Positions 1 to 64,000 of a stretch of DNA of 64,000 nt are shown in pieces. The translations under genes and the position numbers were made by a program. The DNA lies in assembly GCA_018970085.1 (NCBI GenBank), contig JAGWXD010000012.1, positions 1 through 64,000 on the forward strand, read 5' to 3'. Origin of the DNA: Cyanobacteria bacterium REEB459. GTDB lineage: Bacteria > Cyanobacteriota > Cyanobacteriia > Phormidesmidales > Phormidesmidaceae. Below the pieces are notes generated by a model. It saw nothing but the letters and a program-made list of their open reading frames with translations, did not search any database and had not been told where the DNA came from. How positions within the stretch are numbered: the first letter of the stretch is position 1; each line of letters opens with the position of its first letter.

Positions 1-90
1 CAGATTTTTGTGTAAACGGGGATTTAGTCAGAAATTGAAGCGTCCTGGAAACAGGATAGCAAAATGGGAAACAGCCGCCTTCCAATGTTG

Positions 91-144
91 AATTTTGATG
101 TCTCGTAACTGACAAGCTTGTCTCATGTTACGAGACATCAAATT
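91..144. repeat. Foldback (inverted repeat) abutting a transposase fragment
   Basis: Arms TTTGATGTCTCGTAAC (94-109) and GTTACGAGACATCAAA (127-142) are perfect 16-bp reverse complements. The flanking AATT extends on both sides with one extra T on the left. The 17-nt centre holds its own 12-bp palindrome, GACAAGCTTGTC (111-122). The right arm supplies the last codons and the stop of the truncated transposase ORF. This looks like the end of a small foldback or MITE-like element that broke the transposase gene. The element family is not recognised. Confidence 0.7.
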
Positions 145-262
145 GGGTCAGCTGTTGAATGATCCCAGACTCTCCCAGCAGATCTGCTGGTTCACGGTAA
201 TCCTTTAACAGCTCATCGACCAGTTCGTCGGGAATGCTAACGTCTCTTCTACGTCGGGGCAT
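128..262 (-). pseudogene. IS256-family transposase, N-terminal fragment
   Basis: This ORF of 44 codons begins MPRRRRDVSIPDELVDELL and continues with a segment resembling the conserved IS256-family N-terminus (YREPADLLGESGIIQQLT; family members usually read like PEDLLG..GLLKQLTKALLE). An intact IS256-type transposase is about 400 residues with a DDE catalytic core; here the frame stops right after the QLT motif, inside the neighbouring inverted repeat. No downstream transposase sequence is visible in the first 127 bases. It is therefore a dead remnant of an insertion sequence, cut by the adjacent foldback. The window edge could hide more of the element. The family call rests on this short motif only. 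Confidence 0.6.
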
Positions 263-733
263 AAAGCGGTCTCCTTAGTCTATGGGTTGGATTCTAGACC
301 CCTTAAACAAAATTCTGATCACTCCCATTTTGTGTAAATCCTGGTTTTGGTAACGAGAAATCAATGGTTTCAGCCTGATGTAGCACGGTTTTCTGAACAG
401 TCCCAGGTGCACAGGTGCGATCGGTATAGCGGGTTCACTAGGGTGAAGTGCGGTGGGATCACTCCTCCTTTCCCACCTTGACAAGGGGGGTACAGGGTGA
501 AACTCCGACAGCTAGGAGCTGGGGGGGTAGGACTGAGTGCTGAGTACTGTTTCTTTTGCCGGGGGAATGGCGATTTCCGCCGCACCCCCTCGCCCAGGGC
601 GTGGCGCCGCGGCGGAAGGGGTTAAAGGGTGGGTGGAGATCGCGCTTCCCATGGGTCTCAGCCTGTAGACCTGGCGGGTTGGGAGGAGGCTTAGTAATAG
701 CTCGCGTAGAGGTCTGAACTCTGTATCGGTTCC
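263..733. other. Intergenic stretch with IS-end-like motif and GC-rich hairpins
   Basis: No credible gene is seen in these 471 bases. They contain TTTTGTGTAAA at 328-338, also found at 6-16 in the same orientation and similar to IS256-type terminal repeats. There is an imperfect palindrome CCACCTTGACAAGGGGGG near 469-487, a pattern common in cyanobacterial intergenic repeats. A nested GC-rich hairpin lies at 575-617. The short ORFs here are low-complexity and have no recognisable domain. Confidence 0.5.
575..617. repeat. Nested GC-rich inverted repeat
   Basis: TTCCGCCGC (575-583) pairs perfectly with GCGGCGGAA (609-617), and inside it CGCCC (591-595) pairs with GGGCG (597-601). This could form a stable hairpin about 120 bp downstream of the DUF3120 stop codon. 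It lacks a clean U-tract on either side, so a REP-like element is as likely as a terminator. Confidence 0.5.
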
Positions 734-1450
734 CTAGGCAAGAATGGCACCGATAAAAAACAACCCATCCACCACCAGGGTACTCAACAGAGCACCGCCA
801 AAGGCCCACCAGGCTAGTTGCCGCGAGGTAACCAGGGAGATTGCCGTGGCTACCACTAAAAAGGTGGCTAGTACCACTGCCCGCCCGGCGGCTACGTTGG
901 TTTGTAACCCCGCCGCCGCGGCCTGCAAAATCACCGGTGTCAACTCAGGCTCTGCTGCCATTAACTGCCGCCAGACTGGGAACAAGCCCATCCAATTAAT
1001 GTAGAGGTCGGTAATGGCTGTCCCCAACAAGGAACCGAGAAAAAAGTAACTACCAACACGCCCAACCCCCAGGTAGAGACAACCCAGGGCAATGGGTAAA
1101 CCCAGGGCTTCTATGGGTAGGTGAACCACCGGTTCCCAGCGAAACCAGCCCCAGTAAATAGACCCAGTCAGCCAGATCCAACCAAAACCAATTAATAAGT
1201 CTCCCCAGATTTCTCCGCCTCGCCGCTTGAGCAGGTAGGCCCCTAACCCTAACCAGGCAGTGGCTAACATCAGAGTCGCCCAGGGAAAGTAGCGCACAAG
1301 GGGAGCCTGCACGAATACCGGCAAAATCACCAGCCCTAAGGCAGCCAGCAATATCTGAATTTGAGCAGTGGAGCGAAGGGCCCAGGTGTAAACCAGGCTC
1401 AGCCACAGGGTAACGCTCTTTGCAATGGCTGGGTTGTAGGTAAGGCTCAA
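734..1450 (-). CDS. DUF3120 family integral membrane protein
   Basis: This 238-residue, very hydrophobic protein has about seven predicted membrane spans: roughly residues 28-48, 55-72, 84-102, 108-128, 130-150, 188-208 and 214-236. Trp-rich turns such as the GSIYWGWFRWEP segment near 95-108 are conspicuous. It matches the cyanobacterial DUF3120 family as I remember it; the function is unknown. It is divergent from uppP, separated by about 210 bp that contain two inverted repeats. There is no signal peptide beyond the first span and no catalytic motif. The ATG start lies about 30 residues before the first span. A role in envelope lipid handling could be guessed from the neighbour, but nothing in the sequence shows it. 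Confidence 0.75.
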   Translation of the reverse strand: MSLTYNPAIAKSVTLWLSLVYTWALRSTAQIQILLAALGLVILPVFVQAPLVRYFPWATLMLATAWLGLGAYLLKRRGGEIWGDLLIGFGWIWLTGSIYWGWFRWEPVVHLPIEALGLPIALGCLYLGVGRVGSYFFLGSLLGTAITDLYINWMGLFPVWRQLMAAEPELTPVILQAAAAGLQTNVAAGRAVVLATFLVVATAISLVTSRQLAWWAFGGALLSTLVVDGLFFIGAILA

Positions 1451-1487
1451 GGGATTATGAAAGTGAACTTAATTATTAGTAACATAC

Positions 1488-1546
1488 CATGGTCTGCTGG
1501 GAATGGACCATGACCTGCCCCTGAGATCGGTGGGGTCCCCGATCTC
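1488..1546. promoter_or_regulatory. Two consecutive inverted repeats in the DUF3120/uppP divergent promoter region
   Basis: CATGGTC (1488-1494) pairs with GACCATG (1506-1512). Then GAGATCGG (1523-1530) pairs with CCGATCTC (1539-1546). Both sit between the divergent start codons, nearer DUF3120. They could be operator half-sites or 5'-UTR hairpins; no known regulator motif is recognised. Confidence 0.4.
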
Positions 1547-1664
1547 GGTAAAGCACGCCAGATCATTTAAAATACAATGGCATTACCAGGAATAACGGCT
1601 GATGACTGCTTCCCGGTGCCCATGCTTAAACTTTTAATTAAAAACAGTAAGGGAACGACTTGTT

Positions 1665-2570
1665 ATGGTTATTTTGCAATCCGCCATTCTGGCCCGGGTG
1701 ACGGTATCAGACCCAACATTAATGGACAATATTAGCCTGTTCCAGGCCTTTGTCATTGGCGTGGTTCAGGGACTCACGGAATTTCTACCGATTAGCAGCA
1801 CGGCCCATGTGAAAATGGTGCCGGTTGCCCTGGGCTGGGGAGATCCAGGGGTGGCTTTCACCGCCGTTATTCAATTAGGCAGTATTGCAGCCATCCTGTG
1901 GTACTTTTGGGCGGACCTGACCGGGGTTGTGAAAGGCATGGTTCGGGCTGTGCTCCAGCGTGACTACGCCGCCCAAGACTTTCGTTTGGGTCTGGGAATT
2001 TTGCTCGGTACCATTCCCATTCTGCTGGGAGGGCTACTGATTAAGTTGTTTATTCCCGACTTTGACAATTCTCCCCTACGCAGCAGTTCTACCATTGCCA
2101 TCGTGTCCATTGTCATGGCTCTGTTACTGGCGGTGGCAGAAATTGTCAGTAAGCATAAACGTCCCTTCGCCGATCTTAACCTCAAGGATGGGGTGCTCAT
2201 GGGCTTAGCCCAAACCCTGGCTTTAATTCCAGGGGTTTCCCGTTCTGGTTCTACCTTAACGGCGGGCCTATTTATGGACCTGGAGCGCTCTACAGCGGCT
2301 CGTTTCTCTTTTCTCTTAGGGATTCCAGCCATTACCCTGGCGGGGCTGGTGGAGATGAAGGATTCCCTTAAAGCGGGTCTGGGTACGGCGGCTGGGCTGG
2401 CTCCCCTGGCGGTAGGACTGCTGAGTGCGCTGGTGGTTTCCTATCTGGCGATTTTCTGGCTACTGCGCTTTTTGAAACAACACAGCACCTGGGTCTTTGT
2501 CTGGTATCGTTTAGCCTTTGGGGTAGCGATTTTAGTGGCGATCTCGACTGGTAAGATGCAAAACCTTTAG
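1665..2570 (+). CDS. uppP: Undecaprenyl-diphosphatase (bacitracin resistance)
   Basis: This integral membrane enzyme dephosphorylates undecaprenyl pyrophosphate to recycle the lipid carrier for peptidoglycan and other envelope polymers. The two signature motifs are present: QGLTEFLPISSTAH at residues 35-48 (the (E/Q)xxxE motif plus the catalytic-region His48) and PGVSRSGST at 189-197 (Arg193). The 301-residue length is slightly long for the family because of an N-terminal extension of about 19 residues before MDNISLF. The start at 1665 is kept because AAGGGA lies about 10 bases upstream, while the internal ATG at 1722 has no visible ribosome-binding site. It is transcribed in the same direction as the downstream radical-SAM gene, 83 bp away. 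Confidence 0.95.
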   Translation: MVILQSAILARVTVSDPTLMDNISLFQAFVIGVVQGLTEFLPISSTAHVKMVPVALGWGDPGVAFTAVIQLGSIAAILWYFWADLTGVVKGMVRAVLQRDYAAQDFRLGLGILLGTIPILLGGLLIKLFIPDFDNSPLRSSSTIAIVSIVMALLLAVAEIVSKHKRPFADLNLKDGVLMGLAQTLALIPGVSRSGSTLTAGLFMDLERSTAARFSFLLGIPAITLAGLVEMKDSLKAGLGTAAGLAPLAVGLLSALVVSYLAIFWLLRFLKQHSTWVFVWYRLAFGVAILVAISTGKMQNL

Positions 2571-2653
2571 CATCTTATCAGGGCCCCTGGCTTGGGCCCG
2601 ACTAAGCTGGCGATCGCTACTATCAGTTGTTCCTCTTTCTTTAATATCAAGGC

Positions 2654-4063
2654 ATGGGTACCCTGGCCATTCGTCCCCCTCGCATTACTCGAGTCTTGCC
2701 CGATTCCATTGCGGCAGAGGTCGGCTTCGAACCTGGGGATGCTCTGGTCTCCATTAACCGCCAGCGTCCCCGGGATTTGATTGACTATCGCTTTCTCTGC
2801 GCCGATGAGGTGCTGGTATTGGAGGTGCTGGATGGGCGGGGTAAAACCCATCACCTCACCGTAGAAAAGGATATTGATGAAGACCTGGGGCTGGAATTTG
2901 AGACAGCCCTATTTGACGGCTTGATGCAATGCAACAATGCCTGTCCCTTTTGTTTTATCGATCAGCAACCCCCGGGTAAGCGCAACAGCCTTTATTTAAA
3001 AGATGATGACTATCGTCTTAGTTTTCTCTACGGTAGTTACCTCACCCTGACCAACCTATTGCCCCAGGAGTGGGAACGGATTAGCCAACTCCGGCTATCT
3101 CCTCTCTATGTGTCGGTCCATGCCACGGAGCCAGACCTACGCTGTCGTCTCTTGAAAAATCCCAGGGCGGGTCAAATTCTTAACCAGCTAGCCTGGTTTC
3201 AGGCCCAGCGGCTGCAACTGCACGCCCAGGTTGTGGTCTGCCCCGGGCTCAACGATGGGGAGCACCTGACCAGGACCCTGGAAGATCTGGCCAACTTTCA
3301 CCAGGGGGAGATGGCCACGGTGATTTCAGTGGCGGTAGTACCCGTGGGGCTGACCCGCTTTCGCCCTTCTGAAGATCAGCTATCTCCGGTTACCCAGGCC
3401 CAGGCAGAAGCTGTCATTGACCAGGTAGAGGAGCTGCAGAGCCAGTTTTACCAGCGCTGGGGTAGCCGGTTTACCTGGCTGGCCGATGAGTGGTTTTTAA
3501 TTGCCCGCCGCCCCCTACCCCAGGCTAGTGCCTACGAAGACTATCCCCAGATTGGTAATGGGGTGGGTTCGATTCGACAGTTTTTAGAGGATTTTCAACG
3601 ATCGGCCCAGCGCTACCTGCCTGGGGTGGTGACGCCACCGCGATCGCTGACCTGGGTGGTGGGCAATGCGGTGGAGACAGCTTTTCAACCCGTCGTCGAT
3701 CGCCTCAACCAGGTGGAGGGGCTCAGGGTTAATCTAGCCGCTCTGGCCAGCGACTACTGGGGCCGAGAAATCACTGTTACCGGGTTATTAACGGGCCATG
3801 ATCTGCTGCTGGGTTTGGCCGATCGTCCCCTGGGACAGGCTCTGTTAGTGCCAGCCCTAATGCTTAAGCCCAGTGACTCTGGAGATTACCAGGATAGCTG
3901 CTTTCTCGATGATAGGAGGGTCGCTGAGGTTAGCCAGAGCTTGAAGTGTCCGATTCTGGTGGTAGAAGACACCGATGCCCTGGTAAAAACCTGCGCTGGT
4001 GTGCCTTTGAGTTCAGCAACCACGGCTAGTTACGGCCAGGCTGGTTACTGGACCCCCACTTGA
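2654..4063 (+). CDS. PDZ/radical-SAM/DUF512 protein, TIGR03279 family
   Basis: This 469-residue protein has an N-terminal PDZ-like segment (about residues 5-70, with DSIAAEVGFEPGDALVSIN) and a radical-SAM cysteine motif CNNACPFC at residues 93-100 (Cys93, Cys97, Cys100), which would bind a 4Fe-4S cluster. A C-terminal DUF512-type half follows. This is the organisation of the TIGR03279 family, described as a putative FeS oxidoreductase of cyanobacteria and relatives; its substrate is unknown. It is cytoplasmic, with no signal peptide or membrane span. Full length and no frameshift suggest it is functional. Confidence 0.9.
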   Translation: MGTLAIRPPRITRVLPDSIAAEVGFEPGDALVSINRQRPRDLIDYRFLCADEVLVLEVLDGRGKTHHLTVEKDIDEDLGLEFETALFDGLMQCNNACPFCFIDQQPPGKRNSLYLKDDDYRLSFLYGSYLTLTNLLPQEWERISQLRLSPLYVSVHATEPDLRCRLLKNPRAGQILNQLAWFQAQRLQLHAQVVVCPGLNDGEHLTRTLEDLANFHQGEMATVISVAVVPVGLTRFRPSEDQLSPVTQAQAEAVIDQVEELQSQFYQRWGSRFTWLADEWFLIARRPLPQASAYEDYPQIGNGVGSIRQFLEDFQRSAQRYLPGVVTPPRSLTWVVGNAVETAFQPVVDRLNQVEGLRVNLAALASDYWGREITVTGLLTGHDLLLGLADRPLGQALLVPALMLKPSDSGDYQDSCFLDDRRVAEVSQSLKCPILVVEDTDALVKTCAGVPLSSATTASYGQAGYWTPT

Positions 4064-4457
4064 GCTAGCCAACCCATGTTTTGCCGGTTTCTGGGCAGCG
4101 TCGCAGCCTCCATTCTGCCCCAGGTTCCGATGGCCTCCCCCTAACCTGCCACGACAAGGCATGGGCTGACAAGACGGCCATGTTCAGCAGGAGTGTTTTT
4201 TTATACTCAGCCTGGACTTTTCGGACGGCAGATGCGATGATATGTAACATCAAAAGTAAAGCAACGTTAACACCTATATGTCTGCTTGTACTTTTATTCG
4301 ACAGGTTTAAGCAATGATGCGTGACTTTGGATGTTGCTTTTTAGCCCTCCATTCCCTTAGAAGGGGTTAGTCAGGGACTGAGGCCGGTTTCAGGATTTGG
4401 TTAAGGTAGGTTTTTGCTTGTGATCCATCACATAGTGAACGTTTCAGAGCGCTTGAC
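4064..4457. other. Intergenic region with no recognised feature
   Basis: These 394 bases separate the radical-SAM gene from the kinase. The two overlapping short ORFs on opposite strands have no recognisable domain and no plausible ribosome-binding site. The stretch turns AT-rich from about 4195 (run of T at 4196-4202), which suits a promoter region for the kinase. No clear terminator hairpin or RNA gene was seen. Confidence 0.4.
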
Positions 4458-5513
4458 ATGGGTAATTTAGCCAGCCACCAGATGTCTCCCCCAATTGCCA
4501 GTCGGGCCAAAGGTAGCGAGATTGCTAGGTTTTACCAATCTCATCAGCTTTTTCGAGATCGCTATCGGGTGCTCAAGCAGTTAGGTAAGGGGGGGTTTGG
4601 GGTTACCTATTTGGCCCAGGATACCCATCTGCCCGCCCAACCCCACTGCGTTATTAAGCAACTTTGCCCCAAGACCACTAACCAAGTAGCCCTGGAACGG
4701 GCTAAGTTACGGTTTCGCCGCGAGGCTCGAGCCCTGGCCAGCCTGGGCAGTCACTCCCAAATTCCTCGCCTGCTCGATTATTTCACCACCGGTGGAGAGT
4801 TCTATCTGGTGCAGGACTACATTCATGGTCAGACCCTGGCCCAGGAAGTACGTCAGCAGGGTCGTCAAACCGAAGCCCAGGTTAAATACTTCCTCAACGA
4901 AATTATTCCTGTCATTAATTTTCTCCATCAGAACCGCATTATTCATCGAGACATTAAGCCTCCCAATATTATTAAAAGTCTGCCGGACAGACGGCTGGTC
5001 TTGATTGACTTTGGTGCGGTTGACGAATTTCTAGCCGATGTCAATGCGGCTGGTATCGATCAGGCGGCGGCCACTCAATTTGTTGGCACCCCTGGCTTTG
5101 CCCCACCCGAGCAACTAGCCCTCCGCCCCTGTTACAGCAGCGATATTTACGCCCTGGGTATGACCTGTTTGTTTCTGCTAACGGGGCGTACCCCTCTAGA
5201 ATTTACCCCCGACCCCCAAACCGGCCAGGTGCTGTGGCAACATACCGTGACCCTGAGCCCCCATTTTGCCAACGTGCTGGATAAAATGCTGCGGCCTACT
5301 CCCCGCGATCGCTACGGGTCCATCGCTGAACTGACCCGAGACCTGGCTTTAGAACCCCATCTAGGTAGTTTGACTAAGTGCATGCATATGGCTCGCGGGG
5401 ATGACCCCTCGCCAACTCCCTTTTGGCCCAGCGATGGCTACCTGACTCCGATCCAACGTCAGGCCCATGCTATTCGCAATCGCCGACACAAACGGGTAAA
5501 TCAGGTTTTCTGA
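4458..5513 (+). CDS. Soluble Hanks-type serine/threonine protein kinase
   Basis: This 351-residue protein is essentially only a kinase domain. The glycine loop GKGGFG is at residues 43-48, the ATP-binding lysine is Lys67 (CVIKQL), the catalytic loop HRDIKPPN is at 163-170, DFG at 184-186, and the activation/P+1 segment GTPGFAPPEQ at 210-219. All key residues are intact, so activity is expected. There is no membrane span or C-terminal sensor domain, so it should be cytoplasmic; a basic tail (RRHKR) ends the protein. It converges with the MscS-type channel gene 20 bp away. The substrate cannot be told from sequence. Confidence 0.93.
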   Translation: MGNLASHQMSPPIASRAKGSEIARFYQSHQLFRDRYRVLKQLGKGGFGVTYLAQDTHLPAQPHCVIKQLCPKTTNQVALERAKLRFRREARALASLGSHSQIPRLLDYFTTGGEFYLVQDYIHGQTLAQEVRQQGRQTEAQVKYFLNEIIPVINFLHQNRIIHRDIKPPNIIKSLPDRRLVLIDFGAVDEFLADVNAAGIDQAAATQFVGTPGFAPPEQLALRPCYSSDIYALGMTCLFLLTGRTPLEFTPDPQTGQVLWQHTVTLSPHFANVLDKMLRPTPRDRYGSIAELTRDLALEPHLGSLTKCMHMARGDDPSPTPFWPSDGYLTPIQRQAHAIRNRRHKRVNQVF

Positions 5514-5533
5514 CCAGCCAGCCGAGTCAAGCC

Positions 5534-6979
5534 TTATCCCACGGCCTGAATGGTACGGCGGCGAATTTCGAGAATTTGACTAATTTCCCGAGCAAAGCTG
5601 GGCTGGCGATCGATCATTTGGTTCACCACAAAGGCGTCAATCATCAAGACTTCCAGGTCTTCAGTGGCAACTACGGAGACCGCACTGGATTCTCCAGAGA
5701 ATAGGGCCATTTCCCCAAAAAATTCCCCAGCCTTGAGAGTTAGCACCTCTACCTCCTGCTCCAGGCTATTGGTGGTGGTCACCTGTGCCTGGCCAGAAAC
5801 AATAATATATAAGGCATTCCCGGTGTAACCCTGACGAACGATAGATTCTCCGGCGGCAAAGTGTTGCAGCATAATCCCCTGGGAAGGAGACTTGAGTTTT
5901 TGCTGTTGCTTGTCTAGAGGCACAAAGGCGGGAAGGGAATTGAGACTATCGGTGAACTTTTCGGAAATCTGTTTAGCCTGGGTAGTAGGCCCATGGAAAT
6001 GGTATAGGGTCCGACTGGGAAAGGGAATGGTGAGGTGATTGCGTTGGGCGGCGTACCAAACACGGGTCATGAAGCGATCGCGAATTTCCTCCAGTTCGCC
6101 GTAGTCCCGAATAAAAAACTTAACCTCGTAGGTAACGGCAAAATCATCGTAGGAAACCGTGAAAATCTGAGGTTCAGGATCGCTTAGAATTCCCTGGGTT
6201 TCCAGGGCCGTACTTTTTAGTACCTGGCGCGCCAGGTTGGGCGGGTCATTATAGGAAAAGCCCAACCGAATGCGTTCGGCATGCAGTTGGAAGGGCTGGT
6301 TAAAATTACGAATGGTTTCACCGCTAATCACCTTATGGGGAATAATCACCATTTCCCGTTCCAGGGTTTGCAGGCGAATGGCTCGCCAATTAATATCAAT
6401 CACCTGACCCACCACCCCGCCGACGTAAAGCCAGTCGCCGACGGAAAAGGGCCGCTCAAACAGCAGGGCAATCCCCGACATGATGCTACCCAGGGTATCT
6501 TGTAGGGCTAAGGCAATTACCACCGAACTGACCCCCAGGGCCGTCACCAGACCAGCTAAATCGGCATTCCACACCGTCGCTAGCACAATTGCACTACCCA
6601 GCAGAATCAGAAATAAACGGGCCAGATCGATCAGTAATTTGGGTACCCGCGATCGCCAGGTATCCGCCTGGGCCTGTTCAAACAGCATCACATTCAAAAG
6701 CGACAGAGCTCCGTGGATAATCACCACCCAGAGCAGGGTTTCCATCGTCTTAATCAGATGGGACTCAGGGTTGAGGCCCAGCAGGTGCTGCATAAATAAC
6801 AAAAAAACCAGCACTGGCACAATCAGGTTCCGCACCAGACGCAGTGTCCTGGCCAAAGACTGGCCTCGCCGCTGCAATCGATGGATAACCTCACCCAAGC
6901 CTACCGTCACCAATGCGAAGCCCAGTACCAGGGCAGTAGCCCAAACCCAGAGATCAATCTGAATGGTTATGGCTTTCAT
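5534..6979 (-). CDS. MscS-family mechanosensitive channel with C-terminal cyclic-nucleotide-binding-like domain
   Basis: This 481-residue protein begins with about four hydrophobic helices (roughly residues 10-32, 45-68, 80-100, 118-140). The MscS pore helix and beta domain follow (segment ALGVSSVVIALALQDTLGS, then LFERPFSVGDWL). The last ~120 residues form a CNMP-binding-like fold with the phosphate-binding-cassette core GEMALFSGESSAVSV at about 422-436. Glu423 (ribose contact) is kept, but the position of the invariant cassette arginine is Ser432, so canonical cAMP/cGMP binding is doubtful. The gene overlaps the stop of the upstream cyclase by ATGA, so the two are translationally coupled. 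The architecture matches bacterial cyclic-nucleotide-gated MscS-like channels. Likely inner-membrane or thylakoid location. Confidence 0.9.
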   Translation of the reverse strand: MKAITIQIDLWVWATALVLGFALVTVGLGEVIHRLQRRGQSLARTLRLVRNLIVPVLVFLLFMQHLLGLNPESHLIKTMETLLWVVIIHGALSLLNVMLFEQAQADTWRSRVPKLLIDLARLFLILLGSAIVLATVWNADLAGLVTALGVSSVVIALALQDTLGSIMSGIALLFERPFSVGDWLYVGGVVGQVIDINWRAIRLQTLEREMVIIPHKVISGETIRNFNQPFQLHAERIRLGFSYNDPPNLARQVLKSTALETQGILSDPEPQIFTVSYDDFAVTYEVKFFIRDYGELEEIRDRFMTRVWYAAQRNHLTIPFPSRTLYHFHGPTTQAKQISEKFTDSLNSLPAFVPLDKQQQKLKSPSQGIMLQHFAAGESIVRQGYTGNALYIIVSGQAQVTTTNSLEQEVEVLTLKAGEFFGEMALFSGESSAVSVVATEDLEVLMIDAFVVNQMIDRQPSFAREISQILEIRRRTIQAVG

Positions 6980-9123
6980 GACTGCTCTAACTCCTGGTTG
7001 GTTACATCTACGGGAAGGCGGGTACGTTTTAGCCGCCAGGCCGTGACCGGCTCCTTATTATTAGTCAGATCGGGAGCCGCTTCGAAGGGATAGAGATCGT
7101 AGAGACGCTGATGGATAGTCTGAGACACCAGAATACTGCCGGGAGGGCAAGCGTTTTTGAGGGCAGAGGCCAAATTTAAGGTTTCCCCCCAAACATCGTA
7201 AACCACCCGACTACGGCCTACAATGGCCGCCACCAGGTCGCCCGAGTGAACACCAACTTTCAAATTGAGTTTAAACCCCCGCTCCAGATTAAAACGGCGG
7301 ACAATCCCCAGCATATCCAGGGCGAAGTCAACAGCCCGTTTGTCATGGTCGAGATAGGGAACAGAGAGACCACAGACCGCCAGATAGTTATCACCCATGG
7401 TTTTAATTTTTTCCATACCATGGACTCCAGCCGCCTCATCAAAACTACTCACCAAATCATTGAGAATAGAAACCGCTTCGTAGGCGCTCAAATTAGCCGA
7501 AAGTCTGGTAAAACCGGTTAAGTCGGCTATTAAAACAGCCACATTGGAGAGGTCTTCGGCGATGGTTTTCTCTCCCCGTTGCAGGCGTTTGGCAATGGTC
7601 TCAGGAAAAACACTGAGGAGCAGTTTCTCGTTTTCCTGGTTTTTTTGCTCTACCAGGTTAGTTTGGGTGCGCAGGCTTTGAACCATGGCATTAAAGGACT
7701 GCCCTAACTCGCCAAACTCATCTTCAGTGGCCAGATCAGAAATGGTTTCCAGTTCACCAAGGGCAACCCGGCGGGCGCTACTGATTAGTTTTTGAATCGG
7801 TTTAACAAACACATGGGCCAACCCCATAGCCAGCACGGTAACCACCAGCAATAGCAGGGTCGCCGATATCAACACCTGCCGCCGAAAGGAGTAGATGGGG
7901 GCGTAGGCCTCTGCCAGGTCCATCTCCGCCAGAATCCCCCAGTTTAAGCCATCAATATGTAGGGGCGCGTAGGAACTCAATACCGGTATACCCCGATAGT
8001 CGGGAATAATTTGGGTACCCTGTTGTCCGTTTAAGCTGGCCCGCACCGCCAGGGTGTCCACCCGTTGTTGCAAAATCGAGGTGCCATACTGGTTGATGCG
8101 ATTAATATCGGCATCTTTGACCCCAATCGCTCTCAGGCTCTGGGCGTAACCCTGAGGGTCCTGCACCAGAAAGCGAGATACCGATCGCATCATCGTATCA
8201 TCCCCTACCAGGTAGGTCTCACCGGTCTTACCCAAACCATCCCCCTCCCAGTTCTGGTTACCAGTCATAACGGCGTTAATTTCATCCACCGGTAACTGAA
8301 AGGCCAGCACCCCAATTAGGGTGGATTGGCTAAAGATGGGAGCGGCAATAAACGCAGCCGGCGCTCCATAGGAAGGGGCATAGGGCTCAAAGTCAATTAG
8401 CCAGGCATAGTTGCGTTCCTTAGCCCTTTGCACCAGAGCCACTAACCGGGCCAGATTACTATCTTTGTAGGGTCCGGTTTTGAGATTAGTGGTAAAGTCG
8501 GTTTCCTTAAATACGGTATAGACAATATTGCCCTGAGGATCAATCAGGAACATATCGTAGTAGCCAAATTTTTCGATGATGTTACGAAAGATGGGGTGAT
8601 AACGGCCATGAATAGCACTATAGCGACTACCATCCCGGGCCTGGTTAAGCCGATGTTTCTCACCTACCGGGTGGGAGTTAGCGGCGATATAGTAGTACTG
8701 CAAGTAATAGACCTGAGAAACCTTGGGAATGTAGGACTGCAAGAAGGGGGTACCTTCCTGCACCTTGGCTAAGCGGGCCAATAGAACCTGCTGATAATAA
8801 TCCGCCAGTTTGGCAGTCGCCTGGGGGGGTGGCTTTAACCTTGCTGCATCCTGATAGGCGGCGTCAAACTCTGCCATGGCGCTGACAATAGCCGGATTCT
8901 CACTCAGGGTTTGGGTATGGTAACGAATCGTTTTAAAGTAAGCCTCAATCTGGTAGGCCTTAGACGCTCGAACACTGGTTAACTGGCTAAACACCCGATC
9001 AGTCAGGTTAATCTGACCACTGCGATAGCCCAGGTAGGCCGTAATCAAGGTAGATAAACCACTGACCGCTAACAGCATGATAATCAGCTTGGACTTAATG
9101 CTGAGTTGATTTAAAGATCCCAT
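6976..9123 (-). CDS. Membrane class III adenylate cyclase-like protein (dCache-HAMP-cyclase)
   Basis: This 715-residue sensor cyclase has an N-terminal membrane span (about residues 10-33), a long extracytoplasmic dCache-like region (about 40-410), a second span (about 421-443), HAMP (about 444-495) and a class III catalytic domain (about 528-705). Metal aspartates are Asp534 and Asp578. The purine-selecting pair is Lys574 and Asp643 (YDVWG), the adenylate-cyclase type. Asn650 is kept, but the transition-state arginine four residues later is Ala654, which may lower or change activity. The ATG at 9123 is preferred over a GTG 36 bases upstream because it directly precedes the usual N-terminal basic/hydrophobic start. 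Its stop overlaps the channel gene start (ATGA). Confidence 0.9.
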   Translation of the reverse strand: MGSLNQLSIKSKLIIMLLAVSGLSTLITAYLGYRSGQINLTDRVFSQLTSVRASKAYQIEAYFKTIRYHTQTLSENPAIVSAMAEFDAAYQDAARLKPPPQATAKLADYYQQVLLARLAKVQEGTPFLQSYIPKVSQVYYLQYYYIAANSHPVGEKHRLNQARDGSRYSAIHGRYHPIFRNIIEKFGYYDMFLIDPQGNIVYTVFKETDFTTNLKTGPYKDSNLARLVALVQRAKERNYAWLIDFEPYAPSYGAPAAFIAAPIFSQSTLIGVLAFQLPVDEINAVMTGNQNWEGDGLGKTGETYLVGDDTMMRSVSRFLVQDPQGYAQSLRAIGVKDADINRINQYGTSILQQRVDTLAVRASLNGQQGTQIIPDYRGIPVLSSYAPLHIDGLNWGILAEMDLAEAYAPIYSFRRQVLISATLLLLVVTVLAMGLAHVFVKPIQKLISSARRVALGELETISDLATEDEFGELGQSFNAMVQSLRTQTNLVEQKNQENEKLLLSVFPETIAKRLQRGEKTIAEDLSNVAVLIADLTGFTRLSANLSAYEAVSILNDLVSSFDEAAGVHGMEKIKTMGDNYLAVCGLSVPYLDHDKRAVDFALDMLGIVRRFNLERGFKLNLKVGVHSGDLVAAIVGRSRVVYDVWGETLNLASALKNACPPGSILVSQTIHQRLYDLYPFEAAPDLTNNKEPVTAWRLKRTRLPVDVTNQELEQS

Positions 9124-9275
9124 GGCACCACCAGCAGAGAAAAGAATACGGGATACCACTAGCCAGGTTGCCTAGAGCCCGTGGGCAAAAGCCAGGGCTA
9201 GGCCAGACATTCTCGCCAGACTACGACTATAGCCATTCCTGAAATGCCGCCACTGATACATTTGCTTGAACAGTA

Positions 9276-9316
9276 GCTTAGGAGATTATCGATCTCCAGA
9301 CTGTATTTTCCTAAGC
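9276..9316. promoter_or_regulatory. Nested inverted repeat upstream of the cyclase gene
   Basis: GCTTAGGA (9276-9283) pairs with TCCTAAGC (9309-9316), and an inner pair GGAGAT (9281-9286)/ATCTCC (9292-9297) competes with it. The site lies between the AI-2E transporter stop and the cyclase start, both on the minus strand. No U-tract follows it on the minus strand, so an operator or attenuator-like switch is possible as well as a weak terminator. Confidence 0.4.
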
Positions 9317-9333
9317 AAAAGTCTGATGAAATA

Positions 9334-10380
9334 TCAGGCCGTGGGCTCGTCGGTTTGCTCTAAAACATCCTGAATCCAGGCTTCTTCAATCCAGGTCTTG
9401 CTGATCACAGCCAGGGGTAGGGCAAGAATTAAACCCAGCGGTCCTAGAAAGGTAGCAAAAAAGATCTGAGCAATCAGCGTAGCGGCCGGCAGCAGTGAAA
9501 CCTGTTTGTGCATAGCCATGGGAGTGAACCAGTAGCTTTCTAGATTTTGAATCAGGACGTAGAGCACAATCACCACAACAGCCTTACCAGGTGATTGAAG
9601 AAAGGCAACGAAGACTGGAGAGGCAGCACTGAGGGTAGGCCCTAAATTGGGAATAAAATTTAACAAACCAGCCAGCACGGCATGGGCGAAGGCATAGGGA
9701 ATGCCTAAAATGGACAAACCAATAAAACTCAAACTGGCAACAAATAGGGAACTAAAGGCTACTCCCCCCAGCCAGGACAGCAAAGCAACTTCACATTTGG
9801 TTAAAATCTGGTCGGCTCGTCGCCGATAATTGGAGGGAAAAAGTCGCAATAGTAAGCGGCGATAGGCAGCCGGATCACTCACCATCATAATGGTCAGCAC
9901 CATCAGCAGTAAGGCTTGCAGCACAATCACGACGAAACTAGAAAAGAATGCCAGGAAATTGCCAAACACCCGACTGCCAATGGTGGCCATCTCCCTCAGA
10001 ATGTCTGACAGACCTGGAATAAAGGTAAAGTCAGGGTCAGGGAACCAACTAGGGGGATTGGAGCGGGCCAGATCAAACCAGCGCACCAGTTTGGCAAACC
10101 CCCTGGGTAACAGCTGGATGAGTTCGTGAAACTGACTTACAAAAAGGGGTAAAACTAGCCATAGGAACAGGAAAAAACCCAACAGGATTAAGCCAACCGT
10201 CACCAGCATGGCTCGACTACGCCGCCAGCCATACAGCTTGACAAATCTTCGAATCAAGCTGTTCAGCACCGTTGTCAAAACAACCGCGGCGAAAATCAAT
10301 AGGACAATTTGACGAAATTGCCACAGAATCACCAGCACTATGGCAATTAGAGCAAGGTTAATCCAGTCGGTTAGTTTCAC
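9334..10380 (-). CDS. AI-2E family transporter (PerM/UPF0118)
   Basis: This 348-residue polytopic membrane protein has about seven to eight spans and the family pattern: paired N-terminal spans (about 8-24 and 28-46), a span near 58-82, a long middle loop with amphipathic segments, and C-terminal spans including the conserved ILGIPYAFAHAVLAGLLNFIP segment. Members are annotated as autoinducer-2 exporters, but most cyanobacterial paralogues have no proven substrate, and ion or small-molecule export is equally possible. Translation starts at GTG (10380) with AGAGG a few bases upstream. It is divergent from pcyA across 127 bp. Confidence 0.85.
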   Translation of the reverse strand: MKLTDWINLALIAIVLVILWQFRQIVLLIFAAVVLTTVLNSLIRRFVKLYGWRRSRAMLVTVGLILLGFFLFLWLVLPLFVSQFHELIQLLPRGFAKLVRWFDLARSNPPSWFPDPDFTFIPGLSDILREMATIGSRVFGNFLAFFSSFVVIVLQALLLMVLTIMMVSDPAAYRRLLLRLFPSNYRRRADQILTKCEVALLSWLGGVAFSSLFVASLSFIGLSILGIPYAFAHAVLAGLLNFIPNLGPTLSAASPVFVAFLQSPGKAVVVIVLYVLIQNLESYWFTPMAMHKQVSLLPAATLIAQIFFATFLGPLGLILALPLAVISKTWIEEAWIQDVLEQTDEPTA

Positions 10381-10507
10381 TGGCCTCTGTAGTTGAAGAC
10401 ACTAGCTGAGTCAATAGCAACCCATTCCAGCTTCTAACTCTACAACCATTGGGCCCTCTGAAGGCTTAAATAGAGTATAAGTTTGAACGAATTCAAAGGC
10501 CGCTTCT

Positions 10508-11245
10508 ATGACCGCCTCCTCCTCCCGTGCCCTCCGTGATCAGCAGCATCCGATGATTCGAAATCTGGCTAATCAGATTGAAGCCCTCTGGCAAACCCAT
10601 CTAGATCTGGCCGCCTATAGCCTGCCCGAAGACCTGGGCTTGGTGGAGGGTCGCCTGGAGGGAGAACGGTTAACCATTGAAAATACCTGCTATCAAACCC
10701 CCCAATTTCGCAAGCTACACCTGGAGCTAGCCCGGGTGGGGCAAAATCTGGATATCCTTCATTGTGTTATGTTTCCCCGGCCCGACTATGCTCTGCCGAT
10801 GTTTGGCTGCGACCTGGTGGGCGGGCGGGGGCAGATTAGTGCGGCCATTGTAGATCTATCCCCGGTGCTGGGGAGCTTGTCTCCCGAGTACGAACGGGCG
10901 ATCGCGGCCCTACCAAATCCCAGCTTTAGCGAAGAACGGGATCTCCCGCCCTGGGGCACGATCTTTTCCCCCTATTGCCGATTTATTCGGCCTACCCAAC
11001 CTGAAGAGGAATCAGCGTTTGTACAGTTAATTACCGACTATTTGGCCATCCACTGCCAACAGGCCCGGGCTATAGCCCCCACTGCCCATACCCGGGGCGC
11101 CGTGCTGGCCGGCCAACGCCACTACTGCCAGCAACAACAACAAAACGACAAAACCCGACGGGTACTAGAAAAGGCCTTTGGTCAGAGTTGGGCCGATCGT
11201 TACATGACTACGGTTTTATTTGACCTACCAGACTACCCTGAATAG
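10508..11245 (+). CDS. pcyA: Phycocyanobilin:ferredoxin oxidoreductase
   Basis: PcyA reduces biliverdin IXalpha by four electrons from ferredoxin to give phycocyanobilin, the chromophore of phycobilisomes and phytochromes. The 245-residue length is typical. The catalytic residues known from Synechocystis PcyA (Glu76, His88, Asp105) map to Glu73 (HLELA), His85 (ILHCVMFPR) and Asp102 (FGCDLV), all conserved with a constant offset of three. The protein is soluble and monofunctional. The gene starts at ATG 10508 and ends about 60 bp before the convergent phosphatase gene. It is strong evidence for a phycobilisome-containing cyanobacterium. Confidence 0.97.
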
Positions 11246-11304
11246 GTTTTCTGGGCCAAGCCATGGCCCCACCAGAGCAGCCGGAAAAGATTGCCCAGGG
11301 TCTT

Positions 11305-12060
11305 TCATGAACGACCCGAAACCCCCCGCCGACCCCGCTTCAATGAGGCTGGGTCAAGTCGAATCATGGCCTCTGCAAGAGGCAAAATTCTTTCTAACGG
11401 GTTGAACACATTGACCTGATAAACTACCTGATTATCCCAATCCAGGGCGGTCAGCCAACCACTGCGAGGATGATACACCCCCGTATCAATGTCTAACCAG
11501 CCACATCCCCCCACAATCTGGCCAGGGGTTACGGTCGGAAAAGTAAAGGTAATGGTATGGCCAGTAATAATTAACTTATCTGAGAAAAAGGGGGTCAAAC
11601 TGCTATGGAAGGTGTCTCGAATCCAGCACAATTCATAGCTACTTTGAACCGCCAGGGGCAACGCCGGATTAACCCCCGCATGAACCAACCAAAGGTCTCC
11701 GAGATCAATATAGAGAGGTAGCTGACTTAACCAGACTAGATGATCTTCCAGCACATCTGGACAGTTAATATAACTACTCAAGGTGGCCTGACCGCCACTA
11801 TAAATCCACCCCTGCAGACTGGGTAGATTAATCTGTCCACCAGCGAAAGCATCTAAAATTAATTGTTCATGATTTCCCCGTACGCAACCATGGGCATGAC
11901 GTCTGACAAAATCAACCACATGGGAACTCTGGGGACCCCGGTCAATCAAGTCCCCCACCGCATAAACGCGGTCATCGGAGCCTGGATCCATAATGTCCCA
12001 AAGCCGCCGCAGTCCGTCATAATGACCGTGAATATCGCCAATAAAGAAACGTCGAGCCAT
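11305..12060 (-). CDS. PPP-type metallophosphoesterase (Ser/Thr phosphatase or ApaH/PrpE-like)
   Basis: This 251-residue protein carries the three PPP-family metal-binding motifs close to its N-terminus: GDIHG (residues 8-12), GDLIDRGP (36-43) and GNHE (62-65). Later histidines sit in VHAGVNP and TGHT. The family contains protein phosphatases and diadenosine polyphosphatases; sequence alone does not separate them. The ATG at 12060 (MARRFFIGDIHG) is preferred over a TTG 15 bases upstream, because the fold begins immediately after it. Expected to be cytoplasmic. It is divergent from the small FtsB-like gene. Confidence 0.87.
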   Translation of the reverse strand: MARRFFIGDIHGHYDGLRRLWDIMDPGSDDRVYAVGDLIDRGPQSSHVVDFVRRHAHGCVRGNHEQLILDAFAGGQINLPSLQGWIYSGGQATLSSYINCPDVLEDHLVWLSQLPLYIDLGDLWLVHAGVNPALPLAVQSSYELCWIRDTFHSSLTPFFSDKLIITGHTITFTFPTVTPGQIVGGCGWLDIDTGVYHPRSGWLTALDWDNQVVYQVNVFNPLERILPLAEAMIRLDPASLKRGRRGVSGRS

Positions 12061-12162
12061 GGGAAAGGCAGCCAATGGTAGGCACAGGCACGGGTAATGC
12101 CAGGAATGTGAAATTATTATGCCCTGAATTACGTTTAGAATATCTTAGAAAATACTGACCTG

Positions 12163-12184
12163 GCCTGACTCAATCGGGTCAGGC
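12163..12184. promoter_or_regulatory. Inverted repeat in a divergent intergenic region
   Basis: GCCTGAC (12163-12169) and GTCAGGC (12178-12184) form a 7-bp stem with an 8-nt loop, followed by TTTA. No gene reads into it from the left on the plus strand, so it is more likely a 5' hairpin or operator in the region between the divergent phosphatase and FtsB-like genes than a terminator. Confidence 0.3.
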
Positions 12185-12323
12185 TTTACCGTGAAAACCC
12201 CCAATATTCTACAAATCGATGTAACAATCTGGCCATTGTCAGTCATAATTAGCCCCAACTCCCTGCCGTTACCGGCAGAGTATGTGCCCGATCTGTTCCT
12301 ACCTACTGCCTGGAGTCCGTGTA

Positions 12324-12707
12324 ATGAACCCCTTACCTCGGCGAGCCCTAACACCAGAGACTAAGGCCCAACCTCAAACTCGCCGTGCCAGTCGGCGCCA
12401 AATCAACCGACAGATGGCAAAGTTCACCCCCCTGTTGGAAGTAGTAGCTCGCCTCAGTGTTAGTAGTTTCTTAGCTCTGGTCAGTCTCAGCAGTTTAGGC
12501 CAGCTGATTCCCTATATTTATCGTCAGGCTCACCACCTCCAGGACGTTAGAGTTGCCCTGAACGCGGCTGAAGCGGCCAATCTGCAACTCAAGTCAGACT
12601 TTAGCCGTTATTTTGATCCGGCCCAGACAGGAGATTTAATTGAAGAGCAAAGTGGATACAAGTACGCCAACCAACGCCCTATTGTTTGGATCCATCCGGC
12701 CAAATAG
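12324..12707 (+). CDS. Small bitopic membrane protein with FtsB/FtsL-like topology, function unknown
   Basis: This 127-residue protein has a basic N-terminus (residues 1-38, rich in Arg, Lys and Gln), one membrane span (about 42-65), then an alanine-rich, probably coiled-coil helix (about 66-92) and a short C-terminal tail with the QSGYKYANQRPIVWI segment. I recognise it as the kind of small protein conserved in cyanobacteria, but I do not know a function. The layout (short cytoplasmic N-terminus, one span, periplasmic coiled coil) resembles divisome proteins FtsB/FtsL; that is a topology argument only. The start at 12324 is chosen over an upstream ATG because it precedes the basic segment directly. 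The downstream gene encodes an AmpG-like permease. Confidence 0.7.
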   Translation: MNPLPRRALTPETKAQPQTRRASRRQINRQMAKFTPLLEVVARLSVSSFLALVSLSSLGQLIPYIYRQAHHLQDVRVALNAAEAANLQLKSDFSRYFDPAQTGDLIEEQSGYKYANQRPIVWIHPAK

Positions 12708-12747
12708 TAGGGCGCGATCGCCCTGGTGCTAGCTCAGCTAGACCGCT

Positions 12748-14172
12748 ATGATTGTCACCCGTGCCCATAATTCCATTGCAACTCATACTGTGAAGCAACT
12801 TCAGCCCCTGATCAGGGTTTTCCAGAGTCGAAAAATGGCCGCCATTCTGGTGTTGGGATTCAGTTCTGGGCTCCCCTACGCTCTAATGGATGACGCCTTT
12901 CGAGGCTGGATGACTAAGTCCCAAATCGACTTGAAAACCATTGGCTGGTTCAGTCTGATTGGGTTGCCCTACTCGTTTAAATTTCTCTGGTCGCCCCTTT
13001 TAGATCGCTTTGTTCCCCCTGGTTTAGGTCGACGGCGGGGTTGGATAGTTCTGGCCCAATTGGGTCTGATCCTGGCCATTCTACTGCTGGCTTTACAGAT
13101 GGGGCACTTTCTACCCGGAAAATTGGCCGGAGGATTGGCCGGAGGATTGGTTAGTCAAGACTCCATGCCCCTGTTTAAAATACTCGCCCTGACAGCCCTG
13201 GTCATTACATTTCTAAGCGCTACTCAAGACATTGCCATCGATGCCTACCGTACCGATGTCCTTGACCACCGCGAGGTTGGGGCCGGAGCCGCCACCTACG
13301 TGCTTGGCTATCGCATCGCTATATTGGTCACCGGAGCCATTAGCTTCATTCTTGCTGACCAGATCAGTTGGCCAGGGGTCTATGGGCTGATGGCTGGTTT
13401 AATGATTGCCGGTCTGATCGCCTCTGTTTGGGCTCCGGAGCCAAGCCAGGCAGGGGTGCCACCCGAGTCCTTGGCCCAGGCGGTGATCTTACCCTTTGTA
13501 GAGTTCTTTAATCGGCTGGGGGGAGGGCGAGCCCTATCGGTCATACTGTTCATTTTGCTTTACAAATTAGGCGATAACCTAACCGCTAAAATGGCCATTC
13601 CCTTCTTAGGAGACCAGGGTTTGGGCTTTAGTGATACTGATATCGGCGCAATTCGTCAGGGGTTGGGGCTACTAGCTACGATTGTCGGGACCCTGGTGGG
13701 GGGGGCGGCGGTCAGTCAACTGGGTATCCATCGATCGCTGTGGCTCTTTGGCGGGTTGCAAGCCCTTAGCAATCTGGGCTATCTGATTCTGGCGATTGTT
13801 GGTAAGCACTATCTAACCCTGGTGCTGGCCATTAACATTGAAAACTTTTGTGCGGGTCTGGGCACCGCCGGCTTTGTGGGATTTCTCATGAGCCTTTGTA
13901 ACCCTACTTTCTCGGCTACTCAGTTCGCCCTGTTGTCAAGCTTGATGGCCGTGGGACGCGATCTGGTGGCTGGGCCCATGAGCGGAGAATTGGCCCAGGC
14001 CATTAAAGAGTGGGTGCAAACCACCCCCCAGCTGCAAAGCTGGCCAGCCCTGGCGGGCAGTAGTCAGCAGGGCTGGCCCCTCTTTTTCGCCCTGACCCTG
14101 GTAGCGGCCCTACCGGGTTTAGCCCTATTGCCCTGGTTTGCCCCCTGGCAGTCTTCTAGTCTTGATCGGTGA
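12748..14172 (+). CDS. MFS transporter of the AmpG (muropeptide permease) type
   Basis: This 474-residue, 12-span MFS protein has an N-terminal signature close to AmpG: GFSSGLPYALMDDAFRGW, then SLIGLPYSFKFLWSPLLDR, and the acidic/Arg loop ATQDIAIDAYRTD typical of the family. AmpG proteins import anhydro-muropeptides for cell-wall recycling; relatives in cyanobacteria have unproven substrates. A short glycine-rich tandem duplication (KLAGGLAGGLV, near residues 125-135) lies in a loop. Its 3' end overlaps the convergent VanX-like peptidase gene by 17 bp. The pairing supports a peptidoglycan-recycling context. Confidence 0.87.
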   Translation: MIVTRAHNSIATHTVKQLQPLIRVFQSRKMAAILVLGFSSGLPYALMDDAFRGWMTKSQIDLKTIGWFSLIGLPYSFKFLWSPLLDRFVPPGLGRRRGWIVLAQLGLILAILLLALQMGHFLPGKLAGGLAGGLVSQDSMPLFKILALTALVITFLSATQDIAIDAYRTDVLDHREVGAGAATYVLGYRIAILVTGAISFILADQISWPGVYGLMAGLMIAGLIASVWAPEPSQAGVPPESLAQAVILPFVEFFNRLGGGRALSVILFILLYKLGDNLTAKMAIPFLGDQGLGFSDTDIGAIRQGLGLLATIVGTLVGGAAVSQLGIHRSLWLFGGLQALSNLGYLILAIVGKHYLTLVLAINIENFCAGLGTAGFVGFLMSLCNPTFSATQFALLSSLMAVGRDLVAGPMSGELAQAIKEWVQTTPQLQSWPALAGSSQQGWPLFFALTLVAALPGLALLPWFAPWQSSSLDR

Positions 14173-14977
14173 GGGAATCGCTGCGGGTTTCTACCCTGCC
14201 GTATCGGGCCACCCCTGCTGGTTGCCCCTGCTCCAGACTAACCAGCCAGGTCCACATTTGGTCCCCCAGGCAAAAATGCCACCACTCCTGGAGATGGCGA
14301 CGAAATCCAGCAGCAACCATAACCTGGTGAAGTAGCTGGCGGTGATAATTAAACAGCTCAGCCTGGGGATGGTGACTCTGGCTAAAGTGGTCGGGAAAGG
14401 AACGGGGAGAGATTTCATCAATGGCAGACCCCATAGCCACAGGTTGGCCCCGATCATCCACCAGGGTAAGGTCAACGGCGGCCCCGGTGCTGTGAGGCGG
14501 AGGAGTGTCTGGACAATCGCTGGGGCTTGCCCAAAATTGCTCCACCTCCGCCATGATCGCTCGATGGTGGGCAGGGGCCAGAGCTTCGGGGTGCAGTCCG
14601 CGATCGCGCACAAGGGTTTGAAAGGTGTATTGCACCATAAACCGCTGCACCGCCAGGGGACGGTAGGCATCAAACACCTGTAGCCCCCATCCTGGCTGCT
14701 GTTGTTGGAGCAATCCCTGGGCCTGAAGGAGCGCCGCCAGTACCCCCGACCTTAAGGAAAAGGGGGAGCACGGGCCGTAGGGAGCTCCCAAGCTCTGATA
14801 GGGATGGGGAATCACCGCCATCAACGGGTCTATCCCAGCCTGGCCAAGGGGAGTCAGCCTCTCCCCCTGAAAGGGTAAGTTGGGTTCCCTACCCCAGGGA
14901 TCTGGGGCGTTGCGGAGAGGAATAGCCACCAGGGGCTCACCACAGTCTTGAATCGCAATAGCCTGATAGGGTTTCAT
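14156..14977 (-). CDS. M15-family D-Ala-D-Ala dipeptidase/carboxypeptidase (VanX/DdpX-like)
   Basis: This 273-residue protein has the M15D zinc-site pattern: the conserved DAYRPL segment, the SxHxxGxAxD-type motif in PPHSTGAAVDLTLVDD, and the C-terminal EWWHF motif that supplies the catalytic Glu and third zinc His. Such enzymes cleave D-Ala-D-Ala, releasing D-alanine from cell-wall turnover or blocking vancomycin targets. The ATG at 14977 (MKPYQAIAIQDCGEPLV) is preferred to one 60 bases upstream, whose extra 20 residues look non-homologous. No signal peptide is visible, so it is probably cytoplasmic, as in VanX. It converges with the AmpG-like gene. Confidence 0.88.
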   Translation of the reverse strand: MKPYQAIAIQDCGEPLVAIPLRNAPDPWGREPNLPFQGERLTPLGQAGIDPLMAVIPHPYQSLGAPYGPCSPFSLRSGVLAALLQAQGLLQQQQPGWGLQVFDAYRPLAVQRFMVQYTFQTLVRDRGLHPEALAPAHHRAIMAEVEQFWASPSDCPDTPPPHSTGAAVDLTLVDDRGQPVAMGSAIDEISPRSFPDHFSQSHHPQAELFNYHRQLLHQVMVAAGFRRHLQEWWHFCLGDQMWTWLVSLEQGQPAGVARYGRVETRSDSLTDQD

Positions 14978-15062
14978 GGCGATCTTCCATAGAGCCTTTG
15001 GGTTACTTGCCACTATGATCCTGGCTGGAGTGGTCAACGCTATTTTAATGATTTAGTCAGAG

Positions 15063-15572
15063 TTGGGTACTATTCAAGCATTAAGGGCTAGCTTTGACAT
15101 TGCCTTGAGCTATCAACAAACCAGTTGTATCCAAATTTGCAGTGATCCTGCTGCCCTGGGGTCCCTGTTAAACTGGTTTAACCAATTTCAGGCCGCCCCC
15201 ATGCCCCGTCAACTCTGGTTACAATGCCAGATAGCATTGGCCGAAGGCTTTACCAATGCGGTTCGCCATGCCCATGCTCACCTGCCCGTCACTACACCGG
15301 TAGTGATTGAGATGGCCGTCTCTGACCGCACCATTGATCTTCGCATCTGGGACCAGGGGCCTGGTTTCGATTTCCATGGCGTGCTGGCGCACCAGGACCA
15401 CCAGGGCGATCGCGATGCCGAACAGGGCCGGGGGCTGAGCATCCTGAGGCGAGTCGCCGATCAACTCAGCTACGACTCCGACCCCGGCAAGGGCAATTGC
15501 CTCCACCTCCATAAAACTTACCCCAGCCATCTGCCAGCCCGTACCCAACCTGAAAGCCTAAAGAGTACCTGA
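15063..15572 (+). CDS. RsbW-type anti-sigma factor serine kinase / GHKL ATPase
   Basis: This 169-residue, single-domain GHKL ATPase has the N box EGFTNAVRHAH, the G1 box DQGPGFDF and the G2 box GRGLSILRRVAD. This is the RsbW/SpoIIAB layout, in which the kinase phosphorylates an STAS-domain antagonist and may bind a sigma factor. No cognate STAS protein is adjacent; a SpoIIE-type phosphatase lies about 6.5 kb downstream. Translation appears to start at TTG (15063); no upstream in-frame ATG is available and the next ATG (MPRQLW) would cut into the domain. One base separates its stop from the DUF92 start codon, suggesting coupling. Confidence 0.85.
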   Translation: MGTIQALRASFDIALSYQQTSCIQICSDPAALGSLLNWFNQFQAAPMPRQLWLQCQIALAEGFTNAVRHAHAHLPVTTPVVIEMAVSDRTIDLRIWDQGPGFDFHGVLAHQDHQGDRDAEQGRGLSILRRVADQLSYDSDPGKGNCLHLHKTYPSHLPARTQPESLKST

Positions 15573-15573
15573 G

Positions 15574-16347
15574 ATGTCCTTCAGCCTTTTCAACCCCTGG
15601 TCGCCCTGGTTAACAGCGATCGCCCTGAATAGCCTGCTGTTGATCCTGGCTGCGGTCCTGCCCAAAAAACTACTGACCCCTGCTGGCTACCGGCACGCCT
15701 GGTTTTTAGGTGTGGTGATCTGGGCTGCCATGGGATGGCGGGGATATGCCGTAGTGATGGTCTACTTTCTATTGGGCTCGGCCGTTACCCGCCTGGGAAT
15801 AGCCCGCAAGCAAGCCGCCGGCATCGCCGAAGGCCGATCCGGCCAACGTGGGCCTGAAAACGTTTGGGGTTCGGCCCTGACTGCCTGCATCTGTGCCCTG
15901 GCCATAGCCAGTTTAAACACTTGGGGAGATCCCCTAATCACCCGGTGGGTCCCCCTACTGGCCCTGGCCTACGTCAGTAGCTTCAGTACCAAACTGTCAG
16001 ACACCACCGCTAGCGAAGTCGGCAAAGCTTATGGCCGACGCACCTTTTTGATTACCACCCTGAGGCCTGTACCCGCCGGCACCGAAGGGGCGGTCAGCCT
16101 AGAAGGCACCCTGGCTGGCATCGGCGGATCGGCCCTGATGGCCAGCTTAGCCTGGGGAATTGGCCTGATTACCCCCTGGGGAATCGCTATTTGCCTGGTT
16201 GCTGCCCTGGCAGCGACCACTCTGGAAAGCTGGATTGGGGCAACTCTGCAAAATCGGTTTGCCTGGCTGACCAACGAGTTGGTAAACATCATCAATACAA
16301 CGGTAGGAGCTCTGCTAGCGTTGGTTCTGGGCTATGGGATAGGCTGA
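15574..16347 (+). CDS. DUF92 / TIGR00297 family membrane protein (VTE6-like)
   Basis: This 257-residue polytopic protein has about six membrane spans and the family core SDTTASEVGKAYGRRTFLITTLRPVPAGTEGAVSLEGT (conserved Asp, Glu, Lys and Arg residues between spans). The plant family member VTE6 is a phytyl-phosphate kinase used in tocopherol synthesis from chlorophyll-derived phytol; cyanobacterial members such as the Synechocystis one are thought to act similarly. The exact activity here is inferred. The start codon is one base after the RsbW-like stop, which suggests translational coupling of an apparently unrelated signalling protein. Confidence 0.87.
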   Translation: MSFSLFNPWSPWLTAIALNSLLLILAAVLPKKLLTPAGYRHAWFLGVVIWAAMGWRGYAVVMVYFLLGSAVTRLGIARKQAAGIAEGRSGQRGPENVWGSALTACICALAIASLNTWGDPLITRWVPLLALAYVSSFSTKLSDTTASEVGKAYGRRTFLITTLRPVPAGTEGAVSLEGTLAGIGGSALMASLAWGIGLITPWGIAICLVAALAATTLESWIGATLQNRFAWLTNELVNIINTTVGALLALVLGYGIG

Positions 16348-16378
16348 TTTTTTACTCCCTAACTAGAAGTAGGCAGAA

Positions 16379-16547
16379 TTACGGATATTTTTTTGTCTAA
16401 AAGGGGTGAGACACCCTATTTAAATTTGCGAAATTTATATTTAAACCCGACGGCACCCTATCAAATTGAGAAGATTTACGGAAATTTAACAGAACGGACC
16501 AGGAAATCTGGCTTTATTCAGTGAATTTACGGAATTGAAAATTCCGT
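16379..16547. promoter_or_regulatory. AT-rich intergenic region with repeated TTACGGA motifs and an inverted repeat
   Basis: The 343 bases between the DUF92 gene and the small secreted gene hold no ORF. TTACGGA occurs at 16379-16385, 16476-16482 and 16527-16533. The last copy begins a perfect 8-bp inverted repeat ACGGAATT-GAA-AATTCCGT (16529-16547). A shorter GGGTG/CACCC hairpin near 16406-16418 may terminate the DUF92 transcript. The repeated motif looks like binding sites for a regulator of the small downstream gene. Confidence 0.4.
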
Positions 16548-16690
16548 GTGTTCTCTGTCGATGATTCTCTCTTCTCTTGTCATTAATAGAACAGGGTTTC
16601 TGAATAGTTTCGTGAAATTCTGATTTTTTTGTTGTTTAGGGAGCGTCTAATTCCAGGTATAGCCTTCACAAAGCTGCCTGGGGTGTCACG

Positions 16691-16900
16691 ATGAAAACTA
16701 TGAAGGTATCGCTAGAAAGTCTGTTGTCTTCGTCTCGGTTCTTAATGGCAGTTGGTAGCTTATCCTTTGCTGCTATGCTGCTATTTCAAGCCTTTGGTAG
16801 CCATTCCATGGCTAGCGCCAGCAGCCGAGACGAGTTTCCCAGTCGTCGTCAGGGCGGCGGCACCCATTGGGTTCTAATTCCGGATTCAACCCTTAACTAG
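16691..16900 (+). CDS. Small secreted peptide, function unknown
   Basis: This 69-residue ORF has a classic signal-peptide layout: a lysine-containing N-terminus, a hydrophobic stretch (about residues 17-34), and an Ala/Ser-rich cleavage region (SHSMASASS). The remaining polar tail of about 25 residues contains SRRQGGGTHW, similar to the RRxGGGTR pattern seen at the N-termini of some secreted cyanobacterial proteins (for example DUF928 proteins). It starts at ATG 16691 after a long AT-rich upstream region and ends before a strong bidirectional terminator. Isolated gene, no operon partner. I cannot assign a function; it could be a truncated relative of a larger secreted protein. Confidence 0.6.
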   Translation: MKTMKVSLESLLSSSRFLMAVGSLSFAAMLLFQAFGSHSMASASSRDEFPSRRQGGGTHWVLIPDSTLN

Positions 16901-16990
16901 GGTGTATTGGCGGCCCCCCTGGCGGCCTTTGACGGAGTGATTGCCCCCTACCAATACGAGACGGTGATTTACTTAATACCATGCTGGACC

Positions 16991-17028
16991 AAAAAAGAAG
17001 GCCCCGACTTCAGGGGTCTTTCTTTTTT
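16991..17028. terminator. Bidirectional rho-independent terminator
   Basis: The stem AAAAAAGAAGGCCCC / GGGGTCTTTCTTTTTT has a short loop and A/T tracts on both sides, so it can stop transcripts from the convergent small secreted gene (plus) and the glycosidase-like gene (minus). The right arm lies inside the last codons of the minus-strand gene and encodes its KKKDP C-terminus. Confidence 0.85.
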
Positions 17029-17945
17029 GGCGTTGACGGTAGCGCCAATTGGGGATTAGCTACCCATAAAATTGACTTAACAGACCGCTGCTGCGGCTGT
17101 CCAAGGCTATCAAGGCGACCATAGTAGGTGGTCGGGCCATAGACCAGAGTAGAGGAGCTGCCGCCATCCAGGTTGAGCGCCTGAACAGCTCCCTGCTGAG
17201 CCATCAGGTCGGCCAATTGCGCCAGGGTCATGCCACTGCTGGCCAGCCCGGGGACCTGGGCTACCATGACCAGCAGCAGACTGCCATCGGCCCTGATGCC
17301 AACCGCTGATCGGGCATTGGCACGGCGGCTACCGAGAGCATCGCGGGGTGGCGTCAGGCCAGTATCGAAAAAGCCTTCTATCACTTCAGTATTGTTGGGT
17401 AGGAGTTGGGGGCCGGCGGCAACGGCATCGACCAGGCTACACCCTAGGGGTAGGGGCTGGCGATGGGGAGTAATGGCGTAGGCAGGTCTACCATGGCAGT
17501 CGTAACGGCGAAACTCAGAGCGATTCAGGATTTTATCCAGGCTTCCGGCCAGATCGGGATTGGTCATTAGCCGGGGGTTTTGCCGGGGATCGGCCACCAG
17601 TGCGCCGCCTACCACCACAGCGGCGGTGGTGAGCCCATTGTGGGGGTCGAAAAACCCGGCATTGAGGGCAACCATGCCGCAGAATTGGGCCCCACACAGA
17701 TGGGCCAGGGTTTGGTTGACTGGGGCCAGGGTCTGGGCTACCCCCACCCGCAGCGGATAGGTTACCGGGTCTGGGATGGTGATCAGGTGTACCGACGCCC
17801 CTGGCCAGGAGAGTTGTTCGTAGGTTGGCGGTAATGCTGTTGAGTCGGCCCTGGCGGTGGGATGGTCAGGCCTGAAAGCTGCACACCCGCCCAAGCTGAG
17901 GGCCAGTAAGGGTAAACATAATCGGATTAGGGTAAGACGAGCCAT
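17010..17945 (-). CDS. Phosphodiester glycosidase-like (NAGPA/DUF2233) lipoprotein
   Basis: This 311-residue protein has an N-terminal lipoprotein signal with lipobox SLGGC (Cys21). It carries the NAGPA/DUF2233 pattern: ALNAGFF near the first third, RSAVGI in the centre, and the conserved LNLDGGSSSTLV near the C-terminus. Family members cleave GlcNAc-alpha-phosphodiester bonds in eukaryotes; bacterial ones are thought to act on cell-surface glycans. It is probably anchored in the outer or inner membrane, facing the periplasm. The C-terminal KKKDP is encoded by the arm of the shared terminator hairpin. It is divergent from the M20 gene. Confidence 0.85.
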   Translation of the reverse strand: MARLTLIRLCLPLLALSLGGCAAFRPDHPTARADSTALPPTYEQLSWPGASVHLITIPDPVTYPLRVGVAQTLAPVNQTLAHLCGAQFCGMVALNAGFFDPHNGLTTAAVVVGGALVADPRQNPRLMTNPDLAGSLDKILNRSEFRRYDCHGRPAYAITPHRQPLPLGCSLVDAVAAGPQLLPNNTEVIEGFFDTGLTPPRDALGSRRANARSAVGIRADGSLLLVMVAQVPGLASSGMTLAQLADLMAQQGAVQALNLDGGSSSTLVYGPTTYYGRLDSLGQPQQRSVKSILWVANPQLALPSTPKKKDP

Positions 17946-18019
17946 GGCAACACCGACCCAGTCTGGAGTTCTGGTTTATGCTGGAGGGAATGCCTGTTAT
18001 TATCTGCTAAATCTTACCC

Positions 18020-19234
18020 ATGTTTGCCACCACTGCTGCTGCCCGGAGCATTAATTCGGCCCGACTGAGACCCGCAATTCAGGCCCTTCAACCCCAATTA
18101 GTCGAGTGGCGGCGATATCTACACCAACGGCCTGAGCTGGGCTTCAAGGAGTGGTTGACGGCGGATTTTATTAGCGATCACCTGAGCAGTTGGGGGATTG
18201 ATCACCACTGTGGGGTGGCTGGCACTGGTCTGGTGGCTGTGATTCCGGGGCGGCAACCGGGCCCGGTGTTGGCGATTCGGGCGGATATGGATGCCCTACC
18301 CATTCAAGAAGAGAACCCGGTCCCCTACCGGTCTCACCATGATGGGGTGATGCATGCCTGTGGCCACGATGGTCATGTGGCGATCGCCCTGGCTACGGCC
18401 TACTACCTATCCCAGCATATCCAGGACTTTAGGGGGACGGTAAAAATCATTTTTCAGCCGGCTGAAGAAGGCCCTGGGGGGGCTAAGCCCATGATTGAGG
18501 CGGGGGTATTGACCAACCCCAGGGTAGAGGCGATGGTGGGTCTGCACCTGTGGAATAACCTGCCCCTGGGCACTGTGGGGGTGCGCAGCGGGGCACTGAT
18601 GGCGGCAACGGAGAATTTTAGTTTGACAATTCAGGGCAAGGGAGGCCACGGGGCTCTGCCCCACCAAACCGTTGATGCCATTGTGACGGGGGCTCAAATT
18701 GTCAGTACGCTGCAATCCATTGTTGCCCGTAACGTGGATCCGATTAAATCGGCTGTGGTCACCGTTGGCGAGTTCCATGCTGGCACCGCCCGCAATGTGG
18801 TAGCCGATGTAGCTCAGATTAGGGGAACAGTTCGTTACTTCGACCCTGGCTATCAGGGCTTTTTCGCCCGCCGCATCGATCAAATCGTAGCCGGTATTTG
18901 CCAATCCTATGGGGCTGACTATGAGCTTGACTACACTCCCCTCTATCCCCCTGTGATTAACGACGAGGCCATGGCCGATCTGGTGAGATCGGTAGCCCTA
19001 GCGGTGGTGGAGACCCCAGCTGGCATAGTGCCTGAGTGCCACACCATGGGAGGTGAGGACATGGCTTTTTTCCTGCAAGAGGTGCCGGGGTGCTACTTTT
19101 TTCTAGGTGCAGCTAACCCCGAAAGGGCCCTGGCCTACCCTCACCACCATCCCCGCTTTGACTTTGACGAGACTGCCCTAGTCCTAGGCGTGGAACTGTT
19201 TGTGCGCTGTGTAGAAGCCTACTGCGGAGCCTAA
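18020..19234 (+). CDS. M20D family amidohydrolase (N-acyl-amino-acid / hippurate / IAA-amino-acid hydrolase type)
   Basis: This 404-residue zinc peptidase family member has the metal-binding motifs RADMDALPI, MHACGHDGH and PAEEGPGG, the dimerisation-domain segment GKGGHGALPH, and the C-terminal GGEDMAFF. The IAA-amino-acid hydrolase branch removes acyl groups from conjugated amino acids. The substrate here cannot be chosen from sequence. No signal peptide. It converges with pstB, 18 bp apart. Confidence 0.92.
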   Translation: MFATTAAARSINSARLRPAIQALQPQLVEWRRYLHQRPELGFKEWLTADFISDHLSSWGIDHHCGVAGTGLVAVIPGRQPGPVLAIRADMDALPIQEENPVPYRSHHDGVMHACGHDGHVAIALATAYYLSQHIQDFRGTVKIIFQPAEEGPGGAKPMIEAGVLTNPRVEAMVGLHLWNNLPLGTVGVRSGALMAATENFSLTIQGKGGHGALPHQTVDAIVTGAQIVSTLQSIVARNVDPIKSAVVTVGEFHAGTARNVVADVAQIRGTVRYFDPGYQGFFARRIDQIVAGICQSYGADYELDYTPLYPPVINDEAMADLVRSVALAVVETPAGIVPECHTMGGEDMAFFLQEVPGCYFFLGAANPERALAYPHHHPRFDFDETALVLGVELFVRCVEAYCGA

Positions 19235-19252
19235 CGACCCGGCCAACCTGAT

Positions 19253-20056
19253 TTAACCAAAGCGACCAGAAACGTAGTCGCGGGTGTATTGATCTTGGGG
19301 ATTATTAAAAATCACCTCGGTGTTGTCATACTCCACCAAATACCCTACTTTGCCCCCCTTGTCGGTAGCTTCGGCATTAAAAAAGGCGGTGCGGTCAGAC
19401 ACCCGGGAGGCCTGCTGCATGTTGTGGGTAACGATAATAATGGTGTAGTCCTGCTTGAGCTGCTTCATGGTTTCCTCCACCTTCATGGTAGAAATAGGGT
19501 CGAGGGCAGAGCAGGGTTCATCCATTAAAACAATGTCAGGCTGAATAGAAATAGCCCGGGCAATGCAAAGCCGTTGTTGCTGGCCGCCGGAGAGGGAAAG
19601 CCCACTTTCCTTCAATTTGTCTTTGACTTCATCCCAAACCGCTGCCTTGCGGAGAGAGTTTTCCACCAGTTCGTCCATGTCTCCGCGAAAACCATTGATG
19701 CGGGCGCCCCAGGCGATATTTTCGTAGATTGACTTGGGAAAGGGGTTGGCCTTTTGAAAGACCATGCCAATTTTGCGCCGCAGTTCTACCGCATCTACCT
19801 GGCTGGCATAGATATCTTCGCCCTGAAAGGTCACCCTACCCTCTACCCGGCAAGAAGAAATCAGGTCATTCATGCGATTGAAGCACCGCAGCACCGTACT
19901 CTTACCGCATCCTGATGGGCCAATAAAGGCAACGATCTGATTTCTGGGAACCTCTAAGTTGACACTTCGAACAGCCAGATTGCTTCCATAATAAACGTGG
20001 AGATTCTCGGTCTGTAGAGCGATATCAGAGGAGTTGGGGGTGGGGAGATCAGACAT
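19253..20056 (-). CDS. pstB: Phosphate ABC transporter ATP-binding protein
   Basis: PstB is the ATPase that powers PstSCA phosphate uptake. The 267-residue protein has Walker [10 protein letters not shown], the ABC signature LSGGQQQRL, Walker [14 protein letters not shown] and the H-loop THNMQQ, with the PstB-typical [10 protein letters not shown]. The ATG at 20056 ([15 protein letters not shown]) is preferred; the longer frame adds 33 residues that do not resemble the family. pstS, pstC, pstA and phoU are absent around it, so this is either a dispersed pst gene or an additional paralogue. Confidence 0.93.
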
Positions 20057-20294
20057 TGGGCTACCAAAGACTAGGGTCGAAGAAGATAGCAGAATGGATG
20101 AAAGACTTTCTGGCGTAAGGACCCAGCCTGACCAGAAGCTTACCTGCGATGACACTATACTATGGCAGAATGGAACCCTGACTGGGGTTAAGGGAAGGCT
20201 AAGGCCAGGCTGTTAGGCCTGTAGGACCCGCAGCTATGCCAATCTATACCCGCCGCGATCTATACTTTGGGGTCCCGGGCTAGACCCAAACCCT

Positions 20295-22025
20295 ATGCAA
20301 CCCGTTGACTTTACCACTCTTATGGCCGTAGCCCAGGACCTCAGGAACCACTGGGTACCCTCTCGTTGTGAGCAGGTAGTGCAGTGGGATACCACCAGTC
20401 TGGCACTGGCCCTACGGACTTTTGACCAGCAGGCATGGCTGACCCTGGCCTGGCATCCCCAGGCGGCCCGTCTGCATTTGGCAGAGGCCCCGCCGCGGGG
20501 TCAGGATACCTTTACCTTTAGTCGTCAACTCAAACATCAGCTGAATCATCTGGCCTTGGTGGCTATTGATGGGGTGGCCGATTGGGAGCGGGTTTTAGAT
20601 TTGCAATTCGGGCCCCGCCCTGGTGACCCCCCCCAGTGGCATCTGTACGTCGAAATTATGGGTAAGTACAGCAATGTGATTCTGGTCAATGCTCAGAATC
20701 TGATTGTTACCGCTGCCCACCAGGTAAGTGACCAGCAGTCTCGGGTGAGACCGATTCAAACCGGCGATCGCTACACCCCTCCGCCCCCGCTGATGGCCAG
20801 ACTACCCAGCCTTCAAGCCGATCAGCAAGGCTGGCAAGAGCGCCTGACGCTGGTACCTGAGCGCCTATCTCGGGGGCTGATGCAAAACTACGCCGGTTTA
20901 AGTTCGGCCCTGGTGCGATCGCTGCTGGCCAAGGCCGACCTGGAGTCAGACCCCCCAACCGACTACCTGACTCAAGCTGACTGGAATCGCCTCTTTCAGG
21001 TATGGCGGCGGTGGCTATTAACTCTGCAAACGGGGGATTTCCATCCGGCCCTAACCCCCCATGGCTACACGGTATTAGCCTGGGACCAGCCGGTTACCCT
21101 GACTATTCACCAGGTCTTGCACCACTACTACCGGGATCAGCTAAACCAGCAGCAGTTCAACCACCTAAAAAATCAGCTGCACCAAAAGTTGAAGGGAAAT
21201 CTGGCCAAACTCCAGCAGAAGATCACCCTCTTTACCCAGCGGTTGGAGGACTCAGACCAAGCCGACCAGTATCGTCGCCAGGCCGACCTGCTGATGGCCT
21301 ACGGCCACCAATGGCAGCCGGGCCTAACCCAGATGATGCTAGAAGACTTTATCACCGGCGAGGTGGTGAAAATAGCCATCGATCCCGATAAAACGGCCAT
21401 TCAACAGGCCCAGCGTCTCTACCGGCAGCACCAGAAACTAAATCGGGCCAGGATTGCTGTTGCCCCCCTACTGGCGGCAGAGACCACAGAACTGGCCTAT
21501 CTGCAACAGGTTGAAGCGGCCCTGAGCGAGCTCACCCACTATACCGAAGCCGCCGATCTAGACATTCTCATCGATATCCGTAACGAGCTGATTCAACAAC
21601 AGTACCTGGCCGCCCCTGACTACGGCTCTAGCCAGCAACGCCCGGGCAAAACCGAGGGCTTTCGGCAGGGTCTCAGTCCCGATGGCCTGACGGTGTTGAT
21701 TGGTCGCAATAATCGCCAGAACGATCAACTAGTTGCCACCATTGCCACTGACAACGACCTCTGGTTCCACAGTCAGGAAATTCCCGGTAGCCATGTGCTG
21801 TTAAGGATTGATCCGGGGCAGGTGGCCAGCGATCGCGACCGGCAGTATGCCGCCGATCTAGCCGCCTACTTTAGTCGAGCCCGCCAAGCTGACCAGGTAC
21901 CGGTTGTCTACACCCAGCCCCGTCACCTCTACAAACCCCGGGGGGGCCGCCCCGGCATGGTGCTCTATAAACAAGCGACGGTAATCTGGGGTCAGCCTCG
22001 CCGGGTAGAGGCTGCCTTCTCTTGA
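20295..22025 (+). CDS. rqcH: Rqc2 homologue RqcH (NFACT, fibronectin-binding-like)
   Basis: This 576-residue protein has an N-terminal NFACT-N domain (about 1-235), a long helical/coiled-coil middle (about 260-420, rich in Gln/Leu) and a C-terminal NFACT-R domain (about 455-570) with the hallmark DNDLWFHSQEIPGSHVLLR. RqcH binds stalled 50S-nascent-chain complexes and recruits Ala-tRNA to add C-terminal alanine tails that mark chains for degradation. The older name, fibronectin-binding protein, reflects some Gram-positive members. Complete length. It is convergent with the SpoIIE-type phosphatase gene, about 25 bp apart. Confidence 0.9.
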   Translation: MQPVDFTTLMAVAQDLRNHWVPSRCEQVVQWDTTSLALALRTFDQQAWLTLAWHPQAARLHLAEAPPRGQDTFTFSRQLKHQLNHLALVAIDGVADWERVLDLQFGPRPGDPPQWHLYVEIMGKYSNVILVNAQNLIVTAAHQVSDQQSRVRPIQTGDRYTPPPPLMARLPSLQADQQGWQERLTLVPERLSRGLMQNYAGLSSALVRSLLAKADLESDPPTDYLTQADWNRLFQVWRRWLLTLQTGDFHPALTPHGYTVLAWDQPVTLTIHQVLHHYYRDQLNQQQFNHLKNQLHQKLKGNLAKLQQKITLFTQRLEDSDQADQYRRQADLLMAYGHQWQPGLTQMMLEDFITGEVVKIAIDPDKTAIQQAQRLYRQHQKLNRARIAVAPLLAAETTELAYLQQVEAALSELTHYTEAADLDILIDIRNELIQQQYLAAPDYGSSQQRPGKTEGFRQGLSPDGLTVLIGRNNRQNDQLVATIATDNDLWFHSQEIPGSHVLLRIDPGQVASDRDRQYAADLAAYFSRARQADQVPVVYTQPRHLYKPRGGRPGMVLYKQATVIWGQPRRVEAAFS

Positions 22026-22050
22026 GTTTGATGGATTTTAGGAGCCCCCC

Positions 22051-23502
22051 CTAGGGGAACAGGCTAAGCTGCAACTCTGGTTTCACCCGCATTACCACCA
22101 GGGTCATGTCATCTTCGTTGCTGTTATCGTTACCGATAAACCGGGTAATTAAATCAAAGGCGTAATTTAAAATATCGTCGGCTGAGGTGCAATTACGACA
22201 AGCCCATTGCAAAGCTCGTTCTAGGTTTTCTTCCTCAAACCGTTCTCCCCGTTGGTTGGCAGCCTCAGTAAAGCCGTCGGTATAGAAAATCAGGGTATCT
22301 CCTGGTTGCAGGTCAACCCTGGCTTCATGGTATTGGGTGGTCATATCCAGCCCTAGTAGCATACCTACGGTGTCCAGACGAGTAATGGTATTGGTGGCTG
22401 CCTGCCAAAGAAAAGGAGGATTGTGGGCAGCATTACCGTAAGCTAGCTGCCGGGTTTTAGGGTTGTATTCGGCATAGAAAAGGGTGACAAACCGATTAGA
22501 ACTTTCCAGGTCAGTATGCATGACAAAGTTCAGGTTTTGCAGAATTTGGGATGGGGAGTGGCCGTTTAGCACCTCTGCCCGCAGCATACCCCGCATCATG
22601 GTCATAATTAATCCGGCGGGTACTCCCTTGCCCATCACATCACCAATGGCAAAACTCCAGGCGGCAGCCGCCGAACGGTGGGAACCGGGGTGAAGTAACT
22701 GATCGTAGCTGGTGGGAATGAAGTCGTAGTAGTCTCCCCCCACTCGCTGAGCCGTTTTACACCGGGCGGCTAGATCGATGCCTTGAATCACGGGGCATTG
22801 CCGGGGCAGAAGCTGTAGTTGAATTTCAGCACCAATTTCCATTTCCCGATCCAGGCGCTCCTTCTTGCGCAGGGCCAGGGTAAGTTCGTTATTTTCGATC
22901 GCCACAGAGGTTTGATCGGCCACTAACCGCACTAGCTTCTGGCGAGTATCAGTCCAGCTGTAGTCAGAATCCCTACTAAAGATATAGAGCCGACCGCGCT
23001 CCACATTTTGAATAATAATGGCGGTGCCAAATAGCTGAAAGTCGGTGGCCAGATAGCGGTTTACCTGCCGATCAAGGGATAGCATAGCGCTGCGGGCCAT
23101 GGACATCAGACTACTTTCAGGAGCGGCTTGAAAACTGGCTGTTACCTGGCGGGTGGCGGCTTCCAGGGCAGATCGAATATTTTGATATTGGTCTTCATTA
23201 TGGCAGTAAATTTGCTCCAGCTTAACCTGGCCGTCTGCCCGAAACAGCACCAGGGCTCCACCGGTGGCGTCGGTCACCCGGGTGGCAATCATGGGAATCA
23301 GCTCGAGCAGCTGGTTGAGGTTATTTAAACTGCGCAGGGCAAAGCCCAGAGAGCTAAGCAGGTCTTGAATTTTGTACTGTTCACGCTGTAGACGGGCAAC
23401 CAGTTCCTTGAGGGCAAACACCGGCGACCCTTCTGGCAAGCCCGGATGGCCAGAAGGGTCGAAGGAGGGGGGAGGACCTGACGGGAGAGGAACAGCGGCC
23501 AT
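22051..23502 (-). CDS. GAF-SpoIIE (PP2C) serine phosphatase
   Basis: This 483-residue protein has a short coiled-coil N-terminus (about 30-60), a GAF-like sensor domain (about 60-205), a linker helix, and a C-terminal PP2C/SpoIIE catalytic domain (about 230-475). The catalytic motifs VGGDYYDFI and GDVMGKGVPAG carry the metal-binding aspartates, and DTLIFYTDGFTEA is also present. Such RsbU/RsbP-type phosphatases dephosphorylate STAS anti-anti-sigma proteins. An RsbW-like kinase lies upstream at 15063, so the two could belong to one partner-switching pathway, but no STAS protein is found here. Cytoplasmic. Confidence 0.9.
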   Translation of the reverse strand: MAAVPLPSGPPPSFDPSGHPGLPEGSPVFALKELVARLQREQYKIQDLLSSLGFALRSLNNLNQLLELIPMIATRVTDATGGALVLFRADGQVKLEQIYCHNEDQYQNIRSALEAATRQVTASFQAAPESSLMSMARSAMLSLDRQVNRYLATDFQLFGTAIIIQNVERGRLYIFSRDSDYSWTDTRQKLVRLVADQTSVAIENNELTLALRKKERLDREMEIGAEIQLQLLPRQCPVIQGIDLAARCKTAQRVGGDYYDFIPTSYDQLLHPGSHRSAAAAWSFAIGDVMGKGVPAGLIMTMMRGMLRAEVLNGHSPSQILQNLNFVMHTDLESSNRFVTLFYAEYNPKTRQLAYGNAAHNPPFLWQAATNTITRLDTVGMLLGLDMTTQYHEARVDLQPGDTLIFYTDGFTEAANQRGERFEEENLERALQWACRNCTSADDILNYAFDLITRFIGNDNSNEDDMTLVVMRVKPELQLSLFP

Positions 23503-23768
23503 AGAAACTTACCAATAATTAAAGCCAATAATAAACATAGAGACGCCCCGAGGTTAGGTAGGGGCTAGAGCAGTTAAAGTTTTAGCTGATTTCCTAGCAG
23601 AGATTGTATCGGCCCGGGGGCATGGCCGGAGTCTTGTTAATCACTAATTAATCACTAAACCTGGATGATTAAAGGGCGGTACAGGAGACTAAAGCTAGGG
23701 ATTGACTCCGGTCCTGAGGTGGAGCTGGAGGGATGGAAAATAAAACTGGGGTAATTTTAGCCGATGAA

Positions 23769-24578
23769 TCAGAAATTGACCGAGATTTTTTTAGATATCC
23801 ACCATTGATGACTAATGCCAACTAATGCCCTCAGGTCCTGGCTGACAAAGGGATAGCTCAGGGGGGGGCGGTCAATGACCCACAGGGGAATACCCAGGCG
23901 CTGGCAGACCGTTTGTTTGATGCCTTCTCCCCCAGCTAGGCCCGAGGCTTTAGTGATCACTGTGGTGATCTGCCAGTGTTGCCATAGGGCTAGCTCCAGG
24001 TCGACACTCAGGGGGGGGCGCAGGGCGATCAGGCGATCGGGGCTAAAGCCCGCGGCCAGGGCCGCCTGGAGAGCTACGGGGGAAGGTAAAATGCGGGCGA
24101 ACAGGGTGGATTGCTGCTGCCAGGGCTGAAAGGCCCATAGCCAGCGATAACCCAGGGTGAGCAAAACCCGCTGCTGGGCCAGCAGACCGGACCTGAGTAC
24201 CTGGTTCAGGTCGGCCACCTGCCGCACCAGGGGATGGGCAGGCAGCGAGACAGCTGGCCGTTCATAGCGCCAGTAGGGGATTTGCCTTTGATGGGCAGCG
24301 GCGATCGCCGCCTGGCTAATCTCGATAGCAAAGGGGTGGGACGCATCTAAAATGGCCCCAATTCGCTGCTGCTGGATAAACCCTGACAGGGCCTCGCCAG
24401 CCAGGGCTCCCACCTGCACCTGCAAACCCGGGCGGCTGGGATAGGCCTGGCTAGCGGCTGGGGTGGTCACCGTGACCACACAGGCAATCTCCAGATCCAC
24501 CAGGCCACTGGCCAGTACCACCGCCTCGCCGGTGCCACCAATTATCCATAATTGGGGCTGCTCTGGGGTTGGGGTCAT
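23769..24578 (-). CDS. cobK: Precorrin-6A/cobalt-precorrin-6A reductase
   Basis: This 269-residue enzyme reduces (cobalt-)precorrin-6A in cobalamin synthesis. The N-terminal Rossmann-like IIGGTGEAVVLASGL matches the GGTxE motif of CobK/CbiJ. Further family segments are DASHPFA, WRYERP, and the C-terminal TKASGLAGGEGIKQ, ending with the typical VIDRPP. No other cob genes are nearby, as is usual for cyanobacteria with dispersed corrin genes. It lies about 265 bp upstream (in minus-strand order) of the SpoIIE-type phosphatase gene. Confidence 0.9.
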   Translation of the reverse strand: MTPTPEQPQLWIIGGTGEAVVLASGLVDLEIACVVTVTTPAASQAYPSRPGLQVQVGALAGEALSGFIQQQRIGAILDASHPFAIEISQAAIAAAHQRQIPYWRYERPAVSLPAHPLVRQVADLNQVLRSGLLAQQRVLLTLGYRWLWAFQPWQQQSTLFARILPSPVALQAALAAGFSPDRLIALRPPLSVDLELALWQHWQITTVITKASGLAGGEGIKQTVCQRLGIPLWVIDRPPLSYPFVSQDLRALVGISHQWWISKKISVNF

Positions 24579-24776
24579 GATCTAGTTAATCAACCATGGG
24601 CTTTAGGCTTAACTACTTTAGCCTTCACTATAGACAATCGCCAGGGCGGCGATGACTTCTGACCTTCCTGACGCCGCCGCCTTTGCTCCCCTAACGTAAC
24701 GTAGAATAGGGAGGGTTGGGCATAGGCTGGAATCTCGGCCTGGGGTTGTTCGCTTGCACCATTGCGGCCAGAACTG

Positions 24777-25421
24777 ATGGGGGTCTTTCTTTACTTTCTA
24801 CGCCATGGCCAGACGGCCTATAGCTTGACGGGCGGGTACTGTGGTACCCCGGAAAACGACCCTGGGCTGACCTCGGCGGGCCTGGCTATGGCCACAGAAT
24901 TTGCCGATAGCTACGCCGCCCTGCCCTGGACCGCCGCCTACGTCAGCCCCCTGCGGCGAGCGGTGGAAACCGCTCAACCCCTCTGCCACCGCTGCCAGTT
25001 GCAGATGCAATTGCGAGAAGGGCTGCGGGAGGTCATGTATGGACGCTGGGAAGGGATGCACCCTACCGCCGTCGACCGGGAGCACCATGATGAGTATGTG
25101 GCCTGGCTAACCGACCCCGCCTGGTATGCCCCGATTGGTGGAGAACGAGCCGTAGACATTGCCCGGAGATCGGCCCAGGTCTTGGACGAAATCGAACATA
25201 CCCACAGCTCCGGCCATATTTTGGTGGTCTCCCACAAGGCCACCATTCGTATTATGCTCTGCACTCTGTTGGGTATTGATGTCGGTCGTTACCGCGATCG
25301 CCTGGATATGCCTGTAGCCGCCGTTAGCGTGGTGGAGCTGGCGCGGCGGGGCCCCCTATTCCATACCATTGCTGATCGCTCCCACCTGAGTGAGGCCTTG
25401 CGATCGCTGCCATCTACCTAA
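24777..25421 (+). CDS. Histidine phosphatase family protein, catalytically intact copy
   Basis: This 214-residue, phosphoglycerate-mutase-like phosphatase has the catalytic RHG at residues 9-11 (FLRHGQT; His10 is the phospho-acceptor), the second phosphate-pocket arginine in SPLRRAVETA, the acid/base region LREVMYGRWEG, and the distal histidine in VVSHKATIRIML. The ATG at 24777 is chosen over a TTG 15 bases upstream because the fold starts there. The family includes cyanobacterial metal-independent phosphoserine phosphatases; that is a plausible but unproven activity. The next gene, 11 bp downstream, is a paralogue with altered catalytic residues. Confidence 0.9.
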   Translation: MGVFLYFLRHGQTAYSLTGGYCGTPENDPGLTSAGLAMATEFADSYAALPWTAAYVSPLRRAVETAQPLCHRCQLQMQLREGLREVMYGRWEGMHPTAVDREHHDEYVAWLTDPAWYAPIGGERAVDIARRSAQVLDEIEHTHSSGHILVVSHKATIRIMLCTLLGIDVGRYRDRLDMPVAAVSVVELARRGPLFHTIADRSHLSEALRSLPST

Positions 25422-25432
25422 GGACTCGCCCT

Positions 25433-26086
25433 ATGGCCTTGAGGCTTTACCTGCTGCGCAATGCCGAAACCCCGTACTGCCGTACAGGGCGCTACTGTAG
25501 TCGGGATGGGGTGCCACTGACGGATCATGGTCAGGAAATGGCTAACTTCTTTGCCCAGGCCTACCAAAAACTTAACTGGAAAGCCCTATTTTGTAGCCCC
25601 CTAGCCCATGCCGTCGAAACCCTACGACCCCTAACCCAGGCCACGGGTCTCAGCTTTGAATGTCGGCAAGGGCTACGGGAGTTAAGCTTTGGCAAATGGG
25701 AGGGTATGGCTCCCGAAGAGGTCAACTGCAAATTTCACGACGACTATATCCGCTGGCTTGCCGACCCCGCCTGGAATAGCCCCACCCTGGGGGAAAATGC
25801 CATGCAGGTAGCGCGCCGGACTTCTAATGTACTGGCAGAAATTGAGGAGAGCTACCCTGACGGTGATGTGCTGATCGTTGCCCATAAGGCCACTCTACGG
25901 ATTATGCTCTGCACCTTGCTGGGAATCGATGTGGGTCGCTATCGCGATCGCCTGGCCATGCCAGTTACGGCCCTTTCCCTGGTGGAACTCCTGGACTATG
26001 GTCCCTTTGTGCGGCGCTTTAACGACTGTCACCACCTGCCCCTTTACCTGCGTCGGCCCTGGGCCGGCAACGGGTCAGACAGTTAA
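25433..26086 (+). CDS. Histidine phosphatase-fold paralogue lacking catalytic His (probable pseudoenzyme)
   Basis: This 217-residue protein aligns along its full length with the preceding gene product (shared IMLCTLLGIDVGRYRDRL and LREL.FGKWEG segments). The catalytic RHG is RNA here (residues 9-11, LLRNAETPY): the phospho-acceptor histidine is Asn10. The next phosphate-pocket arginine (SPLxR) is His instead (CSPLAHAVET). The distal histidine (VAHKATLR) remains. The reading frame is intact and well conserved, arguing for a retained non-catalytic role, such as the inactive partner of a heterodimer. The 11-bp spacing from the upstream gene indicates an operon. Confidence 0.9.
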   Translation: MALRLYLLRNAETPYCRTGRYCSRDGVPLTDHGQEMANFFAQAYQKLNWKALFCSPLAHAVETLRPLTQATGLSFECRQGLRELSFGKWEGMAPEEVNCKFHDDYIRWLADPAWNSPTLGENAMQVARRTSNVLAEIEESYPDGDVLIVAHKATLRIMLCTLLGIDVGRYRDRLAMPVTALSLVELLDYGPFVRRFNDCHHLPLYLRRPWAGNGSDS

Positions 26087-26123
26087 AGACCGCAGACACC
26101 AGCCATAGCCCCAACTATCCAAA

Positions 26124-26486
26124 CTAAAAGGAGTCTAGATCGAGGGCCTTAGATCCGCCCGCTTCAATTAATCCCAGAATGCGCGCCAGCTGCGACCAGA
26201 TTAGCAGGCCACTTAAAACCGTTAGGGGGCCACCCATGGCATAGGCGACTTGACCAGAAAAGCCAAATAGCTGAATGCCTGAGGCTAAAAACACACATAC
26301 GCCCATACAGATACCCGCAAAGGGCACCTGCAGCTGGGGTCCCCGCAAACTGGCTAGAATTCGAGTAGAGCGATTGCGATTCCAGGCTTGCACCGATTGC
26401 TGCAGAGAGGTGCTAAAGGCATGGCCAGAGGCGATGGCCGCTAGAAAGCCGGCCAGCAGCAGAACATAGGGAGGTTGGGGATACAC
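26124..26486 (-). CDS. Small integral membrane protein, unidentified
   Basis: This 120-residue protein has three hydrophobic segments (about residues 5-22, 54-73, 80-102) and a short acidic tail (ALDLDSF). The N-terminal part contains an Arg-rich loop (WNRNRSTRILASLRGPQ) suggesting a cytoplasmic side. I do not recognise a named family. The apparent start is GTG (26486). It follows rluE on the same strand by about 95 bp and could be co-transcribed with it; it converges with the histidine phosphatase pair. Confidence 0.6.
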   Translation of the reverse strand: MYPQPPYVLLLAGFLAAIASGHAFSTSLQQSVQAWNRNRSTRILASLRGPQLQVPFAGICMGVCVFLASGIQLFGFSGQVAYAMGGPLTVLSGLLIWSQLARILGLIEAGGSKALDLDSF

Positions 26487-26526
26487 AGGCTTAGTTTTTG
26501 AGTACTTGATCTTGATATAGACATAA

Positions 26527-26540
26527 TTATAGCCGTAGCC
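26527..26540. repeat. Dispersed TTATAGCCGTAGCC repeat, copy 1
   Basis: The 14-mer TTATAGCCGTAGCC recurs exactly at 33852-33865. Related forms CGGTATAGCCGT (53018-53029) and CGGTATGGCCGT (63457-63468) also lie just downstream of minus-strand stop codons. This copy is 41 bases past the rluE stop. It is probably a short interspersed cyanobacterial repeat. Confidence 0.5.
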
Positions 26541-26580
26541 ACCGACAAGGGATCGCCACTCCGCCCTCTGACTATAGCTG

Positions 26581-27162
26581 CTATAGCTGTTGCAGACGCC
26601 GCTGTTCCTGGGCGCTCAGGTAGCGCCAATCCCCGGGCCCCAGGTGCTCCAGAGTTAACCCTGCCAGGCTCTGGCGCACCAGCCGTAGGGTAGGATGGCC
26701 CACCGCTGCGGTCATCCGTCTGACCTGACGATTTTTGCCTTCCTGCAGGGTGATGGCTAACCAGGTGGTGGGAATCTTCTGACGATAGCGAATCGGCGGG
26801 ATGCGGGCCGGCAAATCGGGCTCGACGAGCAACCGGGCCACCTGGCAGGGGCGAGTCCGATAGCCCTTAATGGTCACCCCCTGGCCCAGGGCCGTCAGGG
26901 CCTCGGCAGAGGGCAGCCCCTCCACCTGTACCCAGTAGGTGCGGCGGTGGCCGTAGCGAGGATGACTCAGACGATGCTGTAGCCGGCCATCGTTGGTGAG
27001 CAGCATCAGCCCTTCACTGTCCTGGTCTAGTCGACCAACGGGGTAAACCCCCGCCACGGGGATAAAATCCCCCAGGGTCAACCCAGGCCGCTCGGAAGGG
27101 CCTCGGGTAAACTGACTCAACACGTTATAGGGCTTGTAAAACAGCAGGTAGTGATAGGGCAT
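26581..27162 (-). CDS. rluE: Pseudouridine synthase, RsuA/RluE type
   Basis: This 193-residue RsuA-family pseudouridine synthase lacks an S4 domain, like RluE, which modifies 23S rRNA at U2457 in E. coli. The catalytic aspartate is in [17 protein letters not shown], and the downstream family motifs YWVQVEG and [10 protein letters not shown] are intact. The opening [18 protein letters not shown] is typical. The exact rRNA target in cyanobacteria is inferred. Confidence 0.9.
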
Positions 27163-27432
27163 AGATGGGGGCTGGCCTCAGTACCAATCCCGAGCATAGC
27201 CCGGTTGGCGTCGTCCCTGTCTAGCAACAGACCGCTTCGGGCTAGGGGACAACAGGCCGGAGACCGGCCACAGGCGGCCTGTAAGGGTAAGGGAACTGCC
27301 CCGGACTGAAGGGATGACGTGCAACATTTTATTGCAAGTCTTGTGGAAATGTTTAGAAAGGTCGGGCTTAGAAGCTCTACCGATATGCTGGGATCTACCC
27401 CTTTGTTTCAATTTCTATCGAGAGAGTGAGCC

Positions 27433-27681
27433 ATGGAGACTGCCACCCGATATCGTTTTCGATGCACCCTTACTTTTGGTGATATTTACGGTCAGATTAT
27501 TGCCTGGCTAGTTATTTTATTCATTAGTGTGGCGTCTTCTCTGGCTCTGATGGGGGCGCGTCGGCCTGTCTTTGCCTTAGCCACCATCGGGTTGATTCTG
27601 GTGTTGTCCCTACCGTTTTTACTATTTGCCTTTGTGACTACCCTGGTCAACCATATTGAGTTTCAGCCAACCGATGGCTAG
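27433..27681 (+). CDS. Small two-span membrane protein, function unknown
   Basis: This 82-residue protein has two strong membrane helices (about residues 18-40 and 46-70) after a charged N-terminus (METATRYRFRCTLTFGD), and ends in a short polar tail (HIEFQPTDG). It is preceded by GAGAGTGAG within a usable distance of the ATG, consistent with a ribosome-binding site. It is isolated: divergent from rluE and convergent with the DUF697 GTPase gene. I do not recognise the family. The clear hydrophobic pattern and plausible start support it as real. Confidence 0.6.
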   Translation: METATRYRFRCTLTFGDIYGQIIAWLVILFISVASSLALMGARRPVFALATIGLILVLSLPFLLFAFVTTLVNHIEFQPTDG

Positions 27682-27694
27682 ACCACCCCGGGAC

Positions 27695-29233
27695 TCAGCC
27701 GTCTATAGGGCTGGGCTGGGCCTCTAAGGGTAGCGACGCGGTGGTTTCAATTCCCTGGCTGGGCAGAGCTACCTGGGTAGGACTGGAGCCAAACCTAGGC
27801 AAAGCCTGGGTGATCAGGGTTTGTAGCAAACTTACCTGGCGGTTCTGCAAAATCACTTCCTGCAGGTGCTGGGCGATCGCCTCCCAGGATAGGGCGGCGG
27901 TGGGGGTGCCCGCCAGGGCCGCCTGTTCAAAGTAATCAATCAGGCTCAGGCCCGCCATGCGGGTCAGGTAGGCCGCCCCCAGACCCTGGACCATGCCTCC
28001 CGCCACGTAGGTGGCGAAGTGGCTTTTCAGGACGGCGCTAAGGGCCTGGGTTGAGAGTTCCACCAGCCCTAGCTGCATGGTCAGACTGGCCAGGGTACTG
28101 GCGGCTACCCTGGCCTGCTGGAGAGAGAGGTTAAATCCATAAATCTGGCCCAGGTTGATGATCAATTGGCCATTGATCGCCAGGCTGGCCAGCAGGTCCA
28201 GGCTGGCTACGGGACTGGCAAAGGCGGTTGCCCCTGCCACCCATTGCAGTTGCTCGATCTGGGGCAGGGCGACCTGGCGTCGCACCTGGTGGAGGGCGGT
28301 TTGGATCTGTTCCCTAAGCGCCTGGGTGCGGCGCAGGTTGGTGGCCAGCACCAGGGGTTGGGCGGCCAGGGTTTGTTCCATCACCCTGGGTAGGGGATCT
28401 AGGATGGGGGCAGTGGGCTCCAACTGCTCCACCAGGGTGCCATCTGCCTGGTGACGCCGGACCCTGGTGGGGCGAGGGTTGACCGCAACTGGTACCACCG
28501 GTACCGGTGCCGGTAGTTGGGCGCTGCGGTGTTCTAACTGGGTCAGCAGGGTTTGGCGATCGCCAGGGGTATGGTGGTCGATTTTACTGAACACCAGGAC
28601 CGCTGCCTGCCCCGATAGCAGTCGCTGCTCTAGCCAGCTCTGGGTAGATTGGGTTAAATCTGTGGGGGTGATCAGCAGAATACCGTCGTAGTCCAGGATG
28701 TCGGGGCTGGGGGTAGGGGGACTGAGGCCGGCCCTGGTGCAGCTGACTTCTTCAAACGTCAGGTGGGCCTGGGCCAGATCGGGATGACTGATCAGGGCTG
28801 CCACCAGGGTGGTCTTGCCACCGTGGCGATCGCCCACCACGGCCAGCCTCAACTGCCGCCGGTCTAAGTCAGCCTCAATGGCCTGGCATTGCTGGCGGTA
28901 GGTGGAGGGCAGGGTCGGATCGATAAGGCCACATGCCAGGCCAGATGTCAGGCCAGATGTCAGGGTTAGAGTCTCTGTCTCCAGGGTTTGGATCAACTGC
29001 TGCAATTGGCTGAGTTCTGTGGCCAGGCGCTGATGGTCTACCACCGGCGGGGCAACTGGGCGGGGCCCAGCCGGCGGGCGATCGTGCCGCCGCCACCACC
29101 AGAGGCCTGACCCCAGGACGATAGCACTGAGTAGGGTGGAGCTATCGATAACGCTAATGTGCATTGTGTGTAGTAACCCCAGGGTGACCGATAACCCCAG
29201 GCCACCAATTAAAATGGGTTGCTTGACCGCCAT
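27695..29233 (-). CDS. DUF697-containing GTPase-like membrane protein
   Basis: This 512-residue protein has two N-terminal hydrophobic segments (about 7-27 and 30-48), a coiled region (about 70-100), and a P-loop GTPase-like domain with Walker A GDRHGGKT near 134-141, a switch/Walker-B-like LDYDGILLITP, and SKID in place of NKxD. The C-terminal half (about 330-480) resembles DUF697, with several hydrophobic helices. Such proteins occur in cyanobacteria and chloroplast relatives with unknown roles, possibly membrane remodelling. A 12-bp tandem duplication encodes SGLTSGLACG in the coiled region. It is divergent from the membrane kinase gene. Confidence 0.8.
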   Translation of the reverse strand: MAVKQPILIGGLGLSVTLGLLHTMHISVIDSSTLLSAIVLGSGLWWWRRHDRPPAGPRPVAPPVVDHQRLATELSQLQQLIQTLETETLTLTSGLTSGLACGLIDPTLPSTYRQQCQAIEADLDRRQLRLAVVGDRHGGKTTLVAALISHPDLAQAHLTFEEVSCTRAGLSPPTPSPDILDYDGILLITPTDLTQSTQSWLEQRLLSGQAAVLVFSKIDHHTPGDRQTLLTQLEHRSAQLPAPVPVVPVAVNPRPTRVRRHQADGTLVEQLEPTAPILDPLPRVMEQTLAAQPLVLATNLRRTQALREQIQTALHQVRRQVALPQIEQLQWVAGATAFASPVASLDLLASLAINGQLIINLGQIYGFNLSLQQARVAASTLASLTMQLGLVELSTQALSAVLKSHFATYVAGGMVQGLGAAYLTRMAGLSLIDYFEQAALAGTPTAALSWEAIAQHLQEVILQNRQVSLLQTLITQALPRFGSSPTQVALPSQGIETTASLPLEAQPSPIDG

Positions 29234-29402
29234 GGCAAGGTTTCTCTCCAGAATCCTGCAAAAAAATCTGTGACTTGAATTTATTTTTGCAGACCCCTAC
29301 TCCAGATTCCAGGGCAGATCTCCGCCCTTGTACCGGTGGCAGTCGCCGCCTGGGTCCCTGACCAGTAGGATAAAATAAGTTCGCCATTGCCAACGTGAAG
29401 CC

Positions 29403-31277
29403 ATGTCCTCCTCCATCCCCGCTGGAACCACTCTGCAAAATCGCTATCGCATCTTGCAACTGCTGGGGCAGGGAGGGTTTGGCCGTACCTATCGGGGTGA
29501 GGATCTAGGCCGCTTCAATGAGTCCTGCGCCATTAAGGAATTCGAACCGCAGCAGGACAACGGCATGACGGAGAAGTCCCTACAACTATTTCAGCGCGAG
29601 GCGACTATTCTCTACAACATTGACCATCCCCAAATTCCTAAGTTTCAGGCCATCTTCGAAGAAAACCACCGGCTGTTTCTGGTTCAGGACTACATTGACG
29701 GCACCAGCTACCGCGATCTTTTAAACCAGCGACTGGCCCAGGGCATGACTTTTTCAGAGGCTGAGGTGCGGCAGTTATTACAAAACATGCTGCCGATCCT
29801 GGCCCATATCCACAGCAAGGGAATTATTCATCGAGATATTAGCCCCGACAACATTTTGCAGCGCCGCAGCGACCAACTGCCGATTTTGATTGATTTTGGC
29901 GTGGTTAAGGAGGTGTTTACCCGGGTACAGATGCTGGCGGTGCCCACCCATGCCACCTCGGTTGGCAAACTCGGCTATGCCCCCAGCGAGCAAATGCAGT
30001 CGGGCCGAGCCTACCCCAGTAGTGACCTGTACTCCCTGGCGGTGACTGGTCTGGTTTTGCTGACCGGCAAGGAACCCCAGGTGCTGTTTGATGATGTCAA
30101 CCTGACCTGGCAATGGCAGACCTTTGCGGCGGTCAGTCCAGGCCTGACCCAAGTCTTGAACCGGGCCATTAGTTACCGCCCTGGCGATCGCTACCAGTCG
30201 GTCAGCGAAATGGCTCAGGCCCTGGGATCAGCCACCACCAGCCAGCCCCTGGCCCGGCCAGCGCCGGCACCGGCTTCCCAGGTTAAAACCCTAGCCGTGG
30301 GGCGGCCCTACCAGCCGACCCAGGTGGCGGCCCCGCCCCCCGCTGTTGGCCCCAGGGCGAGGAGAGTCACCGCTCCCGACCCCCCCTCGGCTTGGGAAAA
30401 CCCCTGGGTAGTGCTGGTGATTGCTACCATTCTGGCTCTGCTGGCGGGGCTGGGGGGCTGGCTAACGGTCACCCTGCTGAATCGCCCGGCAAACCAACCC
30501 ACCCCCACCCCTGAAGCCACTGTGGCCCCCAGCCCGGCCACCCCCCCCCCGGAACCAGCCCCGGCCCCGGCAGTTGAGCCAAAGAGCTACGATCAAGCCC
30601 TACCCCTGAGTTTGGGCCAGAGTAAAACCCTATCTGGGGCCCTGGCCAGCAATGAAACCATCAACTACAAGGTACAGGCGGAGGCCGGCCAGATCCTGAA
30701 GCTGGGATTGACCGGAGAGGGGGTGCTGCTGACGGTTTTAGATAGCCAGGGGGAGCCAGTGGATGGGACCGCTCAGCGGGTCTTAAGCTGGCAGGGGGCC
30801 CTGCCCAATCGTGGCGAGTATACGGTGCAACTGCGGCCGGTTCAGGGCCTAAACCAGAGTAACTATCAGCTAGAGGCCAGCCTCAATCCAGCCCCTCCAC
30901 CGGATACCTCCACTGGCCAGCCTAACCCTGCCGTCGATGGAACGGTTAACCCAACCCCTGGCACCAAACCAACAATAACGGAACAGCGGCTACAGATTCC
31001 CGCCGGGCAGACCAGGTTGTTGGTGACTGGCCAGGTCAACCCCGAAGTGGTGCGGCGTTATGTGATTAGTGCCCGGGCGGGGCAAACCATGGTCCTGGAT
31101 CTGCCCAAGGTGACCGGCCCGGTTACCTTGGATGTGCGGGGCCCCAGCGGTGAATTAATTGCCGATGCCGCCAGGGTAATATCCTGGCAGGGACAACTGG
31201 GCCAGGATGGTGACTATAGGGTTGATGTCACCTCATTGCGTTCGGCGGACTATACCCTGCAAATAACAATTAATTAG
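29403..31277 (+). CDS. Membrane Hanks-type Ser/Thr kinase with extracytoplasmic PPC-like repeats
   Basis: This 624-residue protein has a kinase domain at 15-275: GQGGFG (22-27), Lys45, catalytic loop HRDISPDN (143-150), DFG (164-166) and APSEQ (193-197). The usual catalytic-loop lysine is Ser148, a variant I recall from other cyanobacterial kinases. A single span lies at about 334-358, then a Pro/Thr-rich linker and two pre-peptidase-C-terminal-like beta domains (about 390-500 and 525-624). Topology: kinase inside, PPC-like domains outside, suggesting a receptor for an envelope signal. Its stop is followed after one base by the bioD start. Confidence 0.9.
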   Translation: MSSSIPAGTTLQNRYRILQLLGQGGFGRTYRGEDLGRFNESCAIKEFEPQQDNGMTEKSLQLFQREATILYNIDHPQIPKFQAIFEENHRLFLVQDYIDGTSYRDLLNQRLAQGMTFSEAEVRQLLQNMLPILAHIHSKGIIHRDISPDNILQRRSDQLPILIDFGVVKEVFTRVQMLAVPTHATSVGKLGYAPSEQMQSGRAYPSSDLYSLAVTGLVLLTGKEPQVLFDDVNLTWQWQTFAAVSPGLTQVLNRAISYRPGDRYQSVSEMAQALGSATTSQPLARPAPAPASQVKTLAVGRPYQPTQVAAPPPAVGPRARRVTAPDPPSAWENPWVVLVIATILALLAGLGGWLTVTLLNRPANQPTPTPEATVAPSPATPPPEPAPAPAVEPKSYDQALPLSLGQSKTLSGALASNETINYKVQAEAGQILKLGLTGEGVLLTVLDSQGEPVDGTAQRVLSWQGALPNRGEYTVQLRPVQGLNQSNYQLEASLNPAPPPDTSTGQPNPAVDGTVNPTPGTKPTITEQRLQIPAGQTRLLVTGQVNPEVVRRYVISARAGQTMVLDLPKVTGPVTLDVRGPSGELIADAARVISWQGQLGQDGDYRVDVTSLRSADYTLQITIN

Positions 31278-31278
31278 A

Positions 31279-32013
31279 ATGGTAAGCGTAAACGCCCTGC
31301 TGATTGCCGGCACCGATACAGAGGTTGGCAAAACTGTGGTTACCAGTGCCCTGCTGGCCTACTACCGCCATTACCAGCCCCAGCGATCGCTGGGGCTGCT
31401 GAAGTTGATTCAGGCGGGGGTGGGAGATGCAGAACTGTACCAGCGCCTTTTCTTTCCCCACCTGACCACGGCTGAGCTTGTGCCCCAGTCCTTTAGCGCC
31501 CCCCTGGCACCGCCCCTGGCCGCCGCCCTGGAACATCGCTTGGTGGATCTGGAGCAGCTCTGGCAAGCCCTCAATAGCCTCAGCCAAACGCACGATTGGG
31601 TGCTGCTAGAGGGGGCGGGGGGGCTGGGCTCGCCGGTTACCGACGAGTTTACCCTGGCAGCCCTGGCCGGTCTCTGGCACCTGCCCCTGGTGCTGGTGGT
31701 GCCGGTGAAATTAGGGGCAATCGCCCAGGCGGTGGCCAATGTCGCCCTGGCACGCCAGACCGGTCTGGATTTACGGGGCATCATTCTCAACTGCCCCCAC
31801 CCCTGTAGCGACCAGCAGGTAGCCCAATGGGCACCGGTGCCGTTGATGACTACCCTCACCCGGGTGCCGGTGCTGGGGGTGCTACCCTACCTAGCGGATG
31901 CCACATCTGTCGCGGACCTGATGCAGGCGGCCCGGGGATTAACCCTGGATCTGCTTGACCCGGCGGCGGGCTGGTGGCCTACTCTGAAGGGGTCAAACCA
32001 TGGTGCATCCTAG
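31279..32013 (+). CDS. bioD: Dethiobiotin synthetase
   Basis: BioD converts 7,8-diaminopelargonic acid, CO2 and ATP to dethiobiotin. The 244-residue protein has the P-loop variant GTDTEVGKT near its start, LLEGAGGLGSPV (metal/substrate region), and late LNCPHP. The family length is about 220-240. Other biotin genes are absent locally, as is common in cyanobacteria. It starts one base after the kinase stop and overlaps the nanE start by 14 bp, so kinase-bioD-nanE may form one transcript. Confidence 0.92.
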   Translation: MVSVNALLIAGTDTEVGKTVVTSALLAYYRHYQPQRSLGLLKLIQAGVGDAELYQRLFFPHLTTAELVPQSFSAPLAPPLAAALEHRLVDLEQLWQALNSLSQTHDWVLLEGAGGLGSPVTDEFTLAALAGLWHLPLVLVVPVKLGAIAQAVANVALARQTGLDLRGIILNCPHPCSDQQVAQWAPVPLMTTLTRVPVLGVLPYLADATSVADLMQAARGLTLDLLDPAAGWWPTLKGSNHGAS

Positions 32014-32677
32014 TCTGGAGTGCCTGCGGGGCGGGCTGGTGGTCTCCTGCCAGGCCCCCAGCGATTCTCCCCTGCACGATCCCCTGGTGATTGCTGCTAT
32101 GGCGGCGGCGGCGGTGCAGCGGGGGGCAGTGGGAGTGCGGATTGATAGCCCGGTCCACATTGGAGCGGTGCGATCGCGGCTGAGCCAACCCATCCTGGGC
32201 CTCTGGAAGCAGGTACTGCCCCCCTCGCCAGTGTATATCACCCCCCAGTTTCGCCATGCCGAGGCGGTGGCGGCGGCGGGCAGTGACCTGGTGGCGATCG
32301 ATGCTACCGATCGCCCCCGACCAGGGGGAGAAACCCTGGCCCAGTTGATTGGCCAGATCCGCGATCGCCTGGGCAAACCAGTAATGGCAGACATCGATAC
32401 CCTAGACAACGCCCTCAAGGCGGTGGCAGCCGGAGCCGACTGTGTCGGCACCACCCTATTTGGTTACACCGCCGCCACCCAAGACCAGACCCCCCCCGGC
32501 CTGGAGCTACTGACCGCCCTGGTGCAGGCTTGTCCGGTGCCAGTGATCTGCGAAGGGGGCATCGCCTCCCCGGCCCAGGCCCGCCAGGCCCTCGATCTAG
32601 GAGCCTACACTGTAGTGGTGGGCACTGCCATCACCGGTATCGATAGCCTGGTGAGCCGCTACCTGGCGGCCCTTTGA
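32000..32677 (+). CDS. nanE: Putative N-acetylmannosamine-6-phosphate 2-epimerase
   Basis: This 225-residue TIM-barrel protein matches the NanE family: GGLVVSCQAP at the N-terminus, RIDSPVHI, VYITPQ, the acidic VAIDATDRPRP, and the ADCVGTTLFGYT and VICEGGIASP phosphate-binding loops. NanE interconverts ManNAc-6-P and GlcNAc-6-P in amino-sugar catabolism. No other nan genes are nearby, so in this organism it may serve amino-sugar salvage. It overlaps bioD by 14 bp and the convergent phosphoesterase by 19 bp. Confidence 0.9.
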   Translation: MVHPSLECLRGGLVVSCQAPSDSPLHDPLVIAAMAAAAVQRGAVGVRIDSPVHIGAVRSRLSQPILGLWKQVLPPSPVYITPQFRHAEAVAAAGSDLVAIDATDRPRPGGETLAQLIGQIRDRLGKPVMADIDTLDNALKAVAAGADCVGTTLFGYTAATQDQTPPGLELLTALVQACPVPVICEGGIASPAQARQALDLGAYTVVVGTAITGIDSLVSRYLAAL

Positions 32678-33507
32678 GAGCTGCGCACCAGGGTCACCAG
32701 GGTGACCTCCGGCGGACACCAGAGACGACCCGGGGCGTAGCTGCCCAAGCCGCGGTTAACATAAAGCCAGTTCTGGCCTACCTGGTGCAGGCCTGAGGCC
32801 CATTCCCAATGCTGCACCGAGTTAACATGGTCTAGCCGATGACAATAGGGCAGCGGCAGCCTCGCCAACCGGGTCAACCCCAAAGAATTGATTAAACTTG
32901 GGGCCGGCCCCAAGAGAGGCAGCACAATCTGGCCGCCGTGGGTATGACCAGATAGTTGCAGATCAATGCGCCATTGCCCCAGGCTGACGGCACTGTCGGG
33001 GTTATGCACCAGCACTAAGCGAGCCTGATGGGACGGCAGGGGGGCCAGCAGGGGCTGGGGGTTAAAATCCCTGGACCAAAAGTCTGCCAGACCCACCACA
33101 GGGAAATCGGGCCCGAGGGGGTAGATCACCTGGTTCCAGAGAGACTGAATGCCTACCCGGGCTAGTTCTTGCAGAATTAGTTGCCGACCCTGGCGGTAGA
33201 TATTGTCGTGGTTGCCCAGCACCGCGACACAGCCATAGCGACTTTTTAGCTGCCCCAGGTAGGGGGTGAGCCGCCGGATGCCGGTGGGATTGGTGGTGAC
33301 ATAGTCGCCGGTGAGGGCAATTAGATCGACCCGCAGATGGTTAACCCGATCAATAGCCGCCTCTAGCAGTGGGGTGGACAGCCGTTGGCCATCGTAGTGA
33401 AAGTCAGACAGTTGAGCAATGGTGCATCCCTGCAGGTGTTCTGGCAGATCAGCAATGGGCACGGTGAGCCGCTCTAAAGTTAGGGAGCCAGGCAGGAGGG
33501 GGCGCAT
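32659..33507 (-). CDS. Calcineurin-type metallophosphoesterase (YkuE/YaeI-like)
   Basis: This 282-residue protein has the five calcineurin-like motifs: AQLSDFHYD, LTGDYV, VLGNHDN, a central LVHNPD, and LSGHTHGGQ. YkuE/YaeI relatives act on phospholipids or cell-wall-associated substrates. The ATG at 33507 (MRPLLPGSLTLERL) is chosen; the longer frame begins with TTG. Without a clear signal peptide it may be cytoplasmic or peripheral. It overlaps the convergent nanE gene by 19 bp. Confidence 0.87.
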   Translation of the reverse strand: MRPLLPGSLTLERLTVPIADLPEHLQGCTIAQLSDFHYDGQRLSTPLLEAAIDRVNHLRVDLIALTGDYVTTNPTGIRRLTPYLGQLKSRYGCVAVLGNHDNIYRQGRQLILQELARVGIQSLWNQVIYPLGPDFPVVGLADFWSRDFNPQPLLAPLPSHQARLVLVHNPDSAVSLGQWRIDLQLSGHTHGGQIVLPLLGPAPSLINSLGLTRLARLPLPYCHRLDHVNSVQHWEWASGLHQVGQNWLYVNRGLGSYAPGRLWCPPEVTLVTLVRSSQRAAR

Positions 33508-33670
33508 AGGGTGGCCGATAGAAAATGGCAACCTAGAAACAGCGATAGACTTTTACCTTATCAAGGATTAGAAACCAGGAGTAGGGAGGGGCAGGCTAAT
33601 GAGTCTATTGCAAAAAATAAACATCAAACACGGTCTGACACCCTTCTGCGGGTCTGATATGCCCTATCTG

Positions 33671-33685
33671 TCAGACAACGTCTGA
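33671..33685. promoter_or_regulatory. TCAGAC-AAC-GTCTGA palindrome in a 400-bp intergenic region
   Basis: A perfect 6-3-6 palindrome TCAGACAACGTCTGA lies upstream of the minus-strand phosphoesterase gene. Two further GGTCTGA half-sites occur nearby, at about 33630 and 33652. Just to the right are repeated GATTAGA units (about 33692-33717), and ATGGTTTGAACCAT (about 33802-33815) is another palindrome. This looks like an operator array; the regulator is unknown. Confidence 0.4.
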
Positions 33686-33850
33686 TCTATTAGATGATTA
33701 GATTAGAGAGATTAGAGTTTCCTAGGACGCTTACCCCTGAGATTGACCCGACCCCTAACTAACTAGACAACGGGATACACCTTATTTTCTCGGAGATGGC
33801 CATGGTTTGAACCATAGTGACTACCCTTCATGGGTGTTTATGGTGGCCAT

Positions 33851-33900
33851 GTTATAGCCGTAGCCAGGGATAGGGGAAGGAACTACGGCCAGCCATAACA
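33851..33900. repeat. Imperfect hairpin after chlM containing TTATAGCCGTAGCC (copy 2)
   Basis: The sequence starts GTTATAGCCGTAGCC and ends GGCCAGCCATAAC, the arms being imperfect reverse complements. It lies directly downstream of the chlM stop on the minus strand and shares an exact 14-mer with 26527-26540. A transcript-end hairpin formed by a dispersed repeat is the simplest reading. Confidence 0.5.
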
Positions 33901-33910
33901 GTCCCAGGCC

Positions 33911-34606
33911 TTAGCGAACTGCCTCCAGCAAGCGCGAGAAATAAAATCGGGTTTTGGTCATAGACCGCCTCTCGATACGCCAGCCCGCTGCTTCTAACAT
34001 TGCTACAATGGCCGCCTCAGGATGGAGATAGGCCCGGGTAGTTTTACTGGGTCCGGGGAAAAATTCTCCAATTTTCTTCAGCACAGTGTAGTAAGTGGTT
34101 TTGGGCGCAAAGCTGAGCAATAGGCGTGACTCTGCCAGATTACTGAGGTGATTAATCATGCCATTCACCTGAGCATCGGCATAGTGAATCAGCACATCCA
34201 GACAGATGACGGTGTGGTAACTGCCAGCAATCGTGTCTAGATCCTTAACCTCAAAGGCCGGCACGTATTCGGCTGGCAAGTTGTCGACAGCCCGACGTCG
34301 AGCTTCCTCTATCATTTTGGTGGAAATATCGCTTGCATAAACCCGGGCCCCGGCCGCCGCCAGGGGAATGGCCAGGCTACCCACGCCACAACCGGCGTCG
34401 CAACAACTGAGCCCAGGTAGATTACCATCGGCCTGGAGCCAGGCCATCACCGTATCAACAGTCTGCTGATGACCCTGGCGAATATCCAGTTGGACCCTAT
34501 TCACCTCGCCATCGCCATAGATGCGCTGCCAGCGTTCAAAACCAGTGGCGTTAAAGTAATCTCGCACAATGGCTTTATCATCTGGGCGATGGTTGGTCAG
34601 GGTCAT
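33911..34606 (-). CDS. chlM: Magnesium protoporphyrin IX methyltransferase
   Basis: ChlM transfers a methyl group from S-adenosylmethionine to the 13-propionate of Mg-protoporphyrin IX in chlorophyll synthesis. The 231-residue protein opens with the family N-terminus (DYFNATGFERWQRIYG), has SAM motif I CDAGCGVGSLAIPLA, motif II VYASDIS, and VICLDVLIHY. The ATG at 34606 is preferred to the TTG six bases upstream. It is followed by a hairpin repeat that may end the transcript. Confidence 0.96.
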   Translation of the reverse strand: MTLTNHRPDDKAIVRDYFNATGFERWQRIYGDGEVNRVQLDIRQGHQQTVDTVMAWLQADGNLPGLSCCDAGCGVGSLAIPLAAAGARVYASDISTKMIEEARRRAVDNLPAEYVPAFEVKDLDTIAGSYHTVICLDVLIHYADAQVNGMINHLSNLAESRLLLSFAPKTTYYTVLKKIGEFFPGPSKTTRAYLHPEAAIVAMLEAAGWRIERRSMTKTRFYFSRLLEAVR

Positions 34607-34810
34607 AGTCAAATCCAGTTGGGCTTAGTGGTTTTTTGATTTTAGGATGTTTTCCTTCTCTATGCGGTCTCTGTTCCTAGCTGATGCCGGCGACCCCCCA
34701 GAACCCCTAACCTCCCCTAGCAGCCTCAGGCTCTTAAAAGCAGGAGGAGTCCCTTGGGTTAGCCAGAGGGATCGCTAGAGGGGGAGTCAGGGCCAGCAAA
34801 CAACCGCTAC

Positions 34811-35530
34811 CTAAAAGAAGGCCGCTTGGTGGCGAATCAAACTGAGAAATTCCTCACGGGTCTTGTGGTCGTCTTGAAAGACTCCCCGCATGGCGCTGGT
34901 AACGGTCCAGGACCCGGGTTTTTGGACGCCACGCATGACCATGCACATATGACTGGCCTCCACCACCACCGCCACCCCACGAGGGTCGAGAATTTCTTGA
35001 ATCGCCTCGGCAATTTGGCGATTTAACCGCTCCTGCACCTGTAACCGGCGGGAATACATCTCCACAATGCGGGCCAGTTTACTCAGGCCCACCACCCGTT
35101 GATTGGGAATGTAGGCTACGTGGGCCCGCCCCATAAAGGGCAGCATATGGTGTTCGCAAAGGCTAAACAGGTTAATGTCTCGCACCAGCACCATTTCATT
35201 GTGACCTTCGTCAAAAATGGCCCCATTCACCAGTTCCTCCAGGGACTGCTGGTAGCCACTGGTTAAAAACCGCATGGCCTCGGCCACCCGCTTAGGGGTT
35301 TTGAGTAGGCCTTCTCGTTCTGGATCTTCGCCCACGGAGAGCAGTAAGGTGCGGACAGCATCGGCCATGTCCTCTTGACTGGTGGGGGGGAGGACATACT
35401 GACTGGCTTCGGTGCCCGTATTGTGGCGGAGGGTGCGATCGGGCAGCACAGTGGGGTGCACCAGGGGCTTGGCCACCAGCCCATTGATGGCGGTGGCTGA
35501 ATTTGTGTCGCCAGAAGGAGCAATAGTCAT
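34811..35530 (-). CDS. folE: GTP cyclohydrolase I
   Basis: FolE converts GTP to 7,8-dihydroneopterin triphosphate, the first step of folate and pterin synthesis. The 239-residue protein carries the zinc site CEHHMLPF, the downstream SHMCM cysteine, [22 protein letters not shown] and the ending EEFLSLIR. A 50-residue unconserved N-terminal extension precedes the enzyme core, common in cyanobacterial FolE. Separated by about 200 bp from chlM and 180 bp from accA on the same strand. Confidence 0.96.
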
Positions 35531-35711
35531 AGGGATTGTTAGAAAACTCCAGATAGTCGAAAGAAACAGAGCTAATTTAAAGATTAGCTGGATAAATCAG
35601 TGACAGAAAAAAGCTAGGAGTGGTTGTAGAGATCAAGCGGGTTAAACTATTTCATTCTAAGCATACCGGTGGGGAGAACTGGTCAGCGCCTGGCTGGTAA
35701 AAATTAATAGA

Positions 35712-36695
35712 TCAGGCGGCGTCCTCTGCAAATACCCCAATCTGTCGATATTTTTGATATCGCAGTTGTTTTAAAGTGCCAGGGGCAAGACCGCAGAGTT
35801 CCTGGAGGTGGTTAACCAGGGATTGCTTTAAAGTGTCGGCTGCCTTCAGGGGGTCGGCATGGGCACCCCCCAGGGGCTCGGGTAACAGTTGGTCTAAAAT
35901 GCCCAGTTGCTTCAGGTCCCAAGAGGTAATTTTTAAGGCTTCCGCCGCCTCTGCTGCCCGACCGGCATCTTTCCAGAGAATGGCCGCACAGGCTTCGGGA
36001 CTGGCCACGGTATAGACAGAATGCTCAAACATCAGCAGGCGATCGCTGACGCCAATGCCCAGAGCTCCCCCCGACCCCCCTTCTCCAATAATGGTGGAGA
36101 GAATCGGTACCTGAAGCCCAAACATCTCCCGCAGGTTATAGGCGATCGCCTCTCCCTGGCCCATTTCTTCGGCTTCGTAGCCAGGGTAAGCCCCGGGGGT
36201 GTCAATAAAGGTGATGATGGGCATAGAAAAACGATCGGCATGGCGCATTAAGCGCATGGCCTTGCGATACCCCCCCGGAGAAGCCATACCAAAGTTACGG
36301 GCCACGTTGTCTCTGGTATCTCGCCCCTTTTGATGACCCAGAATCACGACAGGCCGTCCCTCCAGGCGGGCGACTCCCCCCACCAGAGCCAGGTCGTCCT
36401 TACCGGAACTGCGATCGCCGTGGAGTTCTAACCATTCGTCAGTAATCGCCTGAACGTAGTCTAAAGTACTGGGACGCCGAGGATGGCGAGCCACCTGCAA
36501 ACGCTGGGCAGGGGTAAGACCAGAGAAAATCTCTTGACGCAGGTTGGCGGCCCGTTCTTCTAATTGGGCAATCTGCTCAGAAACATCCACATTGTTCTGT
36601 TCCGCCAACTGGCGAATTTGCAGTATCCGGCCCTCCAGTTCTGCTAGAGGTTTTTCAAAGGGAAGCAGTAGGGATTTGCGTTCAGTTGGGGCCAT
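35712..36695 (-). CDS. accA: Acetyl-CoA carboxylase carboxyltransferase subunit alpha
   Basis: AccA pairs with AccD to transfer the carboxyl group from carboxybiotin to acetyl-CoA, making malonyl-CoA. The 327-residue length is standard. The N-terminus has the coiled helical segment ([15 protein letters not shown]), followed by the crotonase-fold core: [30 protein letters not shown], and [11 protein letters not shown]. The C-terminal helical region is complete. Biotin carboxylation links weakly to the bioD gene 4 kb away. Confidence 0.97.
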
Positions 36696-36779
36696 AGCCG
36701 GGGTTTAATCAACAAAAGGACAAGGGGATGGCGAATAACCTGGCCATACCAAATCATCACCAGTCTGGAAACCCCCAGA

Positions 36780-37433
36780 CTAGTAGGCCGATCTCATATC
36801 ACCCCGCTCGGTTCGGGCCCGCTCCTTAGCTTTAGCTGCACTCTTTTTAAGAGCATCAAGCCGCTTGATGTAGCGGTCTCGCTGGCGCTTTTTAGGGGTC
36901 TGCTCGATCAGGGTCTTAAGGGCGCTACCCAGGCTTTTGTAGGCGTTAGGGAGGGTATAGCCAAACCGAGTGGCAATGGCGATCGCCCGCTCATCGGCAT
37001 CAATACTTTCCTGGAGGGTTTTCTGATTGTTGTTGCGCTTGTACAACCGCCACCCAGAAAAACCAGACAACCCCAGGGCCAGTATCAGCAGCAGGCCATC
37101 CTGTACCCATAGTTCGCCCACTGCCCCCCCCAAACCGATGGCCAGGGCAGCCATTTCCCAACCATCGCGGGGAATAGCATCGTTTTGAATCCGACCCACC
37201 TCATGCCAGAACAGCAAATTACGCTGATCGAGGGCGAGTTGCTCCCACTTAATCAGGTCAATTTGAATTTCCACCTGATCCTTACCCAGTTCCTCACAGG
37301 TAATCAGGGGTGGACTGACATCAACCGCCGATTCCACCGTTACCCAGCTCTGCAACTCTGGGGGAAGTAAGCCTCTAAGGCGGCGCAGTTCACCCATATC
37401 AGCCCGGGTTGTAGAGGTAGCGTAGGAGGTCAT
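36780..37433 (-). CDS. DUF3318 domain-containing protein
   Basis: This 217-residue protein matches the cyanobacterial DUF3318 family: an acidic/amphipathic N-terminal half (ELRRLRGLLPPELQSWVTVE), the conserved LLFWHEVGRIQNDAIPRDGWE, two closely spaced hydrophobic segments (about 96-116 and 119-133) and a very basic C-terminal helix (KKRQRDRYIKRLDALKKSAAKAKERA in pieces). Function unknown; probably membrane-associated. It precedes accA by about 85 bp on the same strand. The start ATG at 37433 has AGGAGG-like TACCTCC-complement sequence (cgtaggaggt) overlapping the start region on the other strand, so the ribosome-binding site is unclear. Confidence 0.85.
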   Translation of the reverse strand: MTSYATSTTRADMGELRRLRGLLPPELQSWVTVESAVDVSPPLITCEELGKDQVEIQIDLIKWEQLALDQRNLLFWHEVGRIQNDAIPRDGWEMAALAIGLGGAVGELWVQDGLLLILALGLSGFSGWRLYKRNNNQKTLQESIDADERAIAIATRFGYTLPNAYKSLGSALKTLIEQTPKKRQRDRYIKRLDALKKSAAKAKERARTERGDMRSAY

Positions 37434-37580
37434 GAAACGTAGGGATGGCTATAATACTAGAGAAAGTATGGATTAAATTTTGCCGAAACGCAAAACTTGC
37501 TGCTTACTATACTAATACCCCACCTACCTATCTGTCCGCAGATTCTCTGCCCTTTCCCCTGGGGAACCCCCATTTTCCCC

Positions 37581-38489
37581 ATGCCCCCCTTGCCCTCCCC
37601 TCCCCCCCGACTTGGTCAACACCAGGGCTGGTTTAGGCAGCTGCTGAGGCTACGGGGTTCGGTAATCCCGGCGGTTTTACCCCGCACCCTTTTGTGCATG
37701 GTCTTTGCCGGGCTGATTTACGCTCTCCACCAGCGACAATGGCCGGTCTCCGTGCCCATTCTCGGCACCCTGGTGCCCAGCCTGGTGCTGGGTTTGCTGC
37801 TGGTGTTTCGCACCAACACCTCCTACGAGCGGTTTTGGGAGGGACGAAAACTCTGGGGCAACGTGATTACCCTGAGTCGTAACCTGGCCCGCCACATTTG
37901 GGTAGCGATCGCCGCCCCCCACCCCGCTGACCACCAGGCCAAGGTGGAGGCCATCCACCTCTTGCCCGCCTTTGCGGTGGCCATGAAGCTGCACCTGCGG
38001 GGCCAGGCACCCAACTCAGACCTGGCCAGCCTGGTGAGTGCTCCCCAGTTTGCCCGCTTGCAAACCCTGCAGAACCCTCCCCTGCAGATTACCCTATGGT
38101 TAGCGGAATACCTGCAGGGGCAGCAGGCAGCGGGCCGACTGCACCCCTACCAACTGACCGCCTGCCTGGAGACCCTGGATGGGCTGGTGAATAGTCTGGG
38201 GGGCTGTGAACGGATTCTCAAAACCCCTATGCCCCTGGCCTACTCCATCCACCTGAAGCAATTATTACTGCTCTACTGCCTAGCCCTACCCTTTCAAATG
38301 GTGGCCTCGGTTGGCTGGGCCACCCCCCTGCTGGTGGGGTTAATTAGCTTTGCCGTGTTTGGCATTGAGGAAATTGGCATCGAAATCGAGAACCCCTTTG
38401 GAAATGATGCCAACGATCTGCCCCTGGATGCTATCTGTCGCACCATGGTTCAAAACATCGAGGAGCTGCTGACTACGCCGCCGGTTTAG
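37581..38489 (+). CDS. Bestrophin-family (UPF0187) anion channel
   Basis: This 302-residue membrane protein has four main hydrophobic regions (about 22-42, 50-68, 205-228, 232-252) and bestrophin-typical segments: FRTNTSYERFWEGRKLWG near 75-92 and the C-terminal EEIGIEIENPFGNDANDLPLD. Bestrophins conduct anions; algal ones supply bicarbonate to the thylakoid lumen. The ATG at 37581 (MPPLPSPPPRLGQ) is preferred to a TTG start 84 bases upstream, which would add a Pro/Cys-rich extension. It is 75 bp upstream of fbp, same strand, suggesting a loose association with carbon metabolism. Confidence 0.88.
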   Translation: MPPLPSPPPRLGQHQGWFRQLLRLRGSVIPAVLPRTLLCMVFAGLIYALHQRQWPVSVPILGTLVPSLVLGLLLVFRTNTSYERFWEGRKLWGNVITLSRNLARHIWVAIAAPHPADHQAKVEAIHLLPAFAVAMKLHLRGQAPNSDLASLVSAPQFARLQTLQNPPLQITLWLAEYLQGQQAAGRLHPYQLTACLETLDGLVNSLGGCERILKTPMPLAYSIHLKQLLLLYCLALPFQMVASVGWATPLLVGLISFAVFGIEEIGIEIENPFGNDANDLPLDAICRTMVQNIEELLTTPPV

Positions 38490-38564
38490 GGGCACAGCCC
38501 CCCGCTCCCGGGCCGACCGTATACACTGGAGAAAGCTACCCTCACTCTTTACCCCTTGCTCCCC

Positions 38565-39617
38565 ATGGCCGAGTATCAGCCGGCGGAAACCGCCTTTGCC
38601 CTTGATCGCGACTGCAAAACCCTGGGGCGCCACGTGCTGGAGCAACTCCAGAGCTTTAGCCCCGAGGCCCAGGACCTCAGTGCCCTGATGGGTCGCCTTG
38701 CCCTGGCCGGTAAGTTAATTGCCCGCCACCTCAGCCGGGCTGGCCTGATGGAGTCGGCCCTGGGCTTTACCGGCACCACCAATGTGCAGGGGGAGGCGGT
38801 GAAGAAAATGGATATCTACGCCAACGATGTGTTTATCTCCGTGTTTAAGCAGAGTGGGCTGGTCTGTCGGCTGGCCTCAGAGGAGATGGAGACCCCCTAC
38901 TACATTCCGGAAAACTGCCCCATTGGCCGCTATACACTGCTCTACGACCCGATCGATGGGTCCTCCAATGTGGACATCAACCTGAACATCGGATCGATTT
39001 TCTCCATCCGCCGCCAGCAGGGAGAGGACCGCGATCGCAGTGGCCAGGATCTGCTGCAAAACGGTCACCAGCAGCTGGCGGCGGGCTACATCCTCTACGG
39101 CCCCAGCACCGTGCTGGTTTACTCCATGGGCCGGGGGGTGCATGCCTTCACCCTGGACCCCAGCCTGGGGGAATTTATTCTGGCGGCAGAGAATATTCAG
39201 GTGCCTGGCCACGGCCCCACCTACAGCGTCAACGAGGGCAACTTCTGGCAGTGGGATGACTCGATCCGCGACTTTACTCGTTATGTCCACCGTCACGATG
39301 GCTATTCCGCCCGCTATACCGGCGCCCTGGTGGCCGACTTCCATCGGATTCTGCTGCAAGGGGGAGTATTTCTCTATCCGGCCACTCAAAAGCAGCCCCA
39401 GGGTAAACTCAGACTGCTCTACGAAACCGCTCCCCTGGCCTTTTTAATTGAGCAGGCTGGAGGGCGGGCCAGCACTGGCAGCCAGGAGATTATGGCGGTG
39501 GTCCCCACCCACCTACACGATCGCACCCCCCTGGTGATCGGCAGCACCAAAGATGTGGCTCTGGTGGAAGCCTTCATTCAGGACAAACCCCCGGCTATTC
39601 CCCGCCATCACCCTTAG
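38565..39617 (+). CDS. fbp: Fructose-1,6-bisphosphatase class I
   Basis: This enzyme hydrolyses fructose-1,6-bisphosphate in gluconeogenesis and the Calvin cycle region. The 350-residue protein has the metal/substrate motif [20 protein letters not shown], the earlier SEEMETPY acidic site, [14 protein letters not shown], and [18 protein letters not shown]. Class I FBPases in cyanobacteria coexist with the bifunctional FBP/SBPase. The ATG at 38565 is preferred to a TTG nine bases upstream. A clear terminator follows. Confidence 0.96.
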
Positions 39618-39638
39618 GTATGGCTCCCTGGCCACCTC

Positions 39639-39666
39639 AAGCTGCCGGGCCACTGGCAGCTTTTAT
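39639..39666 (+). terminator. Rho-independent terminator after fbp
   Basis: AAGCTGCC (39639-39646) pairs perfectly with GGCAGCTT (39655-39662) across an 8-nt loop, followed by TTTTAT. It lies 22 bases past the fbp stop. Confidence 0.8.
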
Positions 39667-39768
39667 CGTTAGGGTCACGCCTGGTCAGGCAGGCTGGAAC
39701 GATATCATTGTAAAATCAGTAATATAGCAATTCCTGACCAGATGGAGTATGCAGTATCCCTGCTAACC

Positions 39769-39784
39769 AGGGGCTGAAGCCCCT
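39769..39784. repeat. Perfect hairpin AGGGGCT-GA-AGCCCCT
   Basis: The 16-base sequence AGGGGCTGAAGCCCCT is a perfect 7-bp stem with a 2-nt loop in the 354-bp gap between fbp and the peroxiredoxin gene. It resembles widely dispersed bacterial REP-type hairpins. The rest of the gap (39667-39971) shows only non-coding, AT-richer sequence and one short ORF with no domain. Confidence 0.5.
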
Positions 39785-39971
39785 AGTCCATACTTTACTC
39801 GAATGGGAAACGCTATAGTAACCTTGAAGGGCATGGGGTTGTCTCTGGTGCAGTTTGAGATAGCCCCAGAGCAAGTGCCTGACCACTGCTCCCCTGGCTT
39901 TTTAGGGTGCGGCCCGGCTGACTTAACATCCGCCATGGGAAACTGTATTGCCTTTGCTATGGACTCCCCCG

Positions 39972-40538
39972 ATGACGAACATGATCAGGTTGATACGACC
40001 GCTGGGATTACTACTGCTGGGTGTGGTTTGGCCCTGGCTAATCTGGCTGAGTATGCCTCCCGTCGCCCTGGCCCTGGGGGGCAACCAAATTCCCCTGGGT
40101 AGCCCTGCCCCTGACTTTACCCTACCCACCAACAGCGGCGATGGCGAGGTTTCCCTGGCAGATTTTAAAGACCAGTGGGTAGTGCTTTATTTCTATCCCC
40201 GGGACTTTACCTCGGGCTGTACTCTGGAAGCCCAACGATTTCAAAAAGATATTCAGGCCTATCGCGATCGCCAAGCCCAGGTGATTGGGGTCAGTGCCGA
40301 TAGTGTAGACTCCCACGCTGAGTTTTGTGAGGCAGAAGGATTGGAGTTTCCCCTCCTATCTGACCCCAAGGGATCCGTTAGCAAGGCCTACGGGTCCTGG
40401 CTGGGGGTGATGTCCTTACGCCATACTTACATCATTGCCCCGGATGGTACCCTGGCAGCTCGCTTTTTAGGGGTTCAGCCCGCCATCCACAGTCAGGAGG
40501 TGCTGACCGCTCTGGATCAGTTGCAAAGCAAAGTCTAA
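39972..40538 (+). CDS. Peroxiredoxin, BCP/PrxQ type, with N-terminal membrane/secretion signal
   Basis: This 188-residue protein has a hydrophobic N-terminus (about residues 11-36, WPWLIWLSMPPVALALGG) that should target or anchor it to the lumen/periplasm. A PrxQ thioredoxin fold follows: APDFTLP, YFYPRDFTSGCT with peroxidatic Cys83, and LLSDPKGSVSKAYG. The resolving cysteine usually five residues later is Gln88; Cys119 (AEFCEAEGLEFPLL) could replace it. The ATG at 39972 is chosen from an ORF that extends upstream without homology. The stop is only 4 bp before sdhB, so the two genes are probably one operon. Confidence 0.9.
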   Translation: MTNMIRLIRPLGLLLLGVVWPWLIWLSMPPVALALGGNQIPLGSPAPDFTLPTNSGDGEVSLADFKDQWVVLYFYPRDFTSGCTLEAQRFQKDIQAYRDRQAQVIGVSADSVDSHAEFCEAEGLEFPLLSDPKGSVSKAYGSWLGVMSLRHTYIIAPDGTLAARFLGVQPAIHSQEVLTALDQLQSKV

Positions 40539-40542
40539 ATCT

Positions 40543-41280
40543 ATGGAACTGCATCTCAAGGTCTGGCGCCAGGCCAGCCCCACCGCTCAAGGGCGATTTG
40601 AAACCTACACCGTTGCCAATGCCCAGCCCGATATGTCCTTTCTGGAATTGCTGGATGTGCTCAACGAGCAGTTGATTCACAGTGGGGCTGAGCCGGTGGA
40701 GTTTGATCACGACTGCCGTGAGGGTATTTGCGGTTCCTGCGGCCTGATGATCAACGGTAAGGCCCATGGTGGACAGCCCCAAACCAGTACCTGTCAGCTC
40801 TACCTGCGCCACTTTCGGCAGGGCGATCACATTACGGTAGAACCCTGGCGAGCTAAGGCCTTTCCTGTTGTTAAAGACCTGGTGGTGGAGCGATCGCCCC
40901 TGGACCGCATCATTATGGCGGGGGGATACATCTCCGTCAAAACCGGGTCGGCTCCCGAGGCTAATGCCTTGCCCATCCCTAAGGTGCAGGCCGATCGCGC
41001 CTTTGACTATGCCGCCTGCATTGGCTGCGGTGCCTGCGTGGCCGCCTGCCCCAATAGCTCGGCCTCCCTATTCACCGCCGCTAAGATCAGTCATCTGGTC
41101 CTGCTGCCCCAAGGCCAACCCGAGGGCCGGCGGCGGGTGGTAGCGATGACTGACCAGATGGCCCAGGAAGGATTCGGCGACTGCTCTAACCATGGGGAGT
41201 GCCAGGCCGTTTGTCCTAAGGGTATTTCCATTGATGCCATTACCACCATGCGGCGGCAGTATATCCAGGCTCAGTTTTGA
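40543..41280 (+). CDS. sdhB: Succinate dehydrogenase / fumarate reductase iron-sulfur subunit
   Basis: This 245-residue subunit carries electrons from the flavoprotein to quinone. Cysteines for the three clusters are present: the 2Fe-2S motif CREGICGSCG with a later STCQL, the 4Fe-4S motif CIGCGACVAACP, and the third set in GECQAVCPKG. It belongs to the non-classical SdhB type, related to fumarate reductase, found in cyanobacteria. sdhA is not nearby. Together with the SSADH and 2-OG decarboxylase genes in this window it fits the cyanobacterial TCA bypass that ends in succinate. Probably co-transcribed with the peroxiredoxin gene. Confidence 0.93.
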   Translation: MELHLKVWRQASPTAQGRFETYTVANAQPDMSFLELLDVLNEQLIHSGAEPVEFDHDCREGICGSCGLMINGKAHGGQPQTSTCQLYLRHFRQGDHITVEPWRAKAFPVVKDLVVERSPLDRIIMAGGYISVKTGSAPEANALPIPKVQADRAFDYAACIGCGACVAACPNSSASLFTAAKISHLVLLPQGQPEGRRRVVAMTDQMAQEGFGDCSNHGECQAVCPKGISIDAITTMRRQYIQAQF

Positions 41281-41307
41281 AGTTACTAGAGATTATCTGG
41301 GAAGAGG

Positions 41308-42240
41308 TCAACGTTTCAATAGCTCCTGGGCAGAAATTCCCTCGGTCTGACCACCAAAACGCCACAGGGCTGCCGCTGCTTCCGCCTGGGTAACGGCCTT
41401 CTTAGGCTGGAACAGAGTAGTGTAGCCAAAGGCCCGCAGAATGTTGGCAAACTCTCCCGATTGACGATCGGCCAATACCGCCCGCAGGGCAAAGGGGTCA
41501 ATCTGACCGGCATCTTGAAAGCCCCAACCGGTCTTGACCGCCTCCACGGTGGCGGTTGGCAAGGGAGCCCGGGTATCCAGGGGAACCTTCCAAAGCACCA
41601 GGGTTTCCCGGGTAAGGGGGGCCTCAGGACGAAAGCTCAAGGCGGTGCTACTACCACTCAGGGAGCTCGGGATAATGCCGGCTTCCGCCAGGCCCTGAAT
41701 CGCCCCATAGTCGGGATGGTTAGCGGGTACATCCTGAAAGGCAGCTTTGCTATCGGGCCCTGCCGATCGCAGGCGTTTTGTTGGCTGATCGCCATAGCAG
41801 CGATTATTAGCCGTAAACAGCCATTTAGCGTACTGCCCCCGGGTAATTCTCTGGTTAGGCTGAAAGGCTGAATTTTTAAAGTCATCCCACCCCAGGGCTA
41901 GCCAATCCTGCAGGTAGGGTTTGAGGTCCTCAGGTACCCTGGCCAGCCAGGGAGCAGTAGGGCTGACCCGATTGGCGGCGGGCTGACCCCAGTCAGCGGG
42001 CGGCATCGGGCCCATTTGCCCGCCACTCTCTGGGGCCGTGGGCTCTGGCTGGGGAGAGGGGGACTGGCTGGAGGGAACCTGGTTCTGGATCTGGGGGTCG
42101 GCTTCTAAAGACTTTTCTAAGGACCTGCCCACCGAACCACCCGCGCAACCGGTGACCAGAACCAGCCCTAAACCGACCAGGGAAATCAGGCAAACACGTA
42201 AGCGGGGAAACAAGGCTGAAATCACTCCAGGTAATGACAT
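41308..42240 (-). CDS. SLH-domain lipoprotein
   Basis: This 310-residue protein has a lipoprotein signal (hydrophobic about 15-30, lipobox LVTGC) and then a Ser/Pro/Gln-rich linker (about 45-85). Two to three S-layer-homology-like repeats follow (about 105-300), with the pattern W..DD..NSAFQPNQRITRGQYAKWLF and AFQDVPANHPDYGAIQGLAEAGII. Cyanobacterial SLH proteins anchor the outer membrane or S-layer to peptidoglycan-linked polymers. Expected periplasmic face. Convergent with sdhB. Confidence 0.87.
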   Translation of the reverse strand: MSLPGVISALFPRLRVCLISLVGLGLVLVTGCAGGSVGRSLEKSLEADPQIQNQVPSSQSPSPQPEPTAPESGGQMGPMPPADWGQPAANRVSPTAPWLARVPEDLKPYLQDWLALGWDDFKNSAFQPNQRITRGQYAKWLFTANNRCYGDQPTKRLRSAGPDSKAAFQDVPANHPDYGAIQGLAEAGIIPSSLSGSSTALSFRPEAPLTRETLVLWKVPLDTRAPLPTATVEAVKTGWGFQDAGQIDPFALRAVLADRQSGEFANILRAFGYTTLFQPKKAVTQAEAAAALWRFGGQTEGISAQELLKR

Positions 42241-42286
42241 AGGATAATCTTACGGTAGCAGCGCCTCAGCAGATTGGGAGAAAGCC

Positions 42287-43237
42287 ATGGCGAAGCGTCC
42301 CTTAATCATTGACTGCGATCCCGGCGCAGACGACGCCGTGGCCCTTTTACTAACCCTGGCCCCGGGCCAGGAGTTTGACCTGCTGGGCATCACCACCGTG
42401 GCGGGCAACGTGCCCCTGGCCCATACCTATGCCAATGCCCGCCGGGTCTGCGCCCTGGCTCGGGCTGAGGTACCGGTGCTGGCGGGCTGCCCCCGTCCCC
42501 TGGTGCATAGCCTCACCACCGCCGAGGCCATCCATGGCCCCACTGGCCTGGCGGGGGCCGAACTGCCGGAACCCAGCCAACCACCACTGGACTGCCATGG
42601 GGTGGATTTTTTGATTAACCAGTGCAGCCAGGCTGGCCAACCCATCACTCTGGCTACCCTGGGCCCCCTCACCAACCTGGCAGTGGCCCTGATCAAATGC
42701 CCGCCGATCGCCACCCAGATCGCCCAGGTGGTGGTGATGGGGGGCAGCCTGGGACCGGGCAATATCACCCCGGCGGCGGAGTTTAATTTCTACGTTGACC
42801 CCCACGCCGCCCGGGTGGTGGTGGAGGCGGGCCTGCCCCTCACCCTGATCGGTCTGGATGTTACCCACCAGGTACTCACCACCCCAGAGCGGCTAGCCCG
42901 CTTTGCCGCCCTGGGTAACCGGGTGGGCCAGACCGTAGCCCGCTGGCTCGCCCACTACGGCCAGGGAGAGGGCGATCGCTACGGTCTACCGGGTGCCCCC
43001 CTCCACGACCCCTGTGTGATCGCCTACCTGCTCCAGCCCGACCTGTTTAGTGGCCGTCCCATGTATCTGGCGGTCGAAACCGATAGTAGGCTGAGTCGGG
43101 GCCGCACCATCGCCACCCCCTACCTTACCCCCGAGTACCCCGCCACCGCCCAGGTGATGGAAGAGGTCGATGCCGAGGGGGTGTACGAGTTGTTGTGGGA
43201 ACGGCTAGCCCGCTTTGGTGAGGGGGTGAGGGGGTGA
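42287..43237 (+). CDS. Inosine-uridine-preferring nucleoside hydrolase family protein
   Basis: This 316-residue protein has the N-terminal DCDPGADDAVALLL calcium-binding motif, GITTVAGN, GPLTNLAVAL, the central GGSLGPGNITPAAEFNFYVDPHAA and the C-terminal PLHDPCVIAYLL. Such enzymes cleave the N-glycosidic bond of nucleosides in salvage. Preceded by GGGAGAAAG. The stop codon lies within a tandem TGAGGGGG repeat, so the last residues (GEGVRG) derive from repeat units. Confidence 0.92.
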   Translation: MAKRPLIIDCDPGADDAVALLLTLAPGQEFDLLGITTVAGNVPLAHTYANARRVCALARAEVPVLAGCPRPLVHSLTTAEAIHGPTGLAGAELPEPSQPPLDCHGVDFLINQCSQAGQPITLATLGPLTNLAVALIKCPPIATQIAQVVVMGGSLGPGNITPAAEFNFYVDPHAARVVVEAGLPLTLIGLDVTHQVLTTPERLARFAALGNRVGQTVARWLAHYGQGEGDRYGLPGAPLHDPCVIAYLLQPDLFSGRPMYLAVETDSRLSRGRTIATPYLTPEYPATAQVMEEVDAEGVYELLWERLARFGEGVRG

Positions 43238-43274
43238 GGGGGTGAGGGGGTGAGGGGGTGAGGGGGTGAGGGGG
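43219..43274 (+). repeat. Seven perfect tandem copies of TGAGGGGG (G-quadruplex-prone)
   Basis: The octamer TGAGGGGG is repeated seven times without error from 43219 to 43274, then TGA. Because eight is not a multiple of three, TGA occurs in all three plus-strand frames within three units, so copy-number changes cannot extend the upstream protein. The G5 runs separated by TGA fit a G-quadruplex motif on the coding strand and RNA. The 64 bases beyond contain another low-complexity stretch (TACTCCCGTACTCTCGTACTT at about 43299-43319). Confidence 0.85.
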
Positions 43275-43338
43275 TGACCGAAGATACCATGTCTGCCTAC
43301 TCCCGTACTCTCGTACTTCGCTACTCCCCTTCCCTCCC

Positions 43339-43932
43339 ATGACCTACACCACCGAACAACTACTGGATTTTCTAGATCAGGAACTGCGGGCCAGCTGGCA
43401 GGGGGAGCGGTTACTGCTGTCCTCCGACCAGCGGCTGGATCATCCCGCGATCGCCAAAGCCATTGGTGCGGACAAACTCAGTAAGGTGTTTGCGATTCAA
43501 GACTTTCGCGCCCAGATCCACGCCTACCAGCGGCAACACGGCGTATCGGGACTGGTGTGGCATACCTGTGAGTTTCAGGGTCAGAGTCTACGGGTACCGG
43601 AGTGCCATCCCCAGTTGACGGCAATTCCATCGGATAAGCTGATCCTGACGGCGGCCAGATCGGCTATTCTCGATTTCTGGTGGCAGGCTATCCCGGACCT
43701 CCGCCTCTGGCAGGCAGGGGGTACCGCCGCTCCCCAACCCCTTACCCCGGCCCAAGTAGAGGACCTGGTGGCCCAGAGCGAGTGGGCAGAACTAGCCGCT
43801 ACCCGCAGCGAACTTTACCTCGGCCTCTGTTGGGGAGACCCAAAGGAGTGCCACTGCGATTGGGCTCGCCCCGCCTCGGGCTGTGAGAGAATTATTGCGA
43901 CGCGAGGTGAACCGAGCGGCATCAAGGTATAG
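43339..43932 (+). CDS. Conserved hypothetical soluble protein
   Basis: This 197-residue protein has no signal peptide or membrane span. It has an N-terminal helical part (EQLLDFLDQELRASWQGERLLLSS), a central region with WHTCEFQGQSLRVPE, and a cysteine-containing C-terminus (WGDPKECHCDWARPASGCERI) that could bind a metal. I do not recognise a domain. It is about 70 bp upstream of the ccmK-like gene on the same strand, so it may share its transcription unit. Confidence 0.7.
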   Translation: MTYTTEQLLDFLDQELRASWQGERLLLSSDQRLDHPAIAKAIGADKLSKVFAIQDFRAQIHAYQRQHGVSGLVWHTCEFQGQSLRVPECHPQLTAIPSDKLILTAARSAILDFWWQAIPDLRLWQAGGTAAPQPLTPAQVEDLVAQSEWAELAATRSELYLGLCWGDPKECHCDWARPASGCERIIATRGEPSGIKV

Positions 43933-44000
43933 TTTGAAGGAAACTAATTCACCCCCTACTGGTTTAGGAAATCTGTTTAGGAAGATGCGGGAGCGTTGCT

Positions 44001-44312
44001 ATGACCATGGCTGTTGGTGTGATTGAAACCCAAACCTTTCCAGCGGTGCTGGCCGCCGCCGATGCTATGGTCAAGGCCGGGCGCGTCACCCTGACCAAGT
44101 ATGACCGATCCGAAAGTGGCCGCCAATTTGTGGCGGTGCGGGGCCTAGTAGCGGAGGTGAGGTTAGCGATGGAAGCGGGTCTAGCAGCGGCCAAAGCTTG
44201 CCCTGGCTATGCCGAGGTGATGACCCACGTGATCATCCCCAATCCCCAGGAAAACGTGGACGCGGTGCTGCCCATCGAGTTTACCCCCGAGTCCGAACCC
44301 TTTCGGGTTTAG
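44001..44312 (+). CDS. Carboxysome shell protein, BMC-H domain, CcmK3-like
   Basis: This 103-residue single BMC domain has the CcmK hallmarks VGVIET, FPAVLAAADAMVKAGRVTL and IIPNPQENVDAVLPIEF. The pore loop, KIGSG in CcmK1/2, reads RSESG here (residues 36-40). The NPQENVDAVLP C-terminus and the AVRGLVAEVRLAM helix resemble CcmK3 more than CcmK1/2/4. CcmK3 proteins form mixed hexamers with CcmK4 in other species, but no ccmK4 is adjacent. The gene lies 30 bp upstream of ureC, same strand. GGGAG lies about 11 bases before the ATG. Subtype is tentative. Confidence 0.9.
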   Translation: MTMAVGVIETQTFPAVLAAADAMVKAGRVTLTKYDRSESGRQFVAVRGLVAEVRLAMEAGLAAAKACPGYAEVMTHVIIPNPQENVDAVLPIEFTPESEPFRV

Positions 44313-44342
44313 TTTTACCCCTACCCTACCCCGGAGTCTGCC

Positions 44343-46052
44343 ATGAGCTACCGTATGGATCGCCGTGCCTACGCTGAGACCTATGGCCCCACGGTGGGCG
44401 ATCGCCTGCGGCTGGCGGACACAGAGCTAATCATTGAGGTAGAGCAGGACTTTACCACCTACGGTGACGAGGTCAAGTTTGGCGGTGGCAAGGTGATTCG
44501 CGACGGCATGGGTCAGTCCCCCATTGGCCGGGCTGGGGGAGCGGTGGACCTGGTGATCACCAACGCTCTGATTTTGGACTGGTGGGGCATTGTCAAGGCG
44601 GACATTGGCATTAAGGATGGCCGTATCCAGGCCATCGGTAAGGCTGGTAACCCCTACATTCAAGATCGGGTGGATATTATCATTGGCCCCGGCACCGAGG
44701 TGCTGGCGGGGGAGGGCATGATTGCCACCGCCGGCGGCATTGATACCCACATCCACTTTATTTGCCCCCAGCAGATCGAAACGGCGATCGCCTCCGGGGT
44801 GACCACCCTGATCGGTGGCGGCACCGGCCCCGCCACCGGCACCAATGCCACCACCTGCACCCCCGGCGCCTGGTACCTGGCTCGCATGCTGCAAGCCGCC
44901 GATGCCTTTCCCATGAATCTGGGGTTTCTCGGCAAGGGCAACAGTGCCCAGCCCCAGGCCCTGGCGGAGCAGATTGAGGCGGGGGCCATGGGCCTGAAGC
45001 TGCACGAAGACTGGGGCACCACCCCCGCCACCATCGACACCTGCCTGGGGGTGGCCGATCGCTACGATGTGCAGGTGGCCATCCACACCGATACCCTCAA
45101 CGAGGCGGGCTTTGTCGAAGACACCATCGCCGCCTTCAAGAATCGGGTGATCCACACCTACCATACGGAGGGCGCCGGGGGCGGCCATGCCCCGGACATT
45201 ATCAAGGTCTGTGGCGAGGCCAATGTGCTGCCCTCCTCCACCAACCCCACCCGGCCCTACACCCGCAACACCCTGGACGAACACCTGGACATGCTGATGG
45301 TGTGCCATCACCTCAGCCCTAGCATTCCGGAGGACATTGCCTTCGCCGAGTCCCGCATTCGCCGGGAAACCATCGCCGCCGAAGATATCCTCCACGACCT
45401 GGGGGCCTTCAGCATGATTGCCTCCGACTCCCAGGCCATGGGCCGGGTGGGGGAGGTGATTATCCGCACCTGGCAGACTGCCCACAAGATGAAGGTGCAG
45501 CGCGGTCCCCTAGCGGAGGACTCCAGCCGCAACGATAACTTCCGGGCCAAGCGCTACGTGGCCAAGTACACCATCAACCCCGCCCTCACCCACGGCATTG
45601 CCCACCAGGTGGGCTCCATCGAACTGGGTAAGCTGGCGGATATCTGTCTCTGGAAGCCCGCCTTCTTTGGGGTGAAACCCGAGGTGGTGGTGAAGGGCGG
45701 GGCGATCGCCTGGGCCCAAATGGGGGACCCCAACGCCAGCATCCCCACCCCCCAGCCGGTACACATGCGGCCCATGTTTGGCAGCTTTGGCGGGGCGATC
45801 GCCCCCACCTCCCTCACCTTCATCTCCCAGGCGGCCCTGGCGGCAGACATCCCTGGCCAGTTGGGTCTGGCTACCCCAGCGGTGGCGGCAACCAACTGCC
45901 GTAACCTCACCAAGGCGGACATGAAGCTCAATGCCTACCAGCCCCACATGGAGGTCAACCCCGAAACCTACGAGGTGCGCGCCGACGGCGAGCTGCTCAC
46001 CTGCGAACCGGCGGAGGTACTACCCATGGCCCAGCGGTATTTTCTGTTTTAG
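44343..46052 (+). CDS. ureC: Urease subunit alpha
   Basis: UreC holds the di-nickel centre that hydrolyses urea to ammonia and carbamate/CO2. The 569-residue protein has all nickel ligands: His136 and His138 ([10 protein letters not shown]), the carbamylated Lys219 (GLKLHEDWG), His248, His274 and Asp362 (SDSQAMGR), plus the flap region with His322. ureA, ureB and accessory genes are not adjacent, which is common where cyanobacterial urease genes are dispersed. It starts 30 bp after the ccmK-like stop and may be co-transcribed with it. Confidence 0.98.
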
Positions 46053-46236
46053 GGGTGGGGCAGGTAGTGAGCACCCCAGCAAGGCTTTGATTTCGGCAAA
46101 GGACAGGGTAACGGCTGGTTGATTACGGCTTTGAGATGGGCAAAAAACTGGTCCACCTTTGGAGTCAGGGGTTCTCGGAAGTCTTCAATGCCGTCATGAA
46201 TGGGAATTTTACGGCTACCTAGGAAATAAGATACAT

Positions 46237-46284
46237 TTGATTCTCCTATGATGCCTTAAACTCCCAGAGCTGTCGCCTTTGGGC
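46237..46284 (+). repeat. 48-bp direct repeat, copy A
   Basis: This copy matches 48364-48411 at 44 of 48 positions (both begin TGATTCTCCTATGATGCCT). A second short similarity (TCAAG.ATCCGT) follows each copy at different distances. The whole 46053-46402 gap is otherwise non-coding. On the minus strand around 46075-46210 two frames hint at a decayed gene, too weak to call. The repeat probably marks the former upstream region of Uma2-type genes. Confidence 0.7.
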
Positions 46285-46402
46285 CCTGGGGACAGGACTG
46301 AAACCGGTAGGGGGAAACTCCACTGGTGATGATCTAGGGCGGGCAATTGATCAAGCATCCGTTAAAGTAAAGGAACCTCCCGCAACCCAGGGGTGATACG
46401 CC

Positions 46403-46714
46403 ATGACCATCACCAGCCACCAACGGATGACCCTTGCCAACTATCTCCGCGATGACGATGGCACCGAAACTCCTGTGGTTTCCCCAGGGCAGGAAAACTA
46501 TAACCAGGATTACCTGGCCAAGTATGAAGAGTACCTAGCCAGGGCCATTCCCGAATATTGGATTATTGACCCGGTGCGATCGCAGGTAAGGGTTTGCTGC
46601 CTGGAGGATAACCACTACCAGCAAACCACCTATGGGGGTCCCGATCGGATTATCTCCGTGAGCTTTCCGGAGTTCAGCCTGACGGCTGCTGAAATCCTAC
46701 AGGCTGGCCGGTAG
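46403..46714 (+). pseudogene. Uma2-family (DUF820) endonuclease-like gene with internal deletion
   Basis: The 103-residue ORF starts with the Uma2 N-terminus (MTLANYLRDDDGTETP) and then jumps directly to the family C-terminal half: VVSPGQENYNQDY, RAIPEYWIIDP, and FPEFSLTAAEILQAG. In intact Uma2 proteins (about 190-200 residues) some 85-95 residues lie between these parts, including the first catalytic acidic residues of the PD-(D/E)XK fold. The frame is kept across the junction. It is therefore an in-frame deletion derivative, almost certainly without nuclease activity, though it may still be translated. Confidence 0.75.
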
Positions 46715-46720
46715 TCGGTT

Positions 46721-48100
46721 GTGGGAGGAGGGCGGCGGCGGTTCATTCAGGGGGGGCAGGGGCTGCTGGCGGCTTTGATATTGGGTCAGGCCTGCCGCCC
46801 CCAGCGCAGTGGAGCGACCGATCGCCCCGGGGTTTTGGTGATCGGGGCGGGGCTGGCGGGGTTGGCGGCGGCCCACAGCCTGGCCCGGGCAAATTACCCG
46901 GTGGTGGTGCTAGAGGCCCGCGATCGCCTGGGGGGCCGCACCTGGACCAGCACCCACTGGCCCGACCTACCCCTGGACATGGGGGCCTCCTGGATCCATG
47001 GTTTGCGGGGCAACCCCCTGACCGCCCTGGCTCGGTCAGGGGCGGTGGACCTGGTCACCACCGACTACGACAACGACCTGATCTACGGTCCCTCCGGTCA
47101 ACCCCTGGAGGCCCAGGAGTTAGCCCACCTGGCCAGACTGGGCGATCGCATCACCACCGCCCTGGTCGCCGCCCAAGGACGGGACCCCGATCAATCGGTG
47201 CGGGCAGTGGTGCAGGCGGCTCTGGACTGGGCTGCCCTCCCCCTGGCGGATCAACAACGGGTCGATTTTCTACTGAACAGTACCCTGGAGCAGGAGTACG
47301 GCGGTAGTGTGAGCCAGCTTTCCGCCCACTGGTACGACGATGGGGAGGCCTTCCCAGGCCCGGATGCCCTACTGCGCGGCGGGTACCAGGGGCTGGTCAG
47401 GGTTCTGGCCGAGGGCCTGGATATCCGACTCCAGCAGGGGGTACAGGCGGTGGATTGGTCGGGTCGGGAGGTGGTGGTGACCACGAACCAGGCCACCTAC
47501 CGGGCGGAACGGGTGGTGGTGAGCCTACCCCTGGGGGTGCTAAAAAGTGGCGCGGTGGAGTTTAGTCCCCCCCTGCCTGAGGTCAAAACCACCGCCATCG
47601 CCCGCCTGGGCATGGGGATGTTAAACAAATGCTACCTGCGGTTCCCCAGGGTTTTCTGGCCCGACACCGTGGACTGGCTGGAGCAGATTTCCTCCCCCCC
47701 GGGCCGGTGGACTGAGTGGGTAAGCCTGGTGCCCTCCCTGGGTCAGCCCGTCCTACTGGGGTTCAATGCCGCCGACCAGGGTCGGGAGATGGAGACCTGG
47801 AGCGATGGGGCGATCGTTGCCAGTGCGATGGCCATCCTGCAACGGCTGTTTGGAGCCCAAATTCCTGAGCCCCTGGACTATCAAATTAGCCGCTGGCAGA
47901 GCGATCGCTACGCCCTGGGGGCCTACTCCTTTAATGCCCTGGGCAGTACTCCAGCCATGCGAGACCATCTGGCCCAGGGGCTGGCCGGTAGGCTATTTTT
48001 TGCTGGGGAGGCCACCAGCCGCCAGTACTTTGGCACCGCCCACGGCGCCTACCTATCGGGCCTGGCGGTGGCCCAGCAGATCCGCCAGGGCTATCGGTGA
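46721..48100 (+). CDS. FAD-dependent flavin amine oxidase, possible Tat substrate
   Basis: This 459-residue flavin amine oxidase has the dinucleotide-binding motif VIGAGLAGLAAAHSLA, the LEARDRLGGRTWT loop, the MGASWIHG substrate-region motif, and the C-terminal FAD motif LFFAGEATSRQYFGTAHGAYLSG. The N-terminus (GGGRRRFIQGGQGLLAALILG) resembles a twin-arginine signal followed by a cysteine (QAC), suggesting export, possibly as a lipoprotein. The start is GTG (46721), six bases after the Uma2 remnant stop. Substrates could be polyamines, aromatic amines or L-amino acids; undetermined. It sits between two 48-bp direct repeats. Confidence 0.88.
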   Translation: MGGGRRRFIQGGQGLLAALILGQACRPQRSGATDRPGVLVIGAGLAGLAAAHSLARANYPVVVLEARDRLGGRTWTSTHWPDLPLDMGASWIHGLRGNPLTALARSGAVDLVTTDYDNDLIYGPSGQPLEAQELAHLARLGDRITTALVAAQGRDPDQSVRAVVQAALDWAALPLADQQRVDFLLNSTLEQEYGGSVSQLSAHWYDDGEAFPGPDALLRGGYQGLVRVLAEGLDIRLQQGVQAVDWSGREVVVTTNQATYRAERVVVSLPLGVLKSGAVEFSPPLPEVKTTAIARLGMGMLNKCYLRFPRVFWPDTVDWLEQISSPPGRWTEWVSLVPSLGQPVLLGFNAADQGREMETWSDGAIVASAMAILQRLFGAQIPEPLDYQISRWQSDRYALGAYSFNALGSTPAMRDHLAQGLAGRLFFAGEATSRQYFGTAHGAYLSGLAVAQQIRQGYR

Positions 48101-48188
48101 ACCGCCTGACTCAGGGTGAGAAAGCTACACCTGCCTGGGACAAAATCCCCTCTAAACTAGAGCTACTGTCCCTAAAGTCAGTCTACCT

Positions 48189-48377
48189 GTGACCGGACTC
48201 CCCGCTCCAGACCCTACCCCGATCCCTAAGGCAGATCTGCGTCGCCACTTGATCAGGCAACGGCAGCAGCTTTCGAGCCAGGTGTGGCGGCAAAACAGTG
48301 GCTTATTTGGCTGTTGGTCATCTGCCATAATCAAGTTCCTACGCCAGAGCTATGCTCTACCGATGATTCTCCTATGA
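48189..48377 (+). pseudogene. Truncated 5-formyltetrahydrofolate cyclo-ligase-like fragment
   Basis: A GTG-started ORF of 62 codons opens with a segment like the N-terminus of 5-FCL (KADLRRHLIRQRQQLSSQVW; family members read like KxxLRxxLLxxRxxLSxExW). After about residue 40 the resemblance ends and the frame enters unrelated sequence and then the 48-bp repeat at 48364. A full gene would encode about 180-200 residues. The break coincides closely with the repeat, so loss of the rest of the gene probably accompanied the repeat-associated rearrangement. Confidence 0.5.
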
Positions 48378-48411
48378 TGCCTCAAACTCCCAGGGTTGTC
48401 GCCTTTAGGCC
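48364..48411 (+). repeat. 48-bp direct repeat, copy B
   Basis: Direct repeat of 46237-46284 with four mismatches, 2,127 bp apart. It lies at the end of the 5-FCL fragment. The following 210 bases, up to the DODA start at 48622, hold no recognisable gene. Confidence 0.7.
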
Positions 48412-48621
48412 GGCGATCGCCTGGAGTGGGCCAGGGCTCAAGTATCCGTCAAGGGATTAGTTGATAGGGGCTTAGTCAACTGGCTGCGGCAAGCACCCTC
48501 AACATCTGATGTTTCTAGTAGCCACCGGTCTGGGGATGGGGGTACCCTAGGGCAGTCTGACTTTGGCAAAGGGCTGTAGCCAGAGCCCTGGCCCTCAATA
48601 TAGGCTTAACCCCCTGCAATC

Positions 48622-49440
48622 ATGAACAATCCCTCGGTGCCCCAGGATACTCTACAAATCCTTTATTTTTCCCACGGCGGTGGGCCCCTACCGATTTTTG
48701 CAGATGCTAGCCACCAGGCCATGGTGGAGTTTATGAGACGGCTACCGGCCCAACTGCATCAACCTCAGGCGGTGGTGGTCATCAGCGCCCATTGGGAAGC
48801 TCCGGTAGCCACGGTGCTAGGCCACCCCCATCCCCACCTACTCTACGACTACTATGGGTTTCCCGAGGCAGCCTATCGGCTGAGCTATCCCGTCCCTGGC
48901 CATCCTACCCTGGCCAACCAACTGGTTCAGGGGCTCACCCGTCGGGGTATACCCGCCCGCCTGGAGGTAGATCGGGGCCTGGATCACGGGGTATTTATCC
49001 CCCTGATGCTAATGTATCCAGAGGCCCAGATTCCGGTGGTGCAGGTGTCTCTCCTAGCCAGCCTCGACCCGGTTGCCCATCTTGCCCTGGGTCAGGCCCT
49101 GGGGGAACTAATGCCGAAACACACTCTGGTGTTGGGCTCTGGATTCTCCTTCCATAATCTGCAAGCCTTTTCATGGTCTGGGGAGAGGACGCCAGACCCG
49201 GCTAATGACGCCTTTCAAGATTGGTTGATTACCACAGTCTGTGACCCCTGCCTGGACCAACAGGAACGCCGACAGCGGCTAATTAACTGGACCCAGGCCC
49301 CATCGGCCCGCTATTGTCACCCCAGGGAAGAGCATCTGCTGCCCCTGCACCTTTGTGGGGCGATGGCTCGTCAGCCCGGGCGACTGGTATTTGATGACGC
49401 TATTCTGGGTAAACGGGGGGTTGCCTTTCTGTGGACCTAA
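48622..49440 (+). CDS. LigB-type extradiol dioxygenase (4,5-DOPA dioxygenase family)
   Basis: This 272-residue class III extradiol dioxygenase-like protein has metal-site histidines in the N-terminal SHGGGPL and SAHWEAPVA motifs, and DHGVFIPLMLMYPEAQIPVVQVS, typical of the DODA/YgiD family. Bacterial members cleave catechol derivatives, for example DOPA to betalamic acid, but physiological substrates are mostly unknown. Cytoplasmic; no signal. Directly follows the decayed region. Confidence 0.88.
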   Translation: MNNPSVPQDTLQILYFSHGGGPLPIFADASHQAMVEFMRRLPAQLHQPQAVVVISAHWEAPVATVLGHPHPHLLYDYYGFPEAAYRLSYPVPGHPTLANQLVQGLTRRGIPARLEVDRGLDHGVFIPLMLMYPEAQIPVVQVSLLASLDPVAHLALGQALGELMPKHTLVLGSGFSFHNLQAFSWSGERTPDPANDAFQDWLITTVCDPCLDQQERRQRLINWTQAPSARYCHPREEHLLPLHLCGAMARQPGRLVFDDAILGKRGVAFLWT

Positions 49441-49560
49441 CTCGGGACCCGGCTGACCAGAGGTGGGCGATCGCTTGGGCAGCCTGACAGCAGAACCCAA
49501 CCCAGCCCCCCTTGATTGGGTTATCGTTACCTAACATCAATCAGGTGATCAGCGTTATAG

Positions 49561-49608
49561 GATTGATTTAAGGGAGTTTTGTGTTGTCGGACACAGCATA
49601 AATCAATC
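49561..49608. promoter_or_regulatory. Nested 10-bp inverted repeat upstream of the SSADH gene
   Basis: GATTGATTTA (49561-49570) pairs perfectly with TAAATCAATC (49599-49608); inside, TGTGT (49580-49584) pairs with ACACA (49591-49595). The site is 90 bases before the SSADH start. Related TTGATTGGG and CATCAATCAGG copies occur just upstream (about 49510-49545). This looks like an operator or structured leader for the 2-oxoglutarate bypass genes; no known factor is recognised. Confidence 0.5.
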
Positions 49609-49697
49609 ACACCATCAGGTATGGTCATATACCTCGACCAGCAGTTTATGGGGTTGCGGGCATCGCGGACTATTCACCTATTGCAGGAGACTTCACC

Positions 49698-51089
49698 ATG
49701 GCTATTGCTAGCATTAATCCAGCCACCGGGATCACCCTACAGGTCTTTGATGAACTCAGCGATGCGGCCCTGGAGGATTGCCTGGCTCAAGCTGCCGCCA
49801 GGTTTGATCAGTATCGCCACACCAGTTTCGAGCAGCGGGCCCACTGGTTAACCCTGACCGCCGAGGTTCTGGAGGGCAATAAACAGCACTATGGTCAGTT
49901 AATCACTGCAGAAATGGGTAAACCCCTGGCAGCGGCGATCTCAGAGGTAGAGAAAAGCGCCTGGGTCTGCCGTTTCTATGCCGATCATGGAGCTGAGTTT
50001 TTAGCCCATCGGGCAGTTCTAACCGATGCCAGCCATAGCTTCGTTTGCTACCAGCCGCTGGGACCGATTTTAGCGGTCATGCCCTGGAACTTTCCCTTCT
50101 GGCAGGTCTTTCGGTTTGCCGCTCCAGCCCTGATGGCGGGCAACGTGGGCCTGCTCAAACACGCCTCCAATGTGCCCCAATGCGCCTTGGCCATTGAGGC
50201 GATTTTTGCCAACGCCGGGTTTCCCCCCGGGGTTTTTCAAACCCTCTTGATTGGTGCTGCTCGAGTAGCCAATGTAGTGGCGGATGATCGCATTAAGGCG
50301 GCCACCCTGACCGGCAGCGAGGCCGCCGGGGCGAGCCTGGCCGCCGCCTGTGGTCACCAGATTAAAAAAACGGTGCTGGAATTAGGTGGCACGGACCCCT
50401 TTATTGTCATGCCCAGCGCCGATTTAGAGGCGGCTGTCAGCAGTGCGGCTACGGCTCGTATGCTCAATAACGGCCAGTCCTGCATTGCCGCCAAGCGTTT
50501 TCTCATCCACGAAGCCATTGTTGAAGCATTTTTGCAGGGGCTAAAACATCAGTTGATGGCCCTGCAGGTAGGGGACCCCATGGTCGAAACCACCACCCTG
50601 GGGCCGCTGGCAACACCTCGAATTGTCAGGGATCTGGTGGACCAGGTGCAGGCCTGCTTGCACCTGGGAGCGATCGCCCTGCTAGGGGGTGATGTGCTTA
50701 GCTTTAAGGCCCAACTTCCCCCTGCCCTCCAGGGTGGCAACTGGTTTCCCCCCACCATCTTGACCCAGATTCCAGCCGGGACTCCCGCCGACCACGAGGA
50801 ATTTTTTGGTCCCGTGGCCCTGGTCTTTGCTGTTAAAGATCTAGACCAGGCAATTCAGATCGCTAATAGCACCCCCTTGGGGCTGGGGGCCAGTGGCTGG
50901 AGCCAGGACCCTGATGAACAACAACGCCTGACTCAGGAGTTGGACGCTGGAGCAGTCTTTATTAATAGCCTGGTTAAATCCGATCCCCGTTTGCCCTTTG
51001 GGGGAATCAAACGGTCAGGCTATGGGCGGGAGCTGGGTCAAGAAGGAATCCATGAATTCGTTAATATCAAAACTGTTTGGATTAAATAA
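49698..51089 (+). CDS. gabD: Succinate-semialdehyde dehydrogenase
   Basis: This 463-residue aldehyde dehydrogenase oxidises succinic semialdehyde to succinate. The catalytic residues are visible: Asn131 (MPWNFPF), Glu228 (LELGGTDPF) and Cys262 (NNGQSCIAAKRF). The opening AIASINPATG is typical of the SSADH group. It is followed, 151 bp downstream, by the thiamine-diphosphate enzyme that makes its substrate in cyanobacteria, the same pairing described in Synechococcus 7002. Cofactor preference (NAD or NADP) cannot be set from sequence alone. Confidence 0.93.
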   Translation: MAIASINPATGITLQVFDELSDAALEDCLAQAAARFDQYRHTSFEQRAHWLTLTAEVLEGNKQHYGQLITAEMGKPLAAAISEVEKSAWVCRFYADHGAEFLAHRAVLTDASHSFVCYQPLGPILAVMPWNFPFWQVFRFAAPALMAGNVGLLKHASNVPQCALAIEAIFANAGFPPGVFQTLLIGAARVANVVADDRIKAATLTGSEAAGASLAAACGHQIKKTVLELGGTDPFIVMPSADLEAAVSSAATARMLNNGQSCIAAKRFLIHEAIVEAFLQGLKHQLMALQVGDPMVETTTLGPLATPRIVRDLVDQVQACLHLGAIALLGGDVLSFKAQLPPALQGGNWFPPTILTQIPAGTPADHEEFFGPVALVFAVKDLDQAIQIANSTPLGLGASGWSQDPDEQQRLTQELDAGAVFINSLVKSDPRLPFGGIKRSGYGRELGQEGIHEFVNIKTVWIK

Positions 51090-51240
51090 ATCCATTCGGC
51101 GTCTGATTGATGTGTTATCCCTTGCCCCCTGAGAGTCTGGTCTTTTACACCAAGAGGGTCCCTTTTCCAGGTTTTTAACTATCCCCTCGATACCGCTGAT
51201 TAACGCTGATTTTATCCACGTTTTTCTATCTAATCCACCC

Positions 51241-52878
51241 ATGAACACCGCTGAATTGTTGGTCCAGTGCCTTGAAAACGAAGGCGTTGAGTATATTTTT
51301 GGCTTACCTGGAGAAGAAAACCTGCAACTACTGCAGGCCCTCAGGCGATCGTCGATTCAGTTTATTACCACCCGTCACGAACAGGGAGCAGCCTTTATGG
51401 CTGATGTCTACGGCCGTCTCACCGGAAAGGCGGGGGTGTGCCTATCAACCTTGGGACCAGGAGCCACTAACCTGATGACAGGCGTAGCTGATGCCACCCT
51501 GGATCGAGCCCCTTTAGTAGCCATCACCGGCCAGGTGGGGACCGATCGCATGCACATTGAATCCCACCAGTATCTGGACCTGGTGGCCATGTTTGCGCCA
51601 GTCACCAAATGGAATGCCCAGATCGTTCGCCCCAGCAATACCCCTGAAATTGTCCGCAAGGCCTTTAAGATCGCCCAATCAGAAAAACCAGGGGCTGTAC
51701 ATATCGATCTACCAGAAAATATTGCCGATATGGACGTCAAGGGTATGGCTCTACGCAGAGACAGTCAGGAAAAAACCTACGCCTCCCTGCAAAGTATTCA
51801 GAACGCCGCAGTGGCGATTTCCCAGGCTACCAATCCGATGATTTTAGTCGGCAACGGTGCCATCCGCGCGGGTGCCAGTGAAATTCTGACTGATTTCGCC
51901 AGCCAGTTGAATATTCCTGTAGCCAACACCTTTATGGGCAAAGGGGTGATTCCCTACACCCATCCGTTGGCGCTATGGACCTTTGGTCTACAGCAGCGAG
52001 ATTTTATTACCTGTGCCATGGAGCAAGCAGACCTGATCATCGCCGTGGGCTATGACCTGGTGGAATATTCCCCCAAACGGTGGAATCCCGATGGTAAATT
52101 ACCTATCCTCCATATCAATCTGACCCAGGCCGAAATTGACAGTAGCTACATTCCAAAAGTTGAAGTGATTGGAGATATTTCCGACTCCCTAACGGAAATT
52201 CTAAGCCGGGTGAAACGTCAAGGTAGACCCGAGCCAGCAGCGCTGAAAATTCGAGCAGACATTCGCGCCGACTACGAACAATATGCGGACGACTATGGTT
52301 TTCCGGTCAAACCCCAGAAACTTATTTACGACCTGCGCCAGGTGCTGGGGGCTGAAGATATCTTAATTTCCGATGTGGGGGCTCACAAAATGTGGATTGC
52401 CCGCAATTACCATTGCCTGCGCCCCAATACCTGCCTGATTTCCAACGGCTTCGCCGCGATGGGCATTGCCATTCCTGGAGCCCTGGCAGCTAAGTTAGTC
52501 AACCCCAGCCGCAAGGTGGTTGCCGCTACAGGGGATGGGGGATTCATGATGAATTGCCAGGAGTTAGAAACGGCCCTGAGAATCGGCACTCCCTTTGTGA
52601 CAATTATTTTTAATGATGGTGCCTACGGCTTAATTGAGTGGAAGCAGATGAACTACTATGGTGAATCTTCCTTTATTCACTTTACCAATCCCGACTTTGT
52701 AAAACTGGCAGAAAGTATGGGACTGAAGGGCTACCGGGTAGAGTCCACAGAAGATCTGGTGCCGACGTTAAAACAGGCCCTGGAAGACACGGTTCCGGCG
52801 GTCATCGATTGCCCGGTAGACTATCGCGAAAACCTGTTGTTTACCCAGCGCACCAGTCAGATGAGTTGCCTACTCTAA
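51241..52878 (+). CDS. 2-oxoglutarate decarboxylase (ThDP enzyme annotated as acetolactate synthase-like)
   Basis: This 545-residue thiamine-diphosphate enzyme has the N-terminal catalytic Glu47 (TTRHEQGAAFMADVYGR), the activation loop TLGPGATNLMTG, and the ThDP motif GDGGFMMNCQELETA with NDGAYGLIEWKQ. The fold is that of acetolactate synthase large subunits, but the gene sits immediately after SSADH, as does the experimentally established 2-oxoglutarate decarboxylase of Synechococcus 7002. That enzyme converts 2-oxoglutarate to succinic semialdehyde. I therefore call it so with context support; without activity data, acetolactate synthase is the alternative. Confidence 0.88.
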   Translation: MNTAELLVQCLENEGVEYIFGLPGEENLQLLQALRRSSIQFITTRHEQGAAFMADVYGRLTGKAGVCLSTLGPGATNLMTGVADATLDRAPLVAITGQVGTDRMHIESHQYLDLVAMFAPVTKWNAQIVRPSNTPEIVRKAFKIAQSEKPGAVHIDLPENIADMDVKGMALRRDSQEKTYASLQSIQNAAVAISQATNPMILVGNGAIRAGASEILTDFASQLNIPVANTFMGKGVIPYTHPLALWTFGLQQRDFITCAMEQADLIIAVGYDLVEYSPKRWNPDGKLPILHINLTQAEIDSSYIPKVEVIGDISDSLTEILSRVKRQGRPEPAALKIRADIRADYEQYADDYGFPVKPQKLIYDLRQVLGAEDILISDVGAHKMWIARNYHCLRPNTCLISNGFAAMGIAIPGALAAKLVNPSRKVVAATGDGGFMMNCQELETALRIGTPFVTIIFNDGAYGLIEWKQMNYYGESSFIHFTNPDFVKLAESMGLKGYRVESTEDLVPTLKQALEDTVPAVIDCPVDYRENLLFTQRTSQMSCLL

Positions 52879-53004
52879 AAGACCTACCCCGCCGCTGAAG
52901 TCTCAGCAGCCGATCTACAGCCTAGTTCAGATCACAGCGATCGCAGTGCAACCAGTGCAGTCACTCTGGTCTGCTAGCCTCAGACCAAAACTGACCTCAA
53001 CCCT

Positions 53005-53046
53005 CTGGGGCCGTTGCCGGTATAGCCGTGATCGGCCAGACCCCAG
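53005..53046. terminator. Hairpin between convergent genes containing CGGTATAGCCGT
   Basis: CTGGGG (53005-53010) pairs with CCCCAG (53041-53046), with CCG/CGG inside. The loop carries CGGTATAGCCGT, a relative of the dispersed 14-mer. It sits between the convergent decarboxylase and SAF-oxidoreductase genes and may end either transcript, though no U-tract is present. Confidence 0.35.
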
Positions 53047-53094
53047 GGGTAAATTAGCGATCAAGCAACGGGCCTAGGCCAGCCAACTTCCTTC

Positions 53095-54405
53095 CTAAAC
53101 CTGAACAAGGGCCTGAGGACTGGCAAACAGAGCGTTTTGCTCCTGCCTGAGGCGATCACAGAGGCGATGTTCTGGTAGAACCACATCGGCGTAACTAATC
53201 ACCTGGTCCTTAGGAATATCTCGCTTTAACCGACAACCCTCCGATAAACCAATGGGTAACAGGTCTTGACTTTGGGTGACATCAGAGTTCTCACACTGCC
53301 CGTAGGTCATATAAAAGCCAATCCCATCTAGGACCTCGCCTGCCTTTAGATCCCGTTTAGCGGTGGTAATCACATCGACAACGGGCCCAGCCAGAGGAGC
53401 AATCACGGTGTCTTTTAATAACCCAACACGGGCCAGAGAAATAGGAAATTCCAGGCAGCACAGATGGTAAGGAGTATAAAAAGAGTAAAGGGGGCCGGCA
53501 CCTCGCTTCAGGTACTTGAGGTAATGCTGCTGCAGAGGATCCTCAGAGTAGCCAATCACATAAACCCCAGGACCGGGCTCAGCTCCTACGACATAATCTA
53601 CGATTCCCCCCAGGGCTAGAAGCTGGTCAGCATCATAGACCTCGGTTAGCTCATCGACATGCTTAACCGTCCCGTGGCCAATCATGCCCCGTTGGGCCAC
53701 CTTCATACCGGTGGCATTTGCGACAATCGCTTGTTCACAGGCAATTTTCGTACCATCGGCGAAACTCGTTACCATATGAGGGGTCTGGTCCCACTGCCGG
53801 GCAAACTCAGCCTGGGTGGTAGGATTACGATAGGGGTCAATCATACCCTTGACATTGCCACATACCAGCGGGCGTATACCCAATCCCTGGACAAAACGAT
53901 AAAGATTCATCTCTACACCGGGCTGATCCCCTTCGCAGCCAGATAGAATTACCCCCCCACGGTCAGCATAGGTTTTCAGGATAGGCCCAATGGTGGCATC
54001 AACTTCAGCGTTCATCATGACAATATCTTTGCCATTCGCGATGGCCTCTAAAATTGCCTGGGCAGCAAAGTCAATAGTGCCGGTCACTTCGGCAATGATG
54101 TCAACATTATGGGCCTGACACAGCAGGGTGAAGTCTTCCGTAACGGCAGGTCGCCCAGAGCGAATGGCCTCTTCTAATTGGGCAAGGGTTTTAACCTCTA
54201 ACGGATCTAAAATACCTGCCTCGGCATAGGCTCGCCGAGCATTCTTAAGGGTTCGGCTAAAAACCGCAACCAATTCCATACCAGGCACAAAGTTGACAAT
54301 TTGATTGGCGATGCCCCATCCCATCGCGCCAGCGCCAATCATACCGACTCGAAGGGGATTACCCAGAGCTTGACGCGTCTTCAGTGCATTATCAACAATA
54401 ATCAT
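53095..54405 (-). CDS. NAD(P)-dependent oxidoreductase with C-terminal SAF domain (homoserine dehydrogenase-like)
   Basis: This 436-residue protein has an N-terminal Rossmann domain (GMIGAGAMGWGIANQI, about 21-36), a central homoserine-dehydrogenase-like catalytic part (EVTGTIDFAAQAI, LSGCEGDQPGVEMNLYRF, CGNVKGMIDPYRNP), and a C-terminal SAF-type beta domain (about 350-436: KRDLKAGEVLDGIG, KRDIPKDQVISYADVVL). SAF domains occur in antifreeze and pilus-assembly relatives and in some sugar-acid enzymes. Annotators call this family putative homoserine dehydrogenase-like; its substrate is unknown to me. Isolated gene, about 320 bp from the nuclease gene. Confidence 0.75.
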   Translation of the reverse strand: MIIVDNALKTRQALGNPLRVGMIGAGAMGWGIANQIVNFVPGMELVAVFSRTLKNARRAYAEAGILDPLEVKTLAQLEEAIRSGRPAVTEDFTLLCQAHNVDIIAEVTGTIDFAAQAILEAIANGKDIVMMNAEVDATIGPILKTYADRGGVILSGCEGDQPGVEMNLYRFVQGLGIRPLVCGNVKGMIDPYRNPTTQAEFARQWDQTPHMVTSFADGTKIACEQAIVANATGMKVAQRGMIGHGTVKHVDELTEVYDADQLLALGGIVDYVVGAEPGPGVYVIGYSEDPLQQHYLKYLKRGAGPLYSFYTPYHLCCLEFPISLARVGLLKDTVIAPLAGPVVDVITTAKRDLKAGEVLDGIGFYMTYGQCENSDVTQSQDLLPIGLSEGCRLKRDIPKDQVISYADVVLPEHRLCDRLRQEQNALFASPQALVQV

Positions 54406-54729
54406 AAGTATAAATTCCTAATTTATTTAATAGAATACCCTGAAATCCAGGCAACCCTCTATCCCAGGATGGTCTAGCACCGGCACCAGAACGGCTATGA
54501 CCGATAGTCACCCTTCTGGGAGAAAGCACTGACAGCTTTAGTTTACCCATGGCCACCCTGATTACCCACCAGAGGTCTAGGGGCTTCTATGTATTCAATA
54601 GTAAGCATAGGTAGTAGGGGCCTGGATGACTGTAAAGCCTTGGTAAGTAATTGAGGACTTTAGCTAAAGATAGCTGGCCATCACCAACGGCATCGGCTTG
54701 AGGTGGGGCCCAACAAGGCTATGCCAGAG
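54406..54729. other. Intergenic region with no gene
   Basis: These 324 bases lie between the start of the SAF oxidoreductase and the stop of the Cas4-like nuclease, both on the minus strand. No domain-bearing ORF, RNA gene or strong hairpin was seen. TCATAGCCGTTC on the minus strand (about 54509-54520) resembles the dispersed TATAGCCGT motif. Confidence 0.4.
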
Positions 54730-55554
54730 TCAGACCGCCTGGCCATTACCCGTCACCAGACCCCTGGCTTCAATCTCTGGAATGTCCTCAATCGAGGGTA
54801 TTGCTAATGCCTCAGGAACCAAGCCGCGATCGCCAGGGTAACGCTGACATCGCGGCGCAAAGGGACAGCTCAGACAATGGCCTCGATCCTCTGCCACCTG
54901 GGGCAGAGGCGAGGAGGCAGATAGCAGGGTAGTCAGGTAATCGGTAAGCCGGTGTAAATCGCTGCGGGTGCGCTGGTGAGCAGCCGCATTGTAGGGAATA
55001 GTCAGATAACCTGGTCGGCGCTGGTCCACCTGGCTGGGGGGTGGCACAAACCAGTAGATCATAGATAGGGCCTCTGCCGGCTGATTAGTAATTTCCTTCA
55101 GCACATAGAAGTACAGTCGGGTTTGCCAGGTTTGTTGCAGCTGAGTCAGACTGGGGCGGTACTGATAGGTCTTCCAATCAATAATCTGACCCTGGGCGGG
55201 GCCTATCCGTAAAAGATCGTAGACCACCGTTAAGCTGTAGCCATTAAACATCAGGCTTTGGCGATACTCACTGAAGCGCTGGTATTGGGCCTGAGGCTGA
55301 AACAGGTCCGGCGCAGTGGCAAGCAGACTATTAACAGCCGTCTGAAGGTCTGGATCTTGGGCCAGCAGAGGGGCAATATCCAGTCCCAACTGCTGCTGGT
55401 GCATAGCCAGATGAAAACGACTGCCCCACTCCTGGCGTTGCTGGGTAGCGGGGTCGCCTGGTACGGTCAACTGGTCCAGGTAGGTATGCTGAAACCGACG
55501 GGGACACAATTCCAGCACATGTAAATGTCCCTGGGTCAAACTAACCAGTGTCAT
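54730..55554 (-). CDS. PD-(D/E)XK nuclease, RecB/Cas4-like with Fe-S cysteines
   Basis: This 274-residue protein has nuclease motifs His48 (FHLAMHQ), Asp113 (VVYDLL region), and Asp126-x-Lys128 (GQIIDWKTY), the PD-(D/E)XK signature. Four cysteines match the Cas4/AddB Fe-S nuclease pattern: Cys17 (ELCPRRFQ) near the N-terminus and Cys237, Cys240, Cys246 (GHCLSCPFAPRCQRY), with the same 3- and 6-residue spacings as in Cas4. The ATG at 55554 has GGAAAGG just upstream; the longer frame adds 31 unrelated residues. No CRISPR array or cas gene is present in the window, so a DNA repair role is likely. Confidence 0.85.
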   Translation of the reverse strand: MTLVSLTQGHLHVLELCPRRFQHTYLDQLTVPGDPATQQRQEWGSRFHLAMHQQQLGLDIAPLLAQDPDLQTAVNSLLATAPDLFQPQAQYQRFSEYRQSLMFNGYSLTVVYDLLRIGPAQGQIIDWKTYQYRPSLTQLQQTWQTRLYFYVLKEITNQPAEALSMIYWFVPPPSQVDQRRPGYLTIPYNAAAHQRTRSDLHRLTDYLTTLLSASSPLPQVAEDRGHCLSCPFAPRCQRYPGDRGLVPEALAIPSIEDIPEIEARGLVTGNGQAV

Positions 55555-55901
55555 AGCCCTTTCCTTACAGTGGATGTTCTGGGTTAATCCGGTGTCTGGG
55601 GGCATCAGCCCCAGGCCCATGGCAACTTTTTTAACTGCCAGGGGCAAATCAGGCTGCTGGGGCTTCTATCCCTGCCCTTAATGGTCACATCCTGCCTGAG
55701 ACCAGAGCGATCAGGAATGAAGACAAGGATATCTCCTGGTTTAAACTCAGGGGGACTCTTTCCGATAGTATGGATAAATACTCAAAATAAAGCTATTGTA
55801 ACCCTGGTGCCTGGGCTTGAGGTCCTACTTCAAAGCTTTTCCAGGGGCTTAAGCTATGGTTTTGAAGAAAATTCCAGGAAGTGATGAGGTACAGCGAACC
55901 T

Positions 55902-56156
55902 ATGAGCACAGTAGATTTTAAGACAGTTAAAAACATCGTAGTTGAACAACTCTCGGTAGAAGACGCCGACAAAGTTACCCCAGAATCTAACTTTGTTAAC
56001 GACCTGGGGGCCGATTCTCTCGATACTGTAGAATTGGTCATGGCATTAGAAGAAGAATTCGATATTGAAATTCCTGACGACGTTGCGGAGAAAATTCTTA
56101 CCGTTCAGGATGCGGTTGATTTTATTAATGCTCAGCAGCAAAAGGCCGCTGACTAA
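55902..56156 (+). CDS. acpP: Acyl carrier protein
   Basis: This 84-residue acidic helical protein carries acyl chains in fatty acid synthesis on a 4'-phosphopantetheine attached to the Ser of [10 protein letters not shown]. The helix II/III sequence [11 protein letters not shown] and the ending VQDAVDFIN are typical. The ATG at 55902 (MSTVDFKTV) is preferred over an upstream in-frame ATG. It is followed by fabF 130 bp downstream. Confidence 0.97.
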
Positions 56157-56286
56157 CTAATCCAAGGGTGACTCCAGCTTTTCTAGGCGTCTATCCCTTA
56201 GGGTTACAGTTTTCCATGTTGCCATTGGTTCAGTTTTTCTGGTCCAGTGGTGACTCTGCACCAGACGATTACCTATTTCCCTGGCT

Positions 56287-57540
56287 ATGGCTAATCCTGA
56301 CTTTAAACGCGTTGTTGTCACAGGCATGGATGCTATTACCCCGATTGGTAGTAGTCTGGCTGACTACTGGGCTGGGTTAGTGGCCGGACGCAGTGGCATT
56401 GCCAAAATTCAGGCCTTTGACCCTAGCCAGCATGCCTCCCAAATTGCTGGTGAAGTTAAGGGATTTAACCCTGAAGACTTTCTTGACAAGAAAGACGCGA
56501 AACGCATGGATCGCTTTGCTCAGTTTGCTGTGATCGCCGGGAAAAGGGCTTTATCCCACGCTGGTCTGGCTATTACCGACCTCAACGCCGAGCAAGTAGG
56601 CACCTACATTGGTTCGGGAGTGGGCGGGCTGAAGGTGCTCGAAGACCAACAGGAGGTCTACTTGAACCGGGGGCCCAGCCGCTGTAGCCCCTTCATGATT
56701 CCCATGATGATTGCTAACATGGCGGCGGGTTTGACCGCTATTCATACTGGAGCAAAGGGGCCTAGCGCCTGTGCGGTAACCGCTTGTGCGGCGGGTTCTA
56801 ATGCCATCGGTGATGCCTTCCGGTTGATTCAAACTGGCTATGCGCAGGCGATGATTTGCGGCGGTACGGAAGCTGCCGTCACTCCGCTGGGGGTGGCTGG
56901 TTTCGCCGCCGCCCGGGCCCTGTCTACCCGCAATGATGATCCGACCCGAGCCAGTCGCCCCTTTGATCGAGATCGCGATGGGTTTGTGATTGGCGAAGGT
57001 TGCGGCATTTTAATCCTGGAAGAACTGGATCATGCCCTTAGCCGAGGGGCCACCATATATGCTGAAATCGTGGGCTACGGCATGACCTGTGACGCCTACC
57101 ACATGACCGCACCGGTTCCCGGCGGTGAGGGGGCAGCCCGGTGTATTCGTCTTGCCCTCAAAGACGCGGGCCTTGACCCCCAACAGGTAAGTTATATCAA
57201 TGCCCATGGCACCAGCACAGCCGCCAATGATCCGACCGAAACCCAAGCCATCAAGACAGCTCTGGGTCAAGCCGCCAGGCAGGTGGCCATTAGCTCTACA
57301 AAGTCGATGACGGGTCATTTGTTAGGGGGTTCCGGCGGCATTGAGGCCGTGGCCACCTGTTTGGCGATCGCCAATGATATTGCCCCTCCCACCATTAACC
57401 TGGCTAATCCGGATCCTGACTGCGATTTAGATTACATCCCTAATCAAAGTCGGCCTATGGCAATTGAGGTAGCCCTGTCTAATTCCTTTGGATTTGGGGG
57501 TCATAATGTCACCCTGGTGTTTCGTAAGTATCGTCCTTAG
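56287..57540 (+). CDS. fabF: Beta-ketoacyl-ACP synthase II
   Basis: FabF condenses malonyl-ACP with acyl-ACP in fatty-acid elongation, notably C16 to C18. The 417-residue thiolase-fold protein has the nucleophile Cys167 (AVTACAAGS), the catalytic histidines in NAHGTSTAANDPTE and STKSMTGHLLGG, and the C-terminal NSFGFGGHN. The acpP-fabF-tkt order is conserved in cyanobacteria such as Synechocystis. Confidence 0.97.
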   Translation: MANPDFKRVVVTGMDAITPIGSSLADYWAGLVAGRSGIAKIQAFDPSQHASQIAGEVKGFNPEDFLDKKDAKRMDRFAQFAVIAGKRALSHAGLAITDLNAEQVGTYIGSGVGGLKVLEDQQEVYLNRGPSRCSPFMIPMMIANMAAGLTAIHTGAKGPSACAVTACAAGSNAIGDAFRLIQTGYAQAMICGGTEAAVTPLGVAGFAAARALSTRNDDPTRASRPFDRDRDGFVIGEGCGILILEELDHALSRGATIYAEIVGYGMTCDAYHMTAPVPGGEGAARCIRLALKDAGLDPQQVSYINAHGTSTAANDPTETQAIKTALGQAARQVAISSTKSMTGHLLGGSGGIEAVATCLAIANDIAPPTINLANPDPDCDLDYIPNQSRPMAIEVALSNSFGFGGHNVTLVFRKYRP

Positions 57541-57767
57541 AGCGGCAGTTGTAGCCCTATAATGGGGTTAACGCTAGGGGGTGGGGTATTAGGTTTTTTA
57601 GGTTACACCGTCAAAGGGACTAACCAGTATCGGCTCAGTAGCTTGGCTTAAAGGTGGGTGATCCACGCCTGTTTAGCGATTTTGCATAGTATGGTCCTGT
57701 GCCTTCCTTTCCCCCTGTAGCTACTTGCCACTGATCGTCATTGACCTATCGTGAAGTTGTTAAAACT

Positions 57768-59774
57768 ATGGCTGTTGCAACCCAAACCCTGGAAGAACTG
57801 TGTATTAATGCGATTCGCTTTTTAGCCATTGATGCGGTTGAAAAAGCTAAGTCTGGTCACCCTGGTCTGCCCATGGGTGCTGCGCCCATGGCCTTTGTCC
57901 TGTGGGACCAGTTTATGCGGTTTAACCCTAAAAATCCCCACTGGTTTAATCGCGATCGCTTCGTGCTTTCGGCGGGTCACGGTTGTATGTTGCAATACGC
58001 CCTGCTTTATCTGACTGGCTACGATAGCGTTACCCTGGATGACATCAAACAGTTCCGTCAGTGGGGCGCCCGTACCCCTGGACACCCCGAAAACTTTGAG
58101 ACCCCTGGTGTAGAAGTCACCACCGGTCCCCTGGGACAGGGTATCGCCAATGGGGTCGGCCTAGCCATGGCTGAGGCCCATCTGGCCGCTCGCTTCAATA
58201 AGCCCGACTGCACCCTGGTCGATCACTACACCTACGTGATTCTAGGGGATGGTTGCAATATGGAGGGGGTTTCAGGGGAAGCCTGCTCCCTGGCCGGTCA
58301 CCTGGGCTTGGGTAAGTTGATTGCCCTCTACGACGACAACCATATTTCCATTGACGGCTCTACAGACATTTCCTTTACCGAAGATGTAGCCAAACGCTTT
58401 GAAGCCTACGGCTGGCATGTGCAGCACGTGGAAAATGGTAATACCGATTTGGCGGGTATTGCCAGGGCGATCGCAGCAGCTAAGGCGGTGGGAGATCGTC
58501 CCTCCCTAATTAAGGTCACCACCACCATTGGCTATGGTTCCCCCAATCGGCAAAATACCGCTGGCATCCACGGTGCGGCCCTGGGGTCAGAAGAAATTAA
58601 GGCTACCCGCGCCAATCTAGGGTGGAACTATGGCGAGTTTGAAGTTCCCGCCGATGCCCTCAGCCATATGCGCCAGGCCGTTGATCGGGGCGCCAGTTTA
58701 CAGGCTGAATGGGAAGCCACCCTGGCTACCTACCGGACCCAATACAGCGCCGAAGCCGCTGAGTTTGAGCGCATGCTAGCGGGACAGTTGCCTACCGGTT
58801 GGGCTGATGCCTTACCCACCTATACCCCCGCCGACAAGGCGCTGGCTACCCGCAAAAATTCTGAAATCACCCTGAACGCCCTAGCCCCGGTTCTGCCTGA
58901 ATTGATCGGTGGATCCGCCGACCTGACCCACTCCAACTTGACGGAACTAAAAATTTCCGGCAGTTTTCAAAAGGGCCACTACGAAAATCGGAATCTGCGC
59001 TTTGGAGTGCGAGAACACGGCATGGGGGCCATCTGTAATGGCATTGCCCTGCATAATTCTGGATTAATCCCCTACTGCGCCACCTTCCTCGTATTTGCCG
59101 ACTATATGCGGGCGGCTATTCGGCTGTCGGCCCTGGCTCAGGCTGGCGTAATCTACGTCATGACCCATGACTCCATTGGCCTCGGAGAGGATGGACCTAC
59201 CCACCAACCGGTGGAAACCATTGCCTCCCTGCGAGCCATTCCTAACCTGATTGTCATTCGTCCCGCCGATGGGACGGAAACCTCTGCAGCCTACAAGGTG
59301 GCGGTGGAGCATCGTAAAACCCCAACCCTGATCGCCCTCAGTCGTCAAAACCTGCCCAACCTACCCGGTGCTTCCGTTGAGGGTGTGGCCAAAGGGGCCT
59401 ATATCGTCGATGACTGTTCTGGTGTTCCCGACCTAATTCTGATTGGCACGGGTAGTGAAGTCAGCCTGTGTGTGAAGGCGGCGGAACAACTACGGTCGAG
59501 TGGAACCCAGGTGCGGGTGGTATCCATGCCCTCCTGGGAACTGTTTGATGCCCAGCCAGCTAGCTACCAGGAGTCTGTACTGCCAGCCGGGGTTACCAAG
59601 CGCCTAGCGGTTGAGGCCGGTATTTCCATGGGCTGGTGTCGTTACGTGGGCTCCCAGGGTGACGTAGTTGGCGTTGATCGCTTTGGCGCTTCTGCCCCCG
59701 GCGACCTGGTCATGGAAAAGTTTGGCTACACCGTAGAAAATGTTGTAGCCCGTGCCCAGGCCTTGCTGGGCTAA
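57768..59774 (+). CDS. tkt: Transketolase
   Basis: Transketolase moves two-carbon units between sugar phosphates in the Calvin cycle and oxidative pentose phosphate pathway, using thiamine diphosphate. The 668-residue protein has [28 protein letters not shown], the ThDP motif [32 protein letters not shown], and the second-domain [10 protein letters not shown] and [17 protein letters not shown]. The ATG at 57768 ([12 protein letters not shown]) is preferred; a TTG nine codons upstream would add unrelated residues. A strong terminator follows. Confidence 0.97.
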
Positions 59775-59834
59775 GGGCACAGTTCCCAGGACCCGGCTAT
59801 GGATCAAATCCCAAGGCTGATTAGATAGGCTAAG

Positions 59835-59873
59835 TTGCCTCTGCCATAGACACAATGGCGGAGGCAATTGTTT
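59835..59873 (+). terminator. Rho-independent terminator after tkt
   Basis: TTGCCTCTGCCAT (59835-59847) pairs with ATGGCGGAGGCAA (59855-59867), with one G-T pair, followed by TTGTTT. It is about 60 bases past the transketolase stop. Confidence 0.8.
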
Positions 59874-59981
59874 ATCCTACAGAGCCTTAGTCGGAAAAAC
59901 CGGGTAGAAGGGAAGGCTGTAGACCCTCTAGATCACCGCCAAGGATATTGGCAACCTAAGTCCTAAGCCCCTAGGTTGAAG

Positions 59982-60012
59982 GCCCTTTTGCCAACCACCA
60001 TCTGGCAAAGGG
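59982..60012. other. Second hairpin in the tkt-petA gap
   Basis: CCCTTTTGCCA (59983-59993) pairs with TGGCAAAGGG (60003-60012), with one bulged T. The whole 59775-60196 gap contains three hairpins (this one, the tkt terminator and the 60138 terminator) and no ORF of note. A short RNA gene between two terminators is possible but unproven. Confidence 0.35.
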
Positions 60013-60137
60013 ACGGAGGCGGGACCCAGTAGGCCCTTTTAGGCATCAACGCTGTGTTCTGGCCAAAGCTATCTATCGGTACCCCCATAGCCGGAGTTCT
60101 AGCTAGGCAGGACGGTTCCACCGTTGAGGGGATAGCA

Positions 60138-60166
60138 AAAAGGGACGCATCCACTGCGTCCCTTTT
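60138..60166. terminator. Strong bidirectional terminator for petC-petA
   Basis: AAAAGGGACGCA (60138-60149) pairs perfectly with TGCGTCCCTTTT (60155-60166) over a 5-nt loop, with A/T runs on both sides. It lies 31 bases past the petA stop on the minus strand and can also act on plus-strand read-through from tkt. Confidence 0.9.
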
Positions 60167-60196
60167 AACAACTCTAGTTGAGAGGTTCTTATGAAC

Positions 60197-61162
60197 TTAG
60201 AAACCCAGTTCAGCTTCCTGTACCCGTTCCACCTGTTTCTTCTTCAACACCAGCATAATCTGGGTGATCATAACGGCGGCGACAAAGGCGATTAAGCCCT
60301 TAATCCGGTTAGGATTTTGCAGCACGATTTCGGTATCAACCTGGCCAAATCCCCCGACGTTGGGGTTAGTGGTCAAGGGCTTACCCGCCTCAATGCTATC
60401 TCCCTCCGCCACCAACAGCTCTGGCCCGGCAGGAATAGTTTCGGTCACGGATTCGCCGCTTTCGGTCAATAGGGTGACGGTGTAGCCGCCACCATTCTGG
60501 GGAGAGATGGCACTCACCGTGCCACTAGTAGAGGCATTGTAGACAGTGTTATTGCTGGCCTGACCGGTAGGATAAACCTGACCGCGGCCACGGTTACCAC
60601 CCACATGGATTTGATACTTACCAAAGGAAACGGATTTGTCCTGACCAGGGTCAGGGGAAAGAATGGGGAAAACAATTTCCTGATATTGTTCGCCCGGAAC
60701 CGGACCCACCAGCAAAATGTTGGGCTGGGTTTCGCTATAGGGCAAGAAGTAGGTATTGCCCACTTCCTCTTTTAGCTCCTCTGGAATGCGATCGGGAGGG
60801 GCTAGGGTAAAGCCATCGGGAAGCACCACCACAGCTCCCACATTCAGACCACCCCGACTACCATCCCCAAGCACCTGCTGGGTATTGAGGTCGTAGGGGA
60901 TTTCGACTTTAACGGGGAAGACAGAGTCGGGCAGAACCGCCTGGGGTACCTCCACCTTGGTAGGCTTGGCGGCCAGATGGCAGTTAGCGCAAACAATTCG
61001 CCCGGTAGCCTCCCGGGGAGTTGCGTAGTTTTCCTGAGCCCAGAAGGGATAGGCAGCAGCAGGCTGGGGCTGGGCCAGTACTCCACCCAGGATTAAAAGA
61101 ACAGTGGCAAGGGCAACGGCTACTGGCCGCCAACGACTCACCGATAAAAATAATGCTGTCAT
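60197..61162 (-). CDS. petA: Cytochrome f
   Basis: Cytochrome f is the c-type haem subunit of the cytochrome b6f complex that passes electrons to plastocyanin or cytochrome c6. The 321-residue precursor has a cleavable signal ending before Tyr38 (AAA|YPFWAQ); that tyrosine's amino group is the axial haem ligand. The haem-binding motif CANCH is at 58-62, and a C-terminal membrane anchor lies near 287-308. It is transcribed with petC 64 bp upstream. Confidence 0.98.
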
Positions 61163-61226
61163 AGCTTTGCGTCAGGTGTTATAGCAGGGAGGTGTGTCAT
61201 TGACACCGGCTAGGTAGAACCTCTAC

Positions 61227-61769
61227 CTAAGCCCACCAAGGGCTATCGCCAGTGCGAAAATCGGTTTCTGTCCAGTTGGTCAGAGAAACCTTATCGTCTT
61301 CGGTAACATCGGCATGGGCCAAGGCCAAAGATAGGGGGGCTGGGCCACGCACAACTTTACCGGTAGCATCGTACTGGGAGCCATGGCAGGGGCACATAAA
61401 TTTGTTCTCACTGGCATTCCAGGGAACAACGCAGCCCAAGTGGGTACAAATGGAGCTGATACCGTAGTTTTCCAGGGCGCCGTTGTCCCTGACTACCAGG
61501 TAGGTGGGGTCACCCTTGAGGCCCTGTACCAGAACGCGATCGCCGGGGTTATGGGCCTGCAAAAACTGACTGGCAATCACATCGTTACCCAGTTCATTTT
61601 TAGCGGTTACCCCGCCACCACCAGCACCACTAGAGGGGGGAATAAAGTACTTCACTACCGGATACAGCATGCCCAGGATAGTCCCGGTTGCGGCTCCGAG
61701 GGTGAGGAGATTCATAAATTGACGACGTCCCAAATCGGGGACGTCAGAGGTTCCAGAAACTTGAGTCAT
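61227..61769 (-). CDS. petC: Rieske iron-sulfur protein of cytochrome b6f
   Basis: The Rieske subunit accepts electrons from plastoquinol. The 180-residue protein has an uncleaved twin-arginine-type N-terminal anchor ([19 protein letters not shown]), a glycine-rich hinge (about 47-54), and the 2Fe-2S site CTHLGC (Cys108, His110) plus CPCHG (Cys126, His129), with Cys113/Cys128 forming the disulfide. It leads the petC-petA operon. Its upstream region carries a 93-bp foldback. Confidence 0.97.
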
Positions 61770-61817
61770 AATCCAGACTGGCTTACCCGCGAGAATGTAT
61801 CAATGGTTATTATCGAA

Positions 61818-61910
61818 GATTTTCTGGTACGGTGTCAGCCCAAAACCACCGTTTTTGAAATCAAATATGTTTCCAAAAACACCTGATTTTGGGTACCGAT
61901 TCAGAAAATC
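61818..61910. repeat. 93-bp multi-block foldback in the petC/DUF3067 divergent region
   Basis: Four pairs of perfect inverted blocks nest around a 16-nt centre: GATTTTCTG (61818-61826)/CAGAAAATC (61902-61910); GGTAC (61826-61830)/GTACC (61893-61897); CCCAAAA (61839-61845)/TTTTGGG (61887-61893); GTTTTTG (61851-61857)/CAAAAAC (61874-61880). Small asymmetric spacers separate the blocks. The element lies 49 bases upstream of petC and 113 upstream of the DUF3067 start. It could be a MITE-like insertion, a structured 5'-UTR or an operator. Family unknown. Confidence 0.7.
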
Positions 61911-62023
61911 CAAAAACTTAACTAACCGTATTATTGCACCATGGGGTTATCAGTTTTCAGTTCATGCCGCCATTGTAAAGAAATGTATTGAATCAGGATG
62001 GACTTAGCAAAAAAGGTACAAGC

Positions 62024-62341
62024 ATGACAGGTAGGGATTTACAGGCAATGGTGCAGAACAAATGGGGCTACTCCTTTGACTTGCAGCTCCGCCGCACCCA
62101 AGGCAAGATTTGGCTACAGGTAATGTGGCGCTATTTAGAACAGACTTCCTTCCCCCTCAGTCAAACTGAGTACCTGGCTCGCCTGGATGCCATTGCCCTG
62201 TACTTAAATGAGTGGGGTCAGGCAGACTATGTGAGCGCCTGGGTGGCCCAAACCCGCGATCGCCCCCGCCTGGGTAAGGCGGTCAGTATTCCCCTAAACC
62301 TGGGCGACCGGGCACTGGAATGGCTGGCCGATGAGTTTTAG
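62024..62341 (+). CDS. DUF3067 family protein
   Basis: This 105-residue soluble protein matches the cyanobacterial/plastid DUF3067 family, with the conserved WGYSFDLQL...GKIWLQVMWRYLEQTSFPLS and YLNEWGQADYV segments. Function unknown; as I recall, members often sit beside photosynthetic electron transport genes, here divergent from petC. The ATG at 62024 (MTGRDLQAMVQNKWG) is preferred; the upstream in-frame codons look non-homologous. The ureohydrolase gene follows after 18 bp. Confidence 0.85.
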   Translation: MTGRDLQAMVQNKWGYSFDLQLRRTQGKIWLQVMWRYLEQTSFPLSQTEYLARLDAIALYLNEWGQADYVSAWVAQTRDRPRLGKAVSIPLNLGDRALEWLADEF

Positions 62342-62359
62342 CAGCATCACCGGTTGACT

Positions 62360-63406
62360 ATGGTTCTACCTTCTTCCCCTGAGCATTCGCCAGCTACAAC
62401 CAAATTAGAAGACTTTGACCCCAACGCCATGGGCCTGGATAATGGCAACCTCTACGGGTTACCCTTTACCGCTGACACCGCCCACCTGATAGTGCTAGGC
62501 GTACCCTGGGAGGCGACCGTATCCTACCATGCGGGCACCGCCCTGGGCCCCGACCGGGTGCGGCGGGCTTCTGTCCAGATTGATCTCTATGACCTGGATT
62601 ATCCCAATGGCTGGCGGCAGGGCATTTTCATGCCTCCCCTGGCGGATCACTGGTTGAAGCTGAACCAAACTGCCAGAACGGCCGCAGATCAGGTCATGGA
62701 TGCGGCTGAGGCGGGCCTGCCCCCCCTGGCCGCCGATCTGGCCGCCGTTAACCAGGCCTGTGAGGCCATGAACCAATGGGTTTATAGCCAAACCCTTGAG
62801 CTTTTAAGGGGGGGTAAAAGGGTCGGGTTGGTGGGGGGAGACCATAGCGTTCCCCTGGGGTATGTCAGGGCTTTGGCAGAGCTTACCCCGGAGTTTGGCA
62901 TTCTCCACATTGATGCCCACGCCGACCTGCGCCAGGCCTACCAGGGGTTTACCTACTCCCACGCTTCGATCATGTATAACCTGCTGCAATTGCCCCAAGT
63001 TAGCCGGTTGGTACAGGTGGGTATTCGGGATGTGTGTGAGGCAGAGGTGGCCCAGATCCGTCAGGCAGGGGACCGGATTGTGCCTTTCTACGATGCCCAC
63101 TTAAAGGAAAACCGCTACGGCGGAGTTTCCTGGCAGAGTCAGTGCCAGACCATTGTGGCGGCCCTGCCAGAGCGGGTCTATGTAAGTTTTGATGTGGACG
63201 GCCTGGATCCCAAACTTTGCCCCCATACGGGTACGCCGGTACCAGGTGGGTTAGACCTGGGGGAGGTTTTTTACCTGCTGCGCCAGGTTATCCTCAGTGG
63301 GCGGCGCATCATCGGTTTTGACCTATCGGAGGTGGGAGACGGCGAGTGGGACGGCAACGTTGGGGCGCGGATTATCTATAAGCTCAGCTGTCTGATGACG
63401 GCCTAG
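62360..63406 (+). CDS. Ureohydrolase (agmatinase/arginase family)
   Basis: This 348-residue binuclear metalloenzyme has the three ureohydrolase motifs: GGDHSVPLGY, IDAHADLRQAY and SFDVDGLDP. Family members hydrolyse agmatine, arginine, guanidinobutyrate or, in cyanobacteria, guanidine (the nickel enzyme GdmH). The extra helical insert near residues 90-150 is seen in cyanobacterial paralogues. Substrate cannot be fixed from sequence, so I leave the symbol blank. The ATG at 62360 is preferred to a TTG six bases upstream. Its urea product could feed UreC in this window. Confidence 0.88.
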   Translation: MVLPSSPEHSPATTKLEDFDPNAMGLDNGNLYGLPFTADTAHLIVLGVPWEATVSYHAGTALGPDRVRRASVQIDLYDLDYPNGWRQGIFMPPLADHWLKLNQTARTAADQVMDAAEAGLPPLAADLAAVNQACEAMNQWVYSQTLELLRGGKRVGLVGGDHSVPLGYVRALAELTPEFGILHIDAHADLRQAYQGFTYSHASIMYNLLQLPQVSRLVQVGIRDVCEAEVAQIRQAGDRIVPFYDAHLKENRYGGVSWQSQCQTIVAALPERVYVSFDVDGLDPKLCPHTGTPVPGGLDLGEVFYLLRQVILSGRRIIGFDLSEVGDGEWDGNVGARIIYKLSCLMTA

Positions 63407-63485
63407 CGGTGGCACAGGGGTTACCCTCCTGCTCCAGTACTGAGGACAACGCTGATCGGTATGGCCGTCGCCAATCTGGCGTAGG

Positions 63486-63860
63486 TTATTGTGGATCATC
63501 CAGGGCGTAGGCCCGCAACTCCGCCAGGGAGACGTACTCCAGGGCAGAGGCATGGGTGGCCCTGAGTAGCACAGGCGGGGCTAGTCCAGCATCTAGAGCC
63601 TGTTTCCAACGGGAGGCACAGAGGCACCAGCGATCGCCAGGTTTGAGGCCAGGGAACTGAAAGGCGGGTACCGGCGTAGATAGGTCATTGCCCTGGGTTC
63701 GGCTAAAGGTCAAAAAGGCCTCGGTCATTTCGGCACAGACAACGTGGGCCCCCAAGTCTCCAGCCCCGGTAGAGCAGTAGCCATCGCGGTAAAAGCCAGT
63801 CATGGGGTCAGTGCAACAACTAACCAGAGTGGTCCCTAGTACGTTACTGGCAATAGTCAT
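63486..63860 (-). CDS. DUF2237 family protein
   Basis: This 124-residue protein matches DUF2237: NVLGTTLVSCCTDPMTGFYRDGYCSTG near the N-terminus, GAHVVCAEMTEAFL in the centre, and GDRWCLCASRWKQALDAGLAPPVLLRATH. Several conserved cysteines (about 15, 16, 28, 42, 79, 81) suggest metal binding or redox chemistry, but no function is established to my knowledge. Convergent with the ureohydrolase gene across 80 bp. Confidence 0.88.
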   Translation of the reverse strand: MTIASNVLGTTLVSCCTDPMTGFYRDGYCSTGAGDLGAHVVCAEMTEAFLTFSRTQGNDLSTPVPAFQFPGLKPGDRWCLCASRWKQALDAGLAPPVLLRATHASALEYVSLAELRAYALDDPQ

Positions 63861-64000
63861 AGAAAAAACAGTGAATAGAAATTAAAGAATACTTTAGTTA
63901 CCTTAAATCAGCCTACTTTGCCGAAGCGGATGGGTTATGATTTAAGCCCAACAGACTAAGTCTGACTTCTTCTAACAGGCAACGGTATCTGAGATCCTAG

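Follow-up and report, generated by a model that had tools for sequence, protein, structure and literature searches.

Does a membrane sensor with a class III cyclase fold, encoded immediately upstream of an MscS-type channel that ends in a CNB fold, control that channel through a cyclic nucleotide? The question is posed by two overlapping genes of Cyanobacteria bacterium REEB459 in the window (the whole stretch of DNA analysed here, 64,000 nucleotides), which a preliminary description had read as a complete sensor-to-channel pathway running from outside ligand to cyclic nucleotide to channel. ORFs and Pfam bore out the gene pair itself, with exact coordinates, both genes on the minus strand, and an ATGA overlap:

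6976..9123, minus strand: dCache-HAMP-class III cyclase homologue, 715 aa from the ATG at 9123 (ORF and Pfam)
7099..7557, minus strand: class III cyclase domain (Guanylate_cyc), a predicted pseudo-enzyme or very poor enzyme
6976..6979, minus strand: ATGA overlap, comprising the cyclase stop TGA (6976-6978) and the channel ATG (6977-6979)
5534..6979, minus strand: MscS-type channel of 481 aa; five membrane helices are predicted, then the MscS beta and C-terminal domains and, at the C-terminus, a CNB fold
5606..5866, minus strand: CNB domain of the channel, evidently repurposed, with a conserved Ser at the canonical phosphate Arg position

The longest form of the cyclase ORF (6976-9159, 727 aa) starts with GTG, and the ATG at 9123 gives a start like those of the family, MGSLNQLSIKSKL; cyclase residue numbers here count from the GTG form. 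The ATGA overlap recurs in many relatives, and suggests that the cyclase and channel are translationally coupled. Pfam assigned Guanylate_cyc (E = 1e-38) and HAMP (E = 4e-12) to the cyclase ORF, and dCache_1 at E = 9e-9 with 35.6 bits, which is under the gathering cut-off of 45; the channel matched MS_channel_2nd (E = 6e-19), MS_channel_3rd (E = 1e-8) and cNMP_binding (E = 3e-21). AlphaFold models of both proteins were consistent with these domain calls (MscS with a C-terminal CNB roll; membrane sensor with a class III fold), the cyclase model presenting a long alpha/beta sensor flanked by two membrane-spanning helices, and fold searches led to MscS channels for the channel and to class III cyclases for the cyclase. 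The models serve as a basis for folds only, that of the channel being of moderate quality (pLDDT 77, pTM 0.39). A Ser/Thr protein kinase gene (window 4458-5513) is convergent with the channel gene and ends about 20 bp away from it.

Conservation of the pair across genomes

We scanned 386 cyanobacterial genomes with each protein as query. A channel of the paired clade (see below) occurred in 26 of these, the family cyclase occurred in the identical 26, and no genome had a single gene of the two (Fisher P = 5e-41, computed without regard to genome relatedness). The co-occurring pair (26 of 26) spans many families, and the cyclases are full length except for one fragment at a contig end and one split copy. 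Other genomes of the scan had an Arg-type channel alone, a catalytic domain alone, or a fusion of the sensor to a chemotaxis domain (G328, G074).

For gene order we took loci from GTDB genomes and from the 386-genome scan, representing 86 distinct channels. By script the cyclase lay directly upstream of the channel for 72 of the 86; the script missed adjacent cyclases at L045, L079, L088 (ATGA) and L049 (Planktothrix, split cyclase), and upstream sequence was too short at three channels, such that the cyclase is directly upstream in about 76 of 83 testable loci, with seven true exceptions. The cyclase is encoded elsewhere in the genome for L067, L068 and L069, on another contig for G105 (L116), and as two family cyclases elsewhere in the genome of Xenococcus (L098), while the genome of L119 has an intact pair besides this additional channel copy. 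The remaining exception (L092) is a Nostoc channel truncated in its N-terminal part, from a genome without the cyclase; this sole single-gene case that we found is a joint loss of channel and cyclase. At L059 the contig is too short for a view of the neighbours, and the cyclase is present in the genome. The split cyclase of Planktothrix rubescens (L049 / G255:C1:4361066-4362206) is divided by about 1.1 kb near residue 560.

Conservation of the gene pair across cyanobacteria had been set beforehand as a check on the proposed pathway, and the pair is indeed conserved. Because of this conserved pairing, and of a co-occurrence without exception in the sample, the sensor and channel most likely belong to a single pathway. 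We reject chance adjacency in view of the co-occurrence (26 of 26, none discordant, among 386 genomes).

The cyclase active site

The window protein has the fold of a class III nucleotidyl cyclase and keeps the metal residues Asp546 and Asp590, the substrate residues Lys586 and Asp655 and the transition-state Asn662, but position 666, that of the transition-state Arg, is Ala. With the fold present and the Arg test failed, 'cyclase homologue' is, on these residues, the appropriate name for the sensor. Losing only the Arg may reduce catalysis without abolishing it. According to a passage of PMC4215837 that cites Yan 1997, most cyclases conserve the Asn-Arg pair, and the same paper describes activity of Ma1120 with Ala instead of Asn, such that an atypical transition-state residue can be tolerated. 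We predict the cyclase domain of the window to be a pseudo-enzyme or a very poor enzyme.

The complete catalytic set was found in only 11 of the 97 distinct ORFs of the family, and K586/D590/D655 were kept in 82 of the 97. On an unrooted tree of 71 dereplicated cyclases, from which the active-site columns had been left out, position 666 (non-Arg in 64 of the 71) changed residue 26 times or more, and the position of the first metal Asp eight times or more. Since Asn with Arg is the canonical state, we read this unrooted tree as indicating that the Arg was probably lost several times in the family. One mainly Nostocales clade (7 of the 71; Nostoc, Tolypothrix, Brasilonema, Hassallia, Tychonema) keeps Asn, Arg and every catalytic residue, so some family cyclases may be active there. 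At the other end, metal or substrate residues have been lost in distant members (L117, L118, L120-L123, L152, L160 and the non-cyanobacterial L099 and L101), and most of these still adjoin a channel.

Purifying selection acts on the cyclase domain: dN/dS was about 0.03-0.15 in most measurable pairs (Arg-less, main clade) and 0.26 in one pair from the wrecked subfamily, with silent sites near or at saturation in comparisons that involve the window cyclase. Asn-Arg is present in the unrelated (non-family) cyclases encoded at these loci. In the window genome, which is 99.8% complete, a single further class III cyclase was found, an FHA-cyclase in which both residues are kept and which looks like type IIIb; complementation by another cyclase of this genome is therefore unlikely.

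The CNB pocket of the channel

The canonical CNB phosphate-binding cassette (PBC) ends in Arg-Ser/Thr-Ala. The cassette of the window channel, FFGEMALFSGESSAVSV, keeps Glu423 and has Ser at the phosphate Arg position, 432. The paired channels, 75 in number, group into a single clade of the 98-channel tree, and their residue at position 432 is Ser in 72, Gln in two and Asn in one; the phosphate Arg is thus absent from every paired channel, including those paired with the intact cyclases of the Nostocales clade, which carry the same Ser. Arg-bearing sister channels (Arg in 20 of 20) all fall outside the paired clade. Glu423 is kept in 67 of the 75, and D441, R464, E465 and E471 have become strongly conserved within the clade; because of these new conserved positions, the CNB is evidently repurposed rather than rotting. 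Elsewhere in the window genome, three other CNBs keep the phosphate Arg, and an NtcA-like CNB is also without it at the position equivalent to 432.

CRIS (PMC3854790) and SLC9C1 (PMC6052114) no longer respond to cAMP once their PBC Arg is changed to Gln. The bCNG channels, as presented in the part of PMC4560390 that cites Caldwell 2010 and Malcolm 2012, are MscS channels with a C-terminal CNB. The window channel shares their architecture, an MscS pore and beta domain with a CNB fold at the C-terminus, and has the Glu of the PBC but not its Arg. As far as that part of the source describes bCNG channels, the window clade differs in carrying Ser at the phosphate Arg throughout and in its obligate partner, a sensor cyclase homologue. 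Failing the defining residue test, the channel would not warrant the label 'cyclic nucleotide-gated' short of an assay.

Because residues that cyclic-AMP signalling cannot do without are missing, one from the cyclase and one from the CNB pocket, the sensor probably acts on the channel in another way. What survives of the complete sensor-to-channel pathway is its unity, upheld by the conserved pair and its co-occurrence, and what falls is the cyclic nucleotide link, given Ser432 and Ala666; on the residues present, that route is not supported in the window organism.

A natural control is provided by one other cyanobacterial family, in which the gene after that of an Arg-intact MscS-CNB channel, in the same orientation, encodes a CHASE2-cyclase (L128, L129, L131, L132, L138, L141) with intact metal, Lys and Asn-Arg residues, so that a cyclic nucleotide pathway looks possible there. 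Like the window pair, it has adjacent channel and cyclase genes on one strand; unlike it, the channel gene precedes that of the cyclase, the sensor is of the CHASE2 type, and both proteins retain the Arg. The residue losses of the window family are therefore neither an alignment artefact nor general to channel-cyclase neighbours.

How the sensor may act on the channel

We favour, at a probability of roughly 45%, a reading in which the two genes yield one sensor-channel unit, a receptor with a pseudo-cyclase, perhaps still nucleotide-binding, that probably contacts the channel and shifts MscS gating without a canonical cNMP. A periplasmic ligand would bind the dCache domain, and HAMP and a coiled coil would relay the signal to the cyclase-homology domain, which probably still binds nucleotide (Lys586, Asp590 and Asp655 being kept) with little or no turnover. 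This domain would serve as a dimeric switch touching the channel, most likely at the repurposed CNB or its linker, and the contact would alter the ease with which the MscS pore opens under tension. The reading starts from the gene order, the co-inheritance, the losses of catalytic and phosphate-binding residues and the purifying selection on the cyclase domain that we observed; from these we infer nucleotide binding, physical contact and an effect on gating.

This reading is further favoured by the lineages with wrecked sites that are still paired (some with an added globin, and two of the loci non-cyanobacterial), and by the presence of the cyclase elsewhere in the genome where the local context is without it. 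What weighs most against it is that mainly Nostocales clade with intact sites (7 of the 71), where the odd CNB might still sense nucleotide; further points against it are the Glu423 kept in 67 of the 75 CNBs, the possibility that Arg loss only lowers catalysis, the atypical residue tolerated by Ma1120 (PMC4215837), and the unlinked genes of a few genomes.

More tentatively still, the pair may be a bacterial two-protein ligand-gated channel, in which a dCache receptor with a pseudo-cyclase gates MscS directly via a CNB no longer binding cyclic nucleotide, and which evolved from a real cyclase-to-channel messenger pathway. Surviving stages of that ancestral pathway would be the intact cyclase with an Arg-less channel (Nostocales) and the fully intact separate pair of the other family. 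If so, a second-messenger pathway has collapsed into direct receptor-channel contact with the enzyme and ligand-domain folds retained, giving bacteria an externally controlled MscS channel; and the domain names 'cyclase' and 'CNB channel' are insufficient on their own for reading cAMP signalling. Because there is a natural series of intact, half-intact and dead pairs, the question is directly testable.

Two serious rivals, each of which we consider unlikely, give the CNB a small ligand. In one, the cyclase, a slow enzyme, makes cyclic nucleotide that is bound by an unusual CNB pocket and gates the channel. The pairing and co-inheritance would suit this, as would the retention by the window cyclase of its metal and substrate residues and its Asn, the full intactness of the mainly Nostocales clade, and the kept Glu423 of the CNB; yet the window pair has neither key Arg, position 666 drifts freely in most lineages, no paired channel has the phosphate Arg, far members without metals and substrate residues remain paired, and the FHA-cyclase, as the only other class III cyclase found in the genome, would be an unlikely complementing partner. 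In the other, a different small ligand has taken the place of cyclic nucleotide in the CNB, as 2-oxoglutarate did in NtcA, and the sensor modulates either the channel or that ligand separately. Ser432 and the new consensus around it are conserved rather than drifting, and the NtcA-like CNB of the window genome is likewise without the Arg, both as this rival would have it, but it leaves unexplained why a partner of cyclase fold is retained without exception.

It is very improbable that these are two independent membrane proteins sharing an operon by chance, for which the unlinked genes of some genomes might speak: such genomes still keep both, the pair is found in 26 of 26 in many families, and the only single-gene case (L092) has a truncated channel. 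Least probable is that the cyclase is a decaying pseudogene, as its lost active-site residues and the split cyclase of Planktothrix rubescens might hint, and full-length open frames with low dN/dS in most relatives lead us to reject it.

Relation to known systems

An open-literature search, whose reach stopped short of the primary bCNG papers, found no paper on the cyclase-channel pair. A defence-system reading was rejected, PADLOC having given weak domain-level matches only; the pair resembles the Pycsar anti-phage systems in joining a class III cyclase fold to a CNB effector, but the window is without a Pycsar-type cyclase or CNB effector (TIR or TM type). With the sensor class III adenylyl cyclases of cyanobacteria the window cyclase shares the order membrane sensor, HAMP and class III catalytic domain, and the metal, substrate and Asn residues; it differs in that it and most of its relatives are without the transition-state Arg, and in its channel partner. 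The KCNH channels (EAG/ERG/ELK) offer a parallel in that their gating domain has a CNB fold that does not bind cyclic nucleotides (PMC3854790), although their channel fold is unrelated and the window pair has a separate cyclase-fold partner; this comparison concerns the gating domain as a whole.

Variant architectures

The same sensor type is fused to a chemotaxis (MCP) signalling domain at L167:1507-3969 and L168:2770-5235, amid response-regulator-like genes. Family cyclases with a wrecked active site have an added C-terminal globin domain at L120, L122 and L170 (4399-6906), and those of L120 and L122 adjoin a channel. Lastly, L099 (bacterium Vin_3) and L101 (Acidimicrobiia) hold a three-gene cassette, consisting of a degenerate cyclase, an MscS-CNB channel with Gln at the Arg position, and a second degenerate cyclase.
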